A DNA stretch of 64,000 nt from Gammaproteobacteria bacterium (GTDB lineage Bacteria; Pseudomonadota; Gammaproteobacteria; Enterobacterales; Permianibacteraceae): positions 372,001 to 436,000 of the forward strand of contig JACPFT010000005.1 of NCBI GenBank assembly GCA_016182845.1, in the 5' to 3' direction. The notes below the pieces were generated by a model, which was not told the DNA's origin, did not search any database, and saw only the letters and a program-made list of their open reading frames with translations. Positions 1 through 64,000 of this stretch are shown here, one piece after another; position 1 is the stretch's first letter; every line of letters begins with the position of its first letter. The translations under genes were made by a program, and so were the position numbers.

Positions 1-180
1 CAGCAGAATCACCGAATGGCCGCGCTCGGCCAGGTTCAGCGCCGCCGACAGGCCGGCGAGCCCGCCGCCGATGACGGCCACCTCGGCGCACTGTTCGCCT
101 TCCAGGCAAGGGTGAACCGGGTGGGCATTGGCCGTGGCGGCGTAATAGGAATCGATATGTGCCGGGCGCTGGTCGTTCAT
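1..180 (-). CDS. puuB: FAD-dependent oxidoreductase, N-terminal part (gamma-glutamylputrescine oxidase-like)
   Basis: Only the first 60 codons are inside the window; the gene runs off the left edge. The N-terminus reads MNDQRPAHIDSYYAATAN and is followed by a Rossmann dinucleotide-binding motif, VIGGGLAGLSAAL, at residues 37-49, as in the D-amino-acid-oxidase (DAO) family. PuuB oxidises gamma-glutamylputrescine to the aldehyde. The start of the protein resembles PuuB/OrdL-type oxidases, and the next gene on the same strand is a gamma-glutamylputrescine synthetase, which supports that role. Any other DAO-family amine oxidase remains possible because the substrate domain is outside the window. 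Confidence 0.75.
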   Translation of the reverse strand, partial: MNDQRPAHIDSYYAATANAHPVHPCLEGEQCAEVAVIGGGLAGLSAALNLAERGHSVILL

Positions 181-247
181 GGGGGTGATTGGGCGCAGTT
201 GTGCGGCGGAAGCCGGGATATTGGACGAAAATGTGGCATCTAATTTT

Positions 248-342
248 CCGATCGTCCTTCGACAGGCTCAGGACGAACGGAAGCTCAGCGAGTTACCTAC
301 CAAAAGTCCGTTCGTGGTGAGCCTGTCGAACCATGATCGGAC
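248..342. repeat. Palindromic intergenic repeat (CTTCGACAGGCTCAGGACGAA family)
   Basis: Two inverted copies of the core CTTCGACAGGCTCAGGACGA face each other between the oxidase and puuA. The left arm is about 248-280 and the right arm about 307-341. Related elements lie at 13341, 20207, 25351, 46575, 48353 and 50717. It is an intergenic REP-like family with no coding content. Confidence 0.85.
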
Positions 343-387
343 TTTGCGGAGATGCCAAGGGTGTCCGCTTCCAGCCGGACGGGATGC

Positions 388-1758
388 TCACACCGTGCGC
401 AGATACCATTCGTATTCCAGGGTGGTTACCTGATGGTTGAATTTTTCGAACTCCTCCCGCTTACAGGTCCGGTAGACATGGCAGAAGTCGGCGCCGAAGT
501 ATTCGCTCAAGATCCCGGCTTTCTTGAAGTCGGTCAGGGCATGCAGCCAGGTGCGCGGCACGCTGGGCTTGTGCTGGGTATAGGCATTGCCCACGGTCAT
601 GGGCGGCGGCTCTACCTGGTGGGCGATGCCGTGGTGCATGCCGGCCAGGATCGCCGCGACCACCAGGTAGGGATTGGCATCGGCGCCGCTGACCCGGTGC
701 TCGATGCGCTTGGCGTCTTCCGGGCCGGCGGGGATGCGGATGGCGCAGGTTCGGTTGTTGAAGCCCCAGGCCGGGGCCAGGGGCACGAAGGCGTCGGGCT
801 GGAAACGCCGGTAGGAATTGGCATTGGGCGCGAAGATGGCCATGGATTCGGGCATGGCCAGGGTCAGGCCGCCGATGGCGTGGCGCAACAGGTCCGAACC
901 GATCATGTCCTTGCCCACGAAGACATTATTGCCCGCTTCGTCCAGGAGGGAGACATGCACGTGCATGCCGCTGCCGGCCTTGTCCTGGTAAGGCTTGGCC
1001 ATGAAGGTCGCCTCCATGTCGTGGCGCAGGGCCACGCCCTTGATTAGACGCTTCAGGAGCACGGCGTCGTCGCAGGCCTGCAGCGCGTCCGGGGTATGGG
1101 TCAGGTTGATCTCGTACTGGCCGGGGGAGAATTCGCTGACCGCCGTGTCGGCGGGGATGTCCTGGGTGTCGGCGGCGCGCTGCACGTCCTCGATGAAGTT
1201 GGCGAAGTCGTCCAACTCGTTGAGCCCGTAAACCTGGGTTGTCTTCAGGCGCTCACCGGTGGCCGGCGAGAAGGGCGTCTGGGGCTTGCGGTCGACTGTG
1301 CGTTCCTTGTCGATAAGATAAAACTCAAGCTCGACGGCGACGACCGGGGTCAGCTTCATCTTCTCGAAGCGTTCCTGGACCCGGGCCAGGACATGGCGCG
1401 GGTCGGCATAGAAGGTCGTGCCATCGTCATTGAGCATGGCGATCATGACCTGGGCCATGGGCTTGTGGTGCCAGGTGGTCGGCTTCAGGGTGTCGGGCAC
1501 CGGCCAGCACACCAGGTCGCGGTCACCCTCGTCGAAACCTAAGCCGGTGGCGTCGGAGGTGTCGCCCGTGATGTCCATGCCGAAGATCGACACGGGCAGG
1601 GAAACGCCCTTCTTATAGGCTTTGAGGAGGGTGTCGCGGTCGATGCGCTTGCCGCGTGGGATGCCGTTGATATCGGGGATGAGCAGGTCGATGGTGTGGA
1701 TGTCGGGATTCTCCCTGAGGAAGCTTTCCGCCTCCCGACAGTCGGTTTTCACGAACAT
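388..1758 (-). CDS. puuA: Gamma-glutamylputrescine synthetase (glutamine synthetase family)
   Basis: This 456-residue protein has the glutamine synthetase fold: an N-terminal beta-grasp region (SFLRENPDIHTIDLLIPDING) and a catalytic domain. The substrate loop KPYQDKAGSGMHVHVSL sits near residue 262, followed by NSYRRFQPDAFVP and a C-terminal arginine motif. PuuA ligates glutamate to putrescine using ATP in the cytosol, the first step of the gamma-glutamylated putrescine route. It lies upstream of and on the same strand as the oxidase, and diverges from puuD. The match to PuuA/SpuI proteins rather than true GlnA is supported by context; exact polyamine preference cannot be read from sequence. 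Confidence 0.88.
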   Translation of the reverse strand: MFVKTDCREAESFLRENPDIHTIDLLIPDINGIPRGKRIDRDTLLKAYKKGVSLPVSIFGMDITGDTSDATGLGFDEGDRDLVCWPVPDTLKPTTWHHKPMAQVMIAMLNDDGTTFYADPRHVLARVQERFEKMKLTPVVAVELEFYLIDKERTVDRKPQTPFSPATGERLKTTQVYGLNELDDFANFIEDVQRAADTQDIPADTAVSEFSPGQYEINLTHTPDALQACDDAVLLKRLIKGVALRHDMEATFMAKPYQDKAGSGMHVHVSLLDEAGNNVFVGKDMIGSDLLRHAIGGLTLAMPESMAIFAPNANSYRRFQPDAFVPLAPAWGFNNRTCAIRIPAGPEDAKRIEHRVSGADANPYLVVAAILAGMHHGIAHQVEPPPMTVGNAYTQHKPSVPRTWLHALTDFKKAGILSEYFGADFCHVYRTCKREEFEKFNHQVTTLEYEWYLRTV

Positions 1759-1981
1759 GATGTCACCAGTGTTAAATATATTGCTATGTGTTGTCGCACA
1801 ATCCTAGTGGAGCCGAAGCCCGGATCGAAGTCAAGTGCGGCCGCAGCATTGCCGGGCGATTCGGCCGTTACGCCCTGTGAGGCGCATGGATTGGGCTTCC
1901 TGTCCCCGATGGGCCTTTTCTTGAAAAGATGGAGAGCAACGGCTTGCCGCCCGTCTATGCCCTGTGATATTGATTAAAATA
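1759..1981. promoter_or_regulatory. Divergent puuA/puuD promoter region
   Basis: This 223-bp intergenic stretch separates the divergent puuA and puuD genes and must hold both promoters. It contains AT-rich GTTAAATATATTGCT (1771-1785) and a small palindrome, TGTGTTGTCGCACA (1787-1800), in which TGTG and CACA pair around a 6-nt loop. A PuuR-like box begins at its right end. No clear -35/-10 pair was identified. Confidence 0.5.
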
Positions 1982-1989
1982 ATGAACAC
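1976..1989 (+). promoter_or_regulatory. Candidate PuuR box overlapping the puuD start
   Basis: The sequence AAAATAATGAACAC (complement GTGTTCATTATTTT) shares the run TGTTCATTAT with the published E. coli PuuR consensus (AAAATATAATGAACA), differing by a 2-base deletion. It overlaps the likely ATG of puuD at 1982. Similar sequences occur at 5652, 6862 and 40357 in this window. The assignment is by motif resemblance only. Confidence 0.45.
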
Positions 1990-2746
1990 GTCAGCCCTCA
2001 AACCCCTGGTGGGAGTCGTCGCCTGCCTCAAGCAGATCGGTCACCATCCCTACCAGGCGGTACAAGAGAAATATATACGCGCCCTGACGGATGGCGCGGG
2101 CGTCCTGCCCTTGCTGATTCCCTCACTGGGGCAGGAGCGGGTGCCCCTGGCCTCGCTGCTGGCGCGGGTCGATGGCCTGTTGTTCACTGGTAGCCCCTCC
2201 AATGTCGAGCCCCATCACTACCAGGGGCCGGCTTCCGCGCCGGGCACCTTGCACGATCCGGCCCGGGACGAGACCAGCCTGCCGATGATCCGCGCGGCGG
2301 TCGCCGCCGGCCTGCCCATCTTGGGCATCTGCCGGGGCTTTCAGGAAATGAACGTCGCCTTCGGCGGCAGCCTGCACCAGAAAGTCCATGAGGTGGGCGG
2401 TTTCCGGGATCACCGGGAAGACGACACGGCGCCCCTGGACAGTCAGTACGCGCCGGCCCATGCCGTGCACCTGACGCCTGGCGGCTGGTTCGCGCGCTGG
2501 ATGGGCCGCGAGTCCATCCCCGTGAATTCCCTGCATAGCCAGGGCGTCGAACGGCTGGGGCAGGGCCTCTGCGTCGAGGCGCGCGCCGAGGACGGCTTGA
2601 TCGAGGGCTTTCGCGTCGAAGCGGCCCAGGCCTTCGCGGTCGCAGTGCAATGGCATCCGGAATGGCGCATGGCCGAGAATGCCTTTTCGCTGCGCTTGTT
2701 CGCCGAATTCGGCGAGGCCTGCCGGCAATACGCCAACCCTGATTAG
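1982..2746 (+). CDS. puuD: Gamma-glutamyl-GABA hydrolase (class I glutamine amidotransferase fold)
   Basis: This 254-residue protein has the class I amidotransferase nucleophile elbow PILGICRGFQEMNV, with the catalytic Cys in GICRG, the strand motif FGGSLHQ, and the His-x-Glu pair of the triad in QWHPEWR near the C-terminus. PuuD hydrolyses gamma-glutamyl-GABA to glutamate and GABA, finishing the Puu pathway. An in-frame GTG at 1964 would add six residues (MILIKI); the ATG at 1982 is preferred because homologues begin near MNTSALKPLVGV. Neither start has a good ribosome-binding site. It diverges from puuA and precedes a second synthetase. Confidence 0.88.
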   Translation: MNTSALKPLVGVVACLKQIGHHPYQAVQEKYIRALTDGAGVLPLLIPSLGQERVPLASLLARVDGLLFTGSPSNVEPHHYQGPASAPGTLHDPARDETSLPMIRAAVAAGLPILGICRGFQEMNVAFGGSLHQKVHEVGGFRDHREDDTAPLDSQYAPAHAVHLTPGGWFARWMGRESIPVNSLHSQGVERLGQGLCVEARAEDGLIEGFRVEAAQAFAVAVQWHPEWRMAENAFSLRLFAEFGEACRQYANPD

Positions 2747-2842
2747 CGCCCGTTTAGCTTTGCGCCCTCGGCGCTGTGACAAAGAAAAGCAGTTCCTGAT
2801 ATCTGAACCATAATTCCTCTTGGCCGGGCAACCGAGAAAACC

Positions 2843-4183
2843 GTGGATCCCATGGAATACCTAACTCAATGGCTCAAGAGCCATAACATCACCGAAGTCG
2901 AGTGCCTGGTGCCGGATCTGACCGGCGTCGCGCGCGGCAAGATCATGCCCGCCGACAAATTCACCAAGGACGAGGGCATGCGCCTGCCCGAGTCGATTTT
3001 CATTCAGACGGTGACCGGCGATTTCCCCGACGACGATCGTGCCGTCGACCCCCGCGACATCGACATGATGGCGCGGCCGGACGAGGCGACGATACGTATG
3101 GTGCCCTGGGCCGCCGAGCCCACGGCCCAGGTCATCCACGATTGCTATTACAAGACCGGCGCGCCGGTTGAGATTTCGCCACGCCATGTCCTGAAGCGCA
3201 TCCTGGGCTTGTATGAGGCACGGGGGTGGTCGCCGGTGGTGGCGCCCGAGTTGGAGTTCTTCATCGTCAAGAAGAACATCGACTCCGATTACCCCCTGGA
3301 ACCGCCCATCGGGCGCTCAGGGCGTCCGGAAACGGCGCGTAAACCCTATTCCATCGACGCCGTCAACGAATTCGACCCCCTGTTCGAGGATGTCTACGAT
3401 TATTGCGAGGCGCAGGATCTCAATGTCGACACCCTGATCCACGAGTCCGGCGCCGCGCAGATGGAGATCAATTTCCTGCATGGCAATGCCCTGGAACTGG
3501 CCGATCAGGTCTTTTTGTTCAAGCGCACGGTGCGCGAGGCGGCTCTGCGCCACGAGATCTATGCCACCTTCATGGCCAAACCCATGCAGAACGAGCCGGG
3601 CAGCGCCATGCATATCCACCAGAGCGTGGTGGACAAGGACGGCAACAATATCTTCACCAATGCCGACGGTTCCCATAGCCCGTTGTTCCTGAGCTATATC
3701 GCTGGCCTGCAGAAATACATGCCGGCGGCCATGAGCTTCTTCGCGCCCAATGTCAATTCCTACCGACGCATCGCCCGTTACACCTCGGCGCCGATCAATG
3801 TGCAATGGGGCCACGACAACCGCACCGTGGGCCTGCGCGTGCCGGAGTCCGAGCCGCGCGGTACGCGCATCGAGAACCGGGTCGTGGGCGCCGATGCCAA
3901 TCCTTACCTGGCCCTGGCGGCGACCCTGGCCTGTGGCTATCTGGGTATAGAGGAAGGCCTAACGCCGCGCGAGCCCTGCGAGGCGGATGCCTATGCCTAT
4001 CCCTACGAGCTGCCGCGCACGCTCGAAGAGTCGCTGATGCACCTGGATGCTTCCGAGGCCCTGAAGAAAATCCTCGGCGAACGTTTCTGCATGGCCTACA
4101 GCGACGTGAAGAACAAGGAATACGCGACGTTCTTCGCGGTGATCAGCTCCTGGGAACGCGAGCATCTGCTCTTGAATGTATAG
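2843..4183 (+). CDS. Second gamma-glutamylpolyamine synthetase (glutamine synthetase family)
   Basis: This 446-residue GS-fold protein is a paralogue of the puuA product at 388-1758 but is clearly diverged. It has the same N-terminal region (VECLVPDLTGVARGK), the substrate loop KPMQNEPGSAMHIHQS and the motif NVNSYRR. Pseudomonas genomes carry several such enzymes (PauA/SpuI types) with different polyamine preferences, so this copy may serve spermidine, cadaverine or another amine. The GTG at 2843 and an ATG at 2852 are both possible starts. It lies 96 bp after puuD and upstream of the transport genes. Confidence 0.85.
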   Translation: MDPMEYLTQWLKSHNITEVECLVPDLTGVARGKIMPADKFTKDEGMRLPESIFIQTVTGDFPDDDRAVDPRDIDMMARPDEATIRMVPWAAEPTAQVIHDCYYKTGAPVEISPRHVLKRILGLYEARGWSPVVAPELEFFIVKKNIDSDYPLEPPIGRSGRPETARKPYSIDAVNEFDPLFEDVYDYCEAQDLNVDTLIHESGAAQMEINFLHGNALELADQVFLFKRTVREAALRHEIYATFMAKPMQNEPGSAMHIHQSVVDKDGNNIFTNADGSHSPLFLSYIAGLQKYMPAAMSFFAPNVNSYRRIARYTSAPINVQWGHDNRTVGLRVPESEPRGTRIENRVVGADANPYLALAATLACGYLGIEEGLTPREPCEADAYAYPYELPRTLEESLMHLDASEALKKILGERFCMAYSDVKNKEYATFFAVISSWEREHLLLNV

Positions 4184-4255
4184 GCTAGGACGGTAGCCCG
4201 ATTCGCAATATGCGCCATAACCAAGGCGTCGATACGTGCCCGATACGCCCTATTC

Positions 4256-4275
4256 AGCCGGAACGGCTATTTTTT
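4256..4275 (+). terminator. Rho-independent terminator after the second synthetase
   Basis: A short hairpin AGCCG-GAA-CGGCT is followed by ATTTTTT. It lies 72 bp after the synthetase stop codon and before potF1. Confidence 0.65.
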
Positions 4276-4286
4276 ACACATGCATC

Positions 4287-4316
4287 CTGAGTAGCCCGCC
4301 TTGGCGGGCGTATCCG
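4287..4316. repeat. Fragment of the GAGTAG...CGTATC palindromic repeat
   Basis: The sequence TGAGTAG-CCCGCC-TTG-GGCGGG-CGTATCC matches the central part of the palindromic repeats found at 25351, 48353 and 50717, with the outer GTTCG arms missing. It lies in the spacer before potF1. Confidence 0.6.
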
Positions 4317-4424
4317 GGGGCTTTTCGGCTTCGTTGAGAGTAGGGTGTTCAGGGAAAGGGCAGTTTACGTGCTGGTTGTGGTGAACGACGTGCAAACAAC
4401 TCGAAAAACAGGGTGGGGCAGGCG

Positions 4425-5519
4425 ATGAAAGCGAGTGCGGCAACATGGGCGATTTTGGGGGGCATGCTGGCTCTGGCTCCGGTACTGGAGGCAGCCGAGC
4501 AACTGCATATCTACAATTGGAGCGATTACGTCGCTGACGACACCATCGCTAATTTCCAGAAGGAAACCGGTATCCAGGTGACCTACGACGTCTACGACAG
4601 CAACGAAGCCCTGGCGGCCAAGCTGGCGGCGGGCAATACCGGCTTCGATCTGGTGGTGCCGACCACGAACTTCCTGTCCAAGCAGATCGCGGCCGGCGCC
4701 CACCAGAAGCTGGATAGGTCACGGCTCAAGAATTACGGCAATCTGGACACCAAGCTGCTCAGGCTGATGCAGGCCAGCGATCCGGGCAATGCCTACGCCG
4801 TGCCCTATCTCTGGGGCACCAACGGCATCGGCGTCAATGTCGACAAAGTGCGCAAGCTCCTGGGGCCGGACTATCCCCTGGACAGCTACGACCTGGTGTT
4901 CAAGCCGGAGATCGTGGCCAAGCTGTCCGCCTGCGGCGTGACCCTCCTGGACTCGCCCAACGAAGTGTTCCCGGAACTGCTCAATTACCTGGGCCTGGAC
5001 CCCAATAGCGAGAAGCCCGAGGACTATCAGCGGGCTGCCAACCATCTGCTCCGCATCAAGCCTCATATCCGCCAGTTCCATTCCTCCCAGTACATCGATC
5101 ACCTGGCCTCCGGGGAGACCTGCGTCGCCTACGGCTTCTCCGGCGACGTGGGCATCGCCAAGGCGCGTGCCGAGGAAGCCGGCAACGGCGTGAACCTGCT
5201 CTACATCATTCCCAAGGAGGGCACGGCCCTGTGGTTCGACTCCCTGGCGATACCGAAGGATGCGAAAAACGTCGCGAATGCGCATAAGTTCATCGATTAC
5301 ATCCTGCGCCCGGAAGTGGCGGCGGCCATCACCAACACGGTGACCTATCCCAACCCGAACACCCAGGCCACGTCCCTGGTGGACGCGGCGCTGCGCGAGG
5401 ATCCCAATGTCTATCCGCCGGAGTCGGTCATGACGCGCATGTTCAGCGAGCTGCCCAAGCCGCCGGCCATCGAGCGCTTGATGACCCGCTTGTTCACCAA
5501 GGTCAAGACGGGGCATTGA
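4425..5519 (+). CDS. potF: Periplasmic polyamine-binding protein, first copy (PotF/SpuD family)
   Basis: This is a 364-residue extracellular solute-binding protein. The start ATG at 4425 is preceded by GTGGGGCAGG and gives a signal peptide, MKASAATWAILGGMLALAPV, ending near LEA-AEQ. Conserved PotF features follow: LHIYNWSDY at the mature N-terminus, TYDVYDSNE, PYLWGTNGIGVN, and ALWFDSLAIP, which holds the Trp/Asp ligand region. It captures putrescine or spermidine for PotGHI. A close tandem paralogue follows 168 bp downstream. Which copy prefers which amine is not decidable by eye. Confidence 0.9.
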   Translation: MKASAATWAILGGMLALAPVLEAAEQLHIYNWSDYVADDTIANFQKETGIQVTYDVYDSNEALAAKLAAGNTGFDLVVPTTNFLSKQIAAGAHQKLDRSRLKNYGNLDTKLLRLMQASDPGNAYAVPYLWGTNGIGVNVDKVRKLLGPDYPLDSYDLVFKPEIVAKLSACGVTLLDSPNEVFPELLNYLGLDPNSEKPEDYQRAANHLLRIKPHIRQFHSSQYIDHLASGETCVAYGFSGDVGIAKARAEEAGNGVNLLYIIPKEGTALWFDSLAIPKDAKNVANAHKFIDYILRPEVAAAITNTVTYPNPNTQATSLVDAALREDPNVYPPESVMTRMFSELPKPPAIERLMTRLFTKVKTGH

Positions 5520-5553
5520 CTGGCGAAGCCACGGGACCACTAGCTTCTGTCGG

Positions 5554-5587
5554 AAGAACGGCGCTAGGGCGGTATGGCTCCGTTCTT
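5554..5587 (+). terminator. Hairpin between the two potF copies
   Basis: An 8-bp perfect stem, AAGAACGG/CCGTTCTT, encloses an 18-nt loop. No T-run follows, so it may be a weak terminator or an mRNA-end stabiliser rather than a strong stop. Confidence 0.35.
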
Positions 5588-5651
5588 AACAAAATCCCGC
5601 TTAGCGGTTAAGGTAGTACGGCCCGGCGACTGACCGGGAAAGGGACTGTGA

Positions 5652-5666
5652 TTGTTCAATAATTAG
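5652..5666 (+). promoter_or_regulatory. Candidate PuuR-like box before potF2
   Basis: The sequence TTGTTCAATAATTAG resembles the box before puuD (GTGTTCATTATTTTA) and lies 8 bp upstream of the ribosome-binding site of the second potF. Assignment is by motif similarity within the window. Confidence 0.35.
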
Positions 5667-5687
5667 CCACCTCAAGGAGGGTGCTTG

Positions 5688-6794
5688 ATGAACACCAAAT
5701 CCAAGCTGGGCTTTGGCCTCGCCGCCGTCGCCCTGTCGGTTTCCGGCGCGCTTTCGGCTGCCGACGGCAAACAGTTGCATATCTATAGCTGGAGCGACTA
5801 CATCGCCGAAGATACCGTCAAGAACTTCGAAAAAGAGACGGGCATCAAGGTGACTTACGACGTGTACGACAGCAACGAAGTCCTCCAGGGCAAGCTGTCG
5901 GCCGGCAACACCGGCTATGACATCGTGGTTCCCACCACCAACTTCCTGGGCAAGCAGATCGAAGCCAAGACCCACATGAAGCTGGACAAGAGCAAGCTGC
6001 CCAATCTGAAGAACCTGGACCCGGGTGCCATGAAGCGCCTGGAGGCGGTGGATCCTGGCAACCAGTATGCCGTTCCCTATCTGTGGGGCACCATCGGCAT
6101 CGGCATCAATGTCGACAAGGTCAAGAAGGCCCTGGGCGAGAACGTGGCCCTCGACAGCTGGGACCTACTGTTCAAGGAAGAGAACATCAAGAAGCTGGCC
6201 GAATGCGGCGTGGCCTTCCTGGATTCTCCTTCGGAGGTCTTCCCCAATGTCCTGCACTACCTGGGCAAGGAACCGAACTCCTTGAACGACAAGGACTACA
6301 CCGGCGCCGCCCAGGAACTGCTCCTGAAGATCCGTCCGCATATCCGTAAGTTCCACTCCTCCGAATACATCTCCAACCTGGCCGACGGCGAAATCTGCGC
6401 GGCCTACGGCTATTCGGGCGACGTGGGCATCGCGGCCTCGCGTGCCGAAGAGGCCAAGAACGGCGTAAAGATCCAGTACATCATCCCCAAGGAAGGCACC
6501 GCCATATGGTTCGATTCCATGGTGATCCCGGCCGACTCCAAGAACGTCGAAGCGGCCCACCAATGGATCGACTTCATCCTGCGCCCGGATGTCATCGCCG
6601 GCATCTCCAACTTCGTGACTTATCCGAATCCGAACCCGGAATCCACCAAGCTGGTCGACAAGGCCCTGACCGAAGACCCGGTGGTCTATCCCCCCCAGGA
6701 CGTGATGGACAAGATGTTCACCATCGCGCCCAAGCCGGCCAAGACCGATCGCGCCATGACCCGCGTCTGGACCAAGGTCAAGACCGGCCACTAA
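5688..6794 (+). CDS. potF: Periplasmic polyamine-binding protein, second copy (PotF/SpuE family)
   Basis: This 368-residue solute-binding protein starts at ATG 5688 behind a strong AAGGAGG (5674-5680). A signal peptide runs to about SGALSAADG. It shares LHIYSWSDYIAEDT, TYDVYDSNE, PYLWGT and AIWFDSMVIP with the first copy, so the two are tandem duplicates that have diverged moderately. A hairpin separates it from potG, which fits the usual excess expression of binding proteins over the transporter. It probably delivers putrescine or spermidine to PotGHI. Confidence 0.92.
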   Translation: MNTKSKLGFGLAAVALSVSGALSAADGKQLHIYSWSDYIAEDTVKNFEKETGIKVTYDVYDSNEVLQGKLSAGNTGYDIVVPTTNFLGKQIEAKTHMKLDKSKLPNLKNLDPGAMKRLEAVDPGNQYAVPYLWGTIGIGINVDKVKKALGENVALDSWDLLFKEENIKKLAECGVAFLDSPSEVFPNVLHYLGKEPNSLNDKDYTGAAQELLLKIRPHIRKFHSSEYISNLADGEICAAYGYSGDVGIAASRAEEAKNGVKIQYIIPKEGTAIWFDSMVIPADSKNVEAAHQWIDFILRPDVIAGISNFVTYPNPNPESTKLVDKALTEDPVVYPPQDVMDKMFTIAPKPAKTDRAMTRVWTKVKTGH

Positions 6795-6830
6795 GCCGGT
6801 GTACCTACCGGCTCTATTGACCCGGTCCTG

Positions 6831-6861
6831 AAAGGCCCGCAGCCTCCCGGTGCGGGCCTTT
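6831..6861 (+). terminator. Attenuating hairpin between potF2 and potG
   Basis: The stem AAAGGCCCGC/GCGGGCCTTT is 10 bp and perfect, with an 11-nt loop. The following sequence is not T-rich, so it probably limits or stabilises transcript ends rather than stopping all transcription. Confidence 0.6.
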
Positions 6862-6876
6862 CAGTTCAATAAGAAG
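6862..6876 (+). promoter_or_regulatory. Candidate PuuR-like box before potG
   Basis: CAGTTCAATAAGAAG shares the TTCAATAA core with the site before potF2. It is the weakest of the set and lies immediately downstream of the intergenic hairpin. Confidence 0.25.
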
Positions 6877-6936
6877 ATATGTGGTTCCCAAATCCTAGAA
6901 CCACGCCGGAATTAGCTGAGATTTGGAGCCTGCATC

Positions 6937-8100
6937 ATGCTGGAGCCTTCGGCCCAGAAAAGCGTCGCCCCCGCCACCGACAAGCCCGCCATGGATAAGC
7001 CCACTGGCGATGACGCCTATATTCGTATCGAAGGCGTTACCAAGAAGTTCGACGGCTTTGTCGCGGTCAACAATGTCAGCCTGGACATCCCCAAGGGCGA
7101 GATCTTCGCCTTGCTGGGCAGTTCCGGCTGCGGCAAGTCCACGTTATTGCGCATGCTGGCGGGTTTCGAGAATCCCACCTCCGGCAGGATCACCATCGAC
7201 GGCCAGGACATGGCGGGCACGCCGCCTTATATCCGGCCGACCAATATGATGTTCCAGTCCTATGCCCTGTTTCCGCATATGTCGGTCTGGGACAACGTGG
7301 CCTTCGGCCTGAAGCAGGACAAGGTGCCGGCCGACGAGATCGAGAAGCGGGTCAAGGAACTGCTGGACCTGGTGCACATGGGTCAGTATGCCAAGCGCAA
7401 GCCCCACCAGCTGTCCGGCGGGCAGCGCCAGCGCGTGGCCTTGGCCCGCTCCCTGGCCAAGCGGCCCAAGCTTCTGCTGCTCGACGAACCCATGGGCGCC
7501 CTGGACAAGAAGCTGCGCGAGCGCATGCAGCTGGAAGTCGTCGACATCATCGAGAAGGTGGGCGTGACCTGCGTCATGGTGACCCATGATCAGGAAGAAG
7601 CCATGACCATGGCCTCGCGCATCGCCATCATGAGCGAGGGCCGCATCCTGCAGATCGGCAAGCCCCGTGAGATCTACGAATACCCCAATTGCCGTTTCAC
7701 CGCCGAGTTCATCGGCTCGGTGAACATCTTCGAAGGCAAGTTGGACGAGAACGAGAACGAGTATGTGACCGTGGCCTGTCCGGATCTGCCGGCCAAGGTC
7801 TATGTCGATCACGGCATCTCCGGCCACGACAATATCCCCGTATGGGTGGCCGTGCGCCCGGAGAAGATCTGTATCGAGCGCAACAAGCCCGGCGAGGACT
7901 ATAACTGGGCGAAGGGCGTGGTCAAGGACATCGCCTACTTGGGCGATATTTCCGTCTATCACGTGCTCCTGCCCGGCGGGAAGAAAATCCTGGCGACGCT
8001 GGCCAATATGTTCCGCTATCAGAAGGAAGAGCCGCCGACCTGGGGAGACGAAGTCTATGTGAGCTGGCTGCCCAGCGATAATGTGGTCGTCACGTCATGA
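6937..8100 (+). CDS. potG: Polyamine ABC transporter ATPase
   Basis: This 387-residue ATPase has Walker A GSSGCGKST (residues 61-69), the signature LSGGQRQRVALARSL from residue 159, Walker B LLLLDEP, and the H-loop MVTHDQEEA. A C-terminal TOBE-type regulatory region follows. It energises polyamine import in the cytoplasm with PotH and PotI. Its stop codon overlaps the potH start by 4 bp (ATGA), so the two are translationally coupled. Confidence 0.95.
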   Translation: MLEPSAQKSVAPATDKPAMDKPTGDDAYIRIEGVTKKFDGFVAVNNVSLDIPKGEIFALLGSSGCGKSTLLRMLAGFENPTSGRITIDGQDMAGTPPYIRPTNMMFQSYALFPHMSVWDNVAFGLKQDKVPADEIEKRVKELLDLVHMGQYAKRKPHQLSGGQRQRVALARSLAKRPKLLLLDEPMGALDKKLRERMQLEVVDIIEKVGVTCVMVTHDQEEAMTMASRIAIMSEGRILQIGKPREIYEYPNCRFTAEFIGSVNIFEGKLDENENEYVTVACPDLPAKVYVDHGISGHDNIPVWVAVRPEKICIERNKPGEDYNWAKGVVKDIAYLGDISVYHVLLPGGKKILATLANMFRYQKEEPPTWGDEVYVSWLPSDNVVVTS

Positions 8101-9005
8101 GTGTCGCCAAGTTCAAGTTCGGCCGCCTTGGGGTGATTTCCGTCCCCTATGTGTGGATGCTGCTGTTCTTTCTCGTGCCCTTCGGCTTCGTGCTGAAGAT
8201 CAGCTTCGCGGAGATGGCCAACGCCATTCCGCCCTATACCGATCTATACCGGCCGGGGCCGGATGGGGAACCTCAGCTGTTCCTGAATCTCGACAATTAT
8301 CGGTATTTGTTGGAGGACGAGCTCTATGTCTTGTCCTATCTGAATTCCCTGAAGATTGCCGCGATTTCGACGCTGTTGTGCCTGTTGGTGGGCTATCCCA
8401 TGGCCTATGCCATCGCCAATGCCGGCGAGTCCTGGCGCAATGTCTTCCTGATGCTGGTTATCCTGCCCAGCTGGACCTCCTTCCTGATCCGTATCTATGC
8501 CTGGATCGGCATCCTGAAGAACGAGGGCCTGCTCAATAATGCCCTAATGTCGCTGGGTATCATCGACTCGCCCTTGCAGATCCTGCAGACCGATCTGGCG
8601 GTCTATATCGGCATCGTCTATGCCTATCTGCCGTTCATGATCCTGCCGCTGTACACCAACCTGGTGAAGCATGACTACAGCCTGATCGAGGCGGCCCAGG
8701 ACCTGGGTTGCTCGGCCTGGAAGGCGTTTCTACGCATTACCTTGCCCCTGTCCAAGGGCGGGATCGTCGCCGGCTCCATGCTGGTGTTCATTCCGGCCGT
8801 GGGCGAGTTCGTGATCCCGGAACTCCTGGGCGGACCGGACACGCTGATGATCGGCAAGGTGCTCTGGAACGAGTTCAATAGCAATCGCGACTGGCCGGTG
8901 GCCTCGGCGGTGGCCTGCGTGATGCTGGTGGTGTTGATCGTGCCGCTCGTCTTCTTCCAGTACGTCCAGAACAAGGAATTGGCCAAACAGGAGGACGGCA
9001 AATGA
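8097..9005 (+). CDS. potH: Polyamine ABC transporter permease PotH
   Basis: This 302-residue inner-membrane permease has several hydrophobic segments, beginning with VISVPYVWMLLFFLVPFGFV. The binding-protein-dependent transport EAA loop is visible as EAAQDLGCSAWKAFLRITLP, where PotG docks. It overlaps potG at its start and potI at its end by 4 bp each, which gives a coupled potGHI unit. Confidence 0.95.
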   Translation: MSVAKFKFGRLGVISVPYVWMLLFFLVPFGFVLKISFAEMANAIPPYTDLYRPGPDGEPQLFLNLDNYRYLLEDELYVLSYLNSLKIAAISTLLCLLVGYPMAYAIANAGESWRNVFLMLVILPSWTSFLIRIYAWIGILKNEGLLNNALMSLGIIDSPLQILQTDLAVYIGIVYAYLPFMILPLYTNLVKHDYSLIEAAQDLGCSAWKAFLRITLPLSKGGIVAGSMLVFIPAVGEFVIPELLGGPDTLMIGKVLWNEFNSNRDWPVASAVACVMLVVLIVPLVFFQYVQNKELAKQEDGK

Positions 9006-9871
9006 ACAATGGGCGTTCTTCGCGCACCCTCTTGAGCTTCCTGGTCTTCGGCTTCGCCTTCCTCTATGTGCCGATCCTCTTGCTCGTCGTCTATTCCTTC
9101 AACGAGTCGCGCATGGTGACCATCTGGGGCGGCTTCTCCACGAAGTGGTACGGCGCCCTGCTGCAGGATCAGGCCATGCTGGACGCGGCTTGGAAGAGTC
9201 TGCGCCTGGCCTTCACGACCGCCTGCACCTCCCTGGTCATCGGCACGACCGCCGGCCTGGCCCTGACCCGCTTCGGGCGTTTTCGCGGCAAGAGCCTCTT
9301 GGGCGGCTTGATCACGGCGCCCATGGTGATGCCGGAAGTCATCACGGGTCTCGCCCTGCTGCTCTTGTTCGTGACCATGGAGCAGATCTTCGGCTGGCCG
9401 GCGGGGCGGGGCATGACCACCCTGTGGATCGCCCACGTCACCTTCACGTCCTCCTACGTGGCCATCATCATCGCCTCGCGCCTGCGCGAGCTGGACGTGT
9501 CCATCGAGGAAGCGGCACTGGACCTGGGGGCGACGCCTTTCAAGGTGTTCTTCCTGATCACCCTGCCCATCATCGCCCCGGCGATGATGTCCGGCTGGCT
9601 CCTGGCCTTCACGATTTCCCTGGACGATTTAGTGATCTCTTCCTTCGTGTCCGGCCCCAGCTCGACGACCCTGCCCATGGTGGTGTTCTCGTCGGTGCGC
9701 CTGGGACTTTCGCCCAAGATCAATGCCCTGGCCACCATCATCGTCAGCCTGGTGTCCGCAGGCGTGATTCTCTCGGGCATCGTCATGATGCGTCAGGAGA
9801 AGAAGCGTCAGAAGGAAATCGCCCAGGCGATCGAGGACGCCAAGCGCCAGGAGGCGGTGGGTGCGGCCTGA
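9002..9871 (+). CDS. potI: Polyamine ABC transporter permease PotI
   Basis: This 289-residue inner-membrane permease has the EAA loop EEAALDLGATPFKVFFLITL. Hydrophobic segments begin at TLLSFLVFGFAFLYVPILLL. It pairs with PotH to form the membrane channel. The last residues are charged and rich in Lys, Glu and Gln. A strong terminator follows 6 bp after the stop, closing the pot operon. Confidence 0.95.
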   Translation: MNNGRSSRTLLSFLVFGFAFLYVPILLLVVYSFNESRMVTIWGGFSTKWYGALLQDQAMLDAAWKSLRLAFTTACTSLVIGTTAGLALTRFGRFRGKSLLGGLITAPMVMPEVITGLALLLLFVTMEQIFGWPAGRGMTTLWIAHVTFTSSYVAIIIASRLRELDVSIEEAALDLGATPFKVFFLITLPIIAPAMMSGWLLAFTISLDDLVISSFVSGPSSTTLPMVVFSSVRLGLSPKINALATIIVSLVSAGVILSGIVMMRQEKKRQKEIAQAIEDAKRQEAVGAA

Positions 9872-9876
9872 GAGCT

Positions 9877-9902
9877 AAGGGCCTTCGGGCCCTTTGTTTT
9901 TT
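9877..9902 (+). terminator. Terminator of the pot operon
   Basis: The hairpin AAGGGCC-TTCG-GGCCCTT has a UUCG tetraloop and is followed by TGTTTTTT, a textbook intrinsic terminator. Confidence 0.92.
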
Positions 9903-9918
9903 CTCGGGAAAATGACAC

Positions 9919-9948
9919 TTGTTCGCCCGCGAAGCCCTAACGCATAAT
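9919..9948 (+). promoter_or_regulatory. Putative sigma-70 promoter for the M49-type peptidase gene
   Basis: TTGTTC and CATAAT are separated by 18 bp and lie just upstream of the 9990 start, after the pot terminator. The match is moderate. Confidence 0.35.
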
Positions 9949-9989
9949 CGGGCGCATTCGTGCACTGCGCCCCCACCCAAGGATCCCCT

Positions 9990-11636
9990 ATGAAACTGAA
10001 GCTCCTCGCCCTGAGTCTGGCCCTTGGCCTCGCCGCACCGGCTCTGGCCAACGACACCCATCACTACGATCTAGCTGCACAGCGCGCCAAGATCGTGCCG
10101 GTCGAGATGAAGGTCGATGCCGGCTATCTGAGCGCCGAGGAGCGCCAGGTGGTCAACAAGCTGATGCAGGCGGCCCGGCTGATGAGCGAGATCTACCTGC
10201 ATCAGATAAACGAGGACAATCCGGCCACTCGCGCCGCCATCGCCAAGTCCAAGCACGGCCAGCAGAAGCTGATGCTGGACATGTTCGATCTGCATTTCGG
10301 TCCCTGGGATGGTCTGGCCGAGGGTCATGCCTTCTGGGGCCAGGCGAAGAATGCGCCGGGCGCGGCCTTCTACCCGACCGACATGACCAAGGAAGAGTTC
10401 CAGGCCTGGGTGAAGGCCCATCCCCAGGACGAGACGGCATTCACCAGCCTCTATACTGTGATCCGCCGTGACGGCAAGTCGCTCAAGGCCATTCCCTATT
10501 CCAAGCACTATGCCCAGTGGCTGGAGCCGGCGGCCAAGCTGCTGGACGAGGCGGCGGCCATCACCACCAATCCCAGTCTGAAGAAATTCCTGTCCTTGCG
10601 CGCCCAGTCCTTCCGCACGGACGACTATTTCCAGTCGGAACTGGCCTGGATGGACCTGAAGGACACGCCCATCGAGGTCGCCATCGGTCCCTACGAGACC
10701 TATACCGACGGCTTGTTCGGCCAGAAGGCGGCCTTCGAGGCCTTCGTGACCCTGAAGAACCCGGAAGAGTCCAAGCAACTGGATCGCTTCAAGAAATACC
10801 TGCGCGACATGGAGGCTAACCTGCCGGTGGCGGAGAGCTACAAGAACTTCAAGCGCGGCTTCGAATCGCCCATTGCCGTGGCCGATCAGATCCACGGCGG
10901 CGGCGACAATGTGCCGGGCGTGCAGACCATCGCCTTCAACCTGCCCAATGACGAGCGCGTGCGCGAGGCCAAGGGCGCCAAGAAGGTCCTGCTCAAGAAC
11001 GTCATGGAGGCCAAGTTCGAGCGTATCTTGAAGCCCATGGCCGAGCACATCCTGGTGCCGGAACAGGCCAAGCTGCTGGATGCCCATTATTTCGGCATGG
11101 AGGTCCTGTTCCACGAGCTGTCCCATAGCCTGGGTCCCGGCTCCATCGTCAAGAATGGCAAGGCCACGACGGTCGACAAGGAGCTGCAGGAGCTGCACTC
11201 CGGCACCGAAGAAGGCAAGGCCGACGTCATGGGCGTCTACAACCTGCTGTTCCTGATGGACAAGGGCGAGCTGCCCAAGACCGACAAGGAGAAGCTCCTG
11301 GCCACTTACTTCGCCGGCCTGTTCCGCTCCATGCGCTTCGGCATCGACGAGGCCCATGGCCAGGGTGCCGCCTACCAGTACAGCTATCTCAAGGCCAAGG
11401 GCGCATTCAGCCGCGATCCGGCCAGCGGTCTGTACACCATCGACTTCGCCAAGCTGGAAAGCGGGATCCGCGACCTGGTGCACGATATCGTCGTCCTGCA
11501 GGGCGACGGCGATTACGCCGGAACCAAGAAATTCCTCGGCGAGTACGCGCGGATGGACGAGGCGGTGCGCGCCGTCAATGCCAAGCTCGAGCATATCCCG
11601 GTGGATATCCAGCCCAAGTATCCGTCCGCCTTGTAA
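9990..11636 (+). CDS. Exported dipeptidyl-peptidase III-like (M49-type) metallopeptidase
   Basis: This 548-residue protein starts at ATG 9990 behind AAGGA. A signal peptide, MKLKLLALSLALGLAAPALA, ends before NDTHH, so the mature protein is likely periplasmic. The zinc site is visible: HELSH at residues 375-379 (within VLFHELSHSLGPG) and EEGKAD from residue 407, the second motif of M49-like enzymes. Classic DPP III carries the longer HELLGH, so this belongs to the bacterial HEXXH variant of the family. Substrates are unknown. Its stop overlaps the next start by 1 bp (TAATG), implying an operon with the YcaQ-like gene. Confidence 0.82.
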   Translation: MKLKLLALSLALGLAAPALANDTHHYDLAAQRAKIVPVEMKVDAGYLSAEERQVVNKLMQAARLMSEIYLHQINEDNPATRAAIAKSKHGQQKLMLDMFDLHFGPWDGLAEGHAFWGQAKNAPGAAFYPTDMTKEEFQAWVKAHPQDETAFTSLYTVIRRDGKSLKAIPYSKHYAQWLEPAAKLLDEAAAITTNPSLKKFLSLRAQSFRTDDYFQSELAWMDLKDTPIEVAIGPYETYTDGLFGQKAAFEAFVTLKNPEESKQLDRFKKYLRDMEANLPVAESYKNFKRGFESPIAVADQIHGGGDNVPGVQTIAFNLPNDERVREAKGAKKVLLKNVMEAKFERILKPMAEHILVPEQAKLLDAHYFGMEVLFHELSHSLGPGSIVKNGKATTVDKELQELHSGTEEGKADVMGVYNLLFLMDKGELPKTDKEKLLATYFAGLFRSMRFGIDEAHGQGAAYQYSYLKAKGAFSRDPASGLYTIDFAKLESGIRDLVHDIVVLQGDGDYAGTKKFLGEYARMDEAVRAVNAKLEHIPVDIQPKYPSAL

Positions 11637-12874
11637 TGGCCGTGGGCGAATCCCCGCTCAGTCAAAAACAGGCCCGGGCGCTGCATCTGGCGGCGCTCGG
11701 GCTCTTGCATAAACCCCGTCGCAAGGCGGGCAAGGCCGATGTCCTGGCGGCGGTCCGGCGCATGAGCGCCCTGCAGATCGATACCATCCACGTGGTCGCC
11801 CGCAGCCCCTATCTCGTGCTCTGGAGCCGGCTCGGCGATTACGCGCCGGCCTGGCTGGACGAGCTACTCGCCGAGGGCGCCCTGTTCGAATACTGGTCCC
11901 ATGAGGCCTGCTTCCTGCCCCGTGAGGACTACGGCCTGTACCGCCATCGCATGCGCGATCCAGGCAGCATGGGCTGGAAGTACTCCCATGCCTGGATGGC
12001 CGAGCACGGCGAGGCCGTGGCCCGGCTCAAGGAGCATATCCGCGCCAACGGCCCGGTGCGCTCGGCCGATTTCGAGCGCAAGGACGGCCACAAGGGCGGG
12101 GGCTGGTGGAGCTGGAAACCGGAGAAGCGCTCCCTGGAGATCCTATTCACCGCCGGCGAGCTGATGGTGGCGCGAAGACAGGCCTTTCAGCGCGTCTACG
12201 ATCTGCGCGAGCGGGTAATGCCCGACTGGGACGACGCCCGGGATCTGCGCCCGGAGCGCGAGTGCCTGGAGGACTTGTGGTGTCTGGCGGCGAAAGCTCT
12301 GGGCATCGCCAAGGCGTCCTGGCTGGGCGATTACTTTCGTACCGGCGCGGTGGATCGGCGCGTCCCGGATGCGCTTTGCGGGGAAGGGCGGCTCAAGCGA
12401 GTGGCCGTGGACGGTTGGGACGAGCCGGGCTATGTGCATGGCGAAGCCGGCGAGCTGCTCGGACAGGCGCGGGATCATGCCCTCAAGCCCCGCTTGACGA
12501 CGCTGCTGTCGCCCTTCGATCCCCTGGTCTGGGATCGCCGGCGCGCCCGGGAGTTCTTCGGCTTCGATTACCGCCTGGAATGCTACACCCCGGCGGAGAA
12601 GCGCCAGCACGGCTATTTCGTCCTGCCCATCCTGCATGGCGATGCCCTGGCGGGCCGGCTGGACGCCAAGGCGCATCGCGCGGAAGGCCTGTTCGAGGTG
12701 AAGGCCTTGTACCTGGAGCCCGGGACGCGCCAGACTCAGAAGCTGCTCGCCGAGTTGGCGGCGGCCCTAAGGGCCTGCGCCCGCTGGCATGGCTGCGAAC
12801 GGGTGGCGATTAGCGCGGCGCAGCCGGCGGATTTCGGGCGGGCTTTACGGGTGCTTATGGTGGAGAGCGAATGA
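11636..12874 (+). CDS. ycaQ: YcaQ/AlkX-like winged-helix DNA glycosylase
   Basis: This 412-residue protein belongs to the HTH_42 (YcaQ/AlkZ) family. The catalytic-type motif Gln-Ile-Asp (residues 47-49 in LQIDTIHVVARS) is the QxD form seen in E. coli YcaQ (AlkX), which unhooks DNA interstrand crosslinks; the AlkZ branch has QxQ. Further family features are FEYWSHEA, the region HGYFVLPILHGDALAGRLDAK and the C-terminal winged-helix repeats. It acts on damaged DNA in the cytoplasm. It overlaps both neighbours by 1-4 bp, so it is co-translated with a peptidase and a lipoprotein, an unexplained pairing. Confidence 0.85.
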   Translation: MAVGESPLSQKQARALHLAALGLLHKPRRKAGKADVLAAVRRMSALQIDTIHVVARSPYLVLWSRLGDYAPAWLDELLAEGALFEYWSHEACFLPREDYGLYRHRMRDPGSMGWKYSHAWMAEHGEAVARLKEHIRANGPVRSADFERKDGHKGGGWWSWKPEKRSLEILFTAGELMVARRQAFQRVYDLRERVMPDWDDARDLRPERECLEDLWCLAAKALGIAKASWLGDYFRTGAVDRRVPDALCGEGRLKRVAVDGWDEPGYVHGEAGELLGQARDHALKPRLTTLLSPFDPLVWDRRRAREFFGFDYRLECYTPAEKRQHGYFVLPILHGDALAGRLDAKAHRAEGLFEVKALYLEPGTRQTQKLLAELAAALRACARWHGCERVAISAAQPADFGRALRVLMVESE

Positions 12875-13329
12875 TGGCGGGATACAAGGCGATCCTGTGC
12901 ATGATCCTGGGCATCGCGGCGCTGGGGGCCTGTGCCTCGGAGCCCGTGCCAACGGCTGGGGAAGGGGCCGCGAAGGCCGTGCCCGGAACCAAGCCCTTGC
13001 CGGGGCCTAGCCCCGCGCGGCGCCTGCCCGAGCTGTCCCCCGGCCTCAAGGCTCTGACCTTGAGCTGGCAGAATGCCGAACTGACCAATCCCCCGGCGCA
13101 GCTGCTGCGCCATCGCATCGACGGGCGCGATTACTACTACCGGCCCGCGCCCTGCTGCGATTTCTATAGCGAGCTGTACGACGGCGAAGGCCGGCTAGTC
13201 TGTCATCCGGACGGCGGGATCACCGGGCGCGGCGACGGTTCCTGCCCCTGGTTCCGCCAGAAGGCCGGTCAGGGCGAGCGGGTCTGGCGCGATAAGCGGG
13301 ACCGGCGGATGGAGAAGAAGACCCAATGA
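12871..13329 (+). CDS. Small lipoprotein with a DUF6970-like cysteine domain
   Basis: This 152-residue protein has a lipobox, ALGAC, with Cys near position 20, so it is probably lipid-anchored. A proline-rich linker follows. The C-terminal half carries YYYRPAPCCDFYSELYDGEG and CHPDGGITGRGDGSCP, the conserved pattern I associate with DUF6970. Function is unknown. The start at 12871 overlaps the ycaQ stop by 4 bp (a second ATG at 12874 is possible), so it is the last gene of the peptidase-ycaQ operon. Confidence 0.75.
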   Translation: MMAGYKAILCMILGIAALGACASEPVPTAGEGAAKAVPGTKPLPGPSPARRLPELSPGLKALTLSWQNAELTNPPAQLLRHRIDGRDYYYRPAPCCDFYSELYDGEGRLVCHPDGGITGRGDGSCPWFRQKAGQGERVWRDKRDRRMEKKTQ

Positions 13330-13340
13330 TCTTGGCCGGT

Positions 13341-13377
13341 AACCGTTCGTACTTCGACAGGCTCAGTACGAACGGTT
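13341..13377. repeat. Perfect short palindromic repeat (CTTCGACAGGCTCAG family)
   Basis: Perfect 12-bp arms AACCGTTCGTAC/GTACGAACGGTT enclose TTCGACAGGCTCA. It lies between convergent genes, so it may also act as a bidirectional transcript end. Confidence 0.88.
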
Positions 13378-13412
13378 GTGCTTAGGGAAACTTTGAAAAA
13401 GTCAGTGGTACC

Positions 13413-14240
13413 TTAGTACACCGTCGCCGTGGCCTGGACGAAGGAATAGAAGAACACGGCATTCGGGTCGCTCTGCACCCGCTTCAGCTCGTCGGTCATC
13501 TTCTCCACCAGCTCGGCCGTCACCGCCTGTTTCTGGATCAGCTGATCGGCGGCGGAGAGCAGCAGCTCGGTCCAGTAGGCGATGATTTCCTGGCGCTTGT
13601 CCGGGTTGCGGTTGTCCAGATGCCAGGTCTTCACTTCCGTGCGCACGTCCCGGTAGCCCAGGGCCAGGAGCATGTTGCCGAGCTTGGCGCCCACGAAGGG
13701 ATCGCCGCCCACTTCCAGCTGGTGATCGTTGAAAGCCACCCAGTACTTGTTGAGATTGGGCGAATAAGGATCCAGGAAGAAGGAAGAGTTCAGCACCTCG
13801 GTGATGAAGACCCGCGCACCCGGCTGCAGGACGCGGCGCACTTCCGAGAGCACGCGCAGCGGGTTGGGCACGTGCTCCAGTACCCAGCACAGGAACGCGC
13901 CGTCGAAGCTGCGCGGCTTGAAGCCCATGTTGGTGGCATCCATGTGCTGCAGCTGGTAGCGGCCATCGGTATAGGGCAGGCTGGCCAGGTTCGCGGACGC
14001 GGCGGCCAGCTGTTTCTCGCTGAAGTCGATGCCGGTGATATGGAGATCCGGGAAGCGGCGCAACAGGACCTCGGTTTGCGCACCGACGCCGCAGCCCACC
14101 TCCAGGATGTTGCCGGCATGGGAAAAGTCGATGTCCCGGTACACGATCTGCTCGGAGAAACGCGCCTGTTTGCGCAAGCGCTCCTGCTCCGTCGAGGAGA
14201 AGCCGTGAATATAGGGAAAGTCCGAAGTCTTGGTGGTCAT
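13413..14240 (-). CDS. Class I SAM-dependent methyltransferase
   Basis: This 275-residue protein has motif I ILEVGCGVGAQT near residue 45, the acidic end of strand 2 in ITGIDFSEKQL, and FDGAFLCWVLEHVPNP as the post-II/III region, so it binds SAM. The C-terminal part (residues 180-270) is helical and contains LLSAADQLIQKQ. The fold is that of small-molecule or ubiquinone-type methyltransferases, but the substrate cannot be inferred. It is monocistronic and convergent with the lipoprotein operon. Confidence 0.8.
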   Translation of the reverse strand: MTTKTSDFPYIHGFSSTEQERLRKQARFSEQIVYRDIDFSHAGNILEVGCGVGAQTEVLLRRFPDLHITGIDFSEKQLAAASANLASLPYTDGRYQLQHMDATNMGFKPRSFDGAFLCWVLEHVPNPLRVLSEVRRVLQPGARVFITEVLNSSFFLDPYSPNLNKYWVAFNDHQLEVGGDPFVGAKLGNMLLALGYRDVRTEVKTWHLDNRNPDKRQEIIAYWTELLLSAADQLIQKQAVTAELVEKMTDELKRVQSDPNAVFFYSFVQATATVY

Positions 14241-14417
14241 GCTGCACTCCCGTTAAGCGGGGCGGATGATAGCAGTGCGATCCGGCCTTCATTAGTCACT
14301 GTTGTTATAAACTAATTTCAAGCCGGGATCGGGCGGACCCGCTTTTCCCCTCGCCTTGTCCTATACTCACTGGCGAGGTTTGTCCCACCAACGCCAAGCC
14401 GTTTCGCCCTCGAAGAA

Positions 14418-15623
14418 GTGGATGCACGAATGCCCGAACTGTTAGTGACTCGCCTCCCGGTGTATGCGCCGGATCTGAAAGTCAGCGCCTATTTCCTCCG
14501 TTCGGATTACCAAGAGTCCGCGCCCGATCAACCCTTCGACGTGGCCAATGCCCATGTGCTGATCGCGGCCCTGACGCGCCCGGATCTGACCGAAGTCGAT
14601 GCCCAGCCTTATTACATCGCCCTGTCCAAGTCCTTGTTGGACCAGGATTACCTTTCTCTCCTGCCCAAGGAGCGCTTCTCCATCGTACTGCCGTTCCAGG
14701 AGTTGGACGGCGCCTGCATCGACCAGATGACGGCCCTGAGCCAGAAGGGCTACCAGTTCGCCATCAGCGATTTCGAGCTGAACGCCGACTCGCGCCGGGC
14801 CCTGTTCGTGGTGAGCGGGTTGTTTGTCGGCGCCATGGCGTCCGATGCCGAGATCCGCAAGATCCTGACCGAGGCCAAGCGCTTCGATATTCCGGTGATC
14901 GCCACGGGCATCGACGATCATGCCCTGCTCAAGCGCATGCGCGAGTTGAAGGTCGGCGGCTACATGGGCGATTTCTTGACCAAGCCGGATCTGTTCACGC
15001 CCATCAGTGAGGCCTCCAACCGGCTGATCGTCTACAAGCTGCTGGAGGCGCTGCAGGATCCGAACGTGTCCTTCGACGTGCTAGAGGCCCTGCTGGTCAA
15101 GGACAACAGGCTCAGTTACAAGTTGTTGAAAGTGCTGAATTCGCCCCAGTACGCCTCGGCGGGGCGCAAGGTGACCTCGCTGCGCGACATGTTCATGCTC
15201 ATGGGTCTGGATTCCCTAAAGTCCTGGGCCACCCTGATCGCCCTGACCAATATCGAGGACAAGCCCTACGAGCTGATGGTGGCGACCATGCTGCGCGCCA
15301 AGATGGCCCAACGCATGGCGGAAGTCCTGGGCATCGAGACCCCGGAGGCGGCCTTCATGACCGGCCTCTTGTCGACCCTGGATGCCCTTCTGGATAAGGA
15401 GATCGTCGATGTCCTGGACGAGCTGCCCATCGGCGCCGCCGTCAAGGACGCCCTGTTGCAGCATGCCGGTCCCCTGGGCAGCATCCTGCGCGACGTCATC
15501 AACTACGAGCGGGGCAACTGGGAAGCCCTGAACGGCAGCCTGCTGGCACGCGACGATTACCGCCGGCTGTATACCGAGAGCGTGATCTGGGCCAGTAAGC
15601 TCTGTGCGACGCTGACGACTTGA
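14418..15623 (+). CDS. EAL-HDOD (YuxH-like) signalling protein with degenerate EAL domain
   Basis: This 401-residue protein has an N-terminal EAL-like domain (about 1-200) that lacks the Glu-Ala/Val-Leu catalytic signature, so it is probably not an active c-di-GMP phosphodiesterase. The C-terminal HDOD domain (about 200-400) contains LLVKDNRLSYKLLKVLNSPQ and LRDMFMLMGLDSLKSWATL, typical of YuxH/CdgJ-type proteins that influence motility. The GTG at 14418 is listed; an in-frame ATG at 14430 (MPELLVTRLPVY) is an equally plausible start. It is followed closely by the MoxR operon. Confidence 0.83.
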   Translation: MDARMPELLVTRLPVYAPDLKVSAYFLRSDYQESAPDQPFDVANAHVLIAALTRPDLTEVDAQPYYIALSKSLLDQDYLSLLPKERFSIVLPFQELDGACIDQMTALSQKGYQFAISDFELNADSRRALFVVSGLFVGAMASDAEIRKILTEAKRFDIPVIATGIDDHALLKRMRELKVGGYMGDFLTKPDLFTPISEASNRLIVYKLLEALQDPNVSFDVLEALLVKDNRLSYKLLKVLNSPQYASAGRKVTSLRDMFMLMGLDSLKSWATLIALTNIEDKPYELMVATMLRAKMAQRMAEVLGIETPEAAFMTGLLSTLDALLDKEIVDVLDELPIGAAVKDALLQHAGPLGSILRDVINYERGNWEALNGSLLARDDYRRLYTESVIWASKLCATLTT

Positions 15624-15694
15624 TCCGCCAGAGCCTGGCCGGAGCCCATGTCCGGTCGCTGTCAGCTTGCCTTGAACCCGACCGAGCCCCATCC

Positions 15695-16615
15695 ATGGCT
15701 AACGCCTTCATCGAGCCCATCGTCAAGAGCCTGAGCCAGGTGATCCTGGGCAAGGAGCCGCAGATCCGCCTGGCCCTGGCCTGCTTGCTGGCACGTGGCC
15801 ATCTCCTGCTGGAGGATCTGCCCGGCATGGGCAAGACCACCCTGGCCCAAGGGCTGGCACGCTGCCTAGGCCTGGGCTTCCAGCGCCTGCAGTTCACTTC
15901 CGACCTGCTGCCCTCGGACATCCTGGGGGTCGCCGTCTACCGGCGCGACACGGAGAGCTTCCAGTTCCACCCGGGGCCCATCTTCCACCAACTGATCCTG
16001 GTGGACGAAGTGAACCGGGCGACGCCCAAGACCCAGAGCGCCCTCCTGGAAGCCATGGAGGAGCACCAGGTCAGCCTGGACGGCGTGACCCATCGCCTAC
16101 CCGAGCCCTTCTTCGTCATCGCGACTCAGAACCCGGCCTACCAGATCGGCACCTTCCCCCTGCCGGAATCCCAGCTAGACCGCTTCATGATGCGTATCGA
16201 GCTGGGTTATCCGGATCCGCGCATGGAGCGCGAGCTGCTCAAGGGCCGCAACCGCCGGGAGGTGGCCGCCGAGCTGCCGGCCTGCCTGGATAAGGCGAGC
16301 CTTCAGGCTCTACAAGACCGGGTTCCCGAGCTGACGGTCAGCGAGCTGTTGCTGGACTATATCCTGGCCCTGGTGGCGCACACGCGCAGCGCGCCCCAGG
16401 TGGCCCACGGCCTGAGCCCGCGCGCCGGGCTCGCCCTGCTGCGAGCCGCTCAAGGCTATGCCCTGGTCCACGGCCGCGATTACGTGCTGCCCGAGGACGT
16501 GCAGGCGGTATTCCCCGCCGTGGCCGGCCACCGCCTGCGGCCCCAGGGCGCCGAGGGCCATGGGGATCAGGCCCTGGCGCAGCGCCTGATGCAGGCGGTT
16601 CCGGTTCCGGTCTGA
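15695..16615 (+). CDS. MoxR-family AAA ATPase
   Basis: This 306-residue AAA+ ATPase has Walker A LPGMGKTTLA, Walker B LILVDEVNRA, and the sensor region FFVIATQNPAYQIGTFPLPE. The ATG at 15695 is chosen because MANAFIEPIVKSLSQVILGKE matches the family N-terminus; in-frame upstream codons overlap the HDOD gene. MoxR ATPases act as chaperones for VWA or DUF58 partners. The stop overlaps the DUF58 start (TGATG). Confidence 0.92.
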   Translation: MANAFIEPIVKSLSQVILGKEPQIRLALACLLARGHLLLEDLPGMGKTTLAQGLARCLGLGFQRLQFTSDLLPSDILGVAVYRRDTESFQFHPGPIFHQLILVDEVNRATPKTQSALLEAMEEHQVSLDGVTHRLPEPFFVIATQNPAYQIGTFPLPESQLDRFMMRIELGYPDPRMERELLKGRNRREVAAELPACLDKASLQALQDRVPELTVSELLLDYILALVAHTRSAPQVAHGLSPRAGLALLRAAQGYALVHGRDYVLPEDVQAVFPAVAGHRLRPQGAEGHGDQALAQRLMQAVPVPV

Positions 16616-17583
16616 TGCGGCGGTTCTTCCGGGACCGGTTCGACGCCTGGCTGGACCGGCGTCTGCCGCCCGTGCCGGGCCTGGTCTTGAACCATCGTTC
16701 GATCTTCATCTTTCCCGGGCGGGAAGGCCTGGTCTTCGCGGTGGTCCTGATCCTGACCTTCGTCGCGGCGGTGAATTACCAGAACAGCCTGGGGCATGTA
16801 CTGGCCTTCTTCCTCCTGGCCCTGGGGCATCTGGCCATCCACCAGACCTACCGCAACCTCTCGGGCCTGTCCTTGCGCCTGGGTCATGCCCAGCCGGTGT
16901 TCGTCGGCGAGGCGGCCGAGTTCCCGATCATCCTGGAGAGCGACAGCGGCCGGGATTATCGGTCGCTGGCCCTGGGTTTCGGCGGCCGTGAGGAAGCCTG
17001 GACCGATGTTTTGCCCGGCTCGGCGAGCGTGCTGCGTCTACCGCTTCCGGCACGAAGGCGCGGCTATCTGCGCCCCGAGCGGGTGTACCTGGCGACGTAT
17101 TATCCGCTGGGAATCCTGCGCGCCTGGTCCTGGCTGGCCTTCGAGGGCTACTGCCTGGTCTATCCCAAACCCCTGCCGCCGCCGGAAACGCCCGGGCGCG
17201 GGGCGGGAGCCGAGTCCACTGCCGGCCGCCAGGAGCAGCTAGGAAGCGAGGACTATGCCGGCATGGATCGCCACCAGCCGGGCGAGAGCCTGCGCCGCGT
17301 GGACTGGAAGGCCTTTGCCCGCGAGCGGGGCATGCACAACAAGCGCTTCATCGAGCCGAACGGCAGCCTGCAGGAACTGGATTTCGAGGCCTTCACCGGT
17401 GTCGATACGGAACTGCGCCTGTCCTTCCTGTGCTACTTGGTGCTGAAGGCCGAGAGCGAGGGCATGCGCTACGCCTTGCGCCTGCCCGGCGAGGCCATCC
17501 CCTCGGGCCTGGGGGCAGGGCACCGCGAACGCTGCCTGCGTGCCCTGGCCCTCTTTGGCAAGGAGGCGGGTGGCCATGCTTGA
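16615..17583 (+). CDS. DUF58 membrane-associated protein
   Basis: This 322-residue protein has two adjacent N-terminal hydrophobic segments (about residues 40-80, including EGLVFAVVLILTFVAAVNY). The DUF58 core motif LRRVDWKAFARERGMHNKRF lies near residue 225. DUF58 proteins are VWA-like partners of MoxR ATPases. It overlaps moxR by 1 bp and tgpA by 8 bp, so the three form one translationally coupled operon. Confidence 0.9.
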   Translation: MRRFFRDRFDAWLDRRLPPVPGLVLNHRSIFIFPGREGLVFAVVLILTFVAAVNYQNSLGHVLAFFLLALGHLAIHQTYRNLSGLSLRLGHAQPVFVGEAAEFPIILESDSGRDYRSLALGFGGREEAWTDVLPGSASVLRLPLPARRRGYLRPERVYLATYYPLGILRAWSWLAFEGYCLVYPKPLPPPETPGRGAGAESTAGRQEQLGSEDYAGMDRHQPGESLRRVDWKAFARERGMHNKRFIEPNGSLQELDFEAFTGVDTELRLSFLCYLVLKAESEGMRYALRLPGEAIPSGLGAGHRERCLRALALFGKEAGGHA

Positions 17584-19543
17584 GTCCTTGACGCGCCCGG
17601 GCCTCTTGCCGCTGTTGCTGTTCAGCCAGCTCATCGTCAGCGCTCCCCATCTGTGGCGTCTGCCGGCCTGGCTGTCGGGCCTGAGTCTCGCCGCCTTGCT
17701 CTGGCGCTACCTGGCCGAGCGCCGCCGGCTCCCCATGGCCGGACCCTGGCTCGGCGGCCTGCTGGCCCTTCTGGCCCTGGGCGGGGTGTTTTACGAATTT
17801 CGTACCATCGCCGGCCGCGAGGCGGGCGTCGCCCTCCTGGTGCTGATGTCCTGTCTCAAGGTCCTGGAGTTGCGCAAGCGGCGCGACGCCGTGCTCCTGG
17901 TGAACCTGGGCTATTTCCTGATCGGAACCAATTTCCTGTTCAGCCAGACCATGGCCATGGCGACCTATATGCTGGCGGCCCTGTGGGTCAACACCCTGAG
18001 CCAGATAGCCCTGAACCGACTGGATGCATGTGCTCAGCCTCGCGAGCTGGCCCGTTCCGCCGGCCGCCTGGTCCTGTTGAGCCTGCCGTATGTCCTGGTC
18101 TTATTCGTCCTGTTCCCCCGCCTGCCGGGACCGCTCTGGCGCATGCCCGACAGCGGCGGACGCGCCGTCACCGGCATGTCGGACACCATGACGCCGGGCG
18201 ACGTCAGCGCCCTCAGCCAGAACGACAACATCGCTTTTCGCGTGCGCTTCGAGGGAGAAAACCCGCCGCGCGGCGAGCTGTATTGGCGCGGCCTGGTCTT
18301 GGCCGCCTATGACGGTCTGACCTGGAGCGCCGGTTACACGCCGCTGCGCGGCGTGCCCAAGACCGAGTTGGACGGCGGCGAGACCCGGCACTACCGTATC
18401 GCTCTCGAGCCCGGTCGCTACCGCTGGTTGTACGCACTGGATGTGCCGGCCGAGGCCGCGCCGGGCACTCGTTTGCGCGGGGATTACCAGCTGCTGCTGG
18501 AGCGGCCCCTCAACGATCGGCTGAACTATCCCATGAGTTCTCTCAAAGGCTATCGCATCGGCCTGGAACTGACCGATGTGGCGCGCCTGCGCTTCCTGGC
18601 CCTGCCCAAGGGCGACGGCAACAGCCGTGCGCGGATCTGGGCCCAGGCGGAGTTCGCGGCGGCGGGCTCGCCCGAGGGGTTCGTGCAGCGAGTGCTGCGC
18701 CATGTGCACGACTCGCCGTTCTACTACACCCTGAATCCGCCCATCCTGGGCGAGGCCCAGATCGACGATTTCTGGTTCAACCAGCGGCGCGGCTTCTGCG
18801 AGCACTATGCCGGCAGCTTCGTCTACCTGATGCGCGCCGCCGGCGTGCCGGCCCGGGTGGTCGTGGGTTACCAGGGCGGCGAGGCCAACCCCTATGGGAA
18901 TTATCTCATCGTGCGCCAGTCCGACGCCCATGCCTGGACCGAGGTCTGGCTGGAAGGGCAGGGCTGGAAGCGTATCGATCCCACCTCGGCCATCGCCGCC
19001 AGCCGGGTCGAGTCGCGCCTGGAGCGGCGCTTTTCCGGCCTCGACCCGCTCTTCGACCCGGCCAGTTTCGGCGAAGCGGCCGTGCCCGACGCCTGGGCCG
19101 ACCTGGCCCTGTACTGGGACTCGCTGAACAGCCGCTGGAATACCTGGGTGGTCAGCTTCGACGCTGAGCGCCAGGCCGAGGCCCTGAGCAATCTCGGCCT
19201 GCCGAACTGGAGCGGAGCGGAACTGGGCTATGTGCTGGCGGTCTTGCTGGCCCTGGTCCTGGCGGTGGGCGGCGTCCTGCTCTTGCGCGAGCAGCGGGCC
19301 CTGGATACCATCGCGCGCACTTTCCTGCACTTGGAGCGGCGTCTGGCCCGGCGCGGCTTCGTGCGCGAGACCCATGAGCCGCCGGCCGAGTTCCTGGCGC
19401 GGGTCGCCAGGGCCAGGCCGGCGCAGGCCGAGGCCTTGGTCGCCATCGCCCGGCTGTACACGACCTTGCGCTACCGGAATTCTTCCAAGCCGCTGCTGCT
19501 GCAGCGGGAGTTGCGCCGCCAGGTGGCGCGTCTGAGTATTTGA
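17576..19543 (+). CDS. tgpA: TgpA-type membrane transglutaminase (DUF3488/transglutaminase/DUF4129)
   Basis: This 655-residue protein starts at ATG 17576 behind AGGAGG. Several N-terminal transmembrane helices (DUF3488) come first, then a periplasmic transglutaminase-like domain with a visible Cys-His-Asp triad: GFCEHYAGSF, SDAHAWTEVW and RIDPTSA. A late membrane helix (LGYVLAVLLALVLAVGGVLL) leads to a C-terminal DUF4129-like cytosolic tail. In Pseudomonas TgpA is essential and sits in the same MoxR-DUF58-TgpA order. Role is probably envelope-protein processing. Confidence 0.92.
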   Translation: MLESLTRPGLLPLLLFSQLIVSAPHLWRLPAWLSGLSLAALLWRYLAERRRLPMAGPWLGGLLALLALGGVFYEFRTIAGREAGVALLVLMSCLKVLELRKRRDAVLLVNLGYFLIGTNFLFSQTMAMATYMLAALWVNTLSQIALNRLDACAQPRELARSAGRLVLLSLPYVLVLFVLFPRLPGPLWRMPDSGGRAVTGMSDTMTPGDVSALSQNDNIAFRVRFEGENPPRGELYWRGLVLAAYDGLTWSAGYTPLRGVPKTELDGGETRHYRIALEPGRYRWLYALDVPAEAAPGTRLRGDYQLLLERPLNDRLNYPMSSLKGYRIGLELTDVARLRFLALPKGDGNSRARIWAQAEFAAAGSPEGFVQRVLRHVHDSPFYYTLNPPILGEAQIDDFWFNQRRGFCEHYAGSFVYLMRAAGVPARVVVGYQGGEANPYGNYLIVRQSDAHAWTEVWLEGQGWKRIDPTSAIAASRVESRLERRFSGLDPLFDPASFGEAAVPDAWADLALYWDSLNSRWNTWVVSFDAERQAEALSNLGLPNWSGAELGYVLAVLLALVLAVGGVLLLREQRALDTIARTFLHLERRLARRGFVRETHEPPAEFLARVARARPAQAEALVAIARLYTTLRYRNSSKPLLLQRELRRQVARLSI

Positions 19544-19549
19544 AACACG

Positions 19550-20194
19550 ATGTCCATGCCCGAAGCCGCCAGCGACAAGCTCCCCGTCGATATCAGCCCC
19601 ATCCGCCGCTTCCTGCGCTGCGCCACGCCCCAGGCCTGGGAGGACAAGGCCTTGAGCGAGCTGCCGACCCTGCTTATCGATCATGCCCGCTGCGAGAAGA
19701 AGGCGGCGGCCACTGCCATGCGCCTGATGTTCCGCTACCCGACGCGCAAGGACATGCAGAACAAGCTGTCGCGCCTGGCACGCGAGGAACTGCGCCACTA
19801 CGAGCAGGTGCGCGAGTTGATGGAGGCGAGGGGCATCGAGTTCAAGGCGCTGTCCGATGCGCCTTACGCGGGGGAACTGCGCCAGCAGGTGCGCAAGACC
19901 GATCCGGGCGCCTTCGTCGATCTGATGATCGTCGGCGCCATCATCGAGGCCCGCTCCTGCGAGCGTTTCGCCGCCATCGCGCCTTATCTGGATCCCATCG
20001 ACCCGGAGTTGGCGGCCTATTACCGCTTCCTGCTCAAGTCCGAGGCCCGCCATTTCAAGGAATATCTGGCCCTGGCCCGCGCCGCCGACAAGGCCGGGCT
20101 GGATGAGCGTGTCGAGTATTTCCTGGCGCTGGAGGCGGAGTTGATCAACCGGCCGGAAGCACAGTTCCGCTTTCACTCGGGCGTGCCGGCCTGA
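19550..20194 (+). CDS. miaE: tRNA 2-methylthio-N6-isopentenyladenosine hydroxylase
   Basis: This 214-residue non-haem diiron enzyme hydroxylates ms2i6A37 in tRNA. The ferritin-like four-helix diiron ligands are visible: DHARCEKKAA, AREELRHYEQV (ExxH), GAIIEARSCERF and KSEARHFKEYL (ExxH). Its length fits the family. It begins 6 bp after tgpA and could be read from the same transcript. Confidence 0.93.
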   Translation: MSMPEAASDKLPVDISPIRRFLRCATPQAWEDKALSELPTLLIDHARCEKKAAATAMRLMFRYPTRKDMQNKLSRLAREELRHYEQVRELMEARGIEFKALSDAPYAGELRQQVRKTDPGAFVDLMIVGAIIEARSCERFAAIAPYLDPIDPELAAYYRFLLKSEARHFKEYLALARAADKAGLDERVEYFLALEAELINRPEAQFRFHSGVPA

Positions 20195-20206
20195 GCCTCC
20201 ACAACC

Positions 20207-20261
20207 CTCCGTTCGTCCTGAGTAGAGGCGCAAGGCGCCTCGTATCGAAGGATGAGCGGAG
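20207..20261. repeat. Palindromic repeat (TTCGTCCTGAGTAG family)
   Basis: Arms CTCCGTTCGTCCT and AGGATGAGCGGAG enclose an inner palindrome, AGGCGCAAGGCGCCT. It lies between the convergent miaE and dmeF genes. Confidence 0.85.
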
Positions 20262-20263
20262 CT

Positions 20264-21154
20264 TCAAGCCGGCGCGTCGTGCACTTCCACGGTCACATGG
20301 GCCAGCTGGCTCAAGTTTCTCAGCTCCTGGCGCACCCGCTCGTGCGCCCCGGCTTCGTGCTGGGCCTCGACGGCGATGATGCAGGCGAAGTGTTCGGCGC
20401 CGATGCGCCAGACGTGCAGATCCTCGATGTCCAGATCCAGGCGCTGCTTGAGACGCAGGCGGATCTCGGCCTCCAGCCAGGCCAGGTCCTCGGCATCCAG
20501 CAGCACGGCCCCCGTGCTCATGATGAGTCCCGTGGCCCAGACGGCGATCAAGGCCGCACCGGCCAGGCCCACGGCCGCATCCAGCCAGAGCCAGCCGTAA
20601 CGCCAGCCCAGGCCCAAGGCCGCGATGGCGCCCACCGAGGTCAGGGCATCGGCGAGAACGTGCAGATAGGCGGATTTCAGGTTGTGGTCCTGGTGGCTGT
20701 GATGACGCTTGTCGCCGTGCTCGCCCAGGAGCCAGGCGCAACCGAGATTGACCGCCAGGCCGAAGACGGCGACGACCAGGGCCTCGCCGAACTGGATGGG
20801 GCGGGGGCTTAGGAGGCGCTCGATACAGCTCACCGTCATCTCCAGGGCGACCACGCCCAGCAGCAAGGCGCTGGCGAAGCCGGCCAGGGAGCCGACCTTG
20901 CCGGTGCCGAAGGTGAAGCGGGCGTTATGGGCATGCTTGCGCGCGAAGGCATAGGCGAAGGCAGACACGCCCAGGGCCACGGCATGGGAGCCCATATGCC
21001 AGCCGTCGGCGGTCAAGGCCATGGAGCCGGACCAGTAGCCGGCGACGAGCTCCAGGACCATGACGGCGAGGGTGATGGCCAATACCGTGCGCGTCTTGGT
21101 CTCGGCCCGGGCCTCGCCGCCGGTGGCGTAATGGTGGTGGTGAGAGTGGGACAA
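20264..21154 (-). CDS. dmeF: Cation diffusion facilitator (DmeF-like Co/Ni/Zn efflux)
   Basis: This 296-residue inner-membrane protein starts with the His-rich stretch MSHSHHHHY and has six hydrophobic segments. The metal-site motifs ALTADGWHMGSHAVAL (helix 2) and LHVLADALTSVGA (helix 5) are present, with a second His-rich loop, HHSHQDHN, between. A C-terminal cytoplasmic domain, DLHVWRIGAEHFACII, completes it. DmeF proteins export Co2+ and Ni2+ by proton antiport. The exact metal is not certain. Confidence 0.9.
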   Translation of the reverse strand: MSHSHHHHYATGGEARAETKTRTVLAITLAVMVLELVAGYWSGSMALTADGWHMGSHAVALGVSAFAYAFARKHAHNARFTFGTGKVGSLAGFASALLLGVVALEMTVSCIERLLSPRPIQFGEALVVAVFGLAVNLGCAWLLGEHGDKRHHSHQDHNLKSAYLHVLADALTSVGAIAALGLGWRYGWLWLDAAVGLAGAALIAVWATGLIMSTGAVLLDAEDLAWLEAEIRLRLKQRLDLDIEDLHVWRIGAEHFACIIAVEAQHEAGAHERVRQELRNLSQLAHVTVEVHDAPA

Positions 21155-21220
21155 TCCGGAAACTCCCGCTAACGCTCTGAAAACTATAGCGGAAGCCGGC
21201 GGGGCCGGGCTTGGTCTGGA

Positions 21221-21490
21221 TCAAGGCGCCGGTTGGGTCGCCGTCTCCAGCTCCAAGAGCCAGGTCATCGCCGCTTCCCGGGTATCGCGGCACATCTCGG
21301 CGCTGGGCCTGAGGCTGGCGCACACCGCCGGCCGTTCGGGGCGGCCGAAGATCCGGCACCGGCCCTGCGCATCCAGCTGCACGCAGGCCACGCCCGCCGG
21401 CTTGCCCCCGGGCATGCCGGGAATGGGCGAGGAGATGGAGGGCGCGATGCAGCAGGCGGAGCAGTGGGGGCGGCAGTCCATGGGGGGCAT
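21221..21490 (-). CDS. YkgJ-type cysteine-cluster protein
   Basis: This 89-residue protein has the CxxCC pattern CRPHCSACC near the N-terminus and further Cys in [17 protein letters not shown] and PAVCASL, the spacing of the zinc/iron-chelating YkgJ cluster family. Function is unknown. It is upstream of dmeF on the same strand, 66 bp away, and may be co-transcribed with it. Confidence 0.78.
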
Positions 21491-21595
21491 TCAGGCAGGG
21501 AAGAGCGGATTATACCGGCAGGCTTTGCGCTCACCGGTCACAAACAGGGATAATGCGCCACTTTCTTTCGCCGCTTACGGCATGCAGGTCTTCCC

Positions 21596-22846
21596 ATGGC
21601 AGTCACTTCCGCGCAATTCCACGGCATCGTCGATGTCCTGGCCCGAGTCCTGAGCTTCAACCACCCGGCCGACGCCGTGCTCTCCCATTTCTTCCGCGAG
21701 CGTCCCAAGCTGGGCGGCCGCGACCGCCATGTCATCGCCGAGACCGTCTATGCCGCCCTGCGCCGCTTCGAATTCCTCACCGCCGTGGTGGGCGAGGCGC
21801 CCAACCCGCGCCGCTATGCCATCGCCGCGCTCCTGCGTTTGATGGGGCATAACCTGCGCGAGATCGCCGAACACCTGAAGGATTCCGAGAAAGAGCTGGC
21901 CGGCGCCATCAAGGCCCGCCAACCCGAGCTCTCGCCCGTGCAACAGGCCGAGCTGCCGGAATGGCTGGTGGAGGGCATGGGCCTGGCCGAAGACGAGATG
22001 CTGGCCCTGGGCCGCGCCCTGCAGCACGCTGCCCCCCTGGACCTGCGCATCAACAGCCTCAAGACCAAGCGCGAGGCCGTCTTGGAGCGCTTCGCTGCCG
22101 AGGGCATTGCCGCCGAAGCCACGCCGCACTCGCCTCTGGGCGTGCGCCTGGCGGAGAAAATGCCCCTGCAGAAACACGCTCTGTTCACCGAGGGTCTGGT
22201 GGAAGTCCAGGACGAGGGCAGTCAGCTGCTGGGCCTGATGTTGGGCGCGCGGCGTGGCGAGATGGTGGTGGACTTCTGCGCCGGCGCCGGCGGCAAGACC
22301 CTACTCCTGGCCGCCGCCATGGCCAATAGCGGCCGCGTCTATGCCTTCGACGTGGCCGAGAAGCGCCTGAACAACCTGGCGCCGCGCTTGAAGCGCTCCG
22401 GCCTGTCCAATATTCAGCCGGTGCTGATCACCAGCGAGACCGATGCCCGCGTCAAGCGCCTGGCCGGCAAGATCGACCGCGTCCTGGTGGATGCGCCCTG
22501 TTCGGGGATGGGCACCCTGCGCCGCAACCCGGATCTGAAATTCCGCCAGTCGCCGGAGTCCGTGGCCGAGCTCAACGCCAAGCAGACGGCTATCTTGAGC
22601 GCGGCCGCCAGCCTGCTCAAACCCGGCGGGCGCCTGGTCTATGCCACCTGTTCCCTGCTGCCCAGCGAGAATCAGGCCGTGGTCCAGGCCTTCTTGGCCG
22701 CTCATCCCCAGTTCGAGCTCTTGCCGGCGGGCGAGGCCCTGGGCCGGCTCAACGAGGGCCTGGACATGGGCGACTACCTCCAGCTCTGGCCCCACCGCCA
22801 TAACACCGACGGCTTCTTCGCCGCGGCACTGGTGCGTAAGCCATAA
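21596..22846 (+). CDS. RsmB/NOP-family rRNA (cytosine-5) methyltransferase
   Basis: This 416-residue protein has an N-terminal NusB-like helical region (HFFRERPKLGGRDRHVIAET) and a C-terminal SAM-dependent methyltransferase domain. SAM motif I is VDFCAGAGGKTLLLA. Both cysteines of the m5C mechanism are present: C302 in VDAPCSGMGTL and C352 in YATCSLLPSEN, the catalytic and release cysteines. It is shorter at the N-terminus than E. coli RsmB, so the exact rRNA target is uncertain. It diverges from the YkgJ gene. Confidence 0.87.
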   Translation: MAVTSAQFHGIVDVLARVLSFNHPADAVLSHFFRERPKLGGRDRHVIAETVYAALRRFEFLTAVVGEAPNPRRYAIAALLRLMGHNLREIAEHLKDSEKELAGAIKARQPELSPVQQAELPEWLVEGMGLAEDEMLALGRALQHAAPLDLRINSLKTKREAVLERFAAEGIAAEATPHSPLGVRLAEKMPLQKHALFTEGLVEVQDEGSQLLGLMLGARRGEMVVDFCAGAGGKTLLLAAAMANSGRVYAFDVAEKRLNNLAPRLKRSGLSNIQPVLITSETDARVKRLAGKIDRVLVDAPCSGMGTLRRNPDLKFRQSPESVAELNAKQTAILSAAASLLKPGGRLVYATCSLLPSENQAVVQAFLAAHPQFELLPAGEALGRLNEGLDMGDYLQLWPHRHNTDGFFAAALVRKP

Positions 22847-22923
22847 ACCCCATCATGGGCTGATATTCGCGCGCCCTGGGCTACACTCAGGAATGAGTCA
22901 TCTCCCGGCCCAGGCGCGCGTTC

Positions 22924-24162
22924 ATGCTCAAGAAGATTCAGGTCAGTCAGCTGCGTCTGGGCATGTTCGTCAACGAGTTCTGCGGCTCGTGGATGGAACA
23001 CCCCTTCTGGACCACTAAGTTCCTCCTCAAGAATCCCAAGGACCTGGCGCGCATCGGCGAGAGCGGCATCACCGAGCTGTGGATCGACACGGACAAGGGC
23101 GCGGACCTGGCGGCCGATCAGGCTGGGCAGGGCGTGGCGCAGGCCGAGGCGGAGCGGCGCATCGAGGCTGCCCTGGCCGATGCCGTCAAGGCGCCGGCCG
23201 AGATTCCGCAGCGGGTCTCCTTGGAGGTGGAAGTGCAGCGCGCCGCGAAGATCTGCGCCAAGGCCAAGGAGGCCGTGGCCAGCATGTTCCAGGAAGCGCG
23301 CATGGGCAAGACCGCCCAGGCCGAGCAGTTCCTGCCCATGGTGGAGGAGATCTCCGCTTCCGTGCTGCGCAATCCCGGCGCCCTTATCAGCCTGGCCCGT
23401 CTCAAGAACCAGGATGAATACACCTATATGCACTCGGTCGCGGTCTGTGCCCTGATGGTCGCGCTCGCCCGCCAGCTGGGCATGAACGAGGAGGACACCC
23501 GCGAGGCCGGTATCGCCGGCCTGCTGCACGATCTCGGCAAGGCCATGATCCCCCTGGAAATCCTCAACAAGCCGGGTAAGCTGACCGATGCCGAGTTCCA
23601 GACCGTCAAGAGCCACCCCCAGGAAGGCTTCAAGCTCTTGGTGGACAGCGACCAGGTCAGTGCCATACCCCTGGACGTGGTCCTGCATCACCATGAGAAA
23701 GTCGATGGCAGCGGCTACCCCCATCGCCTTGCCGGTGAGCAAATCACCCTCTTCGCCAAGATGGGGGCCGTCTGCGACGTCTACGATGCCATCACCTCCA
23801 ACCGGCCCTACAAGGCCGGCTGGGATCCGGGCGAGTCCTTGCGCAAGATGACCGAATGGGCCGCCGGCCATTTCGACGATCGGGTGTTCAAGGCCTTCGT
23901 GAAGAGCGTGGGCATCTACCCGGTCGGCTCCCTGGTGCGCCTGGAGTCCGGCCGCCTGGCCGTGGTCATGGAGCAGAGTGAAAAGTCCCTGCTCGTGCCC
24001 ATCGTCAAGGTTTTCTATTCGACCAAGGCCAAGCGTCATCTGATGCACGAGCTGCTCGACCTTTCCAAACCCTCCGCTCAGGACAAGATCGTGAGCTGGG
24101 AGTCGCCGGAGCGTTGGGGAATCGCCAACATGAATGAGATATGGGGCTGCGTGGTGCCCTGA
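22924..24162 (+). CDS. HD-GYP c-di-GMP phosphodiesterase with N-terminal DUF3391
   Basis: This 412-residue protein has an N-terminal DUF3391 (about 1-130), an acidic linker, and a full HD-GYP domain. Catalytic residues are visible: HSVAVCALMV, HDLGK with H202 D203, HHEKVDGSGYP with GYP at 264-266, and VYDAITSNRPYK. It should degrade cyclic-di-GMP to GMP in the cytosol. It lies 77 bp after the rRNA methyltransferase gene and is closed by a terminator. Confidence 0.93.
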   Translation: MLKKIQVSQLRLGMFVNEFCGSWMEHPFWTTKFLLKNPKDLARIGESGITELWIDTDKGADLAADQAGQGVAQAEAERRIEAALADAVKAPAEIPQRVSLEVEVQRAAKICAKAKEAVASMFQEARMGKTAQAEQFLPMVEEISASVLRNPGALISLARLKNQDEYTYMHSVAVCALMVALARQLGMNEEDTREAGIAGLLHDLGKAMIPLEILNKPGKLTDAEFQTVKSHPQEGFKLLVDSDQVSAIPLDVVLHHHEKVDGSGYPHRLAGEQITLFAKMGAVCDVYDAITSNRPYKAGWDPGESLRKMTEWAAGHFDDRVFKAFVKSVGIYPVGSLVRLESGRLAVVMEQSEKSLLVPIVKVFYSTKAKRHLMHELLDLSKPSAQDKIVSWESPERWGIANMNEIWGCVVP

Positions 24163-24173
24163 AACGCGGGCAT

Positions 24174-24202
24174 GAAAAAGGCGGGCATCGAGCCCGCCTT
24201 TT
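24174..24202. terminator. Bidirectional terminator between HD-GYP and leucine dehydrogenase genes
   Basis: The 11-bp stem AAAAGGCGGGC/GCCCGCCTTTT has A-run and T-run flanks, so it can work for both convergent genes. Confidence 0.9.
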
Positions 24203-24219
24203 CACAGATGCCCTAACGC

Positions 24220-25254
24220 TTACTTCTTGGCATTGGCGATACGCTGACGGGCCAGCTCGTCGGCGATCACATGGGTCGGACGACCATCCTTGACGGCGGT
24301 GGCGAAGATCTCGGACAGGGTGTTGTAGATCTCTTCGACCTTGCGCTTGGAGGCTTCCGAGCTGTAGTTCTCTTCGAAGGACACGTTGATGATGCCGCCG
24401 GCATTGATGACGTAGTCCGGGGCATAGAGCACGCCGCGGCGGGTCAGTTCGTAGCCGTGGCGATCCTCGGCAAGCACGTTGTTGGCGGCGCCGGCGATGA
24501 TCTTGGCCTTGAGCATCTTCAGGGTTTCGTCGTTGACGGTGGCGCCCAGGGCGCAGGGCGCGTAGACGTCCACGTCCAGGCCGTAGATGGCGTTGATATC
24601 GACGGCGGTGGCGCCGCAGTCGGCGACGACCTTCTCGACGGCTTCCTTGTTGATGTCGGTGACGAAGAGCTTGGCGCCTTCGCTGGCCAGGTGCTTGGCC
24701 AGGTAGTAACCCACGTGGCCGGCGCCCTGCAGGGAGATGCTCACGCCGTCCAGGTTGTCGCGGCCCAGCTTGTGCTTGACGGCGGCCTTGATGCCCAGGT
24801 AGCAGCCGTAGGCGGTGTACGGGGACGGATCGCCGGACTTGCCTTCCAGACCCAGCACGTGCTTGGTTTCCTTGTGGACGATGGCGATGTCGGCCGGGCT
24901 GGTGCCCACGTCTTCGGCGGTCACGTAACGGCCGGAGATGGACTCGACGAAGCGGCCGAAGGCGCGGAACAGCTCTTCGGACTTCATGGTCTTGGAGTTG
25001 CCGATGATGACGGACTTGCCGCCACCGAAGGGCAGGCCGGCCATGGCGTTCTTGTAGGTCATGCCGCGGGACAGACGCAGGGCATCGACCAGCGCGCCTT
25101 CATCGGTGTTGTATTCCCACATGCGGCAACCGCCAACGGCCGGGCCCAAGGTGGTGTCGTGGATGGCGATGATCGCCTTCAGGCCACTCTTGGTGTCGCT
25201 GCAGAACACGATTTGTTCGTGATCGTCGTAGGCGCGCAGGTTGAAAACGGACAT
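24220..25254 (-). CDS. ldh: Leucine dehydrogenase (Glu/Leu/Phe/Val dehydrogenase family)
   Basis: This 344-residue NAD-dependent enzyme deaminates branched-chain amino acids. The conserved segments KAIIAIHDTTLGPAVGG, LPFGGGKSVIIG (catalytic Lys region), TAEDVGTSPADI, SLQGAGHVGYYLAKHL (NAD fold), APCALGATVND and GAANNVLAEDRHG are all close to Bacillus leucine dehydrogenase. The ATG at 25254 (MSVFNLRAYDDHEQIVFC) is preferred; GGAG lies at the right distance upstream, whereas a TTG at 25269 would swallow it. It is downstream of the aldehyde dehydrogenase on the same strand, with a repeat between. Confidence 0.93.
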   Translation of the reverse strand: MSVFNLRAYDDHEQIVFCSDTKSGLKAIIAIHDTTLGPAVGGCRMWEYNTDEGALVDALRLSRGMTYKNAMAGLPFGGGKSVIIGNSKTMKSEELFRAFGRFVESISGRYVTAEDVGTSPADIAIVHKETKHVLGLEGKSGDPSPYTAYGCYLGIKAAVKHKLGRDNLDGVSISLQGAGHVGYYLAKHLASEGAKLFVTDINKEAVEKVVADCGATAVDINAIYGLDVDVYAPCALGATVNDETLKMLKAKIIAGAANNVLAEDRHGYELTRRGVLYAPDYVINAGGIINVSFEENYSSEASKRKVEEIYNTLSEIFATAVKDGRPTHVIADELARQRIANAKK

Positions 25255-25350
25255 GGAACAGTTCTCCAAGTGATTGTCGTTATTTGTAAGCGAGGGGTTA
25301 GCCCTCGCTCACGCCCGGCCCGTGGGTTCACGAGCCGAAGTTCCACCCCA

Positions 25351-25454
25351 CCGTTCGTCCTGAGTAGCCGCGCAGCGGCGTATCGAAGGACTCTGGGGAA
25401 TTCCGTTCTCCCTTCGATACGGCCGCCAAGGCGGCCTATTCAGGGCGAGCGGAA
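25351..25454. repeat. Paired palindromic repeats (TTCGTCCTGAGTAG family)
   Basis: Two inverted copies face each other: CCGTTCGTCCTGAGTAG-CCGC...TATCGAAGGA and CCCTTCGATACG-GCCGCC...TATTCAGGGCGAGCGG. Each carries its own inner palindrome. They fill the gap between the leucine dehydrogenase and the aldehyde dehydrogenase. Confidence 0.85.
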
Positions 25455-25460
25455 CAGGGT

Positions 25461-26987
25461 TCAGATACCGAGATTGAACACGATGCCCTGGGCCAGGGCG
25501 GCCTTGTCGCCGAAGAAGATCGTGTTGGTCTGGCGACGCATATAGGCCTTCCAGGCATCGGAGCCGGCTTCGCGGCCGCCGCCGGTGTCCTTCTCGCCGC
25601 CGAAGGCGCCGCCGATCTCGGCGCCGGAAGTGCCGATGTTGACGTTGGCGATGCCGCAGTCCGAGCCCTGCGAGGACAGGAACAGCTCGGCATTCTTCAG
25701 GTTCAGGGTGAAGATCGCGGAGGACAGGCCCATGCGCGACTCGTTCTGCAGGGCGATGGCCTGCTTGATGGTCGAGAACTTCATGACATAGAGGATCGGC
25801 GCGAAGGTTTCGTTCTGCACCACGTCCCACTGATTCTGGGCCTCGACGATGGTCGGCTCCACATAGGAACCCGGGCGGTTCAGGGCCTTGCCGCCGAACA
25901 GGACCTTGCCGCCCAGTTCCTGGGCGCGGGCCACGGCCTTCTCGAAGTTGGCCACGGCACCGGCGTCGATCAGCGGGCCCATCAGATTGGCCTTGTCCAG
26001 TGGATCGCCGATGGTGACCTGCTTGTAGGCATCGACCAACATGGGCACGACCTGGTCGTACATGGACTCGTGGATGAACAACCGGCGGGTCGTGGTGCAA
26101 CGCTGACCGGCCGTGCCCACGGCGCCGAACACGATGGCCGGGATCGCGACCTTCAGATCGGCGGATTCGTCGAGGATGATGGCGTTGTTGCCGGCCAGTT
26201 CCAGCAGGGCCTTGCCCATGCGCTCGGCGACCTTGGAGCCGACGATCTTGCCAACCACGGAGGAGCCGGTGAAGGACAGCTTGGGCACGCGCTTGTCTTC
26301 GATGAAGCGGGCGGCCAGCTTGTTGTCGTTGCCGTCGATGAACAGGTTGAACAGGCCCTTGTAGCCGGCCTTGACCAGGACGTCATTGCAGATCTTCTGC
26401 ACGGCGATGGCCGACAGCGGGGTCTTGGGGCTGGGCTTCCACACGGTGGTGTTGCCGCAGATGGCGGCGATGAAGCTGTTCCAGCTCCACACGGCGACCG
26501 GGAAGTTGAAGGCGGAGATCACGCCGACCACGCCGAGCGGATGCCACTGTTCGTACATGCGGTGTTCCGGGCGCTCGGAATGCATGGTCTTGCCGTAGAG
26601 CATGCGAGACTGACCGACGGCGAAATCCGCCATGTCGATCATTTCCTGGACTTCGCCATCGCCTTCGGCCTTGGACTTGCCCATTTCCAGGGAAACCAGG
26701 CTACCCAGGGCGTCTTTCTTGGCACGCAGGGCGTCGCCCATCAGGCGCACCAGCTCGCCGCGGCGCGGGGCCGGGATCGTGCGCCATTCGGCGAAAGCGG
26801 TTTGGGCGTCGGTGATCACCTGCTCGTAATCGGCTTCCGAAGCGGCATAGACGCGGGCGATGACTTCGCCATTAGCCGGGCTAATGGATTCGATAATGCC
26901 GCAGTCGGTGGTCGTGGACCACTGGCCGTTACCCCAGCAGGCGCCCGGGTTGATGGCTTCGATGCCGAGTTCTTTCAGAAAATCCAT
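25461..26987 (-). CDS. amaB: L-2-aminoadipate-semialdehyde dehydrogenase (ALDH7-like)
   Basis: This 508-residue aldehyde dehydrogenase has the catalytic Glu region [15 protein letters not shown] and the nucleophile Cys in [16 protein letters not shown]-binding segment [15 protein letters not shown] and the C-terminal [22 protein letters not shown] are typical of the ALDH7 (antiquitin/AmaB) group. AmaB oxidises aminoadipate semialdehyde in lysine degradation. The nearby DUF1338-like gene fits the same pathway. It diverges from that gene. Confidence 0.87.
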
Positions 26988-27395
26988 GGAATCACCTCTT
27001 TACATGCGCATGTGAACGAGGCCGGTCGGCGCCGATATCCGGTCTGGACGCCGCCTGGCTGAAAAGTGGCGCGATCATACGGCGGGTTTGGGTGAGATTC
27101 CACTAAAAACGCCGCCGCAGTGCAAAAAAATGGTCAAATTTTGACCGCTACCAAACCCGGCCTCGTTTGCTTCATCGCGGCATTAGGAAAAGTATTGAAA
27201 CCTCGAGAATTTTGCCCGGTGGCCATGCATACTTTTGCTCCATCTGGTCAGACCTTTTCTTGAGTGGCCCCATCGAACCAGGTAAAGTGGCCCTTGTTTG
27301 CGGTGCAACATCTGAATACAGTGCGCCGCGCAAGTGCTGTCATGCGCTTGCAATCACAACGTCTAGCCAAGCTCCACCGCCTTCCGAGGGTCGTC
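26988..27395. promoter_or_regulatory. Divergent amaB / DUF1338-like intergenic region with a sigma-70 promoter
   Basis: This 408-bp gap holds no supported gene. A likely sigma-70 promoter for the rightward gene is TTGAGT (27260-27265), 17 bp, TAAAGT (27283-27288), giving a leader of about 100 nt. Around 27100-27145 it is AT-richer, with CTAAAAACGCC and TCAAATTTTGACC, the latter a small palindrome (GGTCAAATTTTGACC, 27131-27145) that could be an operator. Confidence 0.5.
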
Positions 27396-28577
27396 ATGCA
27401 GAAGTTCGAATCGTTCGCTCAAGACCTGGCCAAAGCCGTCGTCGCCGAAAGCGCCAAGCTCGTCCCCCATCCGGACAACGTTGCCAAGGTCCTGGCTCAG
27501 CGCAAGAACGGTTCCTATGCCTCCCTGGACCTGACCCCCTTCGCGGTCGAGCCTAAGCCGGCCACCGCCCAGCCCTTCTTCGAGAACGTGCAGAACTTCG
27601 ACGAGCTGATGGCCGCCTACGAGGCAGCGTCCAAGGCACTGCCCTTCGAGATGGACATCTTCCGCGCCGAAGGCCGCATCCATGCTTATGCAGACCAGTT
27701 CCTGGCCGATTTGTTCGCCAAGGCCAAGGCCGAGTTCAGTGATGTCGATGCCCGCCGCGTCGCCCTCTGGGTCAAGGACTTCGATATCTATGTCGCGGTG
27801 AAGGCCGTCGAGTCCATGCTCAACAGCAAGGCCGACATGACCGTGCTGCACATCGCCGACCGCCTGGGCTGGACCGCCCACTTCGATCACCTGGCCATCC
27901 GCTGCGGCAGCTCCAGGCACTTGGACTCCGAGCGCGTGGTGAAGATGCTCGTCGAAGACCACGGCTACAGTGCCTCCCAGGTCGAGGGCGAGGACTATTA
28001 CGTGTTCGACGACGGCTGGAATGCCTACCCGGTCTACAAGCTGCTGGACAACGGCCAGGTCATCCGCCTGTTCATCGACCAGTCCGCCGAAGACGACGAG
28101 GTCCAGATCATCCAGCACTGGAACCGTGCCTACGGCTTCACCAGCCACCATCTGGCCATGACCCTGACCAAGCTGGAAAATGGCCAGCGTCGTTCCGTGT
28201 CCCTGACCGAGGTCATTGCCCAGTGCAAGGAAAACGGCGTCACCTGCCTGACCCCGACCGGCCTCTATACCGAGCAGCTCTTGGAGCAGGTGTTCACCAA
28301 GCCGGAGATCAACGGCGAAGTGCCGGCGGAGATCAAGGCCGAAGTGGCCGCCATCCATCCGGATCTGCCCAAGCAGATCGAGAATGGCAAGCTCCTGGAG
28401 CTGGTGGCCCGCCGCGAGATGAGCCCGGCCTTCGTCGAGCGTTTCTACGGCCTGTACGGCATCGCCTTCGATGCCGCCAATCCGCTGCACTATGCGCCCA
28501 TCTACCCCTATTTCTTGCCGGCCCAGGCCGCGCACGTGATCAAGACCTCCATCGGCGTGGCCTCGGCCGTGGCCTGA
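27396..28577 (+). CDS. DUF1338/HglS-like metalloenzyme (possible 2-oxoadipate dioxygenase/decarboxylase)
   Basis: This 393-residue protein, from ATG 27396 behind CGAGGG, is related to the DUF1338 (VOC-superfamily) fold. Two repeats bring metal-type histidines: HFDHLAIRCG and, later, GFTSHHLAMTLTKL, which parallel NDHIALRTF and ANHFTVSVNQL of HglS-type proteins. HglS converts 2-oxoadipate to D-2-hydroxyglutarate in lysine catabolism; placement next to amaB fits. Similarity is distant and the N-terminal 130 residues are not typical of short DUF1338 proteins, so the reaction is inferred. An in-frame upstream start at 27264 is less likely because it lies within the putative promoter. Confidence 0.55.
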   Translation: MQKFESFAQDLAKAVVAESAKLVPHPDNVAKVLAQRKNGSYASLDLTPFAVEPKPATAQPFFENVQNFDELMAAYEAASKALPFEMDIFRAEGRIHAYADQFLADLFAKAKAEFSDVDARRVALWVKDFDIYVAVKAVESMLNSKADMTVLHIADRLGWTAHFDHLAIRCGSSRHLDSERVVKMLVEDHGYSASQVEGEDYYVFDDGWNAYPVYKLLDNGQVIRLFIDQSAEDDEVQIIQHWNRAYGFTSHHLAMTLTKLENGQRRSVSLTEVIAQCKENGVTCLTPTGLYTEQLLEQVFTKPEINGEVPAEIKAEVAAIHPDLPKQIENGKLLELVARREMSPAFVERFYGLYGIAFDAANPLHYAPIYPYFLPAQAAHVIKTSIGVASAVA

Positions 28578-28592
28578 GCGCCATCCGCTCGA

Positions 28593-28620
28593 GAAACGGC
28601 TGCGTCAGGCAGCCGTTTTC
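28593..28620 (+). terminator. Terminator after the DUF1338-like gene
   Basis: The stem AAACGGCTGC/GCAGCCGTTT with a short loop (GTCAG) is followed by TTC. A good hairpin with a short T tract. Confidence 0.75.
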
Positions 28621-28684
28621 ATTTGGGCTTGTTGCGGTACGGTCTCTTGCCGACAATGGGCCCTCGGTATAAAGGAGAGCGACC

Positions 28685-29206
28685 ATGTTGTATGCCCTGG
28701 GCGAGCGTCGCCCCCAACTTCTGGGCGAGTCCCATTACTTGGCGCCGGGCTCGGCGGTCATCGGGTCGGCGGTGCTGCACGAGGGCGTGAGCGTCTGGTT
28801 CAACGCCGTGATACGCGCGGACAACGATCTCATCGAAGTGGGCGAGGGCACGAACATCCAGGATGGCGCCGTGTTGCACACCGATCCGGGCATTCCGCTC
28901 ATCGTCGGCAGGAATGTCACCATCGGCCACAAGGCCATGCTCCATGGCTGCCGGATCGGCGACAACAGCCTTATCGGCATCAATGCCGTGGTGTTGAACG
29001 GCGCGATCATAGGCCGGAACTGCCTGATCGGCGCCAATAGTCTGATCACCGAAGGGAAAGTGATCCCCGACGGTTCCCTGGTCATGGGCTCGCCGGGCAA
29101 GGTGGTGCGCAGCCTCAGTGAAGACGAGATCGCCGCCCTGGCCAAACCGGCCCAGAGCTACCAGGCCAAGCGGGACCGCTACCGCGACGAGTTGCGGAGC
29201 TTGTAA
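28685..29206 (+). CDS. Gamma-carbonic anhydrase-like hexapeptide-repeat protein
   Basis: This 173-residue protein is a left-handed beta-helix of the YrdA/PaaY/gamma-CA group. Hexapeptide repeats run from about residue 20 to 130. The three zinc histidines are placed as in gamma-CAs: GAVLHTDPG, then [12 protein letters not shown]-terminal helix ([21 protein letters not shown]) is typical. Carbonic anhydrase activity varies in this family, so it may be an acyltransferase or a metal-binding relative. The ATG follows GGAGAGCGACC. Confidence 0.85.
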
Positions 29207-29309
29207 GCCCCGCGGGCTTCGGGTAAGTTCGTTAACCCCGCGTGGCTAGCCGCCGCGCCAAGCATCTGGACAGGGGCGGCGCAGGCCGCCCGGACGAAGT
29301 GGTAATGCT

Positions 29310-29816
29310 ATGAGCAATGAATTGGAACTGGGCCTCACGCCGACCCCGGCCGAGGGAATGATTTTAGCCGATGCGGCGCCCGCCGCCGCGCCTCAGGTCC
29401 CGGCCTTCGACGAGCGCGCCTGGGAGCAGAGCCAGTATGCCCGCGCCCTGAAATACTGCACAGACAAGGGCCTGCGCGTCGTCCAGCTGGACAAGCGCAA
29501 CAGCCGCGTGCTGCCGCCTTATGTGGCCCTGTGGCTGGTGTCGGTGTCGGATTATGCCGACAAGATCTGGGTCCTGACTGGCGATCTGCCGGCCGATCAT
29601 GTCAGTTCCAAGGCCGCCGCCAAGGCCCGCGACGCACTCAAACACTTCTCCCTGAGCTGGCAACTCAAGGCCGAGAGCCTGGGCGCCGAGCTGCGTGCCG
29701 GCCGTTTCTCCCTGGGCAGCGCCGAGAACCAGGCCAAGTACGCCAGCCTGTTGGTGCACCGCGCCCATCATTTGTACGTGCTGACCGAGGAAGAGGGACT
29801 CTGGGCCAAGGCCTGA
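29310..29816 (+). CDS. DUF4826-like conserved protein
   Basis: This 168-residue soluble protein has a core from about residue 40: ARALKYCTDKGLRVVQLDKR, then LPPYVALWLVSVSDYADKIWVLTGDLPADHV and ALKHFSLSWQLKAESL. The WVxTGDLPxDH and FSLxWQLKAE words match what I recall of DUF4826. The first 35 residues are Ala/Pro-rich and likely disordered. Function unknown. It is monocistronic and ends in a strong terminator convergent with pspF. Confidence 0.65.
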   Translation: MSNELELGLTPTPAEGMILADAAPAAAPQVPAFDERAWEQSQYARALKYCTDKGLRVVQLDKRNSRVLPPYVALWLVSVSDYADKIWVLTGDLPADHVSSKAAAKARDALKHFSLSWQLKAESLGAELRAGRFSLGSAENQAKYASLLVHRAHHLYVLTEEEGLWAKA

Positions 29817-29834
29817 GTATGCTGCCTTGCGAAA

Positions 29835-29865
29835 AAATGGCGCCCCAAGGGCGCCATTTGTTTTT
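29835..29865. terminator. Bidirectional terminator between DUF4826-like gene and pspF
   Basis: The 11-bp stem AAATGGCGCCC/GGGCGCCATTT with a CAA loop is followed by GTTTTT, with A-rich flank on the other side. Confidence 0.92.
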
Positions 29866-29867
29866 CG

Positions 29868-30902
29868 TCAGCCGGTGTTGTCCAGTAGATTGTATTTCTT
29901 AAGCAGGCCGCGCAGCTGGTGGTAGGTGACGGACAGTAGCTCGGCGGTCCGTTTCTGGTTGTACTGGGCCTGGAGCATGGCTCCCTTGATGAGGCCCACC
30001 TCGAAGTTCTCCACCAGGCTCTCGAAGGGCACCGGAAATTCGACGGGGCTGCTTGTTGGCATGGCCGTCGCGGGCTGGCTGGCGGCCGGGGCGGTGGACT
30101 TGCCGGTGGGGCCGGTGCGGGGTCGCCAGGGCGAGGCGAAGGGGTCGAATTCGATGCCCTTGATCATGTCCTCGGCGCCCGTGCGGTAGACGGCGCGCTC
30201 CACGACGTTCTTCAGTTCGCGCACATTGCCGGGCCAGGCATAGTCCAGCAGCTGGCGCTCGGCATTCTTGCTGAAGCCGGCGAAATAATCGCGCTTGAGC
30301 TCGCGGGTCATGGCCATGGCGAAATACTCCGCCAGCAGCAGGATGTCTTCGCGCCGTTCGCGCAGGGGCGGCAGGGTGATGACATCGAAGGCCAGGCGGT
30401 CCAGGAGGTCGAAGCGGAAGCGCCCGCTCTCGGCCAGCTGGGGCAGATCCTCGTTGGTGGCGGCGACCAGGCGCGTGTCGATCTTGACCGATTTGCTGCC
30501 GCCGACGCGCTCGAACTCGCCGTATTCGATGACGCGCAGCAGTTTCTCCTGGACGCGCATGGACGTCGTGGCCAGCTCGTCGAGAAACAGCGTGCCCTTG
30601 TCGGCGATCTCGAAGCGGCCCTCGTGGCGCTTGCTGGCGCCGGTGAAGGCGCCGGCCTCGTGGCCGAATAGCTCCGATTCCAGGAGACTCTCGGTGATGG
30701 CCGCGCAGTTCATGGTCACATAGGTCTGATCCCAACGTGGGGACAGGTAGTGCAGGCGCGCGGCGATCAGCTCCTTGCCGGTGCCCCGTTCGCCGACGAT
30801 CAACACCGGCTTGTCCAGCGGAGCGACCTGGGAGACATGCTCCAGGACCTGGAGAAAACTCTCGGATTGTCCGATGAGATTGTCGGGCTGGCGCTGCACC
30901 AT
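29868..30902 (-). CDS. pspF: Psp operon sigma-54 activator PspF
   Basis: This 344-residue bacterial enhancer-binding protein lacks a receiver domain and starts directly with the AAA+ domain (NLIGQSESFLQVLEHVSQ), as PspF does. Walker A is GERGTGKE, the sigma-54 contact loop is HEAGAFTGA and the arginine finger region is FRFDLLDRLAF. The C-terminal Fis-type helix-turn-helix ends QKRTAELLSVTYHQLRGLLKKY. A low-complexity Pro/Ala/Thr linker (about 255-290) is longer than in E. coli. It is divergent from psp genes and should activate them, with PspA as its inhibitor. Confidence 0.95.
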   Translation of the reverse strand: MVQRQPDNLIGQSESFLQVLEHVSQVAPLDKPVLIVGERGTGKELIAARLHYLSPRWDQTYVTMNCAAITESLLESELFGHEAGAFTGASKRHEGRFEIADKGTLFLDELATTSMRVQEKLLRVIEYGEFERVGGSKSVKIDTRLVAATNEDLPQLAESGRFRFDLLDRLAFDVITLPPLRERREDILLLAEYFAMAMTRELKRDYFAGFSKNAERQLLDYAWPGNVRELKNVVERAVYRTGAEDMIKGIEFDPFASPWRPRTGPTGKSTAPAASQPATAMPTSSPVEFPVPFESLVENFEVGLIKGAMLQAQYNQKRTAELLSVTYHQLRGLLKKYNLLDNTG

Positions 30903-31012
30903 CTTGCGACTCCTTCCGAGGTGTTCCTGCCGGTGGCGACATTTCCCAAGTCTTGGTGAAAATCCCCATAGACCCGGGCAAGTGCTCGCTAGTCTCTCAG
31001 TAAAAACGCGCT

Positions 31013-31036
31013 AAAACAAGTGCTTATAGCTGTTTT
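31013..31036. promoter_or_regulatory. Imperfect palindrome in the pspF/psp intergenic region
   Basis: AAAACA at 31013-31018 and TGTTTT at 31031-31036 flank AGTGCTTATAGC, giving a 24-bp imperfect palindrome. It lies just upstream of the sigma-54 promoter, closer than a usual enhancer site, so it may serve pspF autoregulation or IHF-assisted looping instead. Confidence 0.35.
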
Positions 31037-31041
31037 GAAAG

Positions 31042-31058
31042 TTGGCACGAAGAATGTA
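31042..31058 (+). promoter_or_regulatory. Sigma-54 promoter of the psp operon
   Basis: The sequence TTGGCACGAAGAATGTA fits the -24/-12 consensus TGGCACG-N4-TTGCW: GG and G are at the right spacing, and the -12 element has GT instead of GC. It faces the psp genes and lies next to pspF. Confidence 0.85.
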
Positions 31059-31104
31059 TATCCCTCAGTGTGTAGCAACCACCACCATGACCCAAGGAAA
31101 TATC

Positions 31105-31401
31105 ATGATCCGTAAGATGAACAACCAGTCGGTGTACCGCATGACCACGACCTTGGTCATCGGCGGAATGATTATGGCTCTTGCCATGCAGCCGGCCCGC
31201 GCCAGCGAGCTGAACGAGGCGATTGCCGCGGCGGTGGGTGAAGCACTGGTTGAGCAGGGCCAGAACGCCATGCACAATATCAGCCAAGACGTGCTCAGCA
31301 ATACCGACTGGGCGGGAACGGCTAAGCAGCTGATGGAGCAGGTGACGGTCGAGGAAGAACCGGCCACACCGGCCGCGGACACCCTGATTGCCGACCGCTA
31401 A
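31105..31401 (+). CDS. Small exported protein, first gene of the psp operon
   Basis: This 98-residue protein starts at ATG 31105 behind AAGGA; earlier in-frame starts would place the coding region inside the sigma-54 promoter. The N-terminus has a positively charged stretch (MIRKMNNQSVYR) and a hydrophobic core (LVIGGMIMALAMQPARA) ending in a likely ARA-SE signal-peptidase site. The mature part (about 65 residues) is acidic and helical, with no cysteine. I do not recognise a family. It sits 47 bp after the sigma-54 promoter and 31 bp before pspA, so PspF probably controls it. Confidence 0.75.
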   Translation: MIRKMNNQSVYRMTTTLVIGGMIMALAMQPARASELNEAIAAAVGEALVEQGQNAMHNISQDVLSNTDWAGTAKQLMEQVTVEEEPATPAADTLIADR

Positions 31402-31432
31402 GCCACGCATTCGATTTTAGGAGTTTGACACC

Positions 31433-32104
31433 ATGGGCATTTTCTCGCGCTTCGCCGACATCGTGAACGCCAACCTCAACGCCTTGCTGGACAAGGCCGA
31501 AGATCCGGAAAAGATGGTTCGCCTGATCATCCAGGAGATGGAGGACACCTTGGTGGAAGTGCGTACCGCTTCGGCGCGCACCATCGCCGACAAGAAGGAA
31601 TTGGAGCGCAAGCTCGCCTACCTGGAACAGGAGATCGCCGACTGGGAAGCCAAGGCCTCCCTGGCCTTGAGCAAGGATCGGGAAGACCTGGCTCGCGGCG
31701 CCCTGGTGGAAAAGGCCAAGATCGCTGAGGTGGCCGCGACGGTGCGCCACGAACTGGAGCTGTTGAACGGCACTCTGTCCAAGCTATCCGACGAGATCGG
31801 TCAGTTGCAGGACAAGCTCAAGGACGCCAAGGCTCGCCAGGCGGCCCTGATGATGCGCCACAAGACCGCAGAAAGCCGTTTGAAGGTGCGCAGCACCATC
31901 CAGGGCGGCGGCAGCGGCGATGCGGTGTCCAAGTTCGAGCGTTACGAACGCAAGCTGGACAACCTGGAAGCCGAAGTGGATGCTTTCGACCTGGGTAAGA
32001 AGTCGTCGCTGGCCGATGAGATCGCCAACCTGGAGGCCGAGGACAAGGTGAGCCAGGAGCTGGAAGCCCTGAAGGCCAAGATCAACCAGCAGAACAACAA
32101 CTAA
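31433..32104 (+). CDS. pspA: Phage shock protein A
   Basis: This 223-residue protein is a PspA/IM30 family coiled-coil protein, starting MGIFSRFADIVNANLNALLDKAEDPEKM with the amphipathic N-terminal helix that binds membranes. Long helices run to about residue 220. It polymerises at stressed inner membranes and also inhibits PspF. A good ribosome-binding site (TAGGAG) precedes it. Confidence 0.97.
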   Translation: MGIFSRFADIVNANLNALLDKAEDPEKMVRLIIQEMEDTLVEVRTASARTIADKKELERKLAYLEQEIADWEAKASLALSKDREDLARGALVEKAKIAEVAATVRHELELLNGTLSKLSDEIGQLQDKLKDAKARQAALMMRHKTAESRLKVRSTIQGGGSGDAVSKFERYERKLDNLEAEVDAFDLGKKSSLADEIANLEAEDKVSQELEALKAKINQQNNN

Positions 32105-32115
32105 GGAAGTGCGTT

Positions 32116-32352
32116 ATGGAAGTTACAGAAGCCATTGGCATCCCTCTGATCGTATTCATGGTTTTCGTGGCACCGATCTGGGTCATCATGCACTACCGAA
32201 CCCTGGGCAAGAAGAGCCAGGGGCTGTCGGTCGAGGAGCATACCAAGCTGCAGCAGCTGAACCAGGTTGCCGAACAGATGAGTTCGCGCATCGAGACCCT
32301 GGAAAAAATCCTGGACGCCGAAACGCCGGATTGGAGAAAGAAATATGAGTGA
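32116..32352 (+). CDS. pspB: Phage shock protein B
   Basis: This 78-residue protein has one transmembrane segment (GIPLIVFMVFVAPIWVIMHY) followed by the cytosolic coiled coil ending RIETLEKILDAETPDWRKKY. PspB and PspC relay membrane stress to PspA. It is 11 bp after pspA and overlaps pspC by 8 bp. Confidence 0.95.
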   Translation: MEVTEAIGIPLIVFMVFVAPIWVIMHYRTLGKKSQGLSVEEHTKLQQLNQVAEQMSSRIETLEKILDAETPDWRKKYE

Positions 32353-32818
32353 GGATTCTGTCTCCCCCCGTCGCACCCTGTATCGCGACACCCGGAACGG
32401 CAAGATCACCGGCGTCTGCGCCGGGCTGGCGGATTACTTCGGCTTCGAGCGCTGGGTCGTGCGCATCATCTGCCTCTCTCTGGTGGTGTTCATGGGGCCG
32501 ATGCCCGTCGTCGCCTACTTCGTGTTGACCTTCATCCTGGACAAGAAGCCGGGACATCCGGAGAGCATGACCGAAGCGCGGATGCGCGAGGGCATCCAGA
32601 AGGGCATGAACGGCATGCGCGGGGCCAAGGCGCCGGCTAACCAGAAGTATCAGCCGGATCCGCTCACCGTCTGGCGTTCCGGCACGGCGCCCAGCCAGGT
32701 GCTGGCCACGATAGAGGGGAGCTTTTCCAAGCTGGAGCTGCGCCTGCGCGATCTGGAAAGCTTCGTGACCTCCAAGCGTTTCCATCTGGAGCGCGAGTTT
32801 CAGGAAATCCGGCGTTAA
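32345..32818 (+). CDS. pspC: Phage shock protein C
   Basis: This 157-residue protein has the PspC domain: TLYRDTRNGKITGVCAGLADYFG, then a membrane segment (WVVRIICLSLVVFMG) and a second hydrophobic stretch. An added C-terminal tail of about 80 residues ends in a coiled coil (LRDLESFVTSKRFHLEREFQ). E. coli PspC lacks this exact tail. The start overlaps pspB. Confidence 0.93.
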   Translation: MSEDSVSPRRTLYRDTRNGKITGVCAGLADYFGFERWVVRIICLSLVVFMGPMPVVAYFVLTFILDKKPGHPESMTEARMREGIQKGMNGMRGAKAPANQKYQPDPLTVWRSGTAPSQVLATIEGSFSKLELRLRDLESFVTSKRFHLEREFQEIRR

Positions 32819-32856
32819 CATCTGCCCCGCCCGGGGCCAACAAGGAGTAGAGGAAA

Positions 32857-33078
32857 ATGCCTTGGTTTGCGAATGTTGCCGTCGCGGGCATCGTGATGTG
32901 GGCTGTGGTGGAAGTCGTCAAGATGGTGCTGACCCATCGGAAGGAACGCGATGCCGGCGCCCAGCTTGGAGCGGAAAAGGATGCTCAGCTGGCGGCCCTG
33001 GAGGAGCGAGTGCGCATCCTGGAAGCCATCGTCACCGACAAATCCTATGATTTGAAACAGAAAATAAACTCCTTGTAA
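32857..33078 (+). CDS. Small PspB-like membrane protein, last gene of the psp operon
   Basis: This 73-residue protein has one N-terminal transmembrane helix (WFANVAVAGIVMWAVVEVVKMVL), then a charged linker and a coiled coil ending RVRILEAIVTDKSYDLKQKI. The topology and the C-terminal words resemble PspB and the tail of PspC in the same operon. It begins 38 bp after pspC behind AAGGAGTAGAGG. I know of no named family for it; it is a candidate accessory Psp component. Confidence 0.72.
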   Translation: MPWFANVAVAGIVMWAVVEVVKMVLTHRKERDAGAQLGAEKDAQLAALEERVRILEAIVTDKSYDLKQKINSL

Positions 33079-33097
33079 GCCCTAGCCGCTACAAGAA

Positions 33098-33122
33098 GAA
33101 GGGCCTGCCTAGCGGGCCTTTC
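33098..33122 (+). terminator. Imperfect hairpin after the psp operon
   Basis: AAGGGCCTGC and GCGGGCCTTT can pair with one or two mismatches and are followed by TTTCG. A weak terminator is plausible because the last psp gene ends 20 bp earlier. Confidence 0.4.
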
Positions 33123-33247
33123 GCCGTTTTGGACTCCCGCCGCGCACCGGCGTCTGGGTTCAGCCGGACGGAAGGCATGGCACTTCGTCTCCCGCTTTGC
33201 TACACCATAAGCACAGGGTCGGCATGGGCATGACCAAGGGTGGCATC

Positions 33248-34171
33248 ATGGCAACGCTGAGCAAGTTCCTCGCGGTGATCGACAAGCTGGATGAGGCGGG
33301 GACCGTCCTGGCCCGCGCGGCCGGGCTCGCCGAGGCCCATCAGGCGCGGGTGGACGTGCTCCTGACCCTGCACGAACCCTCCTTGGAACTGGGCGATCTC
33401 TGGGGCGCCGGTCAACTGGAGAGCCTGAGGGATAATTATGTCGCCGAGCACCGGCAGAAGCTGGAGCCCCTGCTGGAACCGCTGCGCGGGCGAGGCTTGG
33501 GCGCGGAGCTCTACGCCGAGTGGGATTCCACACCCTTCATGCCTATCATCCGGGCGGTCCAGGCACGCGCTTACGATCTGGTGATCAAGGCGGCCAAGGC
33601 CCACTCGCGCCTCACGACCTTTTTTTACACGCCGACGGACTGGCATCTGCTGCGCAAGTGCCCATGCCCCGTGCTCATGACCAAGGGGCCCGCATCCGGA
33701 CCGGCGCGACGCATCCTGGCGGCGGTGGAGCCGGTGGCCAGCGATGCCGAGCATGCGGGCCTGAATCACGCCATCCTGGACATGGCGCAGTTCCTGGCCG
33801 GCAAGCTGGGGGCCGAGCTCCATGTCATCAATGCCTTCTCGGTGATTCCGGTGGGCACCGCCTTCGATGGCACGGGGATTTATCACGAGGACTATGTGGC
33901 CAGCGTGCGCGAGCTTCACCAGAAGCGCCTGGCCGAGCTGGTACAGCCCTACGGCGTGGCGGAGGCCCGGGTGCATCTGCGCCAGGGCGTGCCGGCCGAT
34001 GTGATCCCGGAATTTGTCGCCGAGGAGAACATCGAGCTGGTGATTCTGGGCACGCTGGCGCGCAGCGGCATGGCGGGGATCTTCATCGGCAACACGGCGG
34101 AGAGCGTGCTCGACGAGTTGCATTGCGATGTCTTGACCGTGAAGCAGCCGGGCTTTGTCGCACCGGCCTGA
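33248..34171 (+). CDS. Tandem-domain universal stress protein (UspE-like)
   Basis: This 307-residue protein has two universal-stress-protein domains (about 1-150 and 155-305). The first ends HLLRKCPCPVLMTKG. The second carries the nucleotide-binding signature ending GTLARSGMAGIFIGNTAESVLDELHCDVLTVK, close to the G-2x-G-9x-G(S/T) pattern. The ATG at 33248 has AAGGGTGG in front; ATGs at 33224 and 33230 would lose this spacing. It is likely a cytosolic stress protein. Confidence 0.88.
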   Translation: MATLSKFLAVIDKLDEAGTVLARAAGLAEAHQARVDVLLTLHEPSLELGDLWGAGQLESLRDNYVAEHRQKLEPLLEPLRGRGLGAELYAEWDSTPFMPIIRAVQARAYDLVIKAAKAHSRLTTFFYTPTDWHLLRKCPCPVLMTKGPASGPARRILAAVEPVASDAEHAGLNHAILDMAQFLAGKLGAELHVINAFSVIPVGTAFDGTGIYHEDYVASVRELHQKRLAELVQPYGVAEARVHLRQGVPADVIPEFVAEENIELVILGTLARSGMAGIFIGNTAESVLDELHCDVLTVKQPGFVAPA

Positions 34172-34191
34172 GCGTATTGAGAACACCAACA

Positions 34192-34217
34192 ACAACGGGG
34201 CCGTCTGGCCCCGTTGT
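34192..34217. terminator. Bidirectional terminator between the Usp and SDR genes
   Basis: A perfect 11-bp stem, ACAACGGGGCC/GGCCCCGTTGT, with a GTCT loop lies between convergent genes. Confidence 0.85.
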
Positions 34218-34231
34218 CTCTGCGCAGCGGC

Positions 34232-34993
34232 TTACTGCAGGCGCGCGGCGCCGTCCAGGCGGACCACCGTGCCGTTCAGCATCTGGTTGTCGACCATGTG
34301 CTGGACCATGGCGGCGAACTCGTCGGCACTGCCGAAACGCGAGGGGAAGGGCACGCTGGCGTAGAGCTGCTGGCGGATTTCCTCGGTGACGCTGCTCATC
34401 ATGGCGGTTTCGAACATGCCCGGTGCGATGGCGTTGATGCGTATGCCCAGCTTGGCGAATTCGCGGGCCATGGGCAGGATCATGCCGACGATGCCGGCCT
34501 TGGAGGCGGAGTAGGCGGCCTGGCCGAACTGGCCTTCGTAGGCGGCGATGGAGGCCGTGTGCACGATGAGGCCACGCTCGCCGCGCTCGTCGGCGGCGTT
34601 CTCGGCCATGTGGCGCGCCGCGGCGCGGGTCAGCAGGAAGGAACCCACCAGGTTGATGTTGATGACTTTCTGGAAGAATTCGGCCGCCATGGGCCCGTTC
34701 TTGCCCAGGATGCGCCCGGCGCCCAGCACGCCGGCGCAGCCGACCGCCAGGTTCAGGCCGCCGAAACCAAGGGCGGCCGCATCGCAGGCGGCATCGACTT
34801 GGCCGGCATCGCTGATGTCGGTCTGGTAGAACCTGGCGCGCTCGCCCAGCTCCTGAACGGCGGCGGCGCCTTGCTCGGCATTGATGTCGAGCAGGGCGAC
34901 CTGGCCACCCTGGGCCACGATATGGCGGGCGACGGCAAAACCGAGGCCGGATGCTCCGCCGCTGACGACGGCCTTCAGATGATCTTTGTGCAT
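34232..34993 (-). CDS. SDR-family dehydrogenase (HSD10-like 3-hydroxyacyl-CoA dehydrogenase)
   Basis: This 253-residue short-chain dehydrogenase has the NAD motif SGGASGLG near the N-terminus, VGCAGV in place of NNAG, and the catalytic YSASK (residues around 163). The C-terminal region PFPSRFGSADEFAAMVQHMVDNQMLNG is characteristic of type II 3-hydroxyacyl-CoA dehydrogenases. It probably oxidises 3-hydroxyacyl-CoA in fatty-acid or branched-chain degradation. It stands alone, convergent with the stress-protein gene. Confidence 0.82.
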   Translation of the reverse strand: MHKDHLKAVVSGGASGLGFAVARHIVAQGGQVALLDINAEQGAAAVQELGERARFYQTDISDAGQVDAACDAAALGFGGLNLAVGCAGVLGAGRILGKNGPMAAEFFQKVININLVGSFLLTRAAARHMAENAADERGERGLIVHTASIAAYEGQFGQAAYSASKAGIVGMILPMAREFAKLGIRINAIAPGMFETAMMSSVTEEIRQQLYASVPFPSRFGSADEFAAMVQHMVDNQMLNGTVVRLDGAARLQ

Positions 34994-35233
34994 GCTGGTG
35001 AGTTCCCAAACGGTCTGTTAGGGCTGGAATGGTAGCGGCAACGCCATGAGCCTGCCAAGGGCATGGACGTATTCCCAAGGCTCGCCTGGCCGGCGCGGCG
35101 CTGGGGATATGCGACTATCGTCTTGAACGGACTGGACTTTGCTTGCTGGGCACCGGGTCTTCGCATAAGCTCAAGCAGATGCTCAGACACGGATTGCGGG
35201 TCAAGGGAATGGGGCTAAGGAGAGTCGTTCAGC

Positions 35234-37126
35234 GTGCCTAAGATTGCGCCGCCACTACCCCTGAACACACGTATCGACAGCTGCGAGATCAAGGAGGTCT
35301 TGCATTCTGATTCGTACGGGCACCGCTATTTCGCTTGGGATGAGAGTCTGTCGGCCTGGGTGACGGTTCAGGAGTTCCTGCCGGCGGGTCTGGCCGATCG
35401 GACCAGCGACGGCATCGCCGTTCTGCCCGCCCTGGAAGAGGAATCGGCCTTTCACCATGGCCTGCAGGAATTCACCGAACTCGGCGAGGTCTTGCATGAG
35501 CATCCTTCGACCGGCCTGGAGCGCGTGCTGCGCATCCTTCGCTGCAATGGTACGGCCTACTGGCTGATGGAGCCCATGGAGGGGGCGTCGCTGAGCGCCT
35601 TCCTGCGCCACCACACCGACCCCCTGAGCGAACGCGAGCTGATCCGGCTCGCCCACCATCTGCTGGTGGCCCTTGCCGCCTTGCATCGCGAGCATGTCTA
35701 CCACCTGAGCGTCACGCCGGAGCACATCTTCCTGGCCAATGTGGACCATCCCTGCCTGGGCGGCGTGGCCATGGCGCAATTCAAGCTGGCGCTGCGCCAG
35801 GGCCGGCTGGAGACCATACTCAACCCCGCGTTCAGCGCACCGGAGCTGGGCGAGAGCTCCGACACGGAAATGCCGGGCCCGCAGGCCGATCTCTTCGGCC
35901 TGGGCGCCAGCCTGTATTTCGCCATGACTCGCCGCTTGCTGGCGCTCAGCGAGGGCATGCCGGCTCCGCATTTCTCCCAGAATGAACGCGTCCTGTACAC
36001 GACGGCCTGTTTGCAAATCATCGGCCGCTTGGTGAGCCCGGATCGCAAGCAGCGTTACGCCAGCGTGCTGGAGGTTTTGCAGGCCTTGGCGCGACTCACG
36101 GCCCAAGAGGGCAAGAAGCCCGCCACGGTGGTGGAGCACCATTACGGGCCGGAACTGGTCATGGCGCCGACGCCCGGGCGCTGGCGCTGGCTGAGCCTGG
36201 GTGTCATGTTGAGCGCCTTGGTGTTCGGCGGCGGTTATTGGCTGAATCAGCAGGCCGCGACGGTGGGCACGGCGTCCGCGCCGGTGGAGATCGAAACGGA
36301 ACCCGCCGCTCGCTCCGAGCCCAAGCCGGCGCGGGTCGATAGTCCCGAGCTCAGTGAAGCGCCGGCGGCTCCGCCCAAGCCGCCCGTCCAGCGCGTTTTC
36401 CAGTTCAGCGATCCCCTGGCTGACGGCGGCGTCGGACCGGAGATGGTATTGCTCCCGACCGGGGAGTTCCTCATGGGCGACGCCCGGGCCGTGGGACAAA
36501 GCAGCGAAGTGCCGGTGCACTCGGTCTCGATCGGTAAGCGCTTCGCCATGAGCCGCTTCGAGGTGAGTTTCGAGGATTACGATCGCTATGTGGCGGCCAC
36601 GGGACGGACGCGTCCCAGCGATGAAGGCTGGGGGCGTGGACGCCGTCCGGTGATCAATGTCAGTTACAACGATGCGCAGGCTTACATCGAATGGCTGAAA
36701 CAGCAGACGGGCAAACCCTACCGCCTGGCCACGGAGTCCGAATGGGAGTATGCCGCCCGGGCCGGCGCCAAGGGCCTGCATTCCTGGGGCGACAAGATCG
36801 GGCGCGGCAACGCGGTCTGCGATGGCTGCGGCAGCGAATGGGACTACTCGCGAACCGCGCCGGTCGGCTCCTTCGCCCCCAATGCCTTCGGCCTCTATGA
36901 CATGCAGGGCAATGTGGCGGAATGGGTCCAGGATTGCTGGGCGGCGGATTACGGCGCCGCGCCGACGGACGGCACCGCCTACCTGGGCGGCAACTGCGGC
37001 TTCCGCGTCTGGCGCGGCGGCTCCTGGAGCGACCTGCCCCGCGCCCTGCGCCTGTCGGCACGCACTTCCTATCCCCGCGATTACCGCAGCAACCAGGCGG
37101 GCTTTCGCGTGGTGGTGGATTTGTGA
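35234..37126 (+). CDS. Membrane pseudokinase fused to an FGE-sulfatase (SUMF1) domain
   Basis: This 630-residue protein starts at GTG 35234 behind AAGGAG. Residues 1-300 form a protein-kinase fold. The three catalytic hallmarks are lost: the usual VAIKEYLP is VTVQEFLP (Lys to Gln), HRDxKPxN is HLSVTPEH, and DFG is replaced near LGGVAMAQF. A transmembrane segment (WLSLGVMLSALVFGGGYWL) lies near residue 320, then a Pro/Ala-rich linker. Residues 400-630 are an FGE-sulfatase domain (MVLLPTGEFLMGDA, RLATESEWEYAAR, NVAEWVQDCW, WRGGSW). It probably binds ligands or partners rather than phosphorylating. Confidence 0.85.
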   Translation: MPKIAPPLPLNTRIDSCEIKEVLHSDSYGHRYFAWDESLSAWVTVQEFLPAGLADRTSDGIAVLPALEEESAFHHGLQEFTELGEVLHEHPSTGLERVLRILRCNGTAYWLMEPMEGASLSAFLRHHTDPLSERELIRLAHHLLVALAALHREHVYHLSVTPEHIFLANVDHPCLGGVAMAQFKLALRQGRLETILNPAFSAPELGESSDTEMPGPQADLFGLGASLYFAMTRRLLALSEGMPAPHFSQNERVLYTTACLQIIGRLVSPDRKQRYASVLEVLQALARLTAQEGKKPATVVEHHYGPELVMAPTPGRWRWLSLGVMLSALVFGGGYWLNQQAATVGTASAPVEIETEPAARSEPKPARVDSPELSEAPAAPPKPPVQRVFQFSDPLADGGVGPEMVLLPTGEFLMGDARAVGQSSEVPVHSVSIGKRFAMSRFEVSFEDYDRYVAATGRTRPSDEGWGRGRRPVINVSYNDAQAYIEWLKQQTGKPYRLATESEWEYAARAGAKGLHSWGDKIGRGNAVCDGCGSEWDYSRTAPVGSFAPNAFGLYDMQGNVAEWVQDCWAADYGAAPTDGTAYLGGNCGFRVWRGGSWSDLPRALRLSARTSYPRDYRSNQAGFRVVVDL

Positions 37127-37140
37127 GAAGAGTGAATGGG

Positions 37141-37298
37141 CCACAAAGAACACAAAGACACAAAGTGAAAAGTAGGTTTTAGGAATCAAGACGCTTGGTG
37201 GTGCGCTACACCGACGTTGTCATTCCCGCCACAAACTGTCGGATGACGGCGGCGATGAAACGCTACTCACTTTGTCTTTTCCTTTGTGTCTTTGTGGT
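37141..37298. repeat. Long imperfect inverted repeat of CACAAAG units
   Basis: Left arm 37141-37170 (CCACAAAGAACACAAAGACA...) and right arm 37268-37298 (...CCTTTGTGTCTTTGTGG) are near reverse complements around a spacer of about 97 bp. It fills the gap between convergent genes and contains no supported ORF. AT content is higher than in neighbours. Confidence 0.75.
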
Positions 37299-37310
37299 TA
37301 ATCCCATTCT

Positions 37311-38798
<1,488 letters not shown>

Positions 38799-38818
38799 TG
38801 ATGCTTACCTTGGAATTT

Positions 38819-38914
38819 GTCCGGCTGAAGCCGGACCTGCAATCGCTTGTCGGGCGGGTTTCGTTGAAGCTGGACCTCCAAACGGCTTTGGTGTAGGTCC
38901 GGCTTCAGCCGGAC
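38819..38914. repeat. Paired palindromic repeats (TAGGTCCGGCTTCAGCCGGAC family)
   Basis: Two copies of the 20-bp palindromic core (GTCCGGCTGAAGCCGGAC and its orientation partner GTAGGTCCGGCTTCAGCCGGAC) flank a degenerate third copy (GTTGAAGCTGGACCT). Related copies lie at 40953-41044. Confidence 0.8.
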
Positions 38915-38931
38915 AGCGGCGCAATTTCGCC

Positions 38932-40248
38932 TTACGCCATCTCCTGCAACACATCCCGCAACGTCGTGAACAGCTGGTCGATATGGCCGGACTCGATGAT
39001 CAGCGGCGGCGAGAAGGCCAGGGTGTCGCCGGTGACGCGAACCAGCACGCCGCGCTCGTAGCAGCGCTGGAAGACCTCGAAGGCGCGGGTCACCGCTGCG
39101 CCTGGCTTGGGCGCCAGTTCCACGGCGCCGATCAGGCCCAGGTTCCGGATATCCACCACATGGGGCAGGCTCTTGAGCGCGTGCAGGGCTTCTTCCCATG
39201 GGCTCGCCAGGCTGGCCGCGCGGGTGAACAGGCCTTCCTCCTGGTAGATGTCCAGGGCGGCGAGGCCGGCGGCGCAGGCCAGGGGATGACCGGAATAGGT
39301 GTAGCCGTGGAAGAGCTCGATGAGACCTTCCGGGCCGTGCATGAAGGCGTCGTGGATATGCTCGCGCACAAACACCGCGCCCATGGGCACGCAGCCATTG
39401 GTCAGGCCCTTGGCCGAGGTGATCATGTCCGGCTGCACATCGAAATACTGGGCGGCGAAGGGGGCGCCGAGGCGGCCGAAGCCGGTGATCACCTCATCGA
39501 AGATCAGGAGGATGCCATGCTTGTCGCAGAGCTGGCGCAGGCGCTGCAGATAGCCCTTGGGCGGCAGGATGACGCCAGCCGAGCCGGCCACCGGCTCGAC
39601 GATCACGGCGGCGATATTGGAAGCGTCGTGCAGGGCGACGATCCGCTCCAGCTCGTCGGCGAGCTGCAGGCCATGCTCGGGCAGGCCTCGGCTGAAGCGG
39701 TTTTCCGGCAGCAGGGTGTGGGGTAGGTGATCGATGCCGGAGAGCAGGTTGCCGAAATACTTGCGGTTGCTGGCGATACCGCCCACGGAAATGCCGCCGA
39801 AGCCGACGCCGTGATAGCCGCGCTCCCGGCCGATGAAGCGCGTGCGCTGGCCCTCGCCCCGGGCCCGGTGATAGGCCAGGGCGATCTTGAGCGCCGTGTC
39901 CACCGACTCCGAGCCGGAATTGGTGAAGAAGACGTGATTCAGATCGCCGGGCGTGTGTTCGACCAGGCGGCGGGCGAACTCGAAGGGCAGGGGATGGCCC
40001 ATGTTGAAGGTGGGGGCGTAATCCAGCTCGGCGATCTGGCGCTGCACGGCCTCGACGATGGGGCGGCGGCCGTGACCGGCATTGACGCACCACAGGCCCG
40101 CCACGCCATCCAGTATTTGCCGGCCGTCATGGCTGGTATAGTGCATGCCCTCGGCGGCGACGAGCAGGCGCGGCTGGGCCTTGAATTGGCGGTTCGCGGT
40201 GAAGGGCATCCAGAAGGCGTCGAGATCGGGGAGTGCGTGCGGGTTCAT
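38932..40248 (-). CDS. bauA: Beta-alanine (omega-amino acid):pyruvate transaminase
   Basis: This 438-residue class III aminotransferase aligns closely with the Pseudomonas omega-amino acid:pyruvate transaminase: LDAFWMPFTANRQF, NHVFFTNSGSESVDTALK, GRERGYHGVGFGG, VEPVAGSAGV, LIFDEVITGFGR and the PLP-lysine loop TSAKGLTNGCVPMGA. It uses PLP to move the omega-amino group of beta-alanine or a polyamine-derived amine to pyruvate. The ATG at 40248 is preferred over an upstream in-frame start at 40290 that lies in the promoter. mmsA follows 130 bp downstream. Confidence 0.92.
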   Translation of the reverse strand: MNPHALPDLDAFWMPFTANRQFKAQPRLLVAAEGMHYTSHDGRQILDGVAGLWCVNAGHGRRPIVEAVQRQIAELDYAPTFNMGHPLPFEFARRLVEHTPGDLNHVFFTNSGSESVDTALKIALAYHRARGEGQRTRFIGRERGYHGVGFGGISVGGIASNRKYFGNLLSGIDHLPHTLLPENRFSRGLPEHGLQLADELERIVALHDASNIAAVIVEPVAGSAGVILPPKGYLQRLRQLCDKHGILLIFDEVITGFGRLGAPFAAQYFDVQPDMITSAKGLTNGCVPMGAVFVREHIHDAFMHGPEGLIELFHGYTYSGHPLACAAGLAALDIYQEEGLFTRAASLASPWEEALHALKSLPHVVDIRNLGLIGAVELAPKPGAAVTRAFEVFQRCYERGVLVRVTGDTLAFSPPLIIESGHIDQLFTTLRDVLQEMA

Positions 40249-40285
40249 GGCGGCTCCGTCGGGCCGATGTGGCGGTGTTGAGCAA

Positions 40286-40313
40286 AGCATATCATGCTGA
40301 AAAAAATTAACAA
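40286..40313 (-). promoter_or_regulatory. Putative sigma-70 promoter for bauA with an overlapping AT-rich box
   Basis: On the minus strand, TTGTTA (40308-40313) and TATGCT (40286-40291) are 16 bp apart. The -35 region is part of TTGTTAATTTTTTTC, a weak relative of the PuuR-like boxes. It faces bauA. Confidence 0.4.
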
Positions 40314-40356
40314 CGCACTTGCCTGAGCCCCGTAAATCGGCACTATGATGTGCCGT

Positions 40357-40371
40357 GTGTTGATTATTTCA
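40357..40371 (+). promoter_or_regulatory. Candidate PuuR autoregulatory box
   Basis: TGTGTTGATTATTTC resembles the site before puuD (GTGTTCATTATTTTA). It lies between a TATGAT -10-like element (40345-40350) and the puuR GTG start at 40390, the expected place for autorepression. Confidence 0.5.
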
Positions 40372-40389
40372 TGGCAGAGGTGTTGACTA

Positions 40390-40938
40390 GTGGATGTGGG
40401 CGAGCGTTTACAACGGGTGCGCAAATCGCGCGGGATTTCCCAGCGCGAGCTGGCCAAGCGGGCCGGCGTGACCAATAGCACGATCTCCCTCATCGAGCAG
40501 AATCGGGTCAGCCCTTCCATCAGTTCCCTGAAGAAGGTGCTGGACGGTATTCCCATGTCCCTGGCCGACTTCTTCACCATGGACATGAGCGCGCGCAGCC
40601 AGGTGTTCTACACAGGCGAGGAGCTGCCGGATCTGGGCAGCGACAAGGAGGGCATCTCCTATCGGCTGGCCGGTTTCAACCGCCAGGGCCGCGCCATGTC
40701 GGTGATGCACGAGATCTACAAGCCCGGGGCCGACACCGGCGCCGACATGCTCACCCACCAGGGCGAGGAGGCCGGCTTCGTGGTGCGCGGCATGATCGAG
40801 CTGACCGTGGCCGGCGAGGCACGGGTTCTGCAACCGGGCGATGCCTATTACTTCGAAAGCCATCTACCGCACCGCTTCCGCAATGTTGGCGAGGACGAGT
40901 GCGAGATCATCAGCGCCAATAATCCGCCCACGTTCTAG
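40390..40938 (+). CDS. puuR: PuuR-type XRE-cupin transcriptional repressor
   Basis: This 182-residue protein has an N-terminal XRE helix-turn-helix (RLQRVRKSRGISQRELAKRAGV, residues 6-60) and a C-terminal cupin (about 105-180; TGADMLTHQGEEAGFVVRGMIEL and LQPGDAYYFESHLPHRFRN). The architecture and length match E. coli PuuR, the putrescine-responsive repressor of puu genes. GTG at 40390 is the likely start. It is divergent from bauA and upstream of puuC, so it probably controls the polyamine genes of this window. Confidence 0.9.
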   Translation: MDVGERLQRVRKSRGISQRELAKRAGVTNSTISLIEQNRVSPSISSLKKVLDGIPMSLADFFTMDMSARSQVFYTGEELPDLGSDKEGISYRLAGFNRQGRAMSVMHEIYKPGADTGADMLTHQGEEAGFVVRGMIELTVAGEARVLQPGDAYYFESHLPHRFRNVGEDECEIISANNPPTF

Positions 40939-40952
40939 TCAGGGCGGCCCCT

Positions 40953-41044
40953 CGTAGGTCCCGCTTCAGCGGGGCTTGCGGCTTGTCCGTTGTAGGTCCC
41001 GCTTCAGCGGAACGCTTTCGTGTCCGACTGAAGTCGGACCTACG
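40953..41044. repeat. Cluster of TAGGTCCCGCTTCAGCGG repeats
   Basis: Two direct copies of TAGGTCCCGCTTCAGCGG (starting near 40955 and 40992) and one inverted copy (GTCCGACTGAAGTCGGACCTAC) lie between puuR and puuC. They belong to the same family as the repeats at 38819-38914. Confidence 0.8.
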
Positions 41045-41098
41045 TCGGAACTAGATCGGACCCCTGGTTGAACCTGAGCTTGCCATTCGAGGACTGTG

Positions 41099-42592
41099 AT
41101 GAGCGATACCAGCCTGACCTATTGGCAGGAAAAAGCCTCCCGCCTAAGCATTGAAACCCGCGCCTTCATCGGCGGCGATTATCGCGCCGCCGCCTCTGGT
41201 GAGTGCTTCCCCTGCGTCTCGCCCATCGATGGCCGCGTCCTGGGGCAGATCGCGGCCTGCGATGCCGCCGATGTGGACGATGCGGTGCGCATCGCCCGTG
41301 CCGCCTTCGAGGACGGCCGCTGGTCGCGCCAGGCGCCGCGCGAGCGCAAGGCCGTGCTCCTGCGCTTCGCCGAGCTGCTGCTGGCCCGTACCGAGGAGCT
41401 GGCCCTGCTGGAAACCCTGGACGTGGGCAAGCCTATCCGCGACTCCCTGGCCGTGGACATTCCCAGCTCCGCGCGCAGCATCGCCTGGATGGCCGAGGCC
41501 ATCGACAAGCTCAACGACGAGATCGCGCCCACGCCCCATGACCGTATCGGCATGGTCACCCGCGAGGCGGTGGGCGTGGTGGCGGCGGTCGTGCCCTGGA
41601 ACTTCCCTCTGCTCATGGCCTGCTGGAAGCTCGGGCCGGCCCTGGGCGCCGGCAATTCGGTGATCCTGAAGCCGTCGGAGAAGTCGTCGCTGACCGCCAT
41701 CCGCATCGCGTCCTTGGCTATGGAGGCCGGCCTGCCGGAGGGCGTGTTCCAGGTCCTGCCCGGCTTCGGGCATACGGTGGGCGCGGCCCTGGCCCGGCAT
41801 GGGGACGTGGACTGCCTGGCCTTCACCGGCTCGACCCGGACCGGCAAGCTGATGCTGAAAGCCTCGGCCGAATCCAATCTCAAGCGCGTCTGGCTGGAGC
41901 TGGGCGGGAAGTCCCCCAACATCGTCTTCGCCGATGCCCCGGATCTGGACGCGGCGGCCAAGGCGGCGGCCTATGCCATCTTCTTCAACCAGGGCGAGAT
42001 GTGCTCGGCCGGTTCGCGCCTCCTGGTGGAGTCCTCCATCAAGGAAGATTTCGTTCGGAGGATCATCGACTTCGCCCCCAGGCTCTATCCCGGCCATCCC
42101 CTGGATCCGGCCTCGCGCATGGGCGCCATCGTCGACGACATCCAGCTCAAGGCGGTCCTGGGCTACATCGAGTCGGGCCGGCGCGAGGGCGCGCGCCTGC
42201 GTCTGGGCGGCGAGCAGGCCCGGAAAGAATCGGGCGGCTATTACATCGAACCCACGGTTTTCGAGGTGGAACAGGGCCATACCATCGCCCGCGAGGAGAT
42301 CTTCGGACCGGTCCTGTCCGTGCTCGGTTTCGACACGGACGAGGAGGCCTTGGCGCTCGCCAACGACACCAACTACGGCCTCGCGGCGGCGGTGTGGACC
42401 TCGGATCTGCGCAAGGCCCATCGGAGCGCCAAGGCCCTGCGCGCCGGCGTGGTCTATGTCAATTGCTATGACGACGACGACATCACCGTGCCCTTCGGCG
42501 GCTACAAGCAGTCGGGCATAGGGCGCGACAAGTCCCTGCATGCCTTCGACAAATATACCGAGTTGAAGACCACCTGGATCAGCCTCGACTGA
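41099..42592 (+). CDS. puuC: Gamma-glutamyl-gamma-aminobutyraldehyde dehydrogenase
   Basis: This 497-residue ALDH has VVPWNFPLLMACWKLGPALG, the NAD motif FTGSTRTGKLM, the general-base Glu in WLELGGKSPNIVF, and the nucleophile Cys in FFNQGEMCSAGSRLL. The close of the protein, NCYDDDDITVPFGGYKQSGIGRD, resembles PuuC/KauB. It oxidises the gamma-glutamylated aldehyde produced by PuuB (or aminobutyraldehyde). ATG 41099 follows GAGGACT. It lies 160 bp after puuR. Confidence 0.9.
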   Translation: MSDTSLTYWQEKASRLSIETRAFIGGDYRAAASGECFPCVSPIDGRVLGQIAACDAADVDDAVRIARAAFEDGRWSRQAPRERKAVLLRFAELLLARTEELALLETLDVGKPIRDSLAVDIPSSARSIAWMAEAIDKLNDEIAPTPHDRIGMVTREAVGVVAAVVPWNFPLLMACWKLGPALGAGNSVILKPSEKSSLTAIRIASLAMEAGLPEGVFQVLPGFGHTVGAALARHGDVDCLAFTGSTRTGKLMLKASAESNLKRVWLELGGKSPNIVFADAPDLDAAAKAAAYAIFFNQGEMCSAGSRLLVESSIKEDFVRRIIDFAPRLYPGHPLDPASRMGAIVDDIQLKAVLGYIESGRREGARLRLGGEQARKESGGYYIEPTVFEVEQGHTIAREEIFGPVLSVLGFDTDEEALALANDTNYGLAAAVWTSDLRKAHRSAKALRAGVVYVNCYDDDDITVPFGGYKQSGIGRDKSLHAFDKYTELKTTWISLD

Positions 42593-42614
42593 TCGGCGTA
42601 ACTGGTAATACGGT

Positions 42615-42649
42615 GGAACATTTGTTATTGTTTATGTAACAAATGTTCC
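42615..42649. promoter_or_regulatory. Operator of the Xre-RES toxin-antitoxin operon
   Basis: Perfect 13-bp inverted repeats GGAACATTTGTTA and TAACAAATGTTCC are separated by 9 bp (TTGTTTATG) and end 13 bp before the antitoxin ATG. It is AT-rich within GC-rich surroundings and probably overlaps the promoter, as expected for an autoregulated toxin-antitoxin pair. Confidence 0.85.
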
Positions 42650-42662
42650 GTGGTAGCTTGCC

Positions 42663-43079
42663 ATGCCTCAGGTCGCCGACATCGCCGGGCAGTATCGCGT
42701 TCCGGACCCCAGTACCAAGGAAGCGCGCGGTCGCCTGGCTGCGCAAATCATGGTGCTCTTCGATCATTGGCAGCTGGCCGGCGACGAGCAGCTGGCCCTC
42801 CTGGGCCTGGAGCCGGGCAGCCGCGCCAGCCTGGCCCGCTATCGCAAGGGCGAGCCCCTAGCCGCGAGCCGGGATCTCCTGGACCGGGTCGGCAACCTCC
42901 TGGCCATCCACAAGAACCTGCGCCTGCTGTTTCCCGAGAACCGCGACCTGGCCTATGCCTGGATGCGCAGTAAAAATCGCGCCTTCGGCCAGTTGCGGCC
43001 GGTGGATCTGGTGGCCGAGCGCGGCTTCACCGGCTTGCTGATGTTGCGGGCCTATCTGGACCGGATGCGCGGTCAATAG
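42663..43079 (+). CDS. Xre/MbcA/ParS-family antitoxin (DUF2384)
   Basis: This 138-residue protein has an N-terminal Xre-like helical region (ARGRLAAQIMVLFDHWQLAG) and a C-terminal DUF2384 domain (LLDRVGNLLAIHKNLRLLFPEN...WMRSKNRAFGQLRPVDLVAERG). The final helix normally blocks the RES active site. It is followed 17 bp later by the RES toxin gene. It should neutralise the toxin and repress the operon through the palindrome just upstream. Confidence 0.9.
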   Translation: MPQVADIAGQYRVPDPSTKEARGRLAAQIMVLFDHWQLAGDEQLALLGLEPGSRASLARYRKGEPLAASRDLLDRVGNLLAIHKNLRLLFPENRDLAYAWMRSKNRAFGQLRPVDLVAERGFTGLLMLRAYLDRMRGQ

Positions 43080-43096
43080 CCGGCGGAGTTCATGCC

Positions 43097-43816
43097 ATGG
43101 ATGCCACTCTGCAGCAGGCCGGCCTCTGCGATTTCGCCGAGGATGTGTTTCGCAACATCGTCAGCCTGAAGGAAAGCCAGGATCTCTTCGACGACCTGTC
43201 CAGCGACCCCAAGGATCAGCAGCTGGCCCTGGCTGCGGAGCTGGCCTGCAAGCCCGCTGCCTATGGCGAGAGCCCGCTAATCCACCGCCCCTTCGAGGAG
43301 GCGGACTACCTGTCCGCCATACAATGGCCCTTCGATCACTGGTCCCAGAGCCGGTACAGCTCCGGGCGCTTCGGCGTCTGGTATGGCGCCCTGGACTGGC
43401 AGACGACGATCCACGAGACCCTGTTCCACTGGCGTCACGGCTTCCTGGCCGACTGCGGCTTCGATCGCGGCACCGCGCCGGTGGTGGCGGAACGCAAGGT
43501 CTACCGAGTGCGCTGCGAAGCCTTGTTGCTGGACCTGCGGCGCCTGTGCAAGAACCGTCCGGGCCGTTTCGACGGCGACGGCTACCAGGAAACCCAGGCG
43601 GTCGGCGCGCGGCTCAGTCAACAGGGGCATCCCGGTCTATTGAGCCGTTCGGCGCGCTGCGCCGGCGATGTGGCCGTGCTCTTCACGCCCAAGGTCCTGA
43701 GCTCGCCGCGCCCGTTCTGTTTCCTGCGCTATGTGCTGGAACCGAAAACCGGGGAGGTCGAGATATTTCGCGGCGGGGAGCGGGTGCTTAGAAGCGCAGA
43801 TCCAGCATCAGGCTGA
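43097..43816 (+). CDS. RES-domain toxin
   Basis: This 239-residue protein has the RES domain with conserved Arg, Glu and Ser: GRFGVWYGALDWQTTIHETLFHWRH supplies Arg, Tyr and Glu, and LLSRSARCAG supplies Ser. RES toxins degrade NAD+ or ADP-ribosylate targets (MbcT, ParT). An N-terminal extension of about 60 residues precedes the domain. The last codons (43788-43816) overlap the 3' end of a TonB-receptor remnant on the other strand. Confidence 0.9.
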   Translation: MDATLQQAGLCDFAEDVFRNIVSLKESQDLFDDLSSDPKDQQLALAAELACKPAAYGESPLIHRPFEEADYLSAIQWPFDHWSQSRYSSGRFGVWYGALDWQTTIHETLFHWRHGFLADCGFDRGTAPVVAERKVYRVRCEALLLDLRRLCKNRPGRFDGDGYQETQAVGARLSQQGHPGLLSRSARCAGDVAVLFTPKVLSSPRPFCFLRYVLEPKTGEVEIFRGGERVLRSADPASG

Positions 43817-44048
43817 TCTGCCGCCTATCCTGGGCCTGGGCCAGGAAGGTGGTGGAATTGCCGTCGGCGGCCTTGTACCAGCGCCGGTCGAAGACATTGT
43901 CGATGCGCAGGCGCAGATCGGTATTGGGCAACACGTCCTTGGCGCGCAGCTGCAGGTTGACCAGGGCATGGCCAGGCGAGTTGCGCTGGCCATCGTCGCG
44001 CGGCTGCAGCAGGGGATAGACGCACAACCGACTCAATCGCGGAATCAT
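43788..44048 (-). pseudogene. C-terminal remnant of a TonB-dependent receptor
   Basis: The last 60-65 codons read ALVNLQLRAKDVLPNTDLRL...NVFDRRWYKA...ISLMLDLRF, the last beta-strands of an outer-membrane TonB receptor ending in an aromatic residue. No signal peptide, plug or upstream barrel is present; a stop codon lies upstream in frame and the bases 44049-44130 are non-coding. It is best read as the tail of a deleted gene beside the toxin-antitoxin pair. Confidence 0.75.
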
Positions 44049-44132
44049 GGTTAGCCCATGGTCTTGTTATTGGCTGAGCATAGACGAGAACGCCGGCCCG
44101 CGCCGGGCTGGAGCCCGGGGGATGCCCGGCCC

Positions 44133-44138
44133 TATAAT
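44133..44138 (+). promoter_or_regulatory. -10 element before agmatinase
   Basis: A perfect TATAAT lies 35 bp before the speB start. No convincing -35 hexamer is visible at 17 bp, so activity may need an activator. Confidence 0.35.
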
Positions 44139-44173
44139 AGGCGCCCACCCAAGATTGTTTCTAAGGCATTCCC

Positions 44174-45139
44174 ATGAGCGATGACATCAAGGGCGACGGC
44201 GCCATCCGCCGCCAGTCCCTGTACGGCAGTTCCATCGAGAACACTTACGCGGGCGTTCTCAGTTTCATGCGCCGCAAGTACAGCCGCGATCTGAGCGGCG
44301 TCGATGTGGCCATCAGCGGTATCCCTCTGGATCTGTCGGTGACCTTCCGCTCCGGCGCGCGCCTCGGTCCCGCGGCGATCCGCGCGGCCTCCGTGCAGTT
44401 GGCCGAGCTCAAGCCTTACCCTTGGGGCTTCGATCCCTTCGACGATCTGGCCGTCATCGATTACGGGGATTGCTGGTTCGATGCCCATAATCCGCTGACC
44501 ATCACGCCCAGCATCATCGAGCATGCCCGCACCATCCTGGCCAGCGGCGCCACCATGCTCACCTTCGGCGGCGATCACTACATCACCTATCCGCTCTTGA
44601 AGGCCCATGCCGAGAAGTTCGGCGCGCCCCTGTCCATCATCCATTTCGACGCCCACTGCGACACCTGGGCCGATGACTGCATGGAGTCCATGAACCACGG
44701 CACCATGTTCTACAAGGCGGTCAAGGAAGGCATCGTCGATCCGACGCGCTCCGTGCAGATCGGTATCCGTACCTTCAACGACGATTTCATGGGCTTCAAC
44801 ATCCTCGACGCCCAGTGGGTCCACGACCATGGCCCGGCGGCGGTGGTGGAGAAGGTCAAGCAGATCGTCGGCCAGAACCCGACCTATCTGACCTTCGACA
44901 TCGACGCCCTGGACCCGGCTTTCGCGCCCGGCACCGGCACCCCCGTCGCCGGCGGCCTGACCTCGGCCCAGGCCTTGAGCATCCTGCGCCGCTTCGGCGA
45001 GCTGAACCTTATCGGCGCCGACGTGGTGGAAGTGGCTCCGGCCTATGATCAGAGCGAGATCACGGCCATCGCCGCCGCGCACATCGCCTGCGACTTCCTG
45101 TGCCTGATGCGCAACAAGAAGCTGGCAAAGCAGGCCTGA
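44174..45139 (+). CDS. speB: Agmatinase
   Basis: This 321-residue ureohydrolase has all manganese ligands: GGDH (H135), DAHCD (D159, H161, D163) and DIDALDP (D242, D244). The substrate loop SMNHGTMF and the specificity segment APAYDQSEITA fit agmatinase better than arginase. It makes putrescine and urea from agmatine in the cytosol, feeding the Puu genes of the window. A terminator follows, shared with the convergent MATE gene. Confidence 0.88.
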   Translation: MSDDIKGDGAIRRQSLYGSSIENTYAGVLSFMRRKYSRDLSGVDVAISGIPLDLSVTFRSGARLGPAAIRAASVQLAELKPYPWGFDPFDDLAVIDYGDCWFDAHNPLTITPSIIEHARTILASGATMLTFGGDHYITYPLLKAHAEKFGAPLSIIHFDAHCDTWADDCMESMNHGTMFYKAVKEGIVDPTRSVQIGIRTFNDDFMGFNILDAQWVHDHGPAAVVEKVKQIVGQNPTYLTFDIDALDPAFAPGTGTPVAGGLTSAQALSILRRFGELNLIGADVVEVAPAYDQSEITAIAAAHIACDFLCLMRNKKLAKQA

Positions 45140-45159
45140 ACTGTCGCGAGGCGTATTGG

Positions 45160-45185
45160 AAAGCCTGCTTAAACGCGGGCTTTTT
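45160..45185 (+). terminator. Terminator after agmatinase
   Basis: AAAGCCTGC pairs with GCGGGCTTT (one G-U pair) around TTAAAC and is followed by TTTT. It overlaps the 3' end of the convergent MATE gene. Confidence 0.75.
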
Positions 45186-46542
45186 GCACCAGGGCGGCGC
45201 GTTGCTGACACAACCAGGCGAAGCGGCCGTTGTGGGCGACGGCCGCCACACTCAGCCCGGCCACCAGGCCCAGCCAATAACCCTTGGCGCCCCAGCCCTG
45301 GGGCTCGGCCATCCACCAGCCGATGGGGAAACCGACCGCCCAGTACGCGAAGGTATTGGTGAGCATGGGGACTTGCGTGTCCTTGAGCCCGCGCAGGGCG
45401 CCCTGGCCGCTGACCTGGAAGCCGTCGGAGAGCTGGAAGATGGCGGCGAAGAACAGCAACTGGGCGGCGGCGGCCTGCACGGCGGGGTCCGGGGTGTAGA
45501 AGCCCACCAGGAACTCCGGCGCCAGGATGAACAGGCTGGCCGAGGCCCACATGAACAACCCGGACAGGGACACGCCCACAACGCCGGCCTGGCGTATGCC
45601 TGACAGCGAGCCCTGCCCGGCGAAATAGCCGACCCGCGAGGTGATGGCCATGGACAGGCCCAGGGGGATCATGAAGGTCAGCGAGGCCAGGTTAATGGCG
45701 ATCTGATGCCCGGCGATGGTGGCGACGTTCATGCGCCCGATGAGCAGGCCCACCACGGCGAAGAGCAGGACCTCCATCCCCAAGCTCACCGCCATGGGCA
45801 CGCCCAGGCGCAGGATTTCCAGCATGCGCCTGCCATGGGGCCGGACCCAGGCGCCGAACAGGCGGTGCTCCCGGTAACGCGGCGTCCAGGCGGTGTAGGC
45901 TAAAAGGGCCAGCGCGATCAGGCTCCACACCAGGCTCGTGGCATAGCCCAGGCCCACGGCGCCCATGGCCGGGACGCCGAAATGCCCGTACATGAACACC
46001 CAGTTGAAGAAGGCATTGAGCGGCACGGCCAGGAACTGGATGTACATCACAGGCTTGGTGTTGAACAGGCCCTCGTTGAAGAAGCGCAAGGCGAAGAAGG
46101 CGAAGAGCGGAACCTGGCCCCAGGACAGGGCCTTCAGGTAACCGTCCACGTCCGGGAGCACGCTGGGCTCGACGCCGATGAACACCGCGAGCCCGCCCAG
46201 GTAACGCATAGCCAGCATGGCAGGCAAGGCGAGGAGCACCGCCAGCCACAGGCCCTGGCGCAGGACTTCGGCGATGTCCTCGTGGCGCTCTTCGCCGTTG
46301 AGATGGGCCACCATGGGGTTAAGGGCCACGAACAGGCCGATGGCCGCCACCATGATGGGATTGAACAGATTGATGCCCACCGAGATGGCGGCCAGGGCCT
46401 GTGAGGACAGATGTCCGGCCATGATCACGTCCACCACGTTCACCAGCATGGCCGCCAGCTGAGCGAGCATGGTGGGGAAGGCGATGGCCAGCATGGTCCT
46501 CGCTTCCAGGCGCAGGCGGGTCAATCGGTCCCGGTTCAACAT
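45169..46542 (-). CDS. MATE-family multidrug efflux protein
   Basis: This 457-residue inner-membrane protein has about 12 hydrophobic segments in two homologous halves, beginning ARTMLAIAFPTMLAQLAAML. The family words GHLSSQALAAISVG and AGQGSLSGIRQAG, and a second-half repeat (GQGALRGLKDTQVPMLTN), place it in the NorM/MdtK group, which exports cationic drugs with Na+ or H+. The substrate is not known. It is convergent with speB. Confidence 0.9.
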   Translation of the reverse strand: MLNRDRLTRLRLEARTMLAIAFPTMLAQLAAMLVNVVDVIMAGHLSSQALAAISVGINLFNPIMVAAIGLFVALNPMVAHLNGEERHEDIAEVLRQGLWLAVLLALPAMLAMRYLGGLAVFIGVEPSVLPDVDGYLKALSWGQVPLFAFFALRFFNEGLFNTKPVMYIQFLAVPLNAFFNWVFMYGHFGVPAMGAVGLGYATSLVWSLIALALLAYTAWTPRYREHRLFGAWVRPHGRRMLEILRLGVPMAVSLGMEVLLFAVVGLLIGRMNVATIAGHQIAINLASLTFMIPLGLSMAITSRVGYFAGQGSLSGIRQAGVVGVSLSGLFMWASASLFILAPEFLVGFYTPDPAVQAAAAQLLFFAAIFQLSDGFQVSGQGALRGLKDTQVPMLTNTFAYWAVGFPIGWWMAEPQGWGAKGYWLGLVAGLSVAAVAHNGRFAWLCQQRAALVQKARV

Positions 46543-46574
46543 GGCAATTTACCCACTGATACCCTGGCACAGGG

Positions 46575-46609
46575 CCCGTTCGTCCTGAGCTTGTCGAAGG
46601 ATGAACGGG
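46575..46609. repeat. Palindromic repeat (TTCGTCCTGAGCTTGTCGAAGGA)
   Basis: Arms CCCGTTCGTCCT and AGGATGAACGGG enclose GAGCTTGTCGA. It lies between two minus-strand genes, ybiT and the MATE gene. Confidence 0.87.
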
Positions 46610-46622
46610 GCTGTGAATCCGC

Positions 46623-48212
46623 TTAGTTCAGAATGCCCTGGCTGCGCAAATAATCTTCGTAATTGCCGCCGAAATCGACGATGCCATCCGGGGTCATCTC
46701 GATGATGCGCGTGGCCAGGGAGGACACGAATTCGCGGTCATGGCTGACGAAGATCAGGGTGCCCGGGTAGTTCTCCAGAGCCAGGTTCAGGGCTTCGATG
46801 GACTCCATGTCCAGGTGGTTGGTCGGCTCGTCCAGGAGCATGACGTTGGGCCGGGTCAGGGTCAGCTTGCCGAACAGCATGCGGCCCTGCTCGCCGCCGG
46901 AGATTACTTTCACCGACTTGTTGATCTCGTCGTGACTGAACAGCATGCGGCCCAGGGCGCTGCGCACGATCTGCTCGCCCCCCTTGGTCCATTGCGACAT
47001 CCACTCGGCCAGGCTCATGTCATAGGCGAAATCGCTGGCGTGATCCTGGGCGTAATAGCCCCACTCGGCGGCCTCGGCCCATTTGATCTCGCCCGAATCC
47101 TGGGGCAGATCGTGCACCAGGCAGCGCAGCAAGCTGGTCTTGCCGATGCCGTTGGGTCCGATGATGGCTACGCGTTCGCCGGCCTCGATGCTGAAACTGA
47201 AGTCCTTGAACAAGACCTTGTCGCCGAAGGCCTTGCCCAGCCTTTCCGCGGATACCGCCTGGCGGTGCAGCTTCTTGTGCTGCTCGAAGCGGATGAAGGG
47301 GCTGACGCGGCTGGAGGGCTTGATCTCGGCCAGCTCGATCTTGTCGATCTGGCGGGCGCGGGAGGTGGCCTGGCGGGACTTGGAGGCATTGGCCGAGAAG
47401 CGGCTCACGAAGCTCTGCAGCTCGGCGATCTGGGCCTTCTTCTTGGCGTTGTCGGACACCAGGCGCTCGCGGGCCTGGGTCGAGGCGATCATGTAGTCGT
47501 CGTAATTGCCCGGGTAGACGCGCAGCTCGCCGTAATCCATGTCGGCCATGTGGGTGCAAACGCTGTTCAGGAAGTGACGATCGTGGGAGATGATGATCAT
47601 GGTGGAGGAGCGTTCCAGGAGCACGCTCTCCAGCCAACGAATGGTGTTGATGTCCAGGTGGTTGGTCGGTTCGTCGAGCAGGAGAACGTCCGGATCGGCG
47701 AACAAGGCCTGGGCCAGGAGCACGCGCAGCTTCCAGCCCGGCGCAACCGAGCTCATGAGGCCCAGATGCTGGTCCACGGGAATGCCGACGCCCAGGAGCA
47801 GTTCCCCGGCGCGCGACTCGGCGGTATAGCCGTCCATCTCCGCGAAGGCCACTTCCAGCTCGGCGACCTGCATGCCTTCGGCTTCGGTCATCTCCGGCAG
47901 GGAGTACAGCCGGTCGCGCTCCACTTTGATACGCGCCAGCTCGGCATGGCCCATGATCACGGTGTCGAGCACCGTGCAGTCCTCGAAGGCGAACTGATCC
48001 TGGCGCAACTTGCCCAGGCGCACATTGGGTTCCAGCATGACCACGCCGCCGCTGGGCTCCAGGTCGCCGCCCAGGATCTTCATGAAAGTGGACTTGCCGC
48101 AGCCGTTGGCGCCGATCAGGCCATAGCGGTTGCCGTTGCCGAACTTGACGGAAACGTTCTCGAACAGGGGCTTGGCCCCGAATTGCATGGTGATATTGGC
48201 GGTGGACAGCAC
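46623..48212 (-). CDS. ybiT: ABC-F ribosome-associated ATPase YbiT
   Basis: This 529-residue ABC-F protein has two ATPase domains: Walker [10 protein letters not shown] and GPNGIGKTS, Walker [12 protein letters not shown] twice, and signatures [10 protein letters not shown] and ISGGEQGR, with a linker between (about 240-320). It matches YbiT over its full length, including [23 protein letters not shown] at 48212 is chosen: AGGA is well spaced and the protein then begins [12 protein letters not shown] as in E. coli. It probably rescues or tunes stalled ribosomes. Confidence 0.94.
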
Positions 48213-48352
48213 GGGTAAATCCTGGTGACGGGCAGGGCGGACCTGCAACGGTGAGAAAACCGCCTAGTTTACCCGGTTTGTGCTGTGCATGGAGGATAGG
48301 CGATTAAATATACCAGGGTGATCGCATTTAATAATGCTTGTAAGGCCGAGGA

Positions 48353-48466
48353 GCCCTTCGATACGCCCGCCAAGGCGGGCTACTCAGGGCGAACGGTTCA
48401 AAAAGACGGTAGTAGATATAACAAACCGTTCGTGCTGAGTAGCGCCGAAGGCGCGTATCGAAGCAC
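48353..48466. repeat. Paired palindromic repeats (GCCCTTCGATACG / CGTATCGAAGCAC)
   Basis: Two members of the TTCG-TGAGTAG family in opposite orientation: 48353-48397 and 48425-48466, each with an inner GC palindrome. They fill most of the 279-bp gap between ybiT and the DUF7931-like gene. Confidence 0.83.
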
Positions 48467-48491
48467 TCCAGCGAAAGATGCGATTGCCCTG

Positions 48492-48995
48492 TTAAATATA
48501 CAGCCGCTGGAATTCTTGGACCGGCACGCTTTTTTCCCAGATCTCCTGGAAATACTTCTGCTTTTCCAGGACCTCGTAGAGCGCGTAGTAATCGGCATAG
48601 CCGTGATAGAGGGCATGTTGGGGCCGATAGATGATGCCCTTGCCATCGAACAGGGCGAAGGCGGTGGGATCTTGAAGGTAATCGGCATGCACCTGGCGGA
48701 TGGCGATGTATTCAGTCATGCGCCGGTACAGTTCGATCAGTCGGTTATGCTCGCGGACCGCCACGCCAGGCTCGAAGACCAGGATCTCGATGCGCGACAA
48801 GCGGCTGCGCCGGGCGAGCCGCGAGAAGGCATCCAGGATCTCGGCGCGGTTGTAGAGGCGGGATTCCAGATCGTGGGTGAAGATCTGGACTTGATGGTTG
48901 CATTGCTGCAGCAGCGCCAGGGTATGGGTGGACAGTTCCTCGGAGCTGTCGAAGACGATGGCGCCGGCATCCTCGCCGAGTTGGGGGAGCTTCAT
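48492..48995 (-). CDS. DUF7931-like protein paired with a GNAT acetyltransferase
   Basis: This 167-residue protein has a core of SSEELSTHTLALLQQCNHQVQIFTHDL, then RRSRLSRIEILVFEPGVAVREHNRLIELYRRM and a C-terminal KQKYFQEIWEKSVPVQEFQRLYI. In many Gammaproteobacteria this region is found fused to, or next to, a small GNAT enzyme; here the two are separate genes 7 bp apart. The fold suggests a phospholipase-D-like half, but catalytic HKD residues are absent, so function is unknown. Confidence 0.7.
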   Translation of the reverse strand: MKLPQLGEDAGAIVFDSSEELSTHTLALLQQCNHQVQIFTHDLESRLYNRAEILDAFSRLARRSRLSRIEILVFEPGVAVREHNRLIELYRRMTEYIAIRQVHADYLQDPTAFALFDGKGIIYRPQHALYHGYADYYALYEVLEKQKYFQEIWEKSVPVQEFQRLYI

Positions 48996-49002
48996 CCGGG
49001 CC

Positions 49003-49485
49003 TCACCCGAATTGGGCCGGCATCAGACGCGCGTCGAAGGCACCGTAACCCAGGTTATTCAGCGCGAGTGCCATGCGCCGATGCGGGATGCCGGCCTCCA
49101 TGAACACCCGGCCCGCGGGCGCGAAGTGTTGGGACTCGTAGAAGAGGATGTCGGCGAGGGGGCAGTCGAGGTAAATGCTGGATTGATTTTCCTGTCGGGC
49201 GATTTCCACGAGCTTGGCGAGTAAGGCCTTGCCGACACCCTTGCCCCGGTAGGGCAGGAGCACGGCGATATGGCCGATGTGGCCACTGGGCAGCATGCGC
49301 CCCGTGCCAATCACCGTTCCGTCATCAAGCCTGGCCTGGACATGGCGGCATTCGCAATCGCGTCCGTCCAGCTCCAGGCGGCGGGGTAGGCGCTGCTCGG
49401 CGATGAATACCTTCTCCCGCACCAGGCTCAGCTCTTCCGCCGCATCCTTCCAGCAGACTTCCTCGACCGTGAATCGTACCGGCAT
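49003..49485 (-). CDS. GNAT-family N-acetyltransferase
   Basis: This 160-residue GNAT protein begins MPVRFTVEEVCW and carries the acetyl-CoA binding motif LLPYRGKGVGKALLAKLVEIA, preceded by the strand HIGHIAVL. The C-terminal FAPAGRVFMEAGIPHRRMAL is like the ElaA/YjcF subfamily. The substrate is unknown. It is co-transcribed with the DUF7931-like gene downstream. Confidence 0.83.
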   Translation of the reverse strand: MPVRFTVEEVCWKDAAEELSLVREKVFIAEQRLPRRLELDGRDCECRHVQARLDDGTVIGTGRMLPSGHIGHIAVLLPYRGKGVGKALLAKLVEIARQENQSSIYLDCPLADILFYESQHFAPAGRVFMEAGIPHRRMALALNNLGYGAFDARLMPAQFG

Positions 49486-49531
49486 ACACGCCCTCGCTGT
49501 TTCCAGCCGGGGGCGCGTCGCGCTTCACCGG

Positions 49532-50686
49532 CTAGATTTCATTGAAAACCCAGTAGCCCTTCTGGATAAGCGTAGTGAGCAAGTTCCTTAATTCCAAGTT
49601 TTCGCCGAATCGGCGTAGCTCGGCAAGCGGAATTTCGCATTGTCCCGCTAGAACTTGCACGCAGTCCAGGGCTGATGGTTCCAGTTCTATCGCCTCGGAG
49701 CTGACATAAAGCTGAATGGCGTTTGGCTGCACGATATAGGCGATGCGCGTGGCCGGTTCGCGGATCAGCACGCCTTCGCCGGCGATCTCGGCCCAGATGG
49801 TCTCGGCCGGCATTTCCTCGTCCGGTTCCCACAGCCCGCCCTTGGGCCAGGTCAGGTAACGGCCGAAGAAATCGGCGAAGGCCGCCTTGTCGCTCATGGC
49901 GTCGAGCACCAGCCGCTGCGCCCGCTCCAGGGCCTCTGCGCGGATTTCTCCCGGGTTGTCCTGGATCTGCAGATCCGGGTCGCTATAGCGCAGGGTCTCG
50001 CTGAAGTCATCCTCGAGGGAGGCGACGAAGCCCTTGACCAGGTCCCGCTGGGAGGGGGCGCGGAAGCCGACCGAATAGGTCATGCAGGCTTCCAGGGCGA
50101 TGCCCTCGTGGGGGCAGCGGGGCGGGATATAGAGGATGTCGCCGGGCATTAGCACCGTGTCCATGATGGGCGCGTAGGCCTTGACGTGGCGGATCTCGTC
50201 GTTGGGGAAGATTTCCTGGTCCTCGCCCACCGCCTCGCCCACGGTCCAGCGCCGCGAGCCCTTGCCCTGGATCAGGAAGACGTCGTAGTTATCGACATGG
50301 GGGCCGACGCCGCCTTGTGGCGCGGCATAGGAGATCATGATGTCATCCAGGCGCCAGTTGGGCAGGTAGCGGAAATGGTCCAGCATGGCCGCCACCGCCG
50401 GCACCTGATGGTCCACGCGCTGCACCAGCACAGTCCAGTGCGTGGCCGGCAGCTTGGTGAAATGGCTTTCCTTGAAGGGACCGTGGCGCACTTCCCAGGC
50501 GTGCTTGCCGCCCTTCTCCAGGACGATGCGTGACTCCACGTCTTCTTCGCAGGCCAAGCCCGCCAGTTCTTCGGGTTCCAGCGGGTCCTGGAAGTCGGGA
50601 AAGCCCTGGCGGATCACGCAGGGCTTCTTCTGCCAGTAGTCGCGCAGGAATTGTTCGGGGGTGAGGGAGCCTAGGGCGTGCAGCAT
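49532..50686 (-). CDS. roxA: Ribosomal protein uL16 arginine hydroxylase (JmjC/cupin)
   Basis: This 384-residue Fe(II)/2-oxoglutarate oxygenase matches YcfD/RoxA. The Fe site HxD...H is in GPHVDNYDVFLIQGKGSRRW and PRCPHEG. A C-terminal dimerisation/winged-helix region follows (about 240-384). It hydroxylates an arginine of ribosomal protein L16 in the cytosol. It lies next to the GNAT gene on the same strand. Confidence 0.92.
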   Translation of the reverse strand: MLHALGSLTPEQFLRDYWQKKPCVIRQGFPDFQDPLEPEELAGLACEEDVESRIVLEKGGKHAWEVRHGPFKESHFTKLPATHWTVLVQRVDHQVPAVAAMLDHFRYLPNWRLDDIMISYAAPQGGVGPHVDNYDVFLIQGKGSRRWTVGEAVGEDQEIFPNDEIRHVKAYAPIMDTVLMPGDILYIPPRCPHEGIALEACMTYSVGFRAPSQRDLVKGFVASLEDDFSETLRYSDPDLQIQDNPGEIRAEALERAQRLVLDAMSDKAAFADFFGRYLTWPKGGLWEPDEEMPAETIWAEIAGEGVLIREPATRIAYIVQPNAIQLYVSSEAIELEPSALDCVQVLAGQCEIPLAELRRFGENLELRNLLTTLIQKGYWVFNEI

Positions 50687-50716
50687 GGTGGTTTGGCTTT
50701 AGGTGTAAACAATGGG

Positions 50717-50817
50717 ACCGTTCGTGCTGAGTAGCGGCCCGGAACGGGCCGCGTATCGAAGCACCAGCAATGAGCCCTTCGATACGCCGGCGGTGCCGGC
50801 TACTCAGGGCGAACGGG
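50717..50817. repeat. Paired palindromic repeats before roxA
   Basis: Two inverted copies of the family (ACCGTTCGTGCTGAGTAG... and ...TACTCAGGGCGAACGG), each with its own GC inner palindrome, fill the gap between purB and roxA. Confidence 0.84.
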
Positions 50818-50823
50818 TGACTG

Positions 50824-52251
<1,428 letters not shown>

Positions 52252-52306
52252 CTACCGCTGATGAAGAACTATGCTTTAAGGCACAACCCCACGCGGGAGG
52301 TGTCCC

Positions 52307-53527
52307 ATGAACCCGAACGCCTTGTCCGTGCATGCCTGGCAGTCGGTCCTGGATCAGCTGCCCCTGCCGGTGGCCCTGGTCGATGGCGAGGGGCAGGTGT
52401 TGATGGCCAGCCGGGAGATGCCGGTGCTCTGTCCCCAGTCGCTGTGCGAGCGGATTAGGTCGCCGAACCAGGAAACCGTGGACGGGGCGTTATGGTCCCT
52501 GTCGGCCGTGGCGCCGGATGCCTGGCTGGTGTTCCCGGTCAAGCGCACGGCGGAACGGGTTCTGGCACTCTTGGTGTCGGGCCTGCAAGCCGGTCAGGAC
52601 ATCTTCCAGGCGGCGGCCCGTGCCCTGGCGGAAGGCCTGGGTTGGCGCTGGGCCGGGGTGTCGCGCTACCTGGGCGGCCAGGGGCAGATGGAAATCCTGG
52701 GCTGGCATGGCGAGGGCGGATTTGATGCCGGCGATGTCTATAGCCGCTTCGGCACGCCCTGCGAGCGGGTCGCTTCCTGCAATGGCTTCTTTGCCACGAG
52801 CGAGCTGCAGACGCTCTATCCAGGCGTGGAGATGGGGGCGGAAACCTACGCGGGCCAGGTGTTTCGCGGCCGCGATGGCCATGCCCTGGGGCATTTGTTC
52901 GTGCTCGACCTGGCCAGCCACAAGGACCTGCAGGAGGCGCAGACGGCCATCGACATGGCGACGCGCATCGTCGACGGTCACATGGCGCTCCTGGCCAGCG
53001 AGGAGCTGGCGGCGCGGGCCGCGGCCCTGGCGCGCACCGATGCGCTCACCGGCCTTGGCAACCGCCTGGCCTTTGAGCAGGAGTTGGACAAGCTGGCGCG
53101 GGATTATGCCGAGGACGAGCTGCGCGATGGCCTGGTGCTGATGATCGATCTGGATGGCCTGAAGCAGGTCAATGACGGCCTTGGCCACAGCGCCGGCGAT
53201 GCCTTGTTGGTCAGCTTCGCCAAGGCCTTGCCGCGCCTGGCGCGGACGAGCGAGAAGCTGTTCCGCTTGGGGGGCGACGAGTTCGCCATCCTCATGCCCG
53301 GCGCCGGCACCAGTATCGAGGCGCGCCTGCGTCAGGGCATGATCCCGGTCATTGCCGCGACCCGCGCCTCGGGCTTTCCCCAGATGGATGCCAGTTGGGG
53401 CATCGCCGCCCTGACCGAGGTTGGAGGAGATGCGCGTCGCGCACAGGAACTGGCCGATGAGCGTATGTATGCCGACAAGCGGCAAAAACGCCAATCCCGC
53501 GAGGGCAGTGTGCCCCGTTCGGCCTGA
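52307..53527 (+). CDS. GGDEF diguanylate cyclase with PAS/GAF-like sensory region
   Basis: This 406-residue soluble protein has an N-terminal PAS-like region (LDQLPLPVALVDGEGQVLMAS), a GAF-like middle (about 95-225) and a GGDEF domain (about 240-395). The active-site loop FRLGGDEFAIL is intact, with the substrate word NDGLGHSAGDALL. The inhibitory I-site RxxD is RTSE, so product inhibition may be lost. It should make c-di-GMP. It has no membrane segment. Confidence 0.9.
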   Translation: MNPNALSVHAWQSVLDQLPLPVALVDGEGQVLMASREMPVLCPQSLCERIRSPNQETVDGALWSLSAVAPDAWLVFPVKRTAERVLALLVSGLQAGQDIFQAAARALAEGLGWRWAGVSRYLGGQGQMEILGWHGEGGFDAGDVYSRFGTPCERVASCNGFFATSELQTLYPGVEMGAETYAGQVFRGRDGHALGHLFVLDLASHKDLQEAQTAIDMATRIVDGHMALLASEELAARAAALARTDALTGLGNRLAFEQELDKLARDYAEDELRDGLVLMIDLDGLKQVNDGLGHSAGDALLVSFAKALPRLARTSEKLFRLGGDEFAILMPGAGTSIEARLRQGMIPVIAATRASGFPQMDASWGIAALTEVGGDARRAQELADERMYADKRQKRQSREGSVPRSA

Positions 53528-53654
53528 CTTGCGCCGCGCAATTCGCTACAATTGGCCGGTTTCCGGTTTGTTCGTGCCGGGCGTTTTTCTGCCCCGCCAC
53601 GAACAGGCCTTCCCTCTCTCAAGCCATTGAGCTGCACATCTAAAGGGGACATCC

Positions 53655-56234
53655 GTGCTCGACAGCTATCGCAAACACGTAGAAGAACGCGCCGCCGAAG
53701 GCTTGCCGCCGTTGCCGCTGACCGCCGAACAGGTCGCCGCCCTGGCTGAACTGATGAAGAATCCGCCGGCCGGCGAAGAGGCGTTCCTCAACGATCTGCT
53801 GGCCAACCGTGTGCCGCCGGGCGTGGACGATGCCGCCCACGTCAAGGCCGATTTCCTCAATGCCATCGCCACCGGCGTGGCGTCGTCGCCGATTCTGAGC
53901 GCCGAACGCGCCGTGCAGCTCCTGGGCACCATGATGGGCGGCTTCAATATTCAGCCCATGGTCAAGCTGCTCACCGATGCCAAGCTCGGTGCCGTCGCCT
54001 CCGAGGCCCTGAAGACCACCACCCTGGTCTTCGACGTGTTCAACGATGTGCTGGAACTGGCCAAGAGCAATGCCAACGCCAAGGCCGTGGTGGATTCCTG
54101 GGCCGCCGCCGAGTGGTTCACCCGCCGTCCGGCCCTGGCTGACAAGATCACCGTGACCGTCTACAAGGTGCCGGGCGAGACCAATACCGATGACCTGTCT
54201 CCGGCCACCGAGGCCTGGAGCCGTCCGGACATCCCGCTGCACGCCACGGTCATGCTCAAGTCGCGCATGGAAAAGCCGCTGGAAACCATCGAGGAGCTGA
54301 AAGCCAAGGGTCACCCCCTGGCCTACGTCGGTGACGTGGTGGGCACCGGCTCCAGCCGCAAGTCGGCCATCAACTCCGTGCTCTGGCATATGGGCGTGGA
54401 CATTCCCTTCGTCCCGAACAAGCGCACTGGCGGCGTGGTCCTGGGTGGCAAGATCGCCCCGATCTTCTTCAACACCGCCGAGGACTCCGGCTGCCTGCCG
54501 ATCGAGTGCGATGTCAGCAAGATGGAGACTGGCGATGTCATCTCGATCTACTCCTACGAAGGCAAGATCGTCAACGAGGGCAGCGGCGAAGTCGTCGCCA
54601 CTTTCGAGCTGAAGCCCAATACCATCGCCGACGAAGTGCGCGCCGGTGGCCGCATTCCGCTCATCATCGGACGCAACCTGACCGACAAGACCCGCGAGGC
54701 GCTTGGTCTGCCGGTAATGGCGCTGTTTGCCCGCCCGATCGCCCCCAAGGACACCGGCAAGGGCTACACCCTGGCCCAGAAGATGGTGGGCAAGGCCTGC
54801 GGTGTGACCGGCATCCGTCCCGGCACCTACTGCGAGCCGAAGATGACCACGGTCGGCTCCCAGGACACCACCGGCCCCATGACCCGCGACGAGCTCAAGG
54901 AACTGGCCTGCCTCGGCTTCTCGGCCGACCTGGTCATGCAGTCCTTCTGCCACACCGCCGCCTATCCCAAGCCGGTGGACGTCAAGCTGCACCACACCCT
55001 GCCGGATTTCATCACCAATCGCGGCGGCGTGAGCCTGCGCCCGGGTGACGGCATCATCCACTCCTGGCTGAACCGCATGCTCCTGCCCGACACCGTGGGC
55101 ACCGGCGGCGATTCCCATACCCGCTTCCCCATCGGCATCTCCTTCCCGGCCGGCTCGGGCCTGGTGGCCTTCGGCGCCGCCATCGGCGTCATGCCCCTGG
55201 ACATGCCGGAATCGGTGCTGGTGCGCTTCACCGGCCAGATGCAGCCGGGCATCACCCTGCGCGATCTGGTGCACGCCATTCCTTATTACGCCATCCAGCA
55301 GGGCTTGCTGACCGTCGCCAAGCAGGGCAAGAAGAACATCTTCTCCGGCCGCATCCTGGAAATCGAAGGTCTGCCGACCCTCAAGGTGGAGCAGGCCTTC
55401 GAGCTGTCCGATGCCTCCGCCGAGCGCTCCGCCGCCGGCTGCACCATCAAGCTCGACAAGGAACCGATTATCGAGTACCTGAACTCGAACATGGTGCTCT
55501 TGCGCTGGATGATCGAGAACGGCTATGGCGATGCCAAGACCCTGGAACGCCGCGCCCGCGCCATGGAAGACTGGATCAAGAATCCAGAGCTGCTGGAAGC
55601 CGATGCCGACGCCGAATACGCCGCCGTCATCGAGATCGATCTCAATGAAATCAAGGAGCCGATCCTCTGCTGCCCGAACGATCCCGATGATGCCAAGCCC
55701 CTGTCGGCCGTGGCCGGCGAGAGCATCGACGAGGTGTTCATCGGGTCCTGCATGACCAACATCGGCCACTACCGCGCCGCCGGCAAGGTCCTGGAGAAGA
55801 TGGGTTCGTTGCCCAAGGGCATGCGCATGTGGATCGCGCCGCCCACCAAGATGGACGCCCACCAGCTAACCGAGGAAGGCTTCTACGGTATCTACGGCCG
55901 CGCCGGTGCGCGCACGGAAATGCCCGGCTGCTCGCTGTGCATGGGCAACCAGGCCCGCGTCGCCGACGGTGCCAAGGTCCTGTCTACCTCGACCCGCAAC
56001 TTCCCCAACCGTCTCGGCAAGGACGCCCAGGTCTACCTGGCTTCCGCCGAGCTCTCGGCGGTGACGGCGGCCATGGGCAAGATCCCGACCACCGAGGAGT
56101 ATCTGGCGGCGATGAAAGACGTGGACGCCATGTCCGCCAACATCTATCGCTACCTGAACTTCAACGAGATCGCCGACTTCATGGCCGCCGCCCAGGTCGC
56201 CAAGGAAAAAATGATCCCGGTGGTTTCGGCCTAA
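53655..56234 (+). CDS. acnB: Aconitate hydratase B
   Basis: This 859-residue enzyme has the AcnB layout, with the HEAT-like N-terminus ([20 protein letters not shown]) and the swivel domain before the catalytic domains. The [4Fe-4S] ligands are the Cys in [10 protein letters not shown] and the pair in [16 protein letters not shown] at 53655 follows AAGGGGAC. It interconverts citrate and isocitrate. The end of the transcript probably uses the long inverted repeat at 56270-56431. Confidence 0.97.
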
Positions 56235-56269
56235 GGGGCCTGCCGGAGCTTAGCCTCCGGCAAACGAAC

Positions 56270-56431
56270 AAAAAAGGCGCCTTGTGCGTAATGCCGATCA
56301 GTTAACAGCCCGTCATACCCGCGAAGGCGGGTATCCAGTCAGTAACAATAGCTACCGACTGGGTCCCCGCCTTCGCGGGGACGACGAAAAGCGCCTTAAC
56401 TGACTGGCATTACGCCTGGTGCGCCTTTTTT
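56270..56431. repeat. Nested inverted repeats between acnB and nrdB (dRS3-like unit inside a terminator-like stem)
   Basis: Outer arms AAAAAAGGCGCCTTGTGCGT... (56270-56305) and ...CGCCTGGTGCGCCTTTTTT (56395-56431) are near-perfect complements with T-runs. Inside lies a palindromic pair, TACCCGCGAAGGCGGGTATCC and GGGTCCCCGCCTTCGCGGGG (56315-56382), of the widespread CCCGCGAAGGCGGG type. It can fold into a very long hairpin. Confidence 0.85.
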
Positions 56432-56456
56432 GTTATCCCCGAGTTTCCCGCAGACA

Positions 56457-56481
56457 CAAAAAAGGCCCCGAAGGGCCTTTC
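56457..56481 (-). terminator. Terminator of nrdB (minus strand)
   Basis: AAAGGCCC-CGAA-GGGCCTTT with a run of seven T on the minus strand ends the nrdAB transcript 16 bp after the nrdB stop. Confidence 0.9.
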
Positions 56482-56496
56482 TGCTTGAGTCTAGGC

Positions 56497-57729
56497 TCAA
56501 TCCCAGCTCAGCGCGCCGCCGGTCTGGTATTCGATCACGCGGGTCTCGAAGAAGTTCTTCTCCTTCTTCAGATCCATGATCTCGCTCATCCAGGGGAAGG
56601 GGTTCTGCACGCCCTTGAACTGCTCCGGCAGGCCTAGCTGGGCCAGGCGGCGGTTGGCGATGAATTTCAGGTATTCCTCCATCATGCTGGCATTCATGCC
56701 CAGCACGCCGCGCGGCATGGTGTCGCGGGCATAGAGGATTTCCAAATAGGCGCCTTCCAGGATCATCTGGGTGGCGCGCTTCTTCATGTCCTCGTCCCAG
56801 AGCTGCGGATTCTCGAGCTTGATCTGGTTGATCACGTCGATACCGAAGTTCAGGTGCATGGATTCGTCGCGCAGGATGTACTGGAACTGCTCGGCGACGC
56901 CGGTCATCTTGTTGCGGCGGCCCATGGACAGGATCTGGGCGAAGCCGCAGTAGAAGAAGATGCCCTCCGCGACGCAGTAGAAGGCGATGAGGTTTTCCAG
57001 GAGCTTGCGGTCGTTTTCCGGGGTGCCCGTGCTGAACATCGGGTCGGACAGCTCGCGAGTGTAACGGATGTTCCACTCGGCCTTGCGGGCGACCGAGGGG
57101 ATCTCGCGATACATGTTGAAGACTTCGCCTTCTTCCATGCCCAAGGACTCGATGCAGTACTGGTAGGCATGGGTGTGGATGGCTTCCTCGAAGGCCTGGC
57201 GCAGCAGGTACTGGCGGGCTTCCGGGTTGGTGATCAGGCGGTAGACGGCCAGCACCAGGTTATTGGCCACCAGGGAGTCGGCGGTGGAGAAATAGCCCAA
57301 GGAACGCTTGACGATGACGCGCTCGTCGTCGGACAGACCATCGGCCGAACGCCAGGTGGCGATGTCCTTGGTCATGTTGATTTCCTGGGGCATCCAGTGG
57401 TTCGCCGAGCCGTCCAGGTATTTCTGCCAGGCCCATTCGTACTTGAAGGGCACCAGCTGGTTCAGGTCGGCGCGGCAGTTGATCATGGCCTTCTGGTCCA
57501 CGCGCACGCGCGCCGATTTGCCTTCCAGCTCGGCGGCGCCTTCGTCGGCATGCATCTGGTCGATGCGGGCCACGACCTGGGCGAAGAGATCGCTGTCGAT
57601 GCCGACTTGGGGCAGGGGAGCGACGGGGGCATGCGCGCGCGGCGTTTCCACGGCGGCAACCGGCGGCATGGGCATCATGCCCGGCTTGGCCTCCGCATCC
57701 TCATTGGTGTAATCGTCCCAGCTCAGCAT
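56497..57729 (-). CDS. nrdB: Class Ia ribonucleotide reductase, beta subunit
   Basis: This 410-residue R2 protein supplies the tyrosyl radical: the diiron ligands and the radical tyrosine are in [18 protein letters not shown] (Tyr 189). Further ligands are in [18 protein letters not shown] and [15 protein letters not shown] 57729 ([11 protein letters not shown]) follows GGAG; an upstream GTG is less likely. An N-terminal Pro/Ala-rich extension of about 40 residues is unusual among R2 proteins. It follows nrdA by 173 bp. Confidence 0.95.
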
Positions 57730-57902
57730 CACTTTCTCCACAGATTCTTCTTGTCGGGTCCAATGGTCGGCGAATCCTGTTCGCTTCTTGTTTTGACCAC
57801 CGAATAGGGCATTCGTCAGCGCCAGTTCCTCGGCATGATTCGCTACGCGCGTCCTTGCCCGGAACGCCAGGCCATCGGTCGATAGCCTGGTTCAGGGCCT
57901 GC

Positions 57903-60791
57903 TTATTGGCAGGCTTCGCAGTCCGGATTATCGATGGAACAGGCCTTGGGCAACGGCGCCGCGTCACCCAGCTCCTCGCTGATGGGCGAGGCCTTCACCG
58001 CGTTCAGCGCGCCGGTGTGCACCGTGGACTTCTCGGTGTTGGTGGCGGCCAGGGAACGCAGGTAGTAGGTGGTCTTCAGGCCACGGAACCAGGCCATGCG
58101 ATAGGTCAGGTCCAGCTTCTTGCCGGAAGGCTGGTTGATGTACAGGTTTAGGGACTGGGCCTGATCGATCCACTTCTGGCGGCGGCTGCCGGCTTCCACC
58201 AGCCAGCGCGGTTCCACCTCGAAGGCGGTGGCGAACATGGCCTTGAGATCCTGCGGGATACGGGCGATGCCCTGCACCGAACCGTCGTAGTACTTCAGAT
58301 CGTTGACCATGACCGCATCCCAGAGATCGCGGGCCTTGAGCTCGTTGACCAGGTAGGGGTTGATCACGGTGAACTCGCCGGACAGGTTCGACTTCACGTA
58401 GAGGTTCTGGTAGGTCGGTTCGATGGATTGGGACACGCCGCAGATATTGGAAATCGTCGCGGTGGGCGCGATGGCCATGACATTGGAATTGCGCATGCCC
58501 ACGGTCATGACGCGCTGTCGCAGGCTTTCCCAATCCAGGGTCGAGGACAGATCCACATCGATGTAACGCCCGTCGCGGTTGTCGACCAGGAGTTTCAGGG
58601 AGTCGATGGGCAGGATGCCCTTGCTCCACAGCGAACCCTCGTAGGTCGAGTAGGCGCCGCGTTCCTCGGCCAGATTGGTCGAGGCTTCGATGGCGAAGTA
58701 GCTGATGGCCTCCATGGACTGATCGGCGAAGGCCACGGCGGCGTCCGAGCCATAGGCGATGTGCTGCAGGTACAGTGCGTCCTGGAAGCCCATGATACCC
58801 AGACCCACCGGACGGTGACGCAGGTTGGAGCGACGCGCCTGGGGCACGGCGTAGTAATTGATATCGATGACGTTGTCGAGCATGCGCACGGCCACGTCCA
58901 CGGTTTTCTTCAGCTTCACCCGATCCAGCTTGCCGTCGACCACGTGGTTCACCAGGTTGATGGAACCCAGGTTGCACACGGCGATCTCGTCGGCCGAGGT
59001 GTTGAGCGTGATTTCGGTGCACAAATTGGAACTGTGCACGACGCCCACGTGCTGCTGCGGCGAGCGGAGGTTGCAGGCGTCCTTGAAGGTGATCCAGGGA
59101 TGGCCGGTCTCGAACAGCATGGACAGCATCTTGCGCCACAGATCGGCGGCGCGGATCTTCTTGTGCAGCTTGAGTTCGCCGCGCGCCACCTTGGCCTCGT
59201 ATTCTTCGTACTTGGTCTCGAAGGCCTTGCCGTAGAGATCGTGCAGCTCGGGCGCGTCGGAGGGGCTGAACAGGGTCCAGTCCTTGTCTTCGAACACGCG
59301 CTTCATGAACAGATCCGGTACCCAATTGGCCGTGTTCATGTCGTGGGTGCGGCGGCGATCGTCGCCGGTGTTCTTGCGCAGTTCGAGAAATTCCTCGATG
59401 TCCAGATGCCAGGTTTCCAGGTAGGCACAGACCGCGCCCTTACGCTTGCCGCCCTGGTTCACGGCCACGGCCGTGTCGTTGGCGACCTTCAGGAAGGGCA
59501 CGACGCCCTGGCTCTTGCCGTTGGTGCCCTTGATGCGGGCGCCCAGGGCGCGCACCGGCGTCCAGTCATTGCCCAGGCCGCCGGCCCACTTGGAGAGCAG
59601 GGCGTTGTCGCGGATGGCGCTGTAAATGCCTTCCAGATCGTCGGACACCGTGGTCAGGTAGCAGGAGGACAGCTGGCTGCGCAAAGTCCCCGCGTTGAAG
59701 AGCGTGGGAGTGGAAGCCATGTAGTCGAAGCTGGACAGCACATCGTAGAACTCGATGGCACGGGCTTCTTTATCCTTCTCGCTCAGGGCCAGGCCCATTG
59801 CGACGCGCATAAAGAACACCTGGGGCAGCTCGAAGCGGATATCGTCGGCGTGGATGAAATAGCGGTCCACCAGGGTCTGCAGGCCCAGGTAGGTGAACTG
59901 CAGGTCGCGTTCCGGCTTGAGGGCCGCGCCCAGACGGACCAGATCGTAGCCGAGCAGGTCCGGCGAGACGAGCTCCAAGCTCACGGCCTTGCTGACGAAA
60001 GCGGCCAGAGCCTTGCCGTAGATGCCTTCCATCTCGTGGGCGGTAGCCAGATGGCCCAGACCCAGGAAGTCCAGGGCCTCGGTGCGCACGGAGTCCAGCA
60101 ACAGGCGTGCCGTCACCAGGGAGTAGTTGGGATCCTTTTCGATCAGGGTGCGGGCGGTCATCACCAGGGCGGTGTTGACGTCTTCCTCGGCTACACCGTC
60201 GTACAGGTTCTTGATGGTGTCCTTGAGGATGGGCGCGGCTTCCACGCCGGACAGGCCTTCGCAGGCCTCGTCGATCAGCGTCTTCATACGCTCCACGTCC
60301 AGGGGGGCGAACCCGCCATGGGCCAGCTTGACGCGCAGCTGGTGCTCGGAACCGGTGTGCTCCTTGAGCTTCTCGGCGCGCACGCGGGCACGCTCTTCGC
60401 GGTAGAGCACATAGTCGCGGGCAATCTTCTGCTCGCCGGCGCGCATCAGGGCCAGCTCGACCTGATCCTGGATGTCCTCGATGTGCACCGTGCCGCCGGT
60501 ACGGAAACGGCGCTGCAGCACGGTGGAGATCTCGGCGCACAGGTGCTCCACCATGTCGTGCACGCGGCTGGAGGCCGCGGCATTGCCACCTTCCACGGCC
60601 AGGAAGGCCTTGGTCATGGCCACCTTGATCTTGGTGTCGTCATAGGAAACCACTTTGCCATTGCGCTTGATGACGCGCAGCTGGCCTGGTTGGTTGGCCG
60701 CCATCTCCACCGGAGGAACGTCTACCGGAGGCACTGGTGCCGACGCAGGGGTAGAGGGCGTTGCAGTCGTTGTTGTGATCGTGGTTTCCAT
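57903..60791 (-). CDS. nrdA: Class Ia ribonucleotide reductase, alpha subunit
   Basis: This 962-residue R1 protein starts at ATG 60791 (METTITTTTATPSTPAS) behind GGAGGAGC. A Thr/Pro-rich N-terminus is followed by an ATP-cone (about 33-130: VIKRNGKVVSYDDTKIKVAMTK). Active-site Cys are in LSSCYLTTVSD and SSNLCTEITLN. The C-terminal redox pair is DNPDCEACQ. The enzyme is bigger than E. coli NrdA (761). It reduces NDPs to dNDPs. Confidence 0.95.
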   Translation of the reverse strand: METTITTTTATPSTPASAPVPPVDVPPVEMAANQPGQLRVIKRNGKVVSYDDTKIKVAMTKAFLAVEGGNAAASSRVHDMVEHLCAEISTVLQRRFRTGGTVHIEDIQDQVELALMRAGEQKIARDYVLYREERARVRAEKLKEHTGSEHQLRVKLAHGGFAPLDVERMKTLIDEACEGLSGVEAAPILKDTIKNLYDGVAEEDVNTALVMTARTLIEKDPNYSLVTARLLLDSVRTEALDFLGLGHLATAHEMEGIYGKALAAFVSKAVSLELVSPDLLGYDLVRLGAALKPERDLQFTYLGLQTLVDRYFIHADDIRFELPQVFFMRVAMGLALSEKDKEARAIEFYDVLSSFDYMASTPTLFNAGTLRSQLSSCYLTTVSDDLEGIYSAIRDNALLSKWAGGLGNDWTPVRALGARIKGTNGKSQGVVPFLKVANDTAVAVNQGGKRKGAVCAYLETWHLDIEEFLELRKNTGDDRRRTHDMNTANWVPDLFMKRVFEDKDWTLFSPSDAPELHDLYGKAFETKYEEYEAKVARGELKLHKKIRAADLWRKMLSMLFETGHPWITFKDACNLRSPQQHVGVVHSSNLCTEITLNTSADEIAVCNLGSINLVNHVVDGKLDRVKLKKTVDVAVRMLDNVIDINYYAVPQARRSNLRHRPVGLGIMGFQDALYLQHIAYGSDAAVAFADQSMEAISYFAIEASTNLAEERGAYSTYEGSLWSKGILPIDSLKLLVDNRDGRYIDVDLSSTLDWESLRQRVMTVGMRNSNVMAIAPTATISNICGVSQSIEPTYQNLYVKSNLSGEFTVINPYLVNELKARDLWDAVMVNDLKYYDGSVQGIARIPQDLKAMFATAFEVEPRWLVEAGSRRQKWIDQAQSLNLYINQPSGKKLDLTYRMAWFRGLKTTYYLRSLAATNTEKSTVHTGALNAVKASPISEELGDAAPLPKACSIDNPDCEACQ

Positions 60792-61050
60792 AGCTCCTCC
60801 AAAACTGTCCTGTGAACTGAACCGTAGCGGCAACACGCCCGCGCCGGTCGAATCATGACCAGGCAAATTACAGCGGCGTGGTAAAAGTCAGACATCCGTA
60901 GCGGGAGTGATGTTCTCTGCGCGGCGTGGTGCCGCAGGTCCCTGAGGACCGTCGTAAGCAACGACCTATCCTGTCCGGCTCCAGACCATGTCGAGGCTCT
61001 GCGCTAGGCTGAAGAATAGGGGCGAACGGCATGTGCAGAAAACCGGCAAA

Positions 61051-61097
61051 ACCCAACATATAGGTTATTCCGTCTCCTTGGGCACAAGATAATGCGA
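61051..61097 (-). promoter_or_regulatory. nrdA promoter with two NrdR boxes
   Basis: ACCCAACATATAGGTT (61051-61066) and GCACAAGATAATGCGA (61082-61097) fit the NrdR box acaCwAtATaTwGtgt (core CwATATATwG), exactly 31 bp apart. The second overlaps a minus-strand -10 (TATCTT, 61086-61091) with TTGCAA 16 bp upstream. This is the known layout of NrdR repression of nrd operons. Confidence 0.7.
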
Positions 61098-61147
61098 TGC
61101 CCCCCCCTTTGCAAGTGATATCTCCGGGGAAAGCTGTGGGCATAATT

Positions 61148-61156
61148 TGTGGATAA
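61148..61156. promoter_or_regulatory. DnaA box upstream of nrdA
   Basis: TGTGGATAA is the exact complement of the consensus TTATCCACA. A related TGTGGGCATAA sits at 61135-61145. DnaA binding upstream of nrdAB is known in E. coli and links dNTP supply to replication start. Confidence 0.7.
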
Positions 61157-61226
61157 GCTGTGGCCGGAAACTGCCAAGTCGCGCCCGGCCTGTGTTAAGC
61201 GCCTACAGGCCGGGGCGGGAAATCGC

Positions 61227-61697
61227 CTAATGATGGAGGCTTATATTGCCGGTTTCGGCGCCGGCCATCATGCGTCTGAACTGACTGGACTCGACCCGGA
61301 TCAAAGTCTCATGATCGCCTGCCTCGAAATAGACATCCTTGGGGTAGAACAGCAGGTTGTCGACCACGCTCTTCACGCCATAGGCCTCGCCGAGAGCGGG
61401 AACCGCGCCGAGCTCACAGTCTTGGAACAGCCCGGCCAGCTCATTTTCCGAGGCCATGACCAGGGTCCGGTTCAGCAGGCGGTCTACCGCCAGGTAGTCG
61501 AGCTGGTGCGAGGCCGGAATGATCGCCATGACATAGCCGTACTCGTCTTCGAGCAGGATGGGCTTGGCGAGTTGGTTTCCCGAGATGTGGGCAGCCTGGG
61601 CGCTGAACTGACTGCTGCCGGTGTAGGGATGTTGCACGAGGTCATAGCTCACGTTGTGCACAGTGAGATACTGCCTAAGGGAAGTTGCGACAGACAT
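61227..61697 (-). CDS. YbaK/EbsC-family aminoacyl-tRNA deacylase
   Basis: This 156-residue protein belongs to the YbaK/ProX fold. The core GSSQFSAQAAHISGNQLAKPILLEDEYGYVMAIIPASHQLD resembles Cys-tRNA(Pro) or related deacylases; the Lys in AKPILL corresponds to the catalytic lysine. The C-terminal FEAGDHETLIRVESSQFRRMM is typical. The ATG at 61697 (MSVATSLRQYLT) follows GGAGGCTAAGG. Exact tRNA substrate unknown. Confidence 0.85.
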   Translation of the reverse strand: MSVATSLRQYLTVHNVSYDLVQHPYTGSSQFSAQAAHISGNQLAKPILLEDEYGYVMAIIPASHQLDYLAVDRLLNRTLVMASENELAGLFQDCELGAVPALGEAYGVKSVVDNLLFYPKDVYFEAGDHETLIRVESSQFRRMMAGAETGNISLHH

Positions 61698-62261
61698 GGC
61701 CTTAGCCTCCACGAAGTGCGGCGAGGACAAGGGAAGTATAACCCCAGTTGGTTAGCACTGAAATAGCAGGCACTAATCTATATAATGCAAATTGTCTTGT
61801 CGCCGATTGCGGCGCTTTAGAGCATATCATGGCGTCGATCCGCCTGATCTTTCTGCGCTATGGAACCATGACATACGCGGACGCTAGGTGCTAACCTGCC
61901 GCGGAATGCCCCAAAGACCAATGCGAGCGCCTGCTGTTAGTGTTGCTGTGCAGCATGGGCGTATTCTCTTGCGCGCACGCCGGAATTGCCAAGGCTAGGG
62001 CGAATAATTCAAACGAGCGTTTAACGCTTGCTCCCGCGTTCATGCGCTAACCAATTGAAAATTAACCAAAAAAAAATATCAAAAATTACGGAACCATCGG
62101 CCTGACGTGGTGAGCAATGTGTTGACGATGCTTGAACGATGAAGTTAGTATCCGGCGTGACAGATCAGGCCGTGTGGCCATTGAGCGCTTTGGCCAAGTC
62201 CTTGGTGAAAACAAAAAGACCAAGCCAAAGCTTCAAAAAACAACAACCAGGGAGAAACTAG
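61698..62261. promoter_or_regulatory. Non-coding region between the YbaK-like gene and the TonB receptor
   Basis: These 564 bp are AT-richer than the flanks, with runs such as AACCAAAAAAAAATATC (62064-62080). A likely sigma-70 promoter for the receptor is TTGACG (62122-62127), 18 bp, TAGTAT (62146-62151), leaving a leader of about 105 nt. A lone TATAAT is at 61781. Only tiny ORFs are seen (longest ~21 codons near 61829), none supported. Confidence 0.6.
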
Positions 62262-64000
62262 TTGAATAATCAAACCAACAATCCCGTGGCGAAAGCCGTG
62301 CATTGGATCCTGTTCGCAGGCGCCGCTGCCGCTGTCGCTGCCCCGTCCATGAGCTTCGCCGCTGAAGGCGAGGAAGAGGTGGAACGTATCGAGGTGACCG
62401 GTTCGCGCATCAAGCGCACCGACATCGAAGGCGCCAACCCGGTTCTGTCCATCAGCCGTGCGGACATCGAAGCCGCCGGCGTGACCGACCTGGGCACCCT
62501 GCTGCAGCAGGTTCCCGCTGCCGGCGCGGCCATCAACCGTACCTTCAACAACGGCGGCGACGGCGCCATCCGCGTCGACCTGCGCAACATGGGCACCAGC
62601 CGTACCCTGGTCCTGGTCAACGGCCGCCGCTGGATCAACTCCGGTACCGGCGCAGACGCCTCGGTCGACCTGAACACCATCCCCCTGAACATCGTCGAGC
62701 GCGTCGAAGTCCTGAAGGACGGCGCCTCCTCGGTGTACGGTTCCGATGCCATCGCCGGCGTGGTGAACATCATCACCCGCAAGGACTTCGAAGGCGTCCA
62801 GATCAGCGCCCAGACCGGCCAATACGAGCACGGCGACGGCGAATCCCATCAGATCGACCTCTTGATCGGCTCCACCAGCGAGAAGGGCAATGTCACCTTC
62901 GGCCTGAACTGGAACGAAGACAAGCCCGTGTGGGCCGGCGATCGCGTCTTCTCCCGTTCTTCGGCGAACCCCGCCCAACATTCCTCCGGTACTCCCCAGG
63001 GCCGCTTCTTCGGCCTGGGCGCCTACGGAGTTCCTGGCGGTTCTCAGACGCTGATCGATGGCCGCGCCGGCACCTCCGCCGCCGATTACCGCCGCTTCGT
63101 CAGCCCTGCCGATCGCTACAATTTCAACCCGGACAACTATATCCTGACCCCGTCCGAGCGCCGCGGCGCCTTCGCGTCGAGCAGCTACCAGTTGTCCGAC
63201 TCGATCCAGGTCTTTGCCGAGGCCTCCTACCAGAACCGCCGTTCCAACCAGACCCTGGCGCCGGAACCGCTGTTCCTGGGTGCCGCTTTCGGCGATGCGA
63301 CGGTTATCCACCAGGACAACCCCTTCAACTGGACCGATACGCCCTTCGGCGACGACTGCGGCCCGACCGACCCGACCTGTGTCGGCCCGGATGGCCTGGC
63401 CAACAACGATCCCAATGATCCGGTCAACGACGACAACTTCGACAACCTCGAAGGTATCGGCCGCCGTATGGTCGAATCCGGCCGCCGCAACTTCGGTCAG
63501 AACATCGATACCTATCGCTTTGCCACCGGCCTGAATGGCGAATTCAGCAATGGCTGGAGCTGGGACGCCAACTACGTCTACGGCGACAACCGCGCCACCG
63601 TTACCACCGATGGCGTGCTCAACGAGACCCGTCTTCGCAAGGCCCTGGGCGATCCGACGCTCTGCGTCAAGGCAGACGATGGCTGCGTGCCGCTGAACGT
63701 GTTCGGTGGCCAGGGCGTCGATGGCCGTGGGTCCATCACCCGCGAGATGCTCGATTACATCACCTTCACCGGTCATGACTCCGGCGGCAATACCACCGAA
63801 GAGCTGAGCGCCAACCTGACCGGCGATCTGTTCGATCTGCCGGCCGGTCCCCTGGGCTTCGCGGTCGGCGTCGCCGACCGTGAAGAAGAGGGTTTCGATT
63901 CCCCCGACGCGCTGATCGCCTCCGGCCAGACCACCGGCAACTCCCGTCTGCCGACCTCCGGCGGCTACAACGTCAAGGAAGTCTACGCCGAGTTCATCGT
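62262..64000 (+). CDS. TonB-dependent outer-membrane receptor, N-terminal part
   Basis: The reading frame is open from a TTG at 62262 (behind AGGGAG) to the window end; at least 579 codons. A signal peptide (LFAGAAAAVAAPSMSFA) is followed by a short TonB-box-like region (ERIEVTGSRIKR) and the plug domain (ADIEAAGVTDLGTLLQQVP, VRVDLRNMGTSRTLVLVNGRR-like words, VEVLKDGASSVYGSDAIAGVVN). The barrel begins after about residue 180. The plug style (GSRIKRTDIEG) is that of the many oligopeptide or carbohydrate receptors of Gammaproteobacteria. The ligand is unknown and the C-terminus lies beyond the window. Confidence 0.92.
   Translation, partial: MNNQTNNPVAKAVHWILFAGAAAAVAAPSMSFAAEGEEEVERIEVTGSRIKRTDIEGANPVLSISRADIEAAGVTDLGTLLQQVPAAGAAINRTFNNGGDGAIRVDLRNMGTSRTLVLVNGRRWINSGTGADASVDLNTIPLNIVERVEVLKDGASSVYGSDAIAGVVNIITRKDFEGVQISAQTGQYEHGDGESHQIDLLIGSTSEKGNVTFGLNWNEDKPVWAGDRVFSRSSANPAQHSSGTPQGRFFGLGAYGVPGGSQTLIDGRAGTSAADYRRFVSPADRYNFNPDNYILTPSERRGAFASSSYQLSDSIQVFAEASYQNRRSNQTLAPEPLFLGAAFGDATVIHQDNPFNWTDTPFGDDCGPTDPTCVGPDGLANNDPNDPVNDDNFDNLEGIGRRMVESGRRNFGQNIDTYRFATGLNGEFSNGWSWDANYVYGDNRATVTTDGVLNETRLRKALGDPTLCVKADDGCVPLNVFGGQGVDGRGSITREMLDYITFTGHDSGGNTTEELSANLTGDLFDLPAGPLGFAVGVADREEEGFDSPDALIASGQTTGNSRLPTSGGYNVKEVYAEFI

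Follow-up and report, generated by a model that had tools for sequence, protein, structure and literature searches.

A predicted exported protein gene, pspX, appears to head psp operons in several gammaproteobacterial groups and to be missing from those of E. coli, Vibrio and Shewanella

The open reading frame at 31105-31401 on the forward strand of the window, by which we mean the whole stretch of 64,000 nucleotides analysed here, most likely encodes an exported protein of the PspF regulon that has not been described before. It specifies a small protein of 98 residues and is the first gene of a psp operon; we call it pspX, a working name for this report only. The DNA itself shows the gene, the homologous family to which it belongs, a location immediately behind a sigma-54 site and repeated occurrence in psp units of two kinds, and on sequence comparison we regard the placement of PspX in this family and regulon as highly probable.

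The operon in the window consists of a divergent pspF followed by pspX, pspA, pspB and pspC, and the NCBIfam equivalog models for the four known proteins are all exceeded at their cut-offs. The enhancer-binding activator PspF (29868-30902, minus strand) scores 525 bits against TIGR02974 (cut-off 443.55) and carries the Sigma54_activat and HTH_8 domains; on the plus strand lie pspA (31433-32104; TIGR02977, 306 bits), pspB (32116-32352; TIGR02976, and PF06667 at 1.3e-30) and pspC (32345-32818; TIGR02978, 125 bits, and PF04024 at 8.5e-18). The last gene of the run (32857-33078, plus strand) encodes 73 residues that weakly resemble PspB and the C-terminal part of PspC, by matches under the cut-offs, and just 3' of the operon a universal stress protein is encoded at 33248-34171, with Usp matched over two stretches. 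The sigma-54 promoter, TGGCACGAAGAATGTA (31043-31058, plus strand), reaches 16.6 of 18.6 in a simple consensus scoring that none of 200 base-shuffled upstream sequences equalled; its -24 GG is at 31044-31045 and its -12 G at 31056, and a T replaces the consensus C after the latter. As this site stands 62 bp before the pspX ATG, a spacing similar to that to the first ATG in relatives, and the end of pspX is 31 bp from the start of pspA, the first-pass annotation was right to place the gene directly after a sigma-54 promoter and before pspA, in the promoter-proximal position of a psp operon.

The protein consists of MIRKMNNQSVYRMTTTLVIGGMIMALAMQPARA followed by SELNEAIAAAVGEALVEQGQNAMHNISQDVLSNTDWAGTAKQLMEQVTVEEEPATPAADTLIADR, with the predicted cleavage point between the two. 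Read by eye, residues 1-33 (31105-31203, plus strand) form a predicted Sec signal peptide, with R/K in the n-region, the h-region TTTLVIGGMIMALAM and the sequence ARA ending at residue 33, after which cleavage would occur before SE. The mature part of about 65 residues is acidic (12 D/E versus 2 K/R), and a single-sequence AF2 model places helices at residues 7-27, 30-66 and 69-80 with a mean pLDDT of 73, rising to 80-88 over the middle part of the protein; their arrangement carries little meaning because the pTM is only 0.38. These features agree with the signal peptide and acidic, helical mature part that had been described from the sequence. The gene looks coding, with a GC3 of 0.81 versus 0.85 for pspA, and the Shine-Dalgarno sequence AAGGAA (31094-31099, plus strand) lies 5 nt 5' of its ATG. 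The absence of a recognised family also held up, in that no Pfam or NCBIfam model is matched above its cut-off; Pfam DUF2742 and NCBIfam TcpD scored far under theirs and were set aside as identities for PspX, and a profile search of the PDB gave no credible match.

A single-sequence search of 59 relatives with PspX returned no homologue because the family is too divergent, and a comparison based on the slot that the gene occupies, the interval between pspF and pspA, was therefore needed. PspX relatives fill this first slot in four further orders. An exported slot ORF with the motif [IL]xxQGxxA[LMV] is present in genomes G306, G531, G356 and G270, the start codon in G531 having to be GTG, and slot, signal peptide and QG motif go together at loci L072, L075, L076 and L084. 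Among 30 psp loci in the order of G270, 15 have a QG protein in the slot, seven a diverged exported ORF, five an unrelated exported ORF and three none. Aligned with the QG members, the motif common to the relatives, IxxQGxxAL, reads LVEQGQNAM in the window protein (residues 48-56; 31246-31272, plus strand), which has L and not I at residue 48; Q51, G52 and A55 are invariant among QG members.

Membership in the family can be judged from profiles built without the window protein. With 15 slot proteins as the profile and 370 genomes of the class searched, PspX is the best match in the whole of its own genome (24.2 bits, E=1.2e-4; next 0.0077), and when a slightly larger set is run against the 848 ORFs of the window it comes out at 1.2e-5, followed by a match at 0.083. 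A profile made only from members of the G270 order gives 0.016, against 0.017 for the next match, so that membership leans on the distant members L072, L075 and L076; the link is nevertheless firm because the position is shared as well. The family is very divergent, the window protein being 13-24% identical to the aligned members, and conservation is concentrated in the middle of the mature protein, the C-terminus being variable. Among homologous gene pairs dN/dS is 0.11-0.29 in six and 0.50-0.75 in three, which suggests that selection on related pairs is mostly purifying. Exported proteins of the QG family are also encoded away from psp genes at L224 and L228 (both G270) and L225 (G531), with no convincing sigma-54 site upstream of any of the three; the neighbours of L225, identified by eye, are genes for a multi-span membrane protein and an HlyD-like protein. 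The presence of such unlinked paralogues in two genomes favours a trans-acting protein, and the low dN/dS in six pairs, the motif in distant orders and the copies outside psp units together argue that the protein itself matters.

Within its own GTDB order pspX is rare among the psp loci sampled. These comprised 143 further loci containing pspA, all from that order or close to it (29 + 34 + 80, the last set mostly from named organisms such as Rheinheimera, Alteromonas, Shewanella and Vibrio), and in 139 of them the pspF-pspA interval, mostly about 200 bp, holds no plausible exported ORF. The four exceptions, L003 and L008 of family f4 and L039 and L040 of family f8, have an interval of 426-535 bp containing a short ORF whose product includes a hydrophobic helix; in L039 and L040 this ORF overlaps pspA by 4 bp. 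These ORFs, from G005/G030 and G173/G215, belong to the same PspA clade as the window, and only that of L003 scores, weakly, against the family profile; we treat them as possible PspX homologues. G002, a genome of the same family as the window, has no pspX, and its sigma-54 site is separated from pspA by a 220 bp leader in which there is no ORF, which looks like gene loss. The gene is thus absent from G002 and from nearly all sampled psp operons of its own order.

In a PspA tree the window, G002, f4 and f8 form one clade (88/88), next to which stand 41 loci that lack a first gene (84/81), and mapping the first-gene label on this tree takes 9 changes, compared with 28 in shuffles. The simplest reading of this pattern, a tentative one given long branches and modest supports, is that the slot is old and disappeared from the branch to which Rheinheimera, Alteromonas, Shewanella and their relatives belong. 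E. coli, where the operon is described as starting with pspA (PMC9239133), would fall in the same branch.

The position of the promoter follows the presence of the gene. In psp loci with a QG protein the first ATG follows the sigma-54 site by 45-69 bp and pspA follows it by more than 330 bp, with base shuffles equalling its score in 0-8% of cases, whereas in psp loci without pspX the site lies a median of 72 bp (quartiles 63-87) before pspA; the promoter distance therefore appears to be fixed to the first gene, whichever gene that is.

Outside the QG family the slot is occupied in other ways. In genus g328 of family f189 (L085, L177, L179, L186 and L187) the slot protein is exported and has VTYxxPVTY repeats, and at some of these loci a gene for a membrane protein follows it. 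Loci from other classes of the same phylum, probably Alphaproteobacteria, show something similar: 15 of 20 have, after the sigma-54 site, an ORF of unrelated sequence whose product is exported or spans the membrane once. Starting the operon in this way may therefore extend beyond the PspX family. Eight of the first ORFs there (L264-L267, L269, L271, L276 and L279) are 49-81 residues long with a hydrophobic stretch, and several of them terminate in LA or IA; five (L261, L263, L273, L277 and L280) look tail-anchored, and those of L262 and L270 resemble TonB C-terminal domains. We do not claim the first ORFs of L261-L280 for the PspX family, as they share its position and its export or membrane character and lack the motif.

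A second setting for the family emerged from a profile that included the window protein. Run over 326 genomes of its own order, this profile picked up homologues away from the psp operon in two families, f15 and f6, the latter grouping with a Shewanella in the PspA tree, and once the first of these had been added to the profile seven more were recovered, one of them in f7. At 12 loci, in Shewanella-like and other genomes, the homologue adjoins dusA (identified by tblastn), begins 55-80 bp after a sigma-54 site and is followed by a PspC-like ORF, which is PspC by Pfam in both cases tested; in G071 it lies 13 bp before a second pspA. With a profile of psp-linked proteins only, the exported ORF ranks first in every such locus (E 3e-8 to 0.024, set size 850). 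The dusA-linked homologues keep the Q of the motif and not the G, and we are less sure of the placement of the weakest, L299, L300, L302 and L304; profile matches inside long ORFs (L285, L289, L301 and L303) were treated as chance. Across psp- and dusA-linked copies the sigma-54 site is 45-80 bp upstream. Outside the window, the same genome has a dusA-linked unit of its own on contig C22 (L291, at about 21721-24888), with the end of dusA, the sigma-54-like site TGGCACGGTTTTCGAA, pspA2 and a PspC-domain ORF, pspC2, and no exported gene. In the dusA units of family f15 (L282-L284 and L287) a multi-span ORF of 108-122 residues, with no Pfam match, comes after the PspC-like gene, where E. coli has pspG.

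Two points raised by the first-pass annotation can be set against these comparisons. Conservation beyond the one strain is indeed found, in the relatives of four further orders, the profile match in the own genome and the dusA-linked homologues; homologues do not always precede pspA, as 12 precede a PspC-domain gene beside dusA and three others, without a convincing sigma-54 site, lie elsewhere.

CpxP, ZraP and Spy are small, exported, helical proteins of envelope-stress regulons and resemble PspX in each of these respects, by analogy only: the partner of CpxP and ZraP is a histidine kinase whereas that of PspX would be PspC, and PspX does not match the Pfam LTXXQ model of CpxP, Spy and ZraP at E<=1. 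The zraP gene is at an RpoN target, and E. coli dusA is followed by pspG, also a sigma-54 target (PMC8743547). As a second PspF target beside dusA, pspG shares both its type of promoter and its genomic place with the dusA-linked homologues; however, PspG sits in the inner membrane as an integral protein for which two helices are predicted (PMC2763126), in contrast to PspX, which is predicted to be soluble after cleavage, and no Pfam or NCBIfam model of the PspG or PspD families matches PspX at E<=1. The statement that E. coli has no periplasmic Psp partner needs correcting because PspE, a periplasmic rhodanese exported with a signal sequence, is a product of its psp operon (PMC2593051), though one unrelated to PspX. 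Both are small exported products of psp operons, but PspE is a rhodanese encoded by the last gene of pspABCDE, with a partly independent transcript, and the Pfam and NCBIfam rhodanese models do not match PspX at E<=1.

What might PspX do? The best explanation as a whole, to which we would give an even chance, is that it is a periplasmic protein that PspF induces and that works together with membrane proteins of the PspC type. We infer transcription by PspF, export, action in the periplasm and partnership with PspC: when the psp promoter fires, PspX would be made first through predicted PspF/sigma-54 transcription, would be exported by Sec with removal of its signal peptide, and would then act at the periplasmic face of the inner membrane with PspC-type proteins, perhaps as a partner that gives feedback or sets their sensitivity, or else as a co-effector, as CpxP is to CpxA or ZraP to ZraS. 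PspC is the most likely partner because a PspC-type gene is, besides the promoter, the most constant neighbour in both the main operon and the dusA unit. Counting against the model are the great divergence of the family, the missing G in the motif of the dusA-linked homologues, the lack of the gene in the dusA unit of the window's own genome and the paralogues with no convincing sigma-54 site. Most psp operons of the order also do without PspX, which makes it dispensable for the core response. Partnership with PspC as the mechanism is a tentative proposal that we hold at less than even. A broader version, in which PspX is an ancestral exported component of proteobacterial psp systems, first in the psp operon or in a dusA-PspC unit, that disappeared from the psp operon in the line leading to the model organisms and served as the periplasmic arm and sensitivity setter of the PspC sensor, is possible and on balance unlikely.

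Much of the same evidence could be read differently. PspX might be a direct effector, its amphipathic mature helix acting without PspC, either on the outer leaflet of the inner membrane or within the periplasm, and so limiting the leakage of protons or the damage done by mislocalised secretins; its production ahead of the rest of the operon, paralogues outside psp units and a short helix with a conserved small-residue motif, where the AF2 pLDDT is 80-88, would suit this, while the repeated pairing with PspC-like genes in the dusA unit suggests a specific partner and the strong acidity disfavours binding to anionic lipids, and we consider a direct effector rather unlikely. SecM, VemP and MifM are small exported cistrons just 5' of a gene of envelope function, as secM is of secA, and the position of pspX right before a stress gene, like the unrelated short exported or membrane ORFs that fill the slot in other classes, recalls such leaders, whose translation monitors export and would here control that of pspA. 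PspX differs from them in that its C-terminus is not conserved, conservation lying in the middle of the mature protein, and in that the pspA Shine-Dalgarno sequence shows no pattern of sequestration: over 30 loci its pairing with the end of the ORF is inconsistent, with no consistent change in accessibility. Together with the paralogues outside psp units, this makes an export-sensing leader improbable.

It is harder still to credit that a first cistron with a signal sequence serves to hold the polycistronic psp mRNA at the translocon, with PspA, PspB and PspC made at the membrane and the mature part a by-product. That export or membrane character persists while the sequence families differ by lineage (QG, VTY-type and the types of other classes) is what such tethering would predict; the conservation of the mature QG motif across distant orders and in unlinked paralogues, with dN/dS mostly low, speaks against it. 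A chance or decaying ORF without function, which the empty 220 bp leader of G002 might bring to mind, seems very improbable in view of the homologues in several orders, the motif, the mostly low dN/dS, the pspA-like GC3 and the fixed spacing from the sigma-54 site.

As the head of psp operons in several groups of Gammaproteobacteria, PspX may be a component that has escaped notice in a much-studied stress response. The passages searched in two large surveys of Psp systems (PMC9239133, PMC11237479) mention no gene like pspX. How PspB and PspC sense envelope damage is a long-standing question for which E. coli and Yersinia have supplied the models. If the older system did have an exported partner, its absence from E. 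coli would explain why it was missed, and a signal from the periplasmic side would become testable in the organisms that retain PspX.
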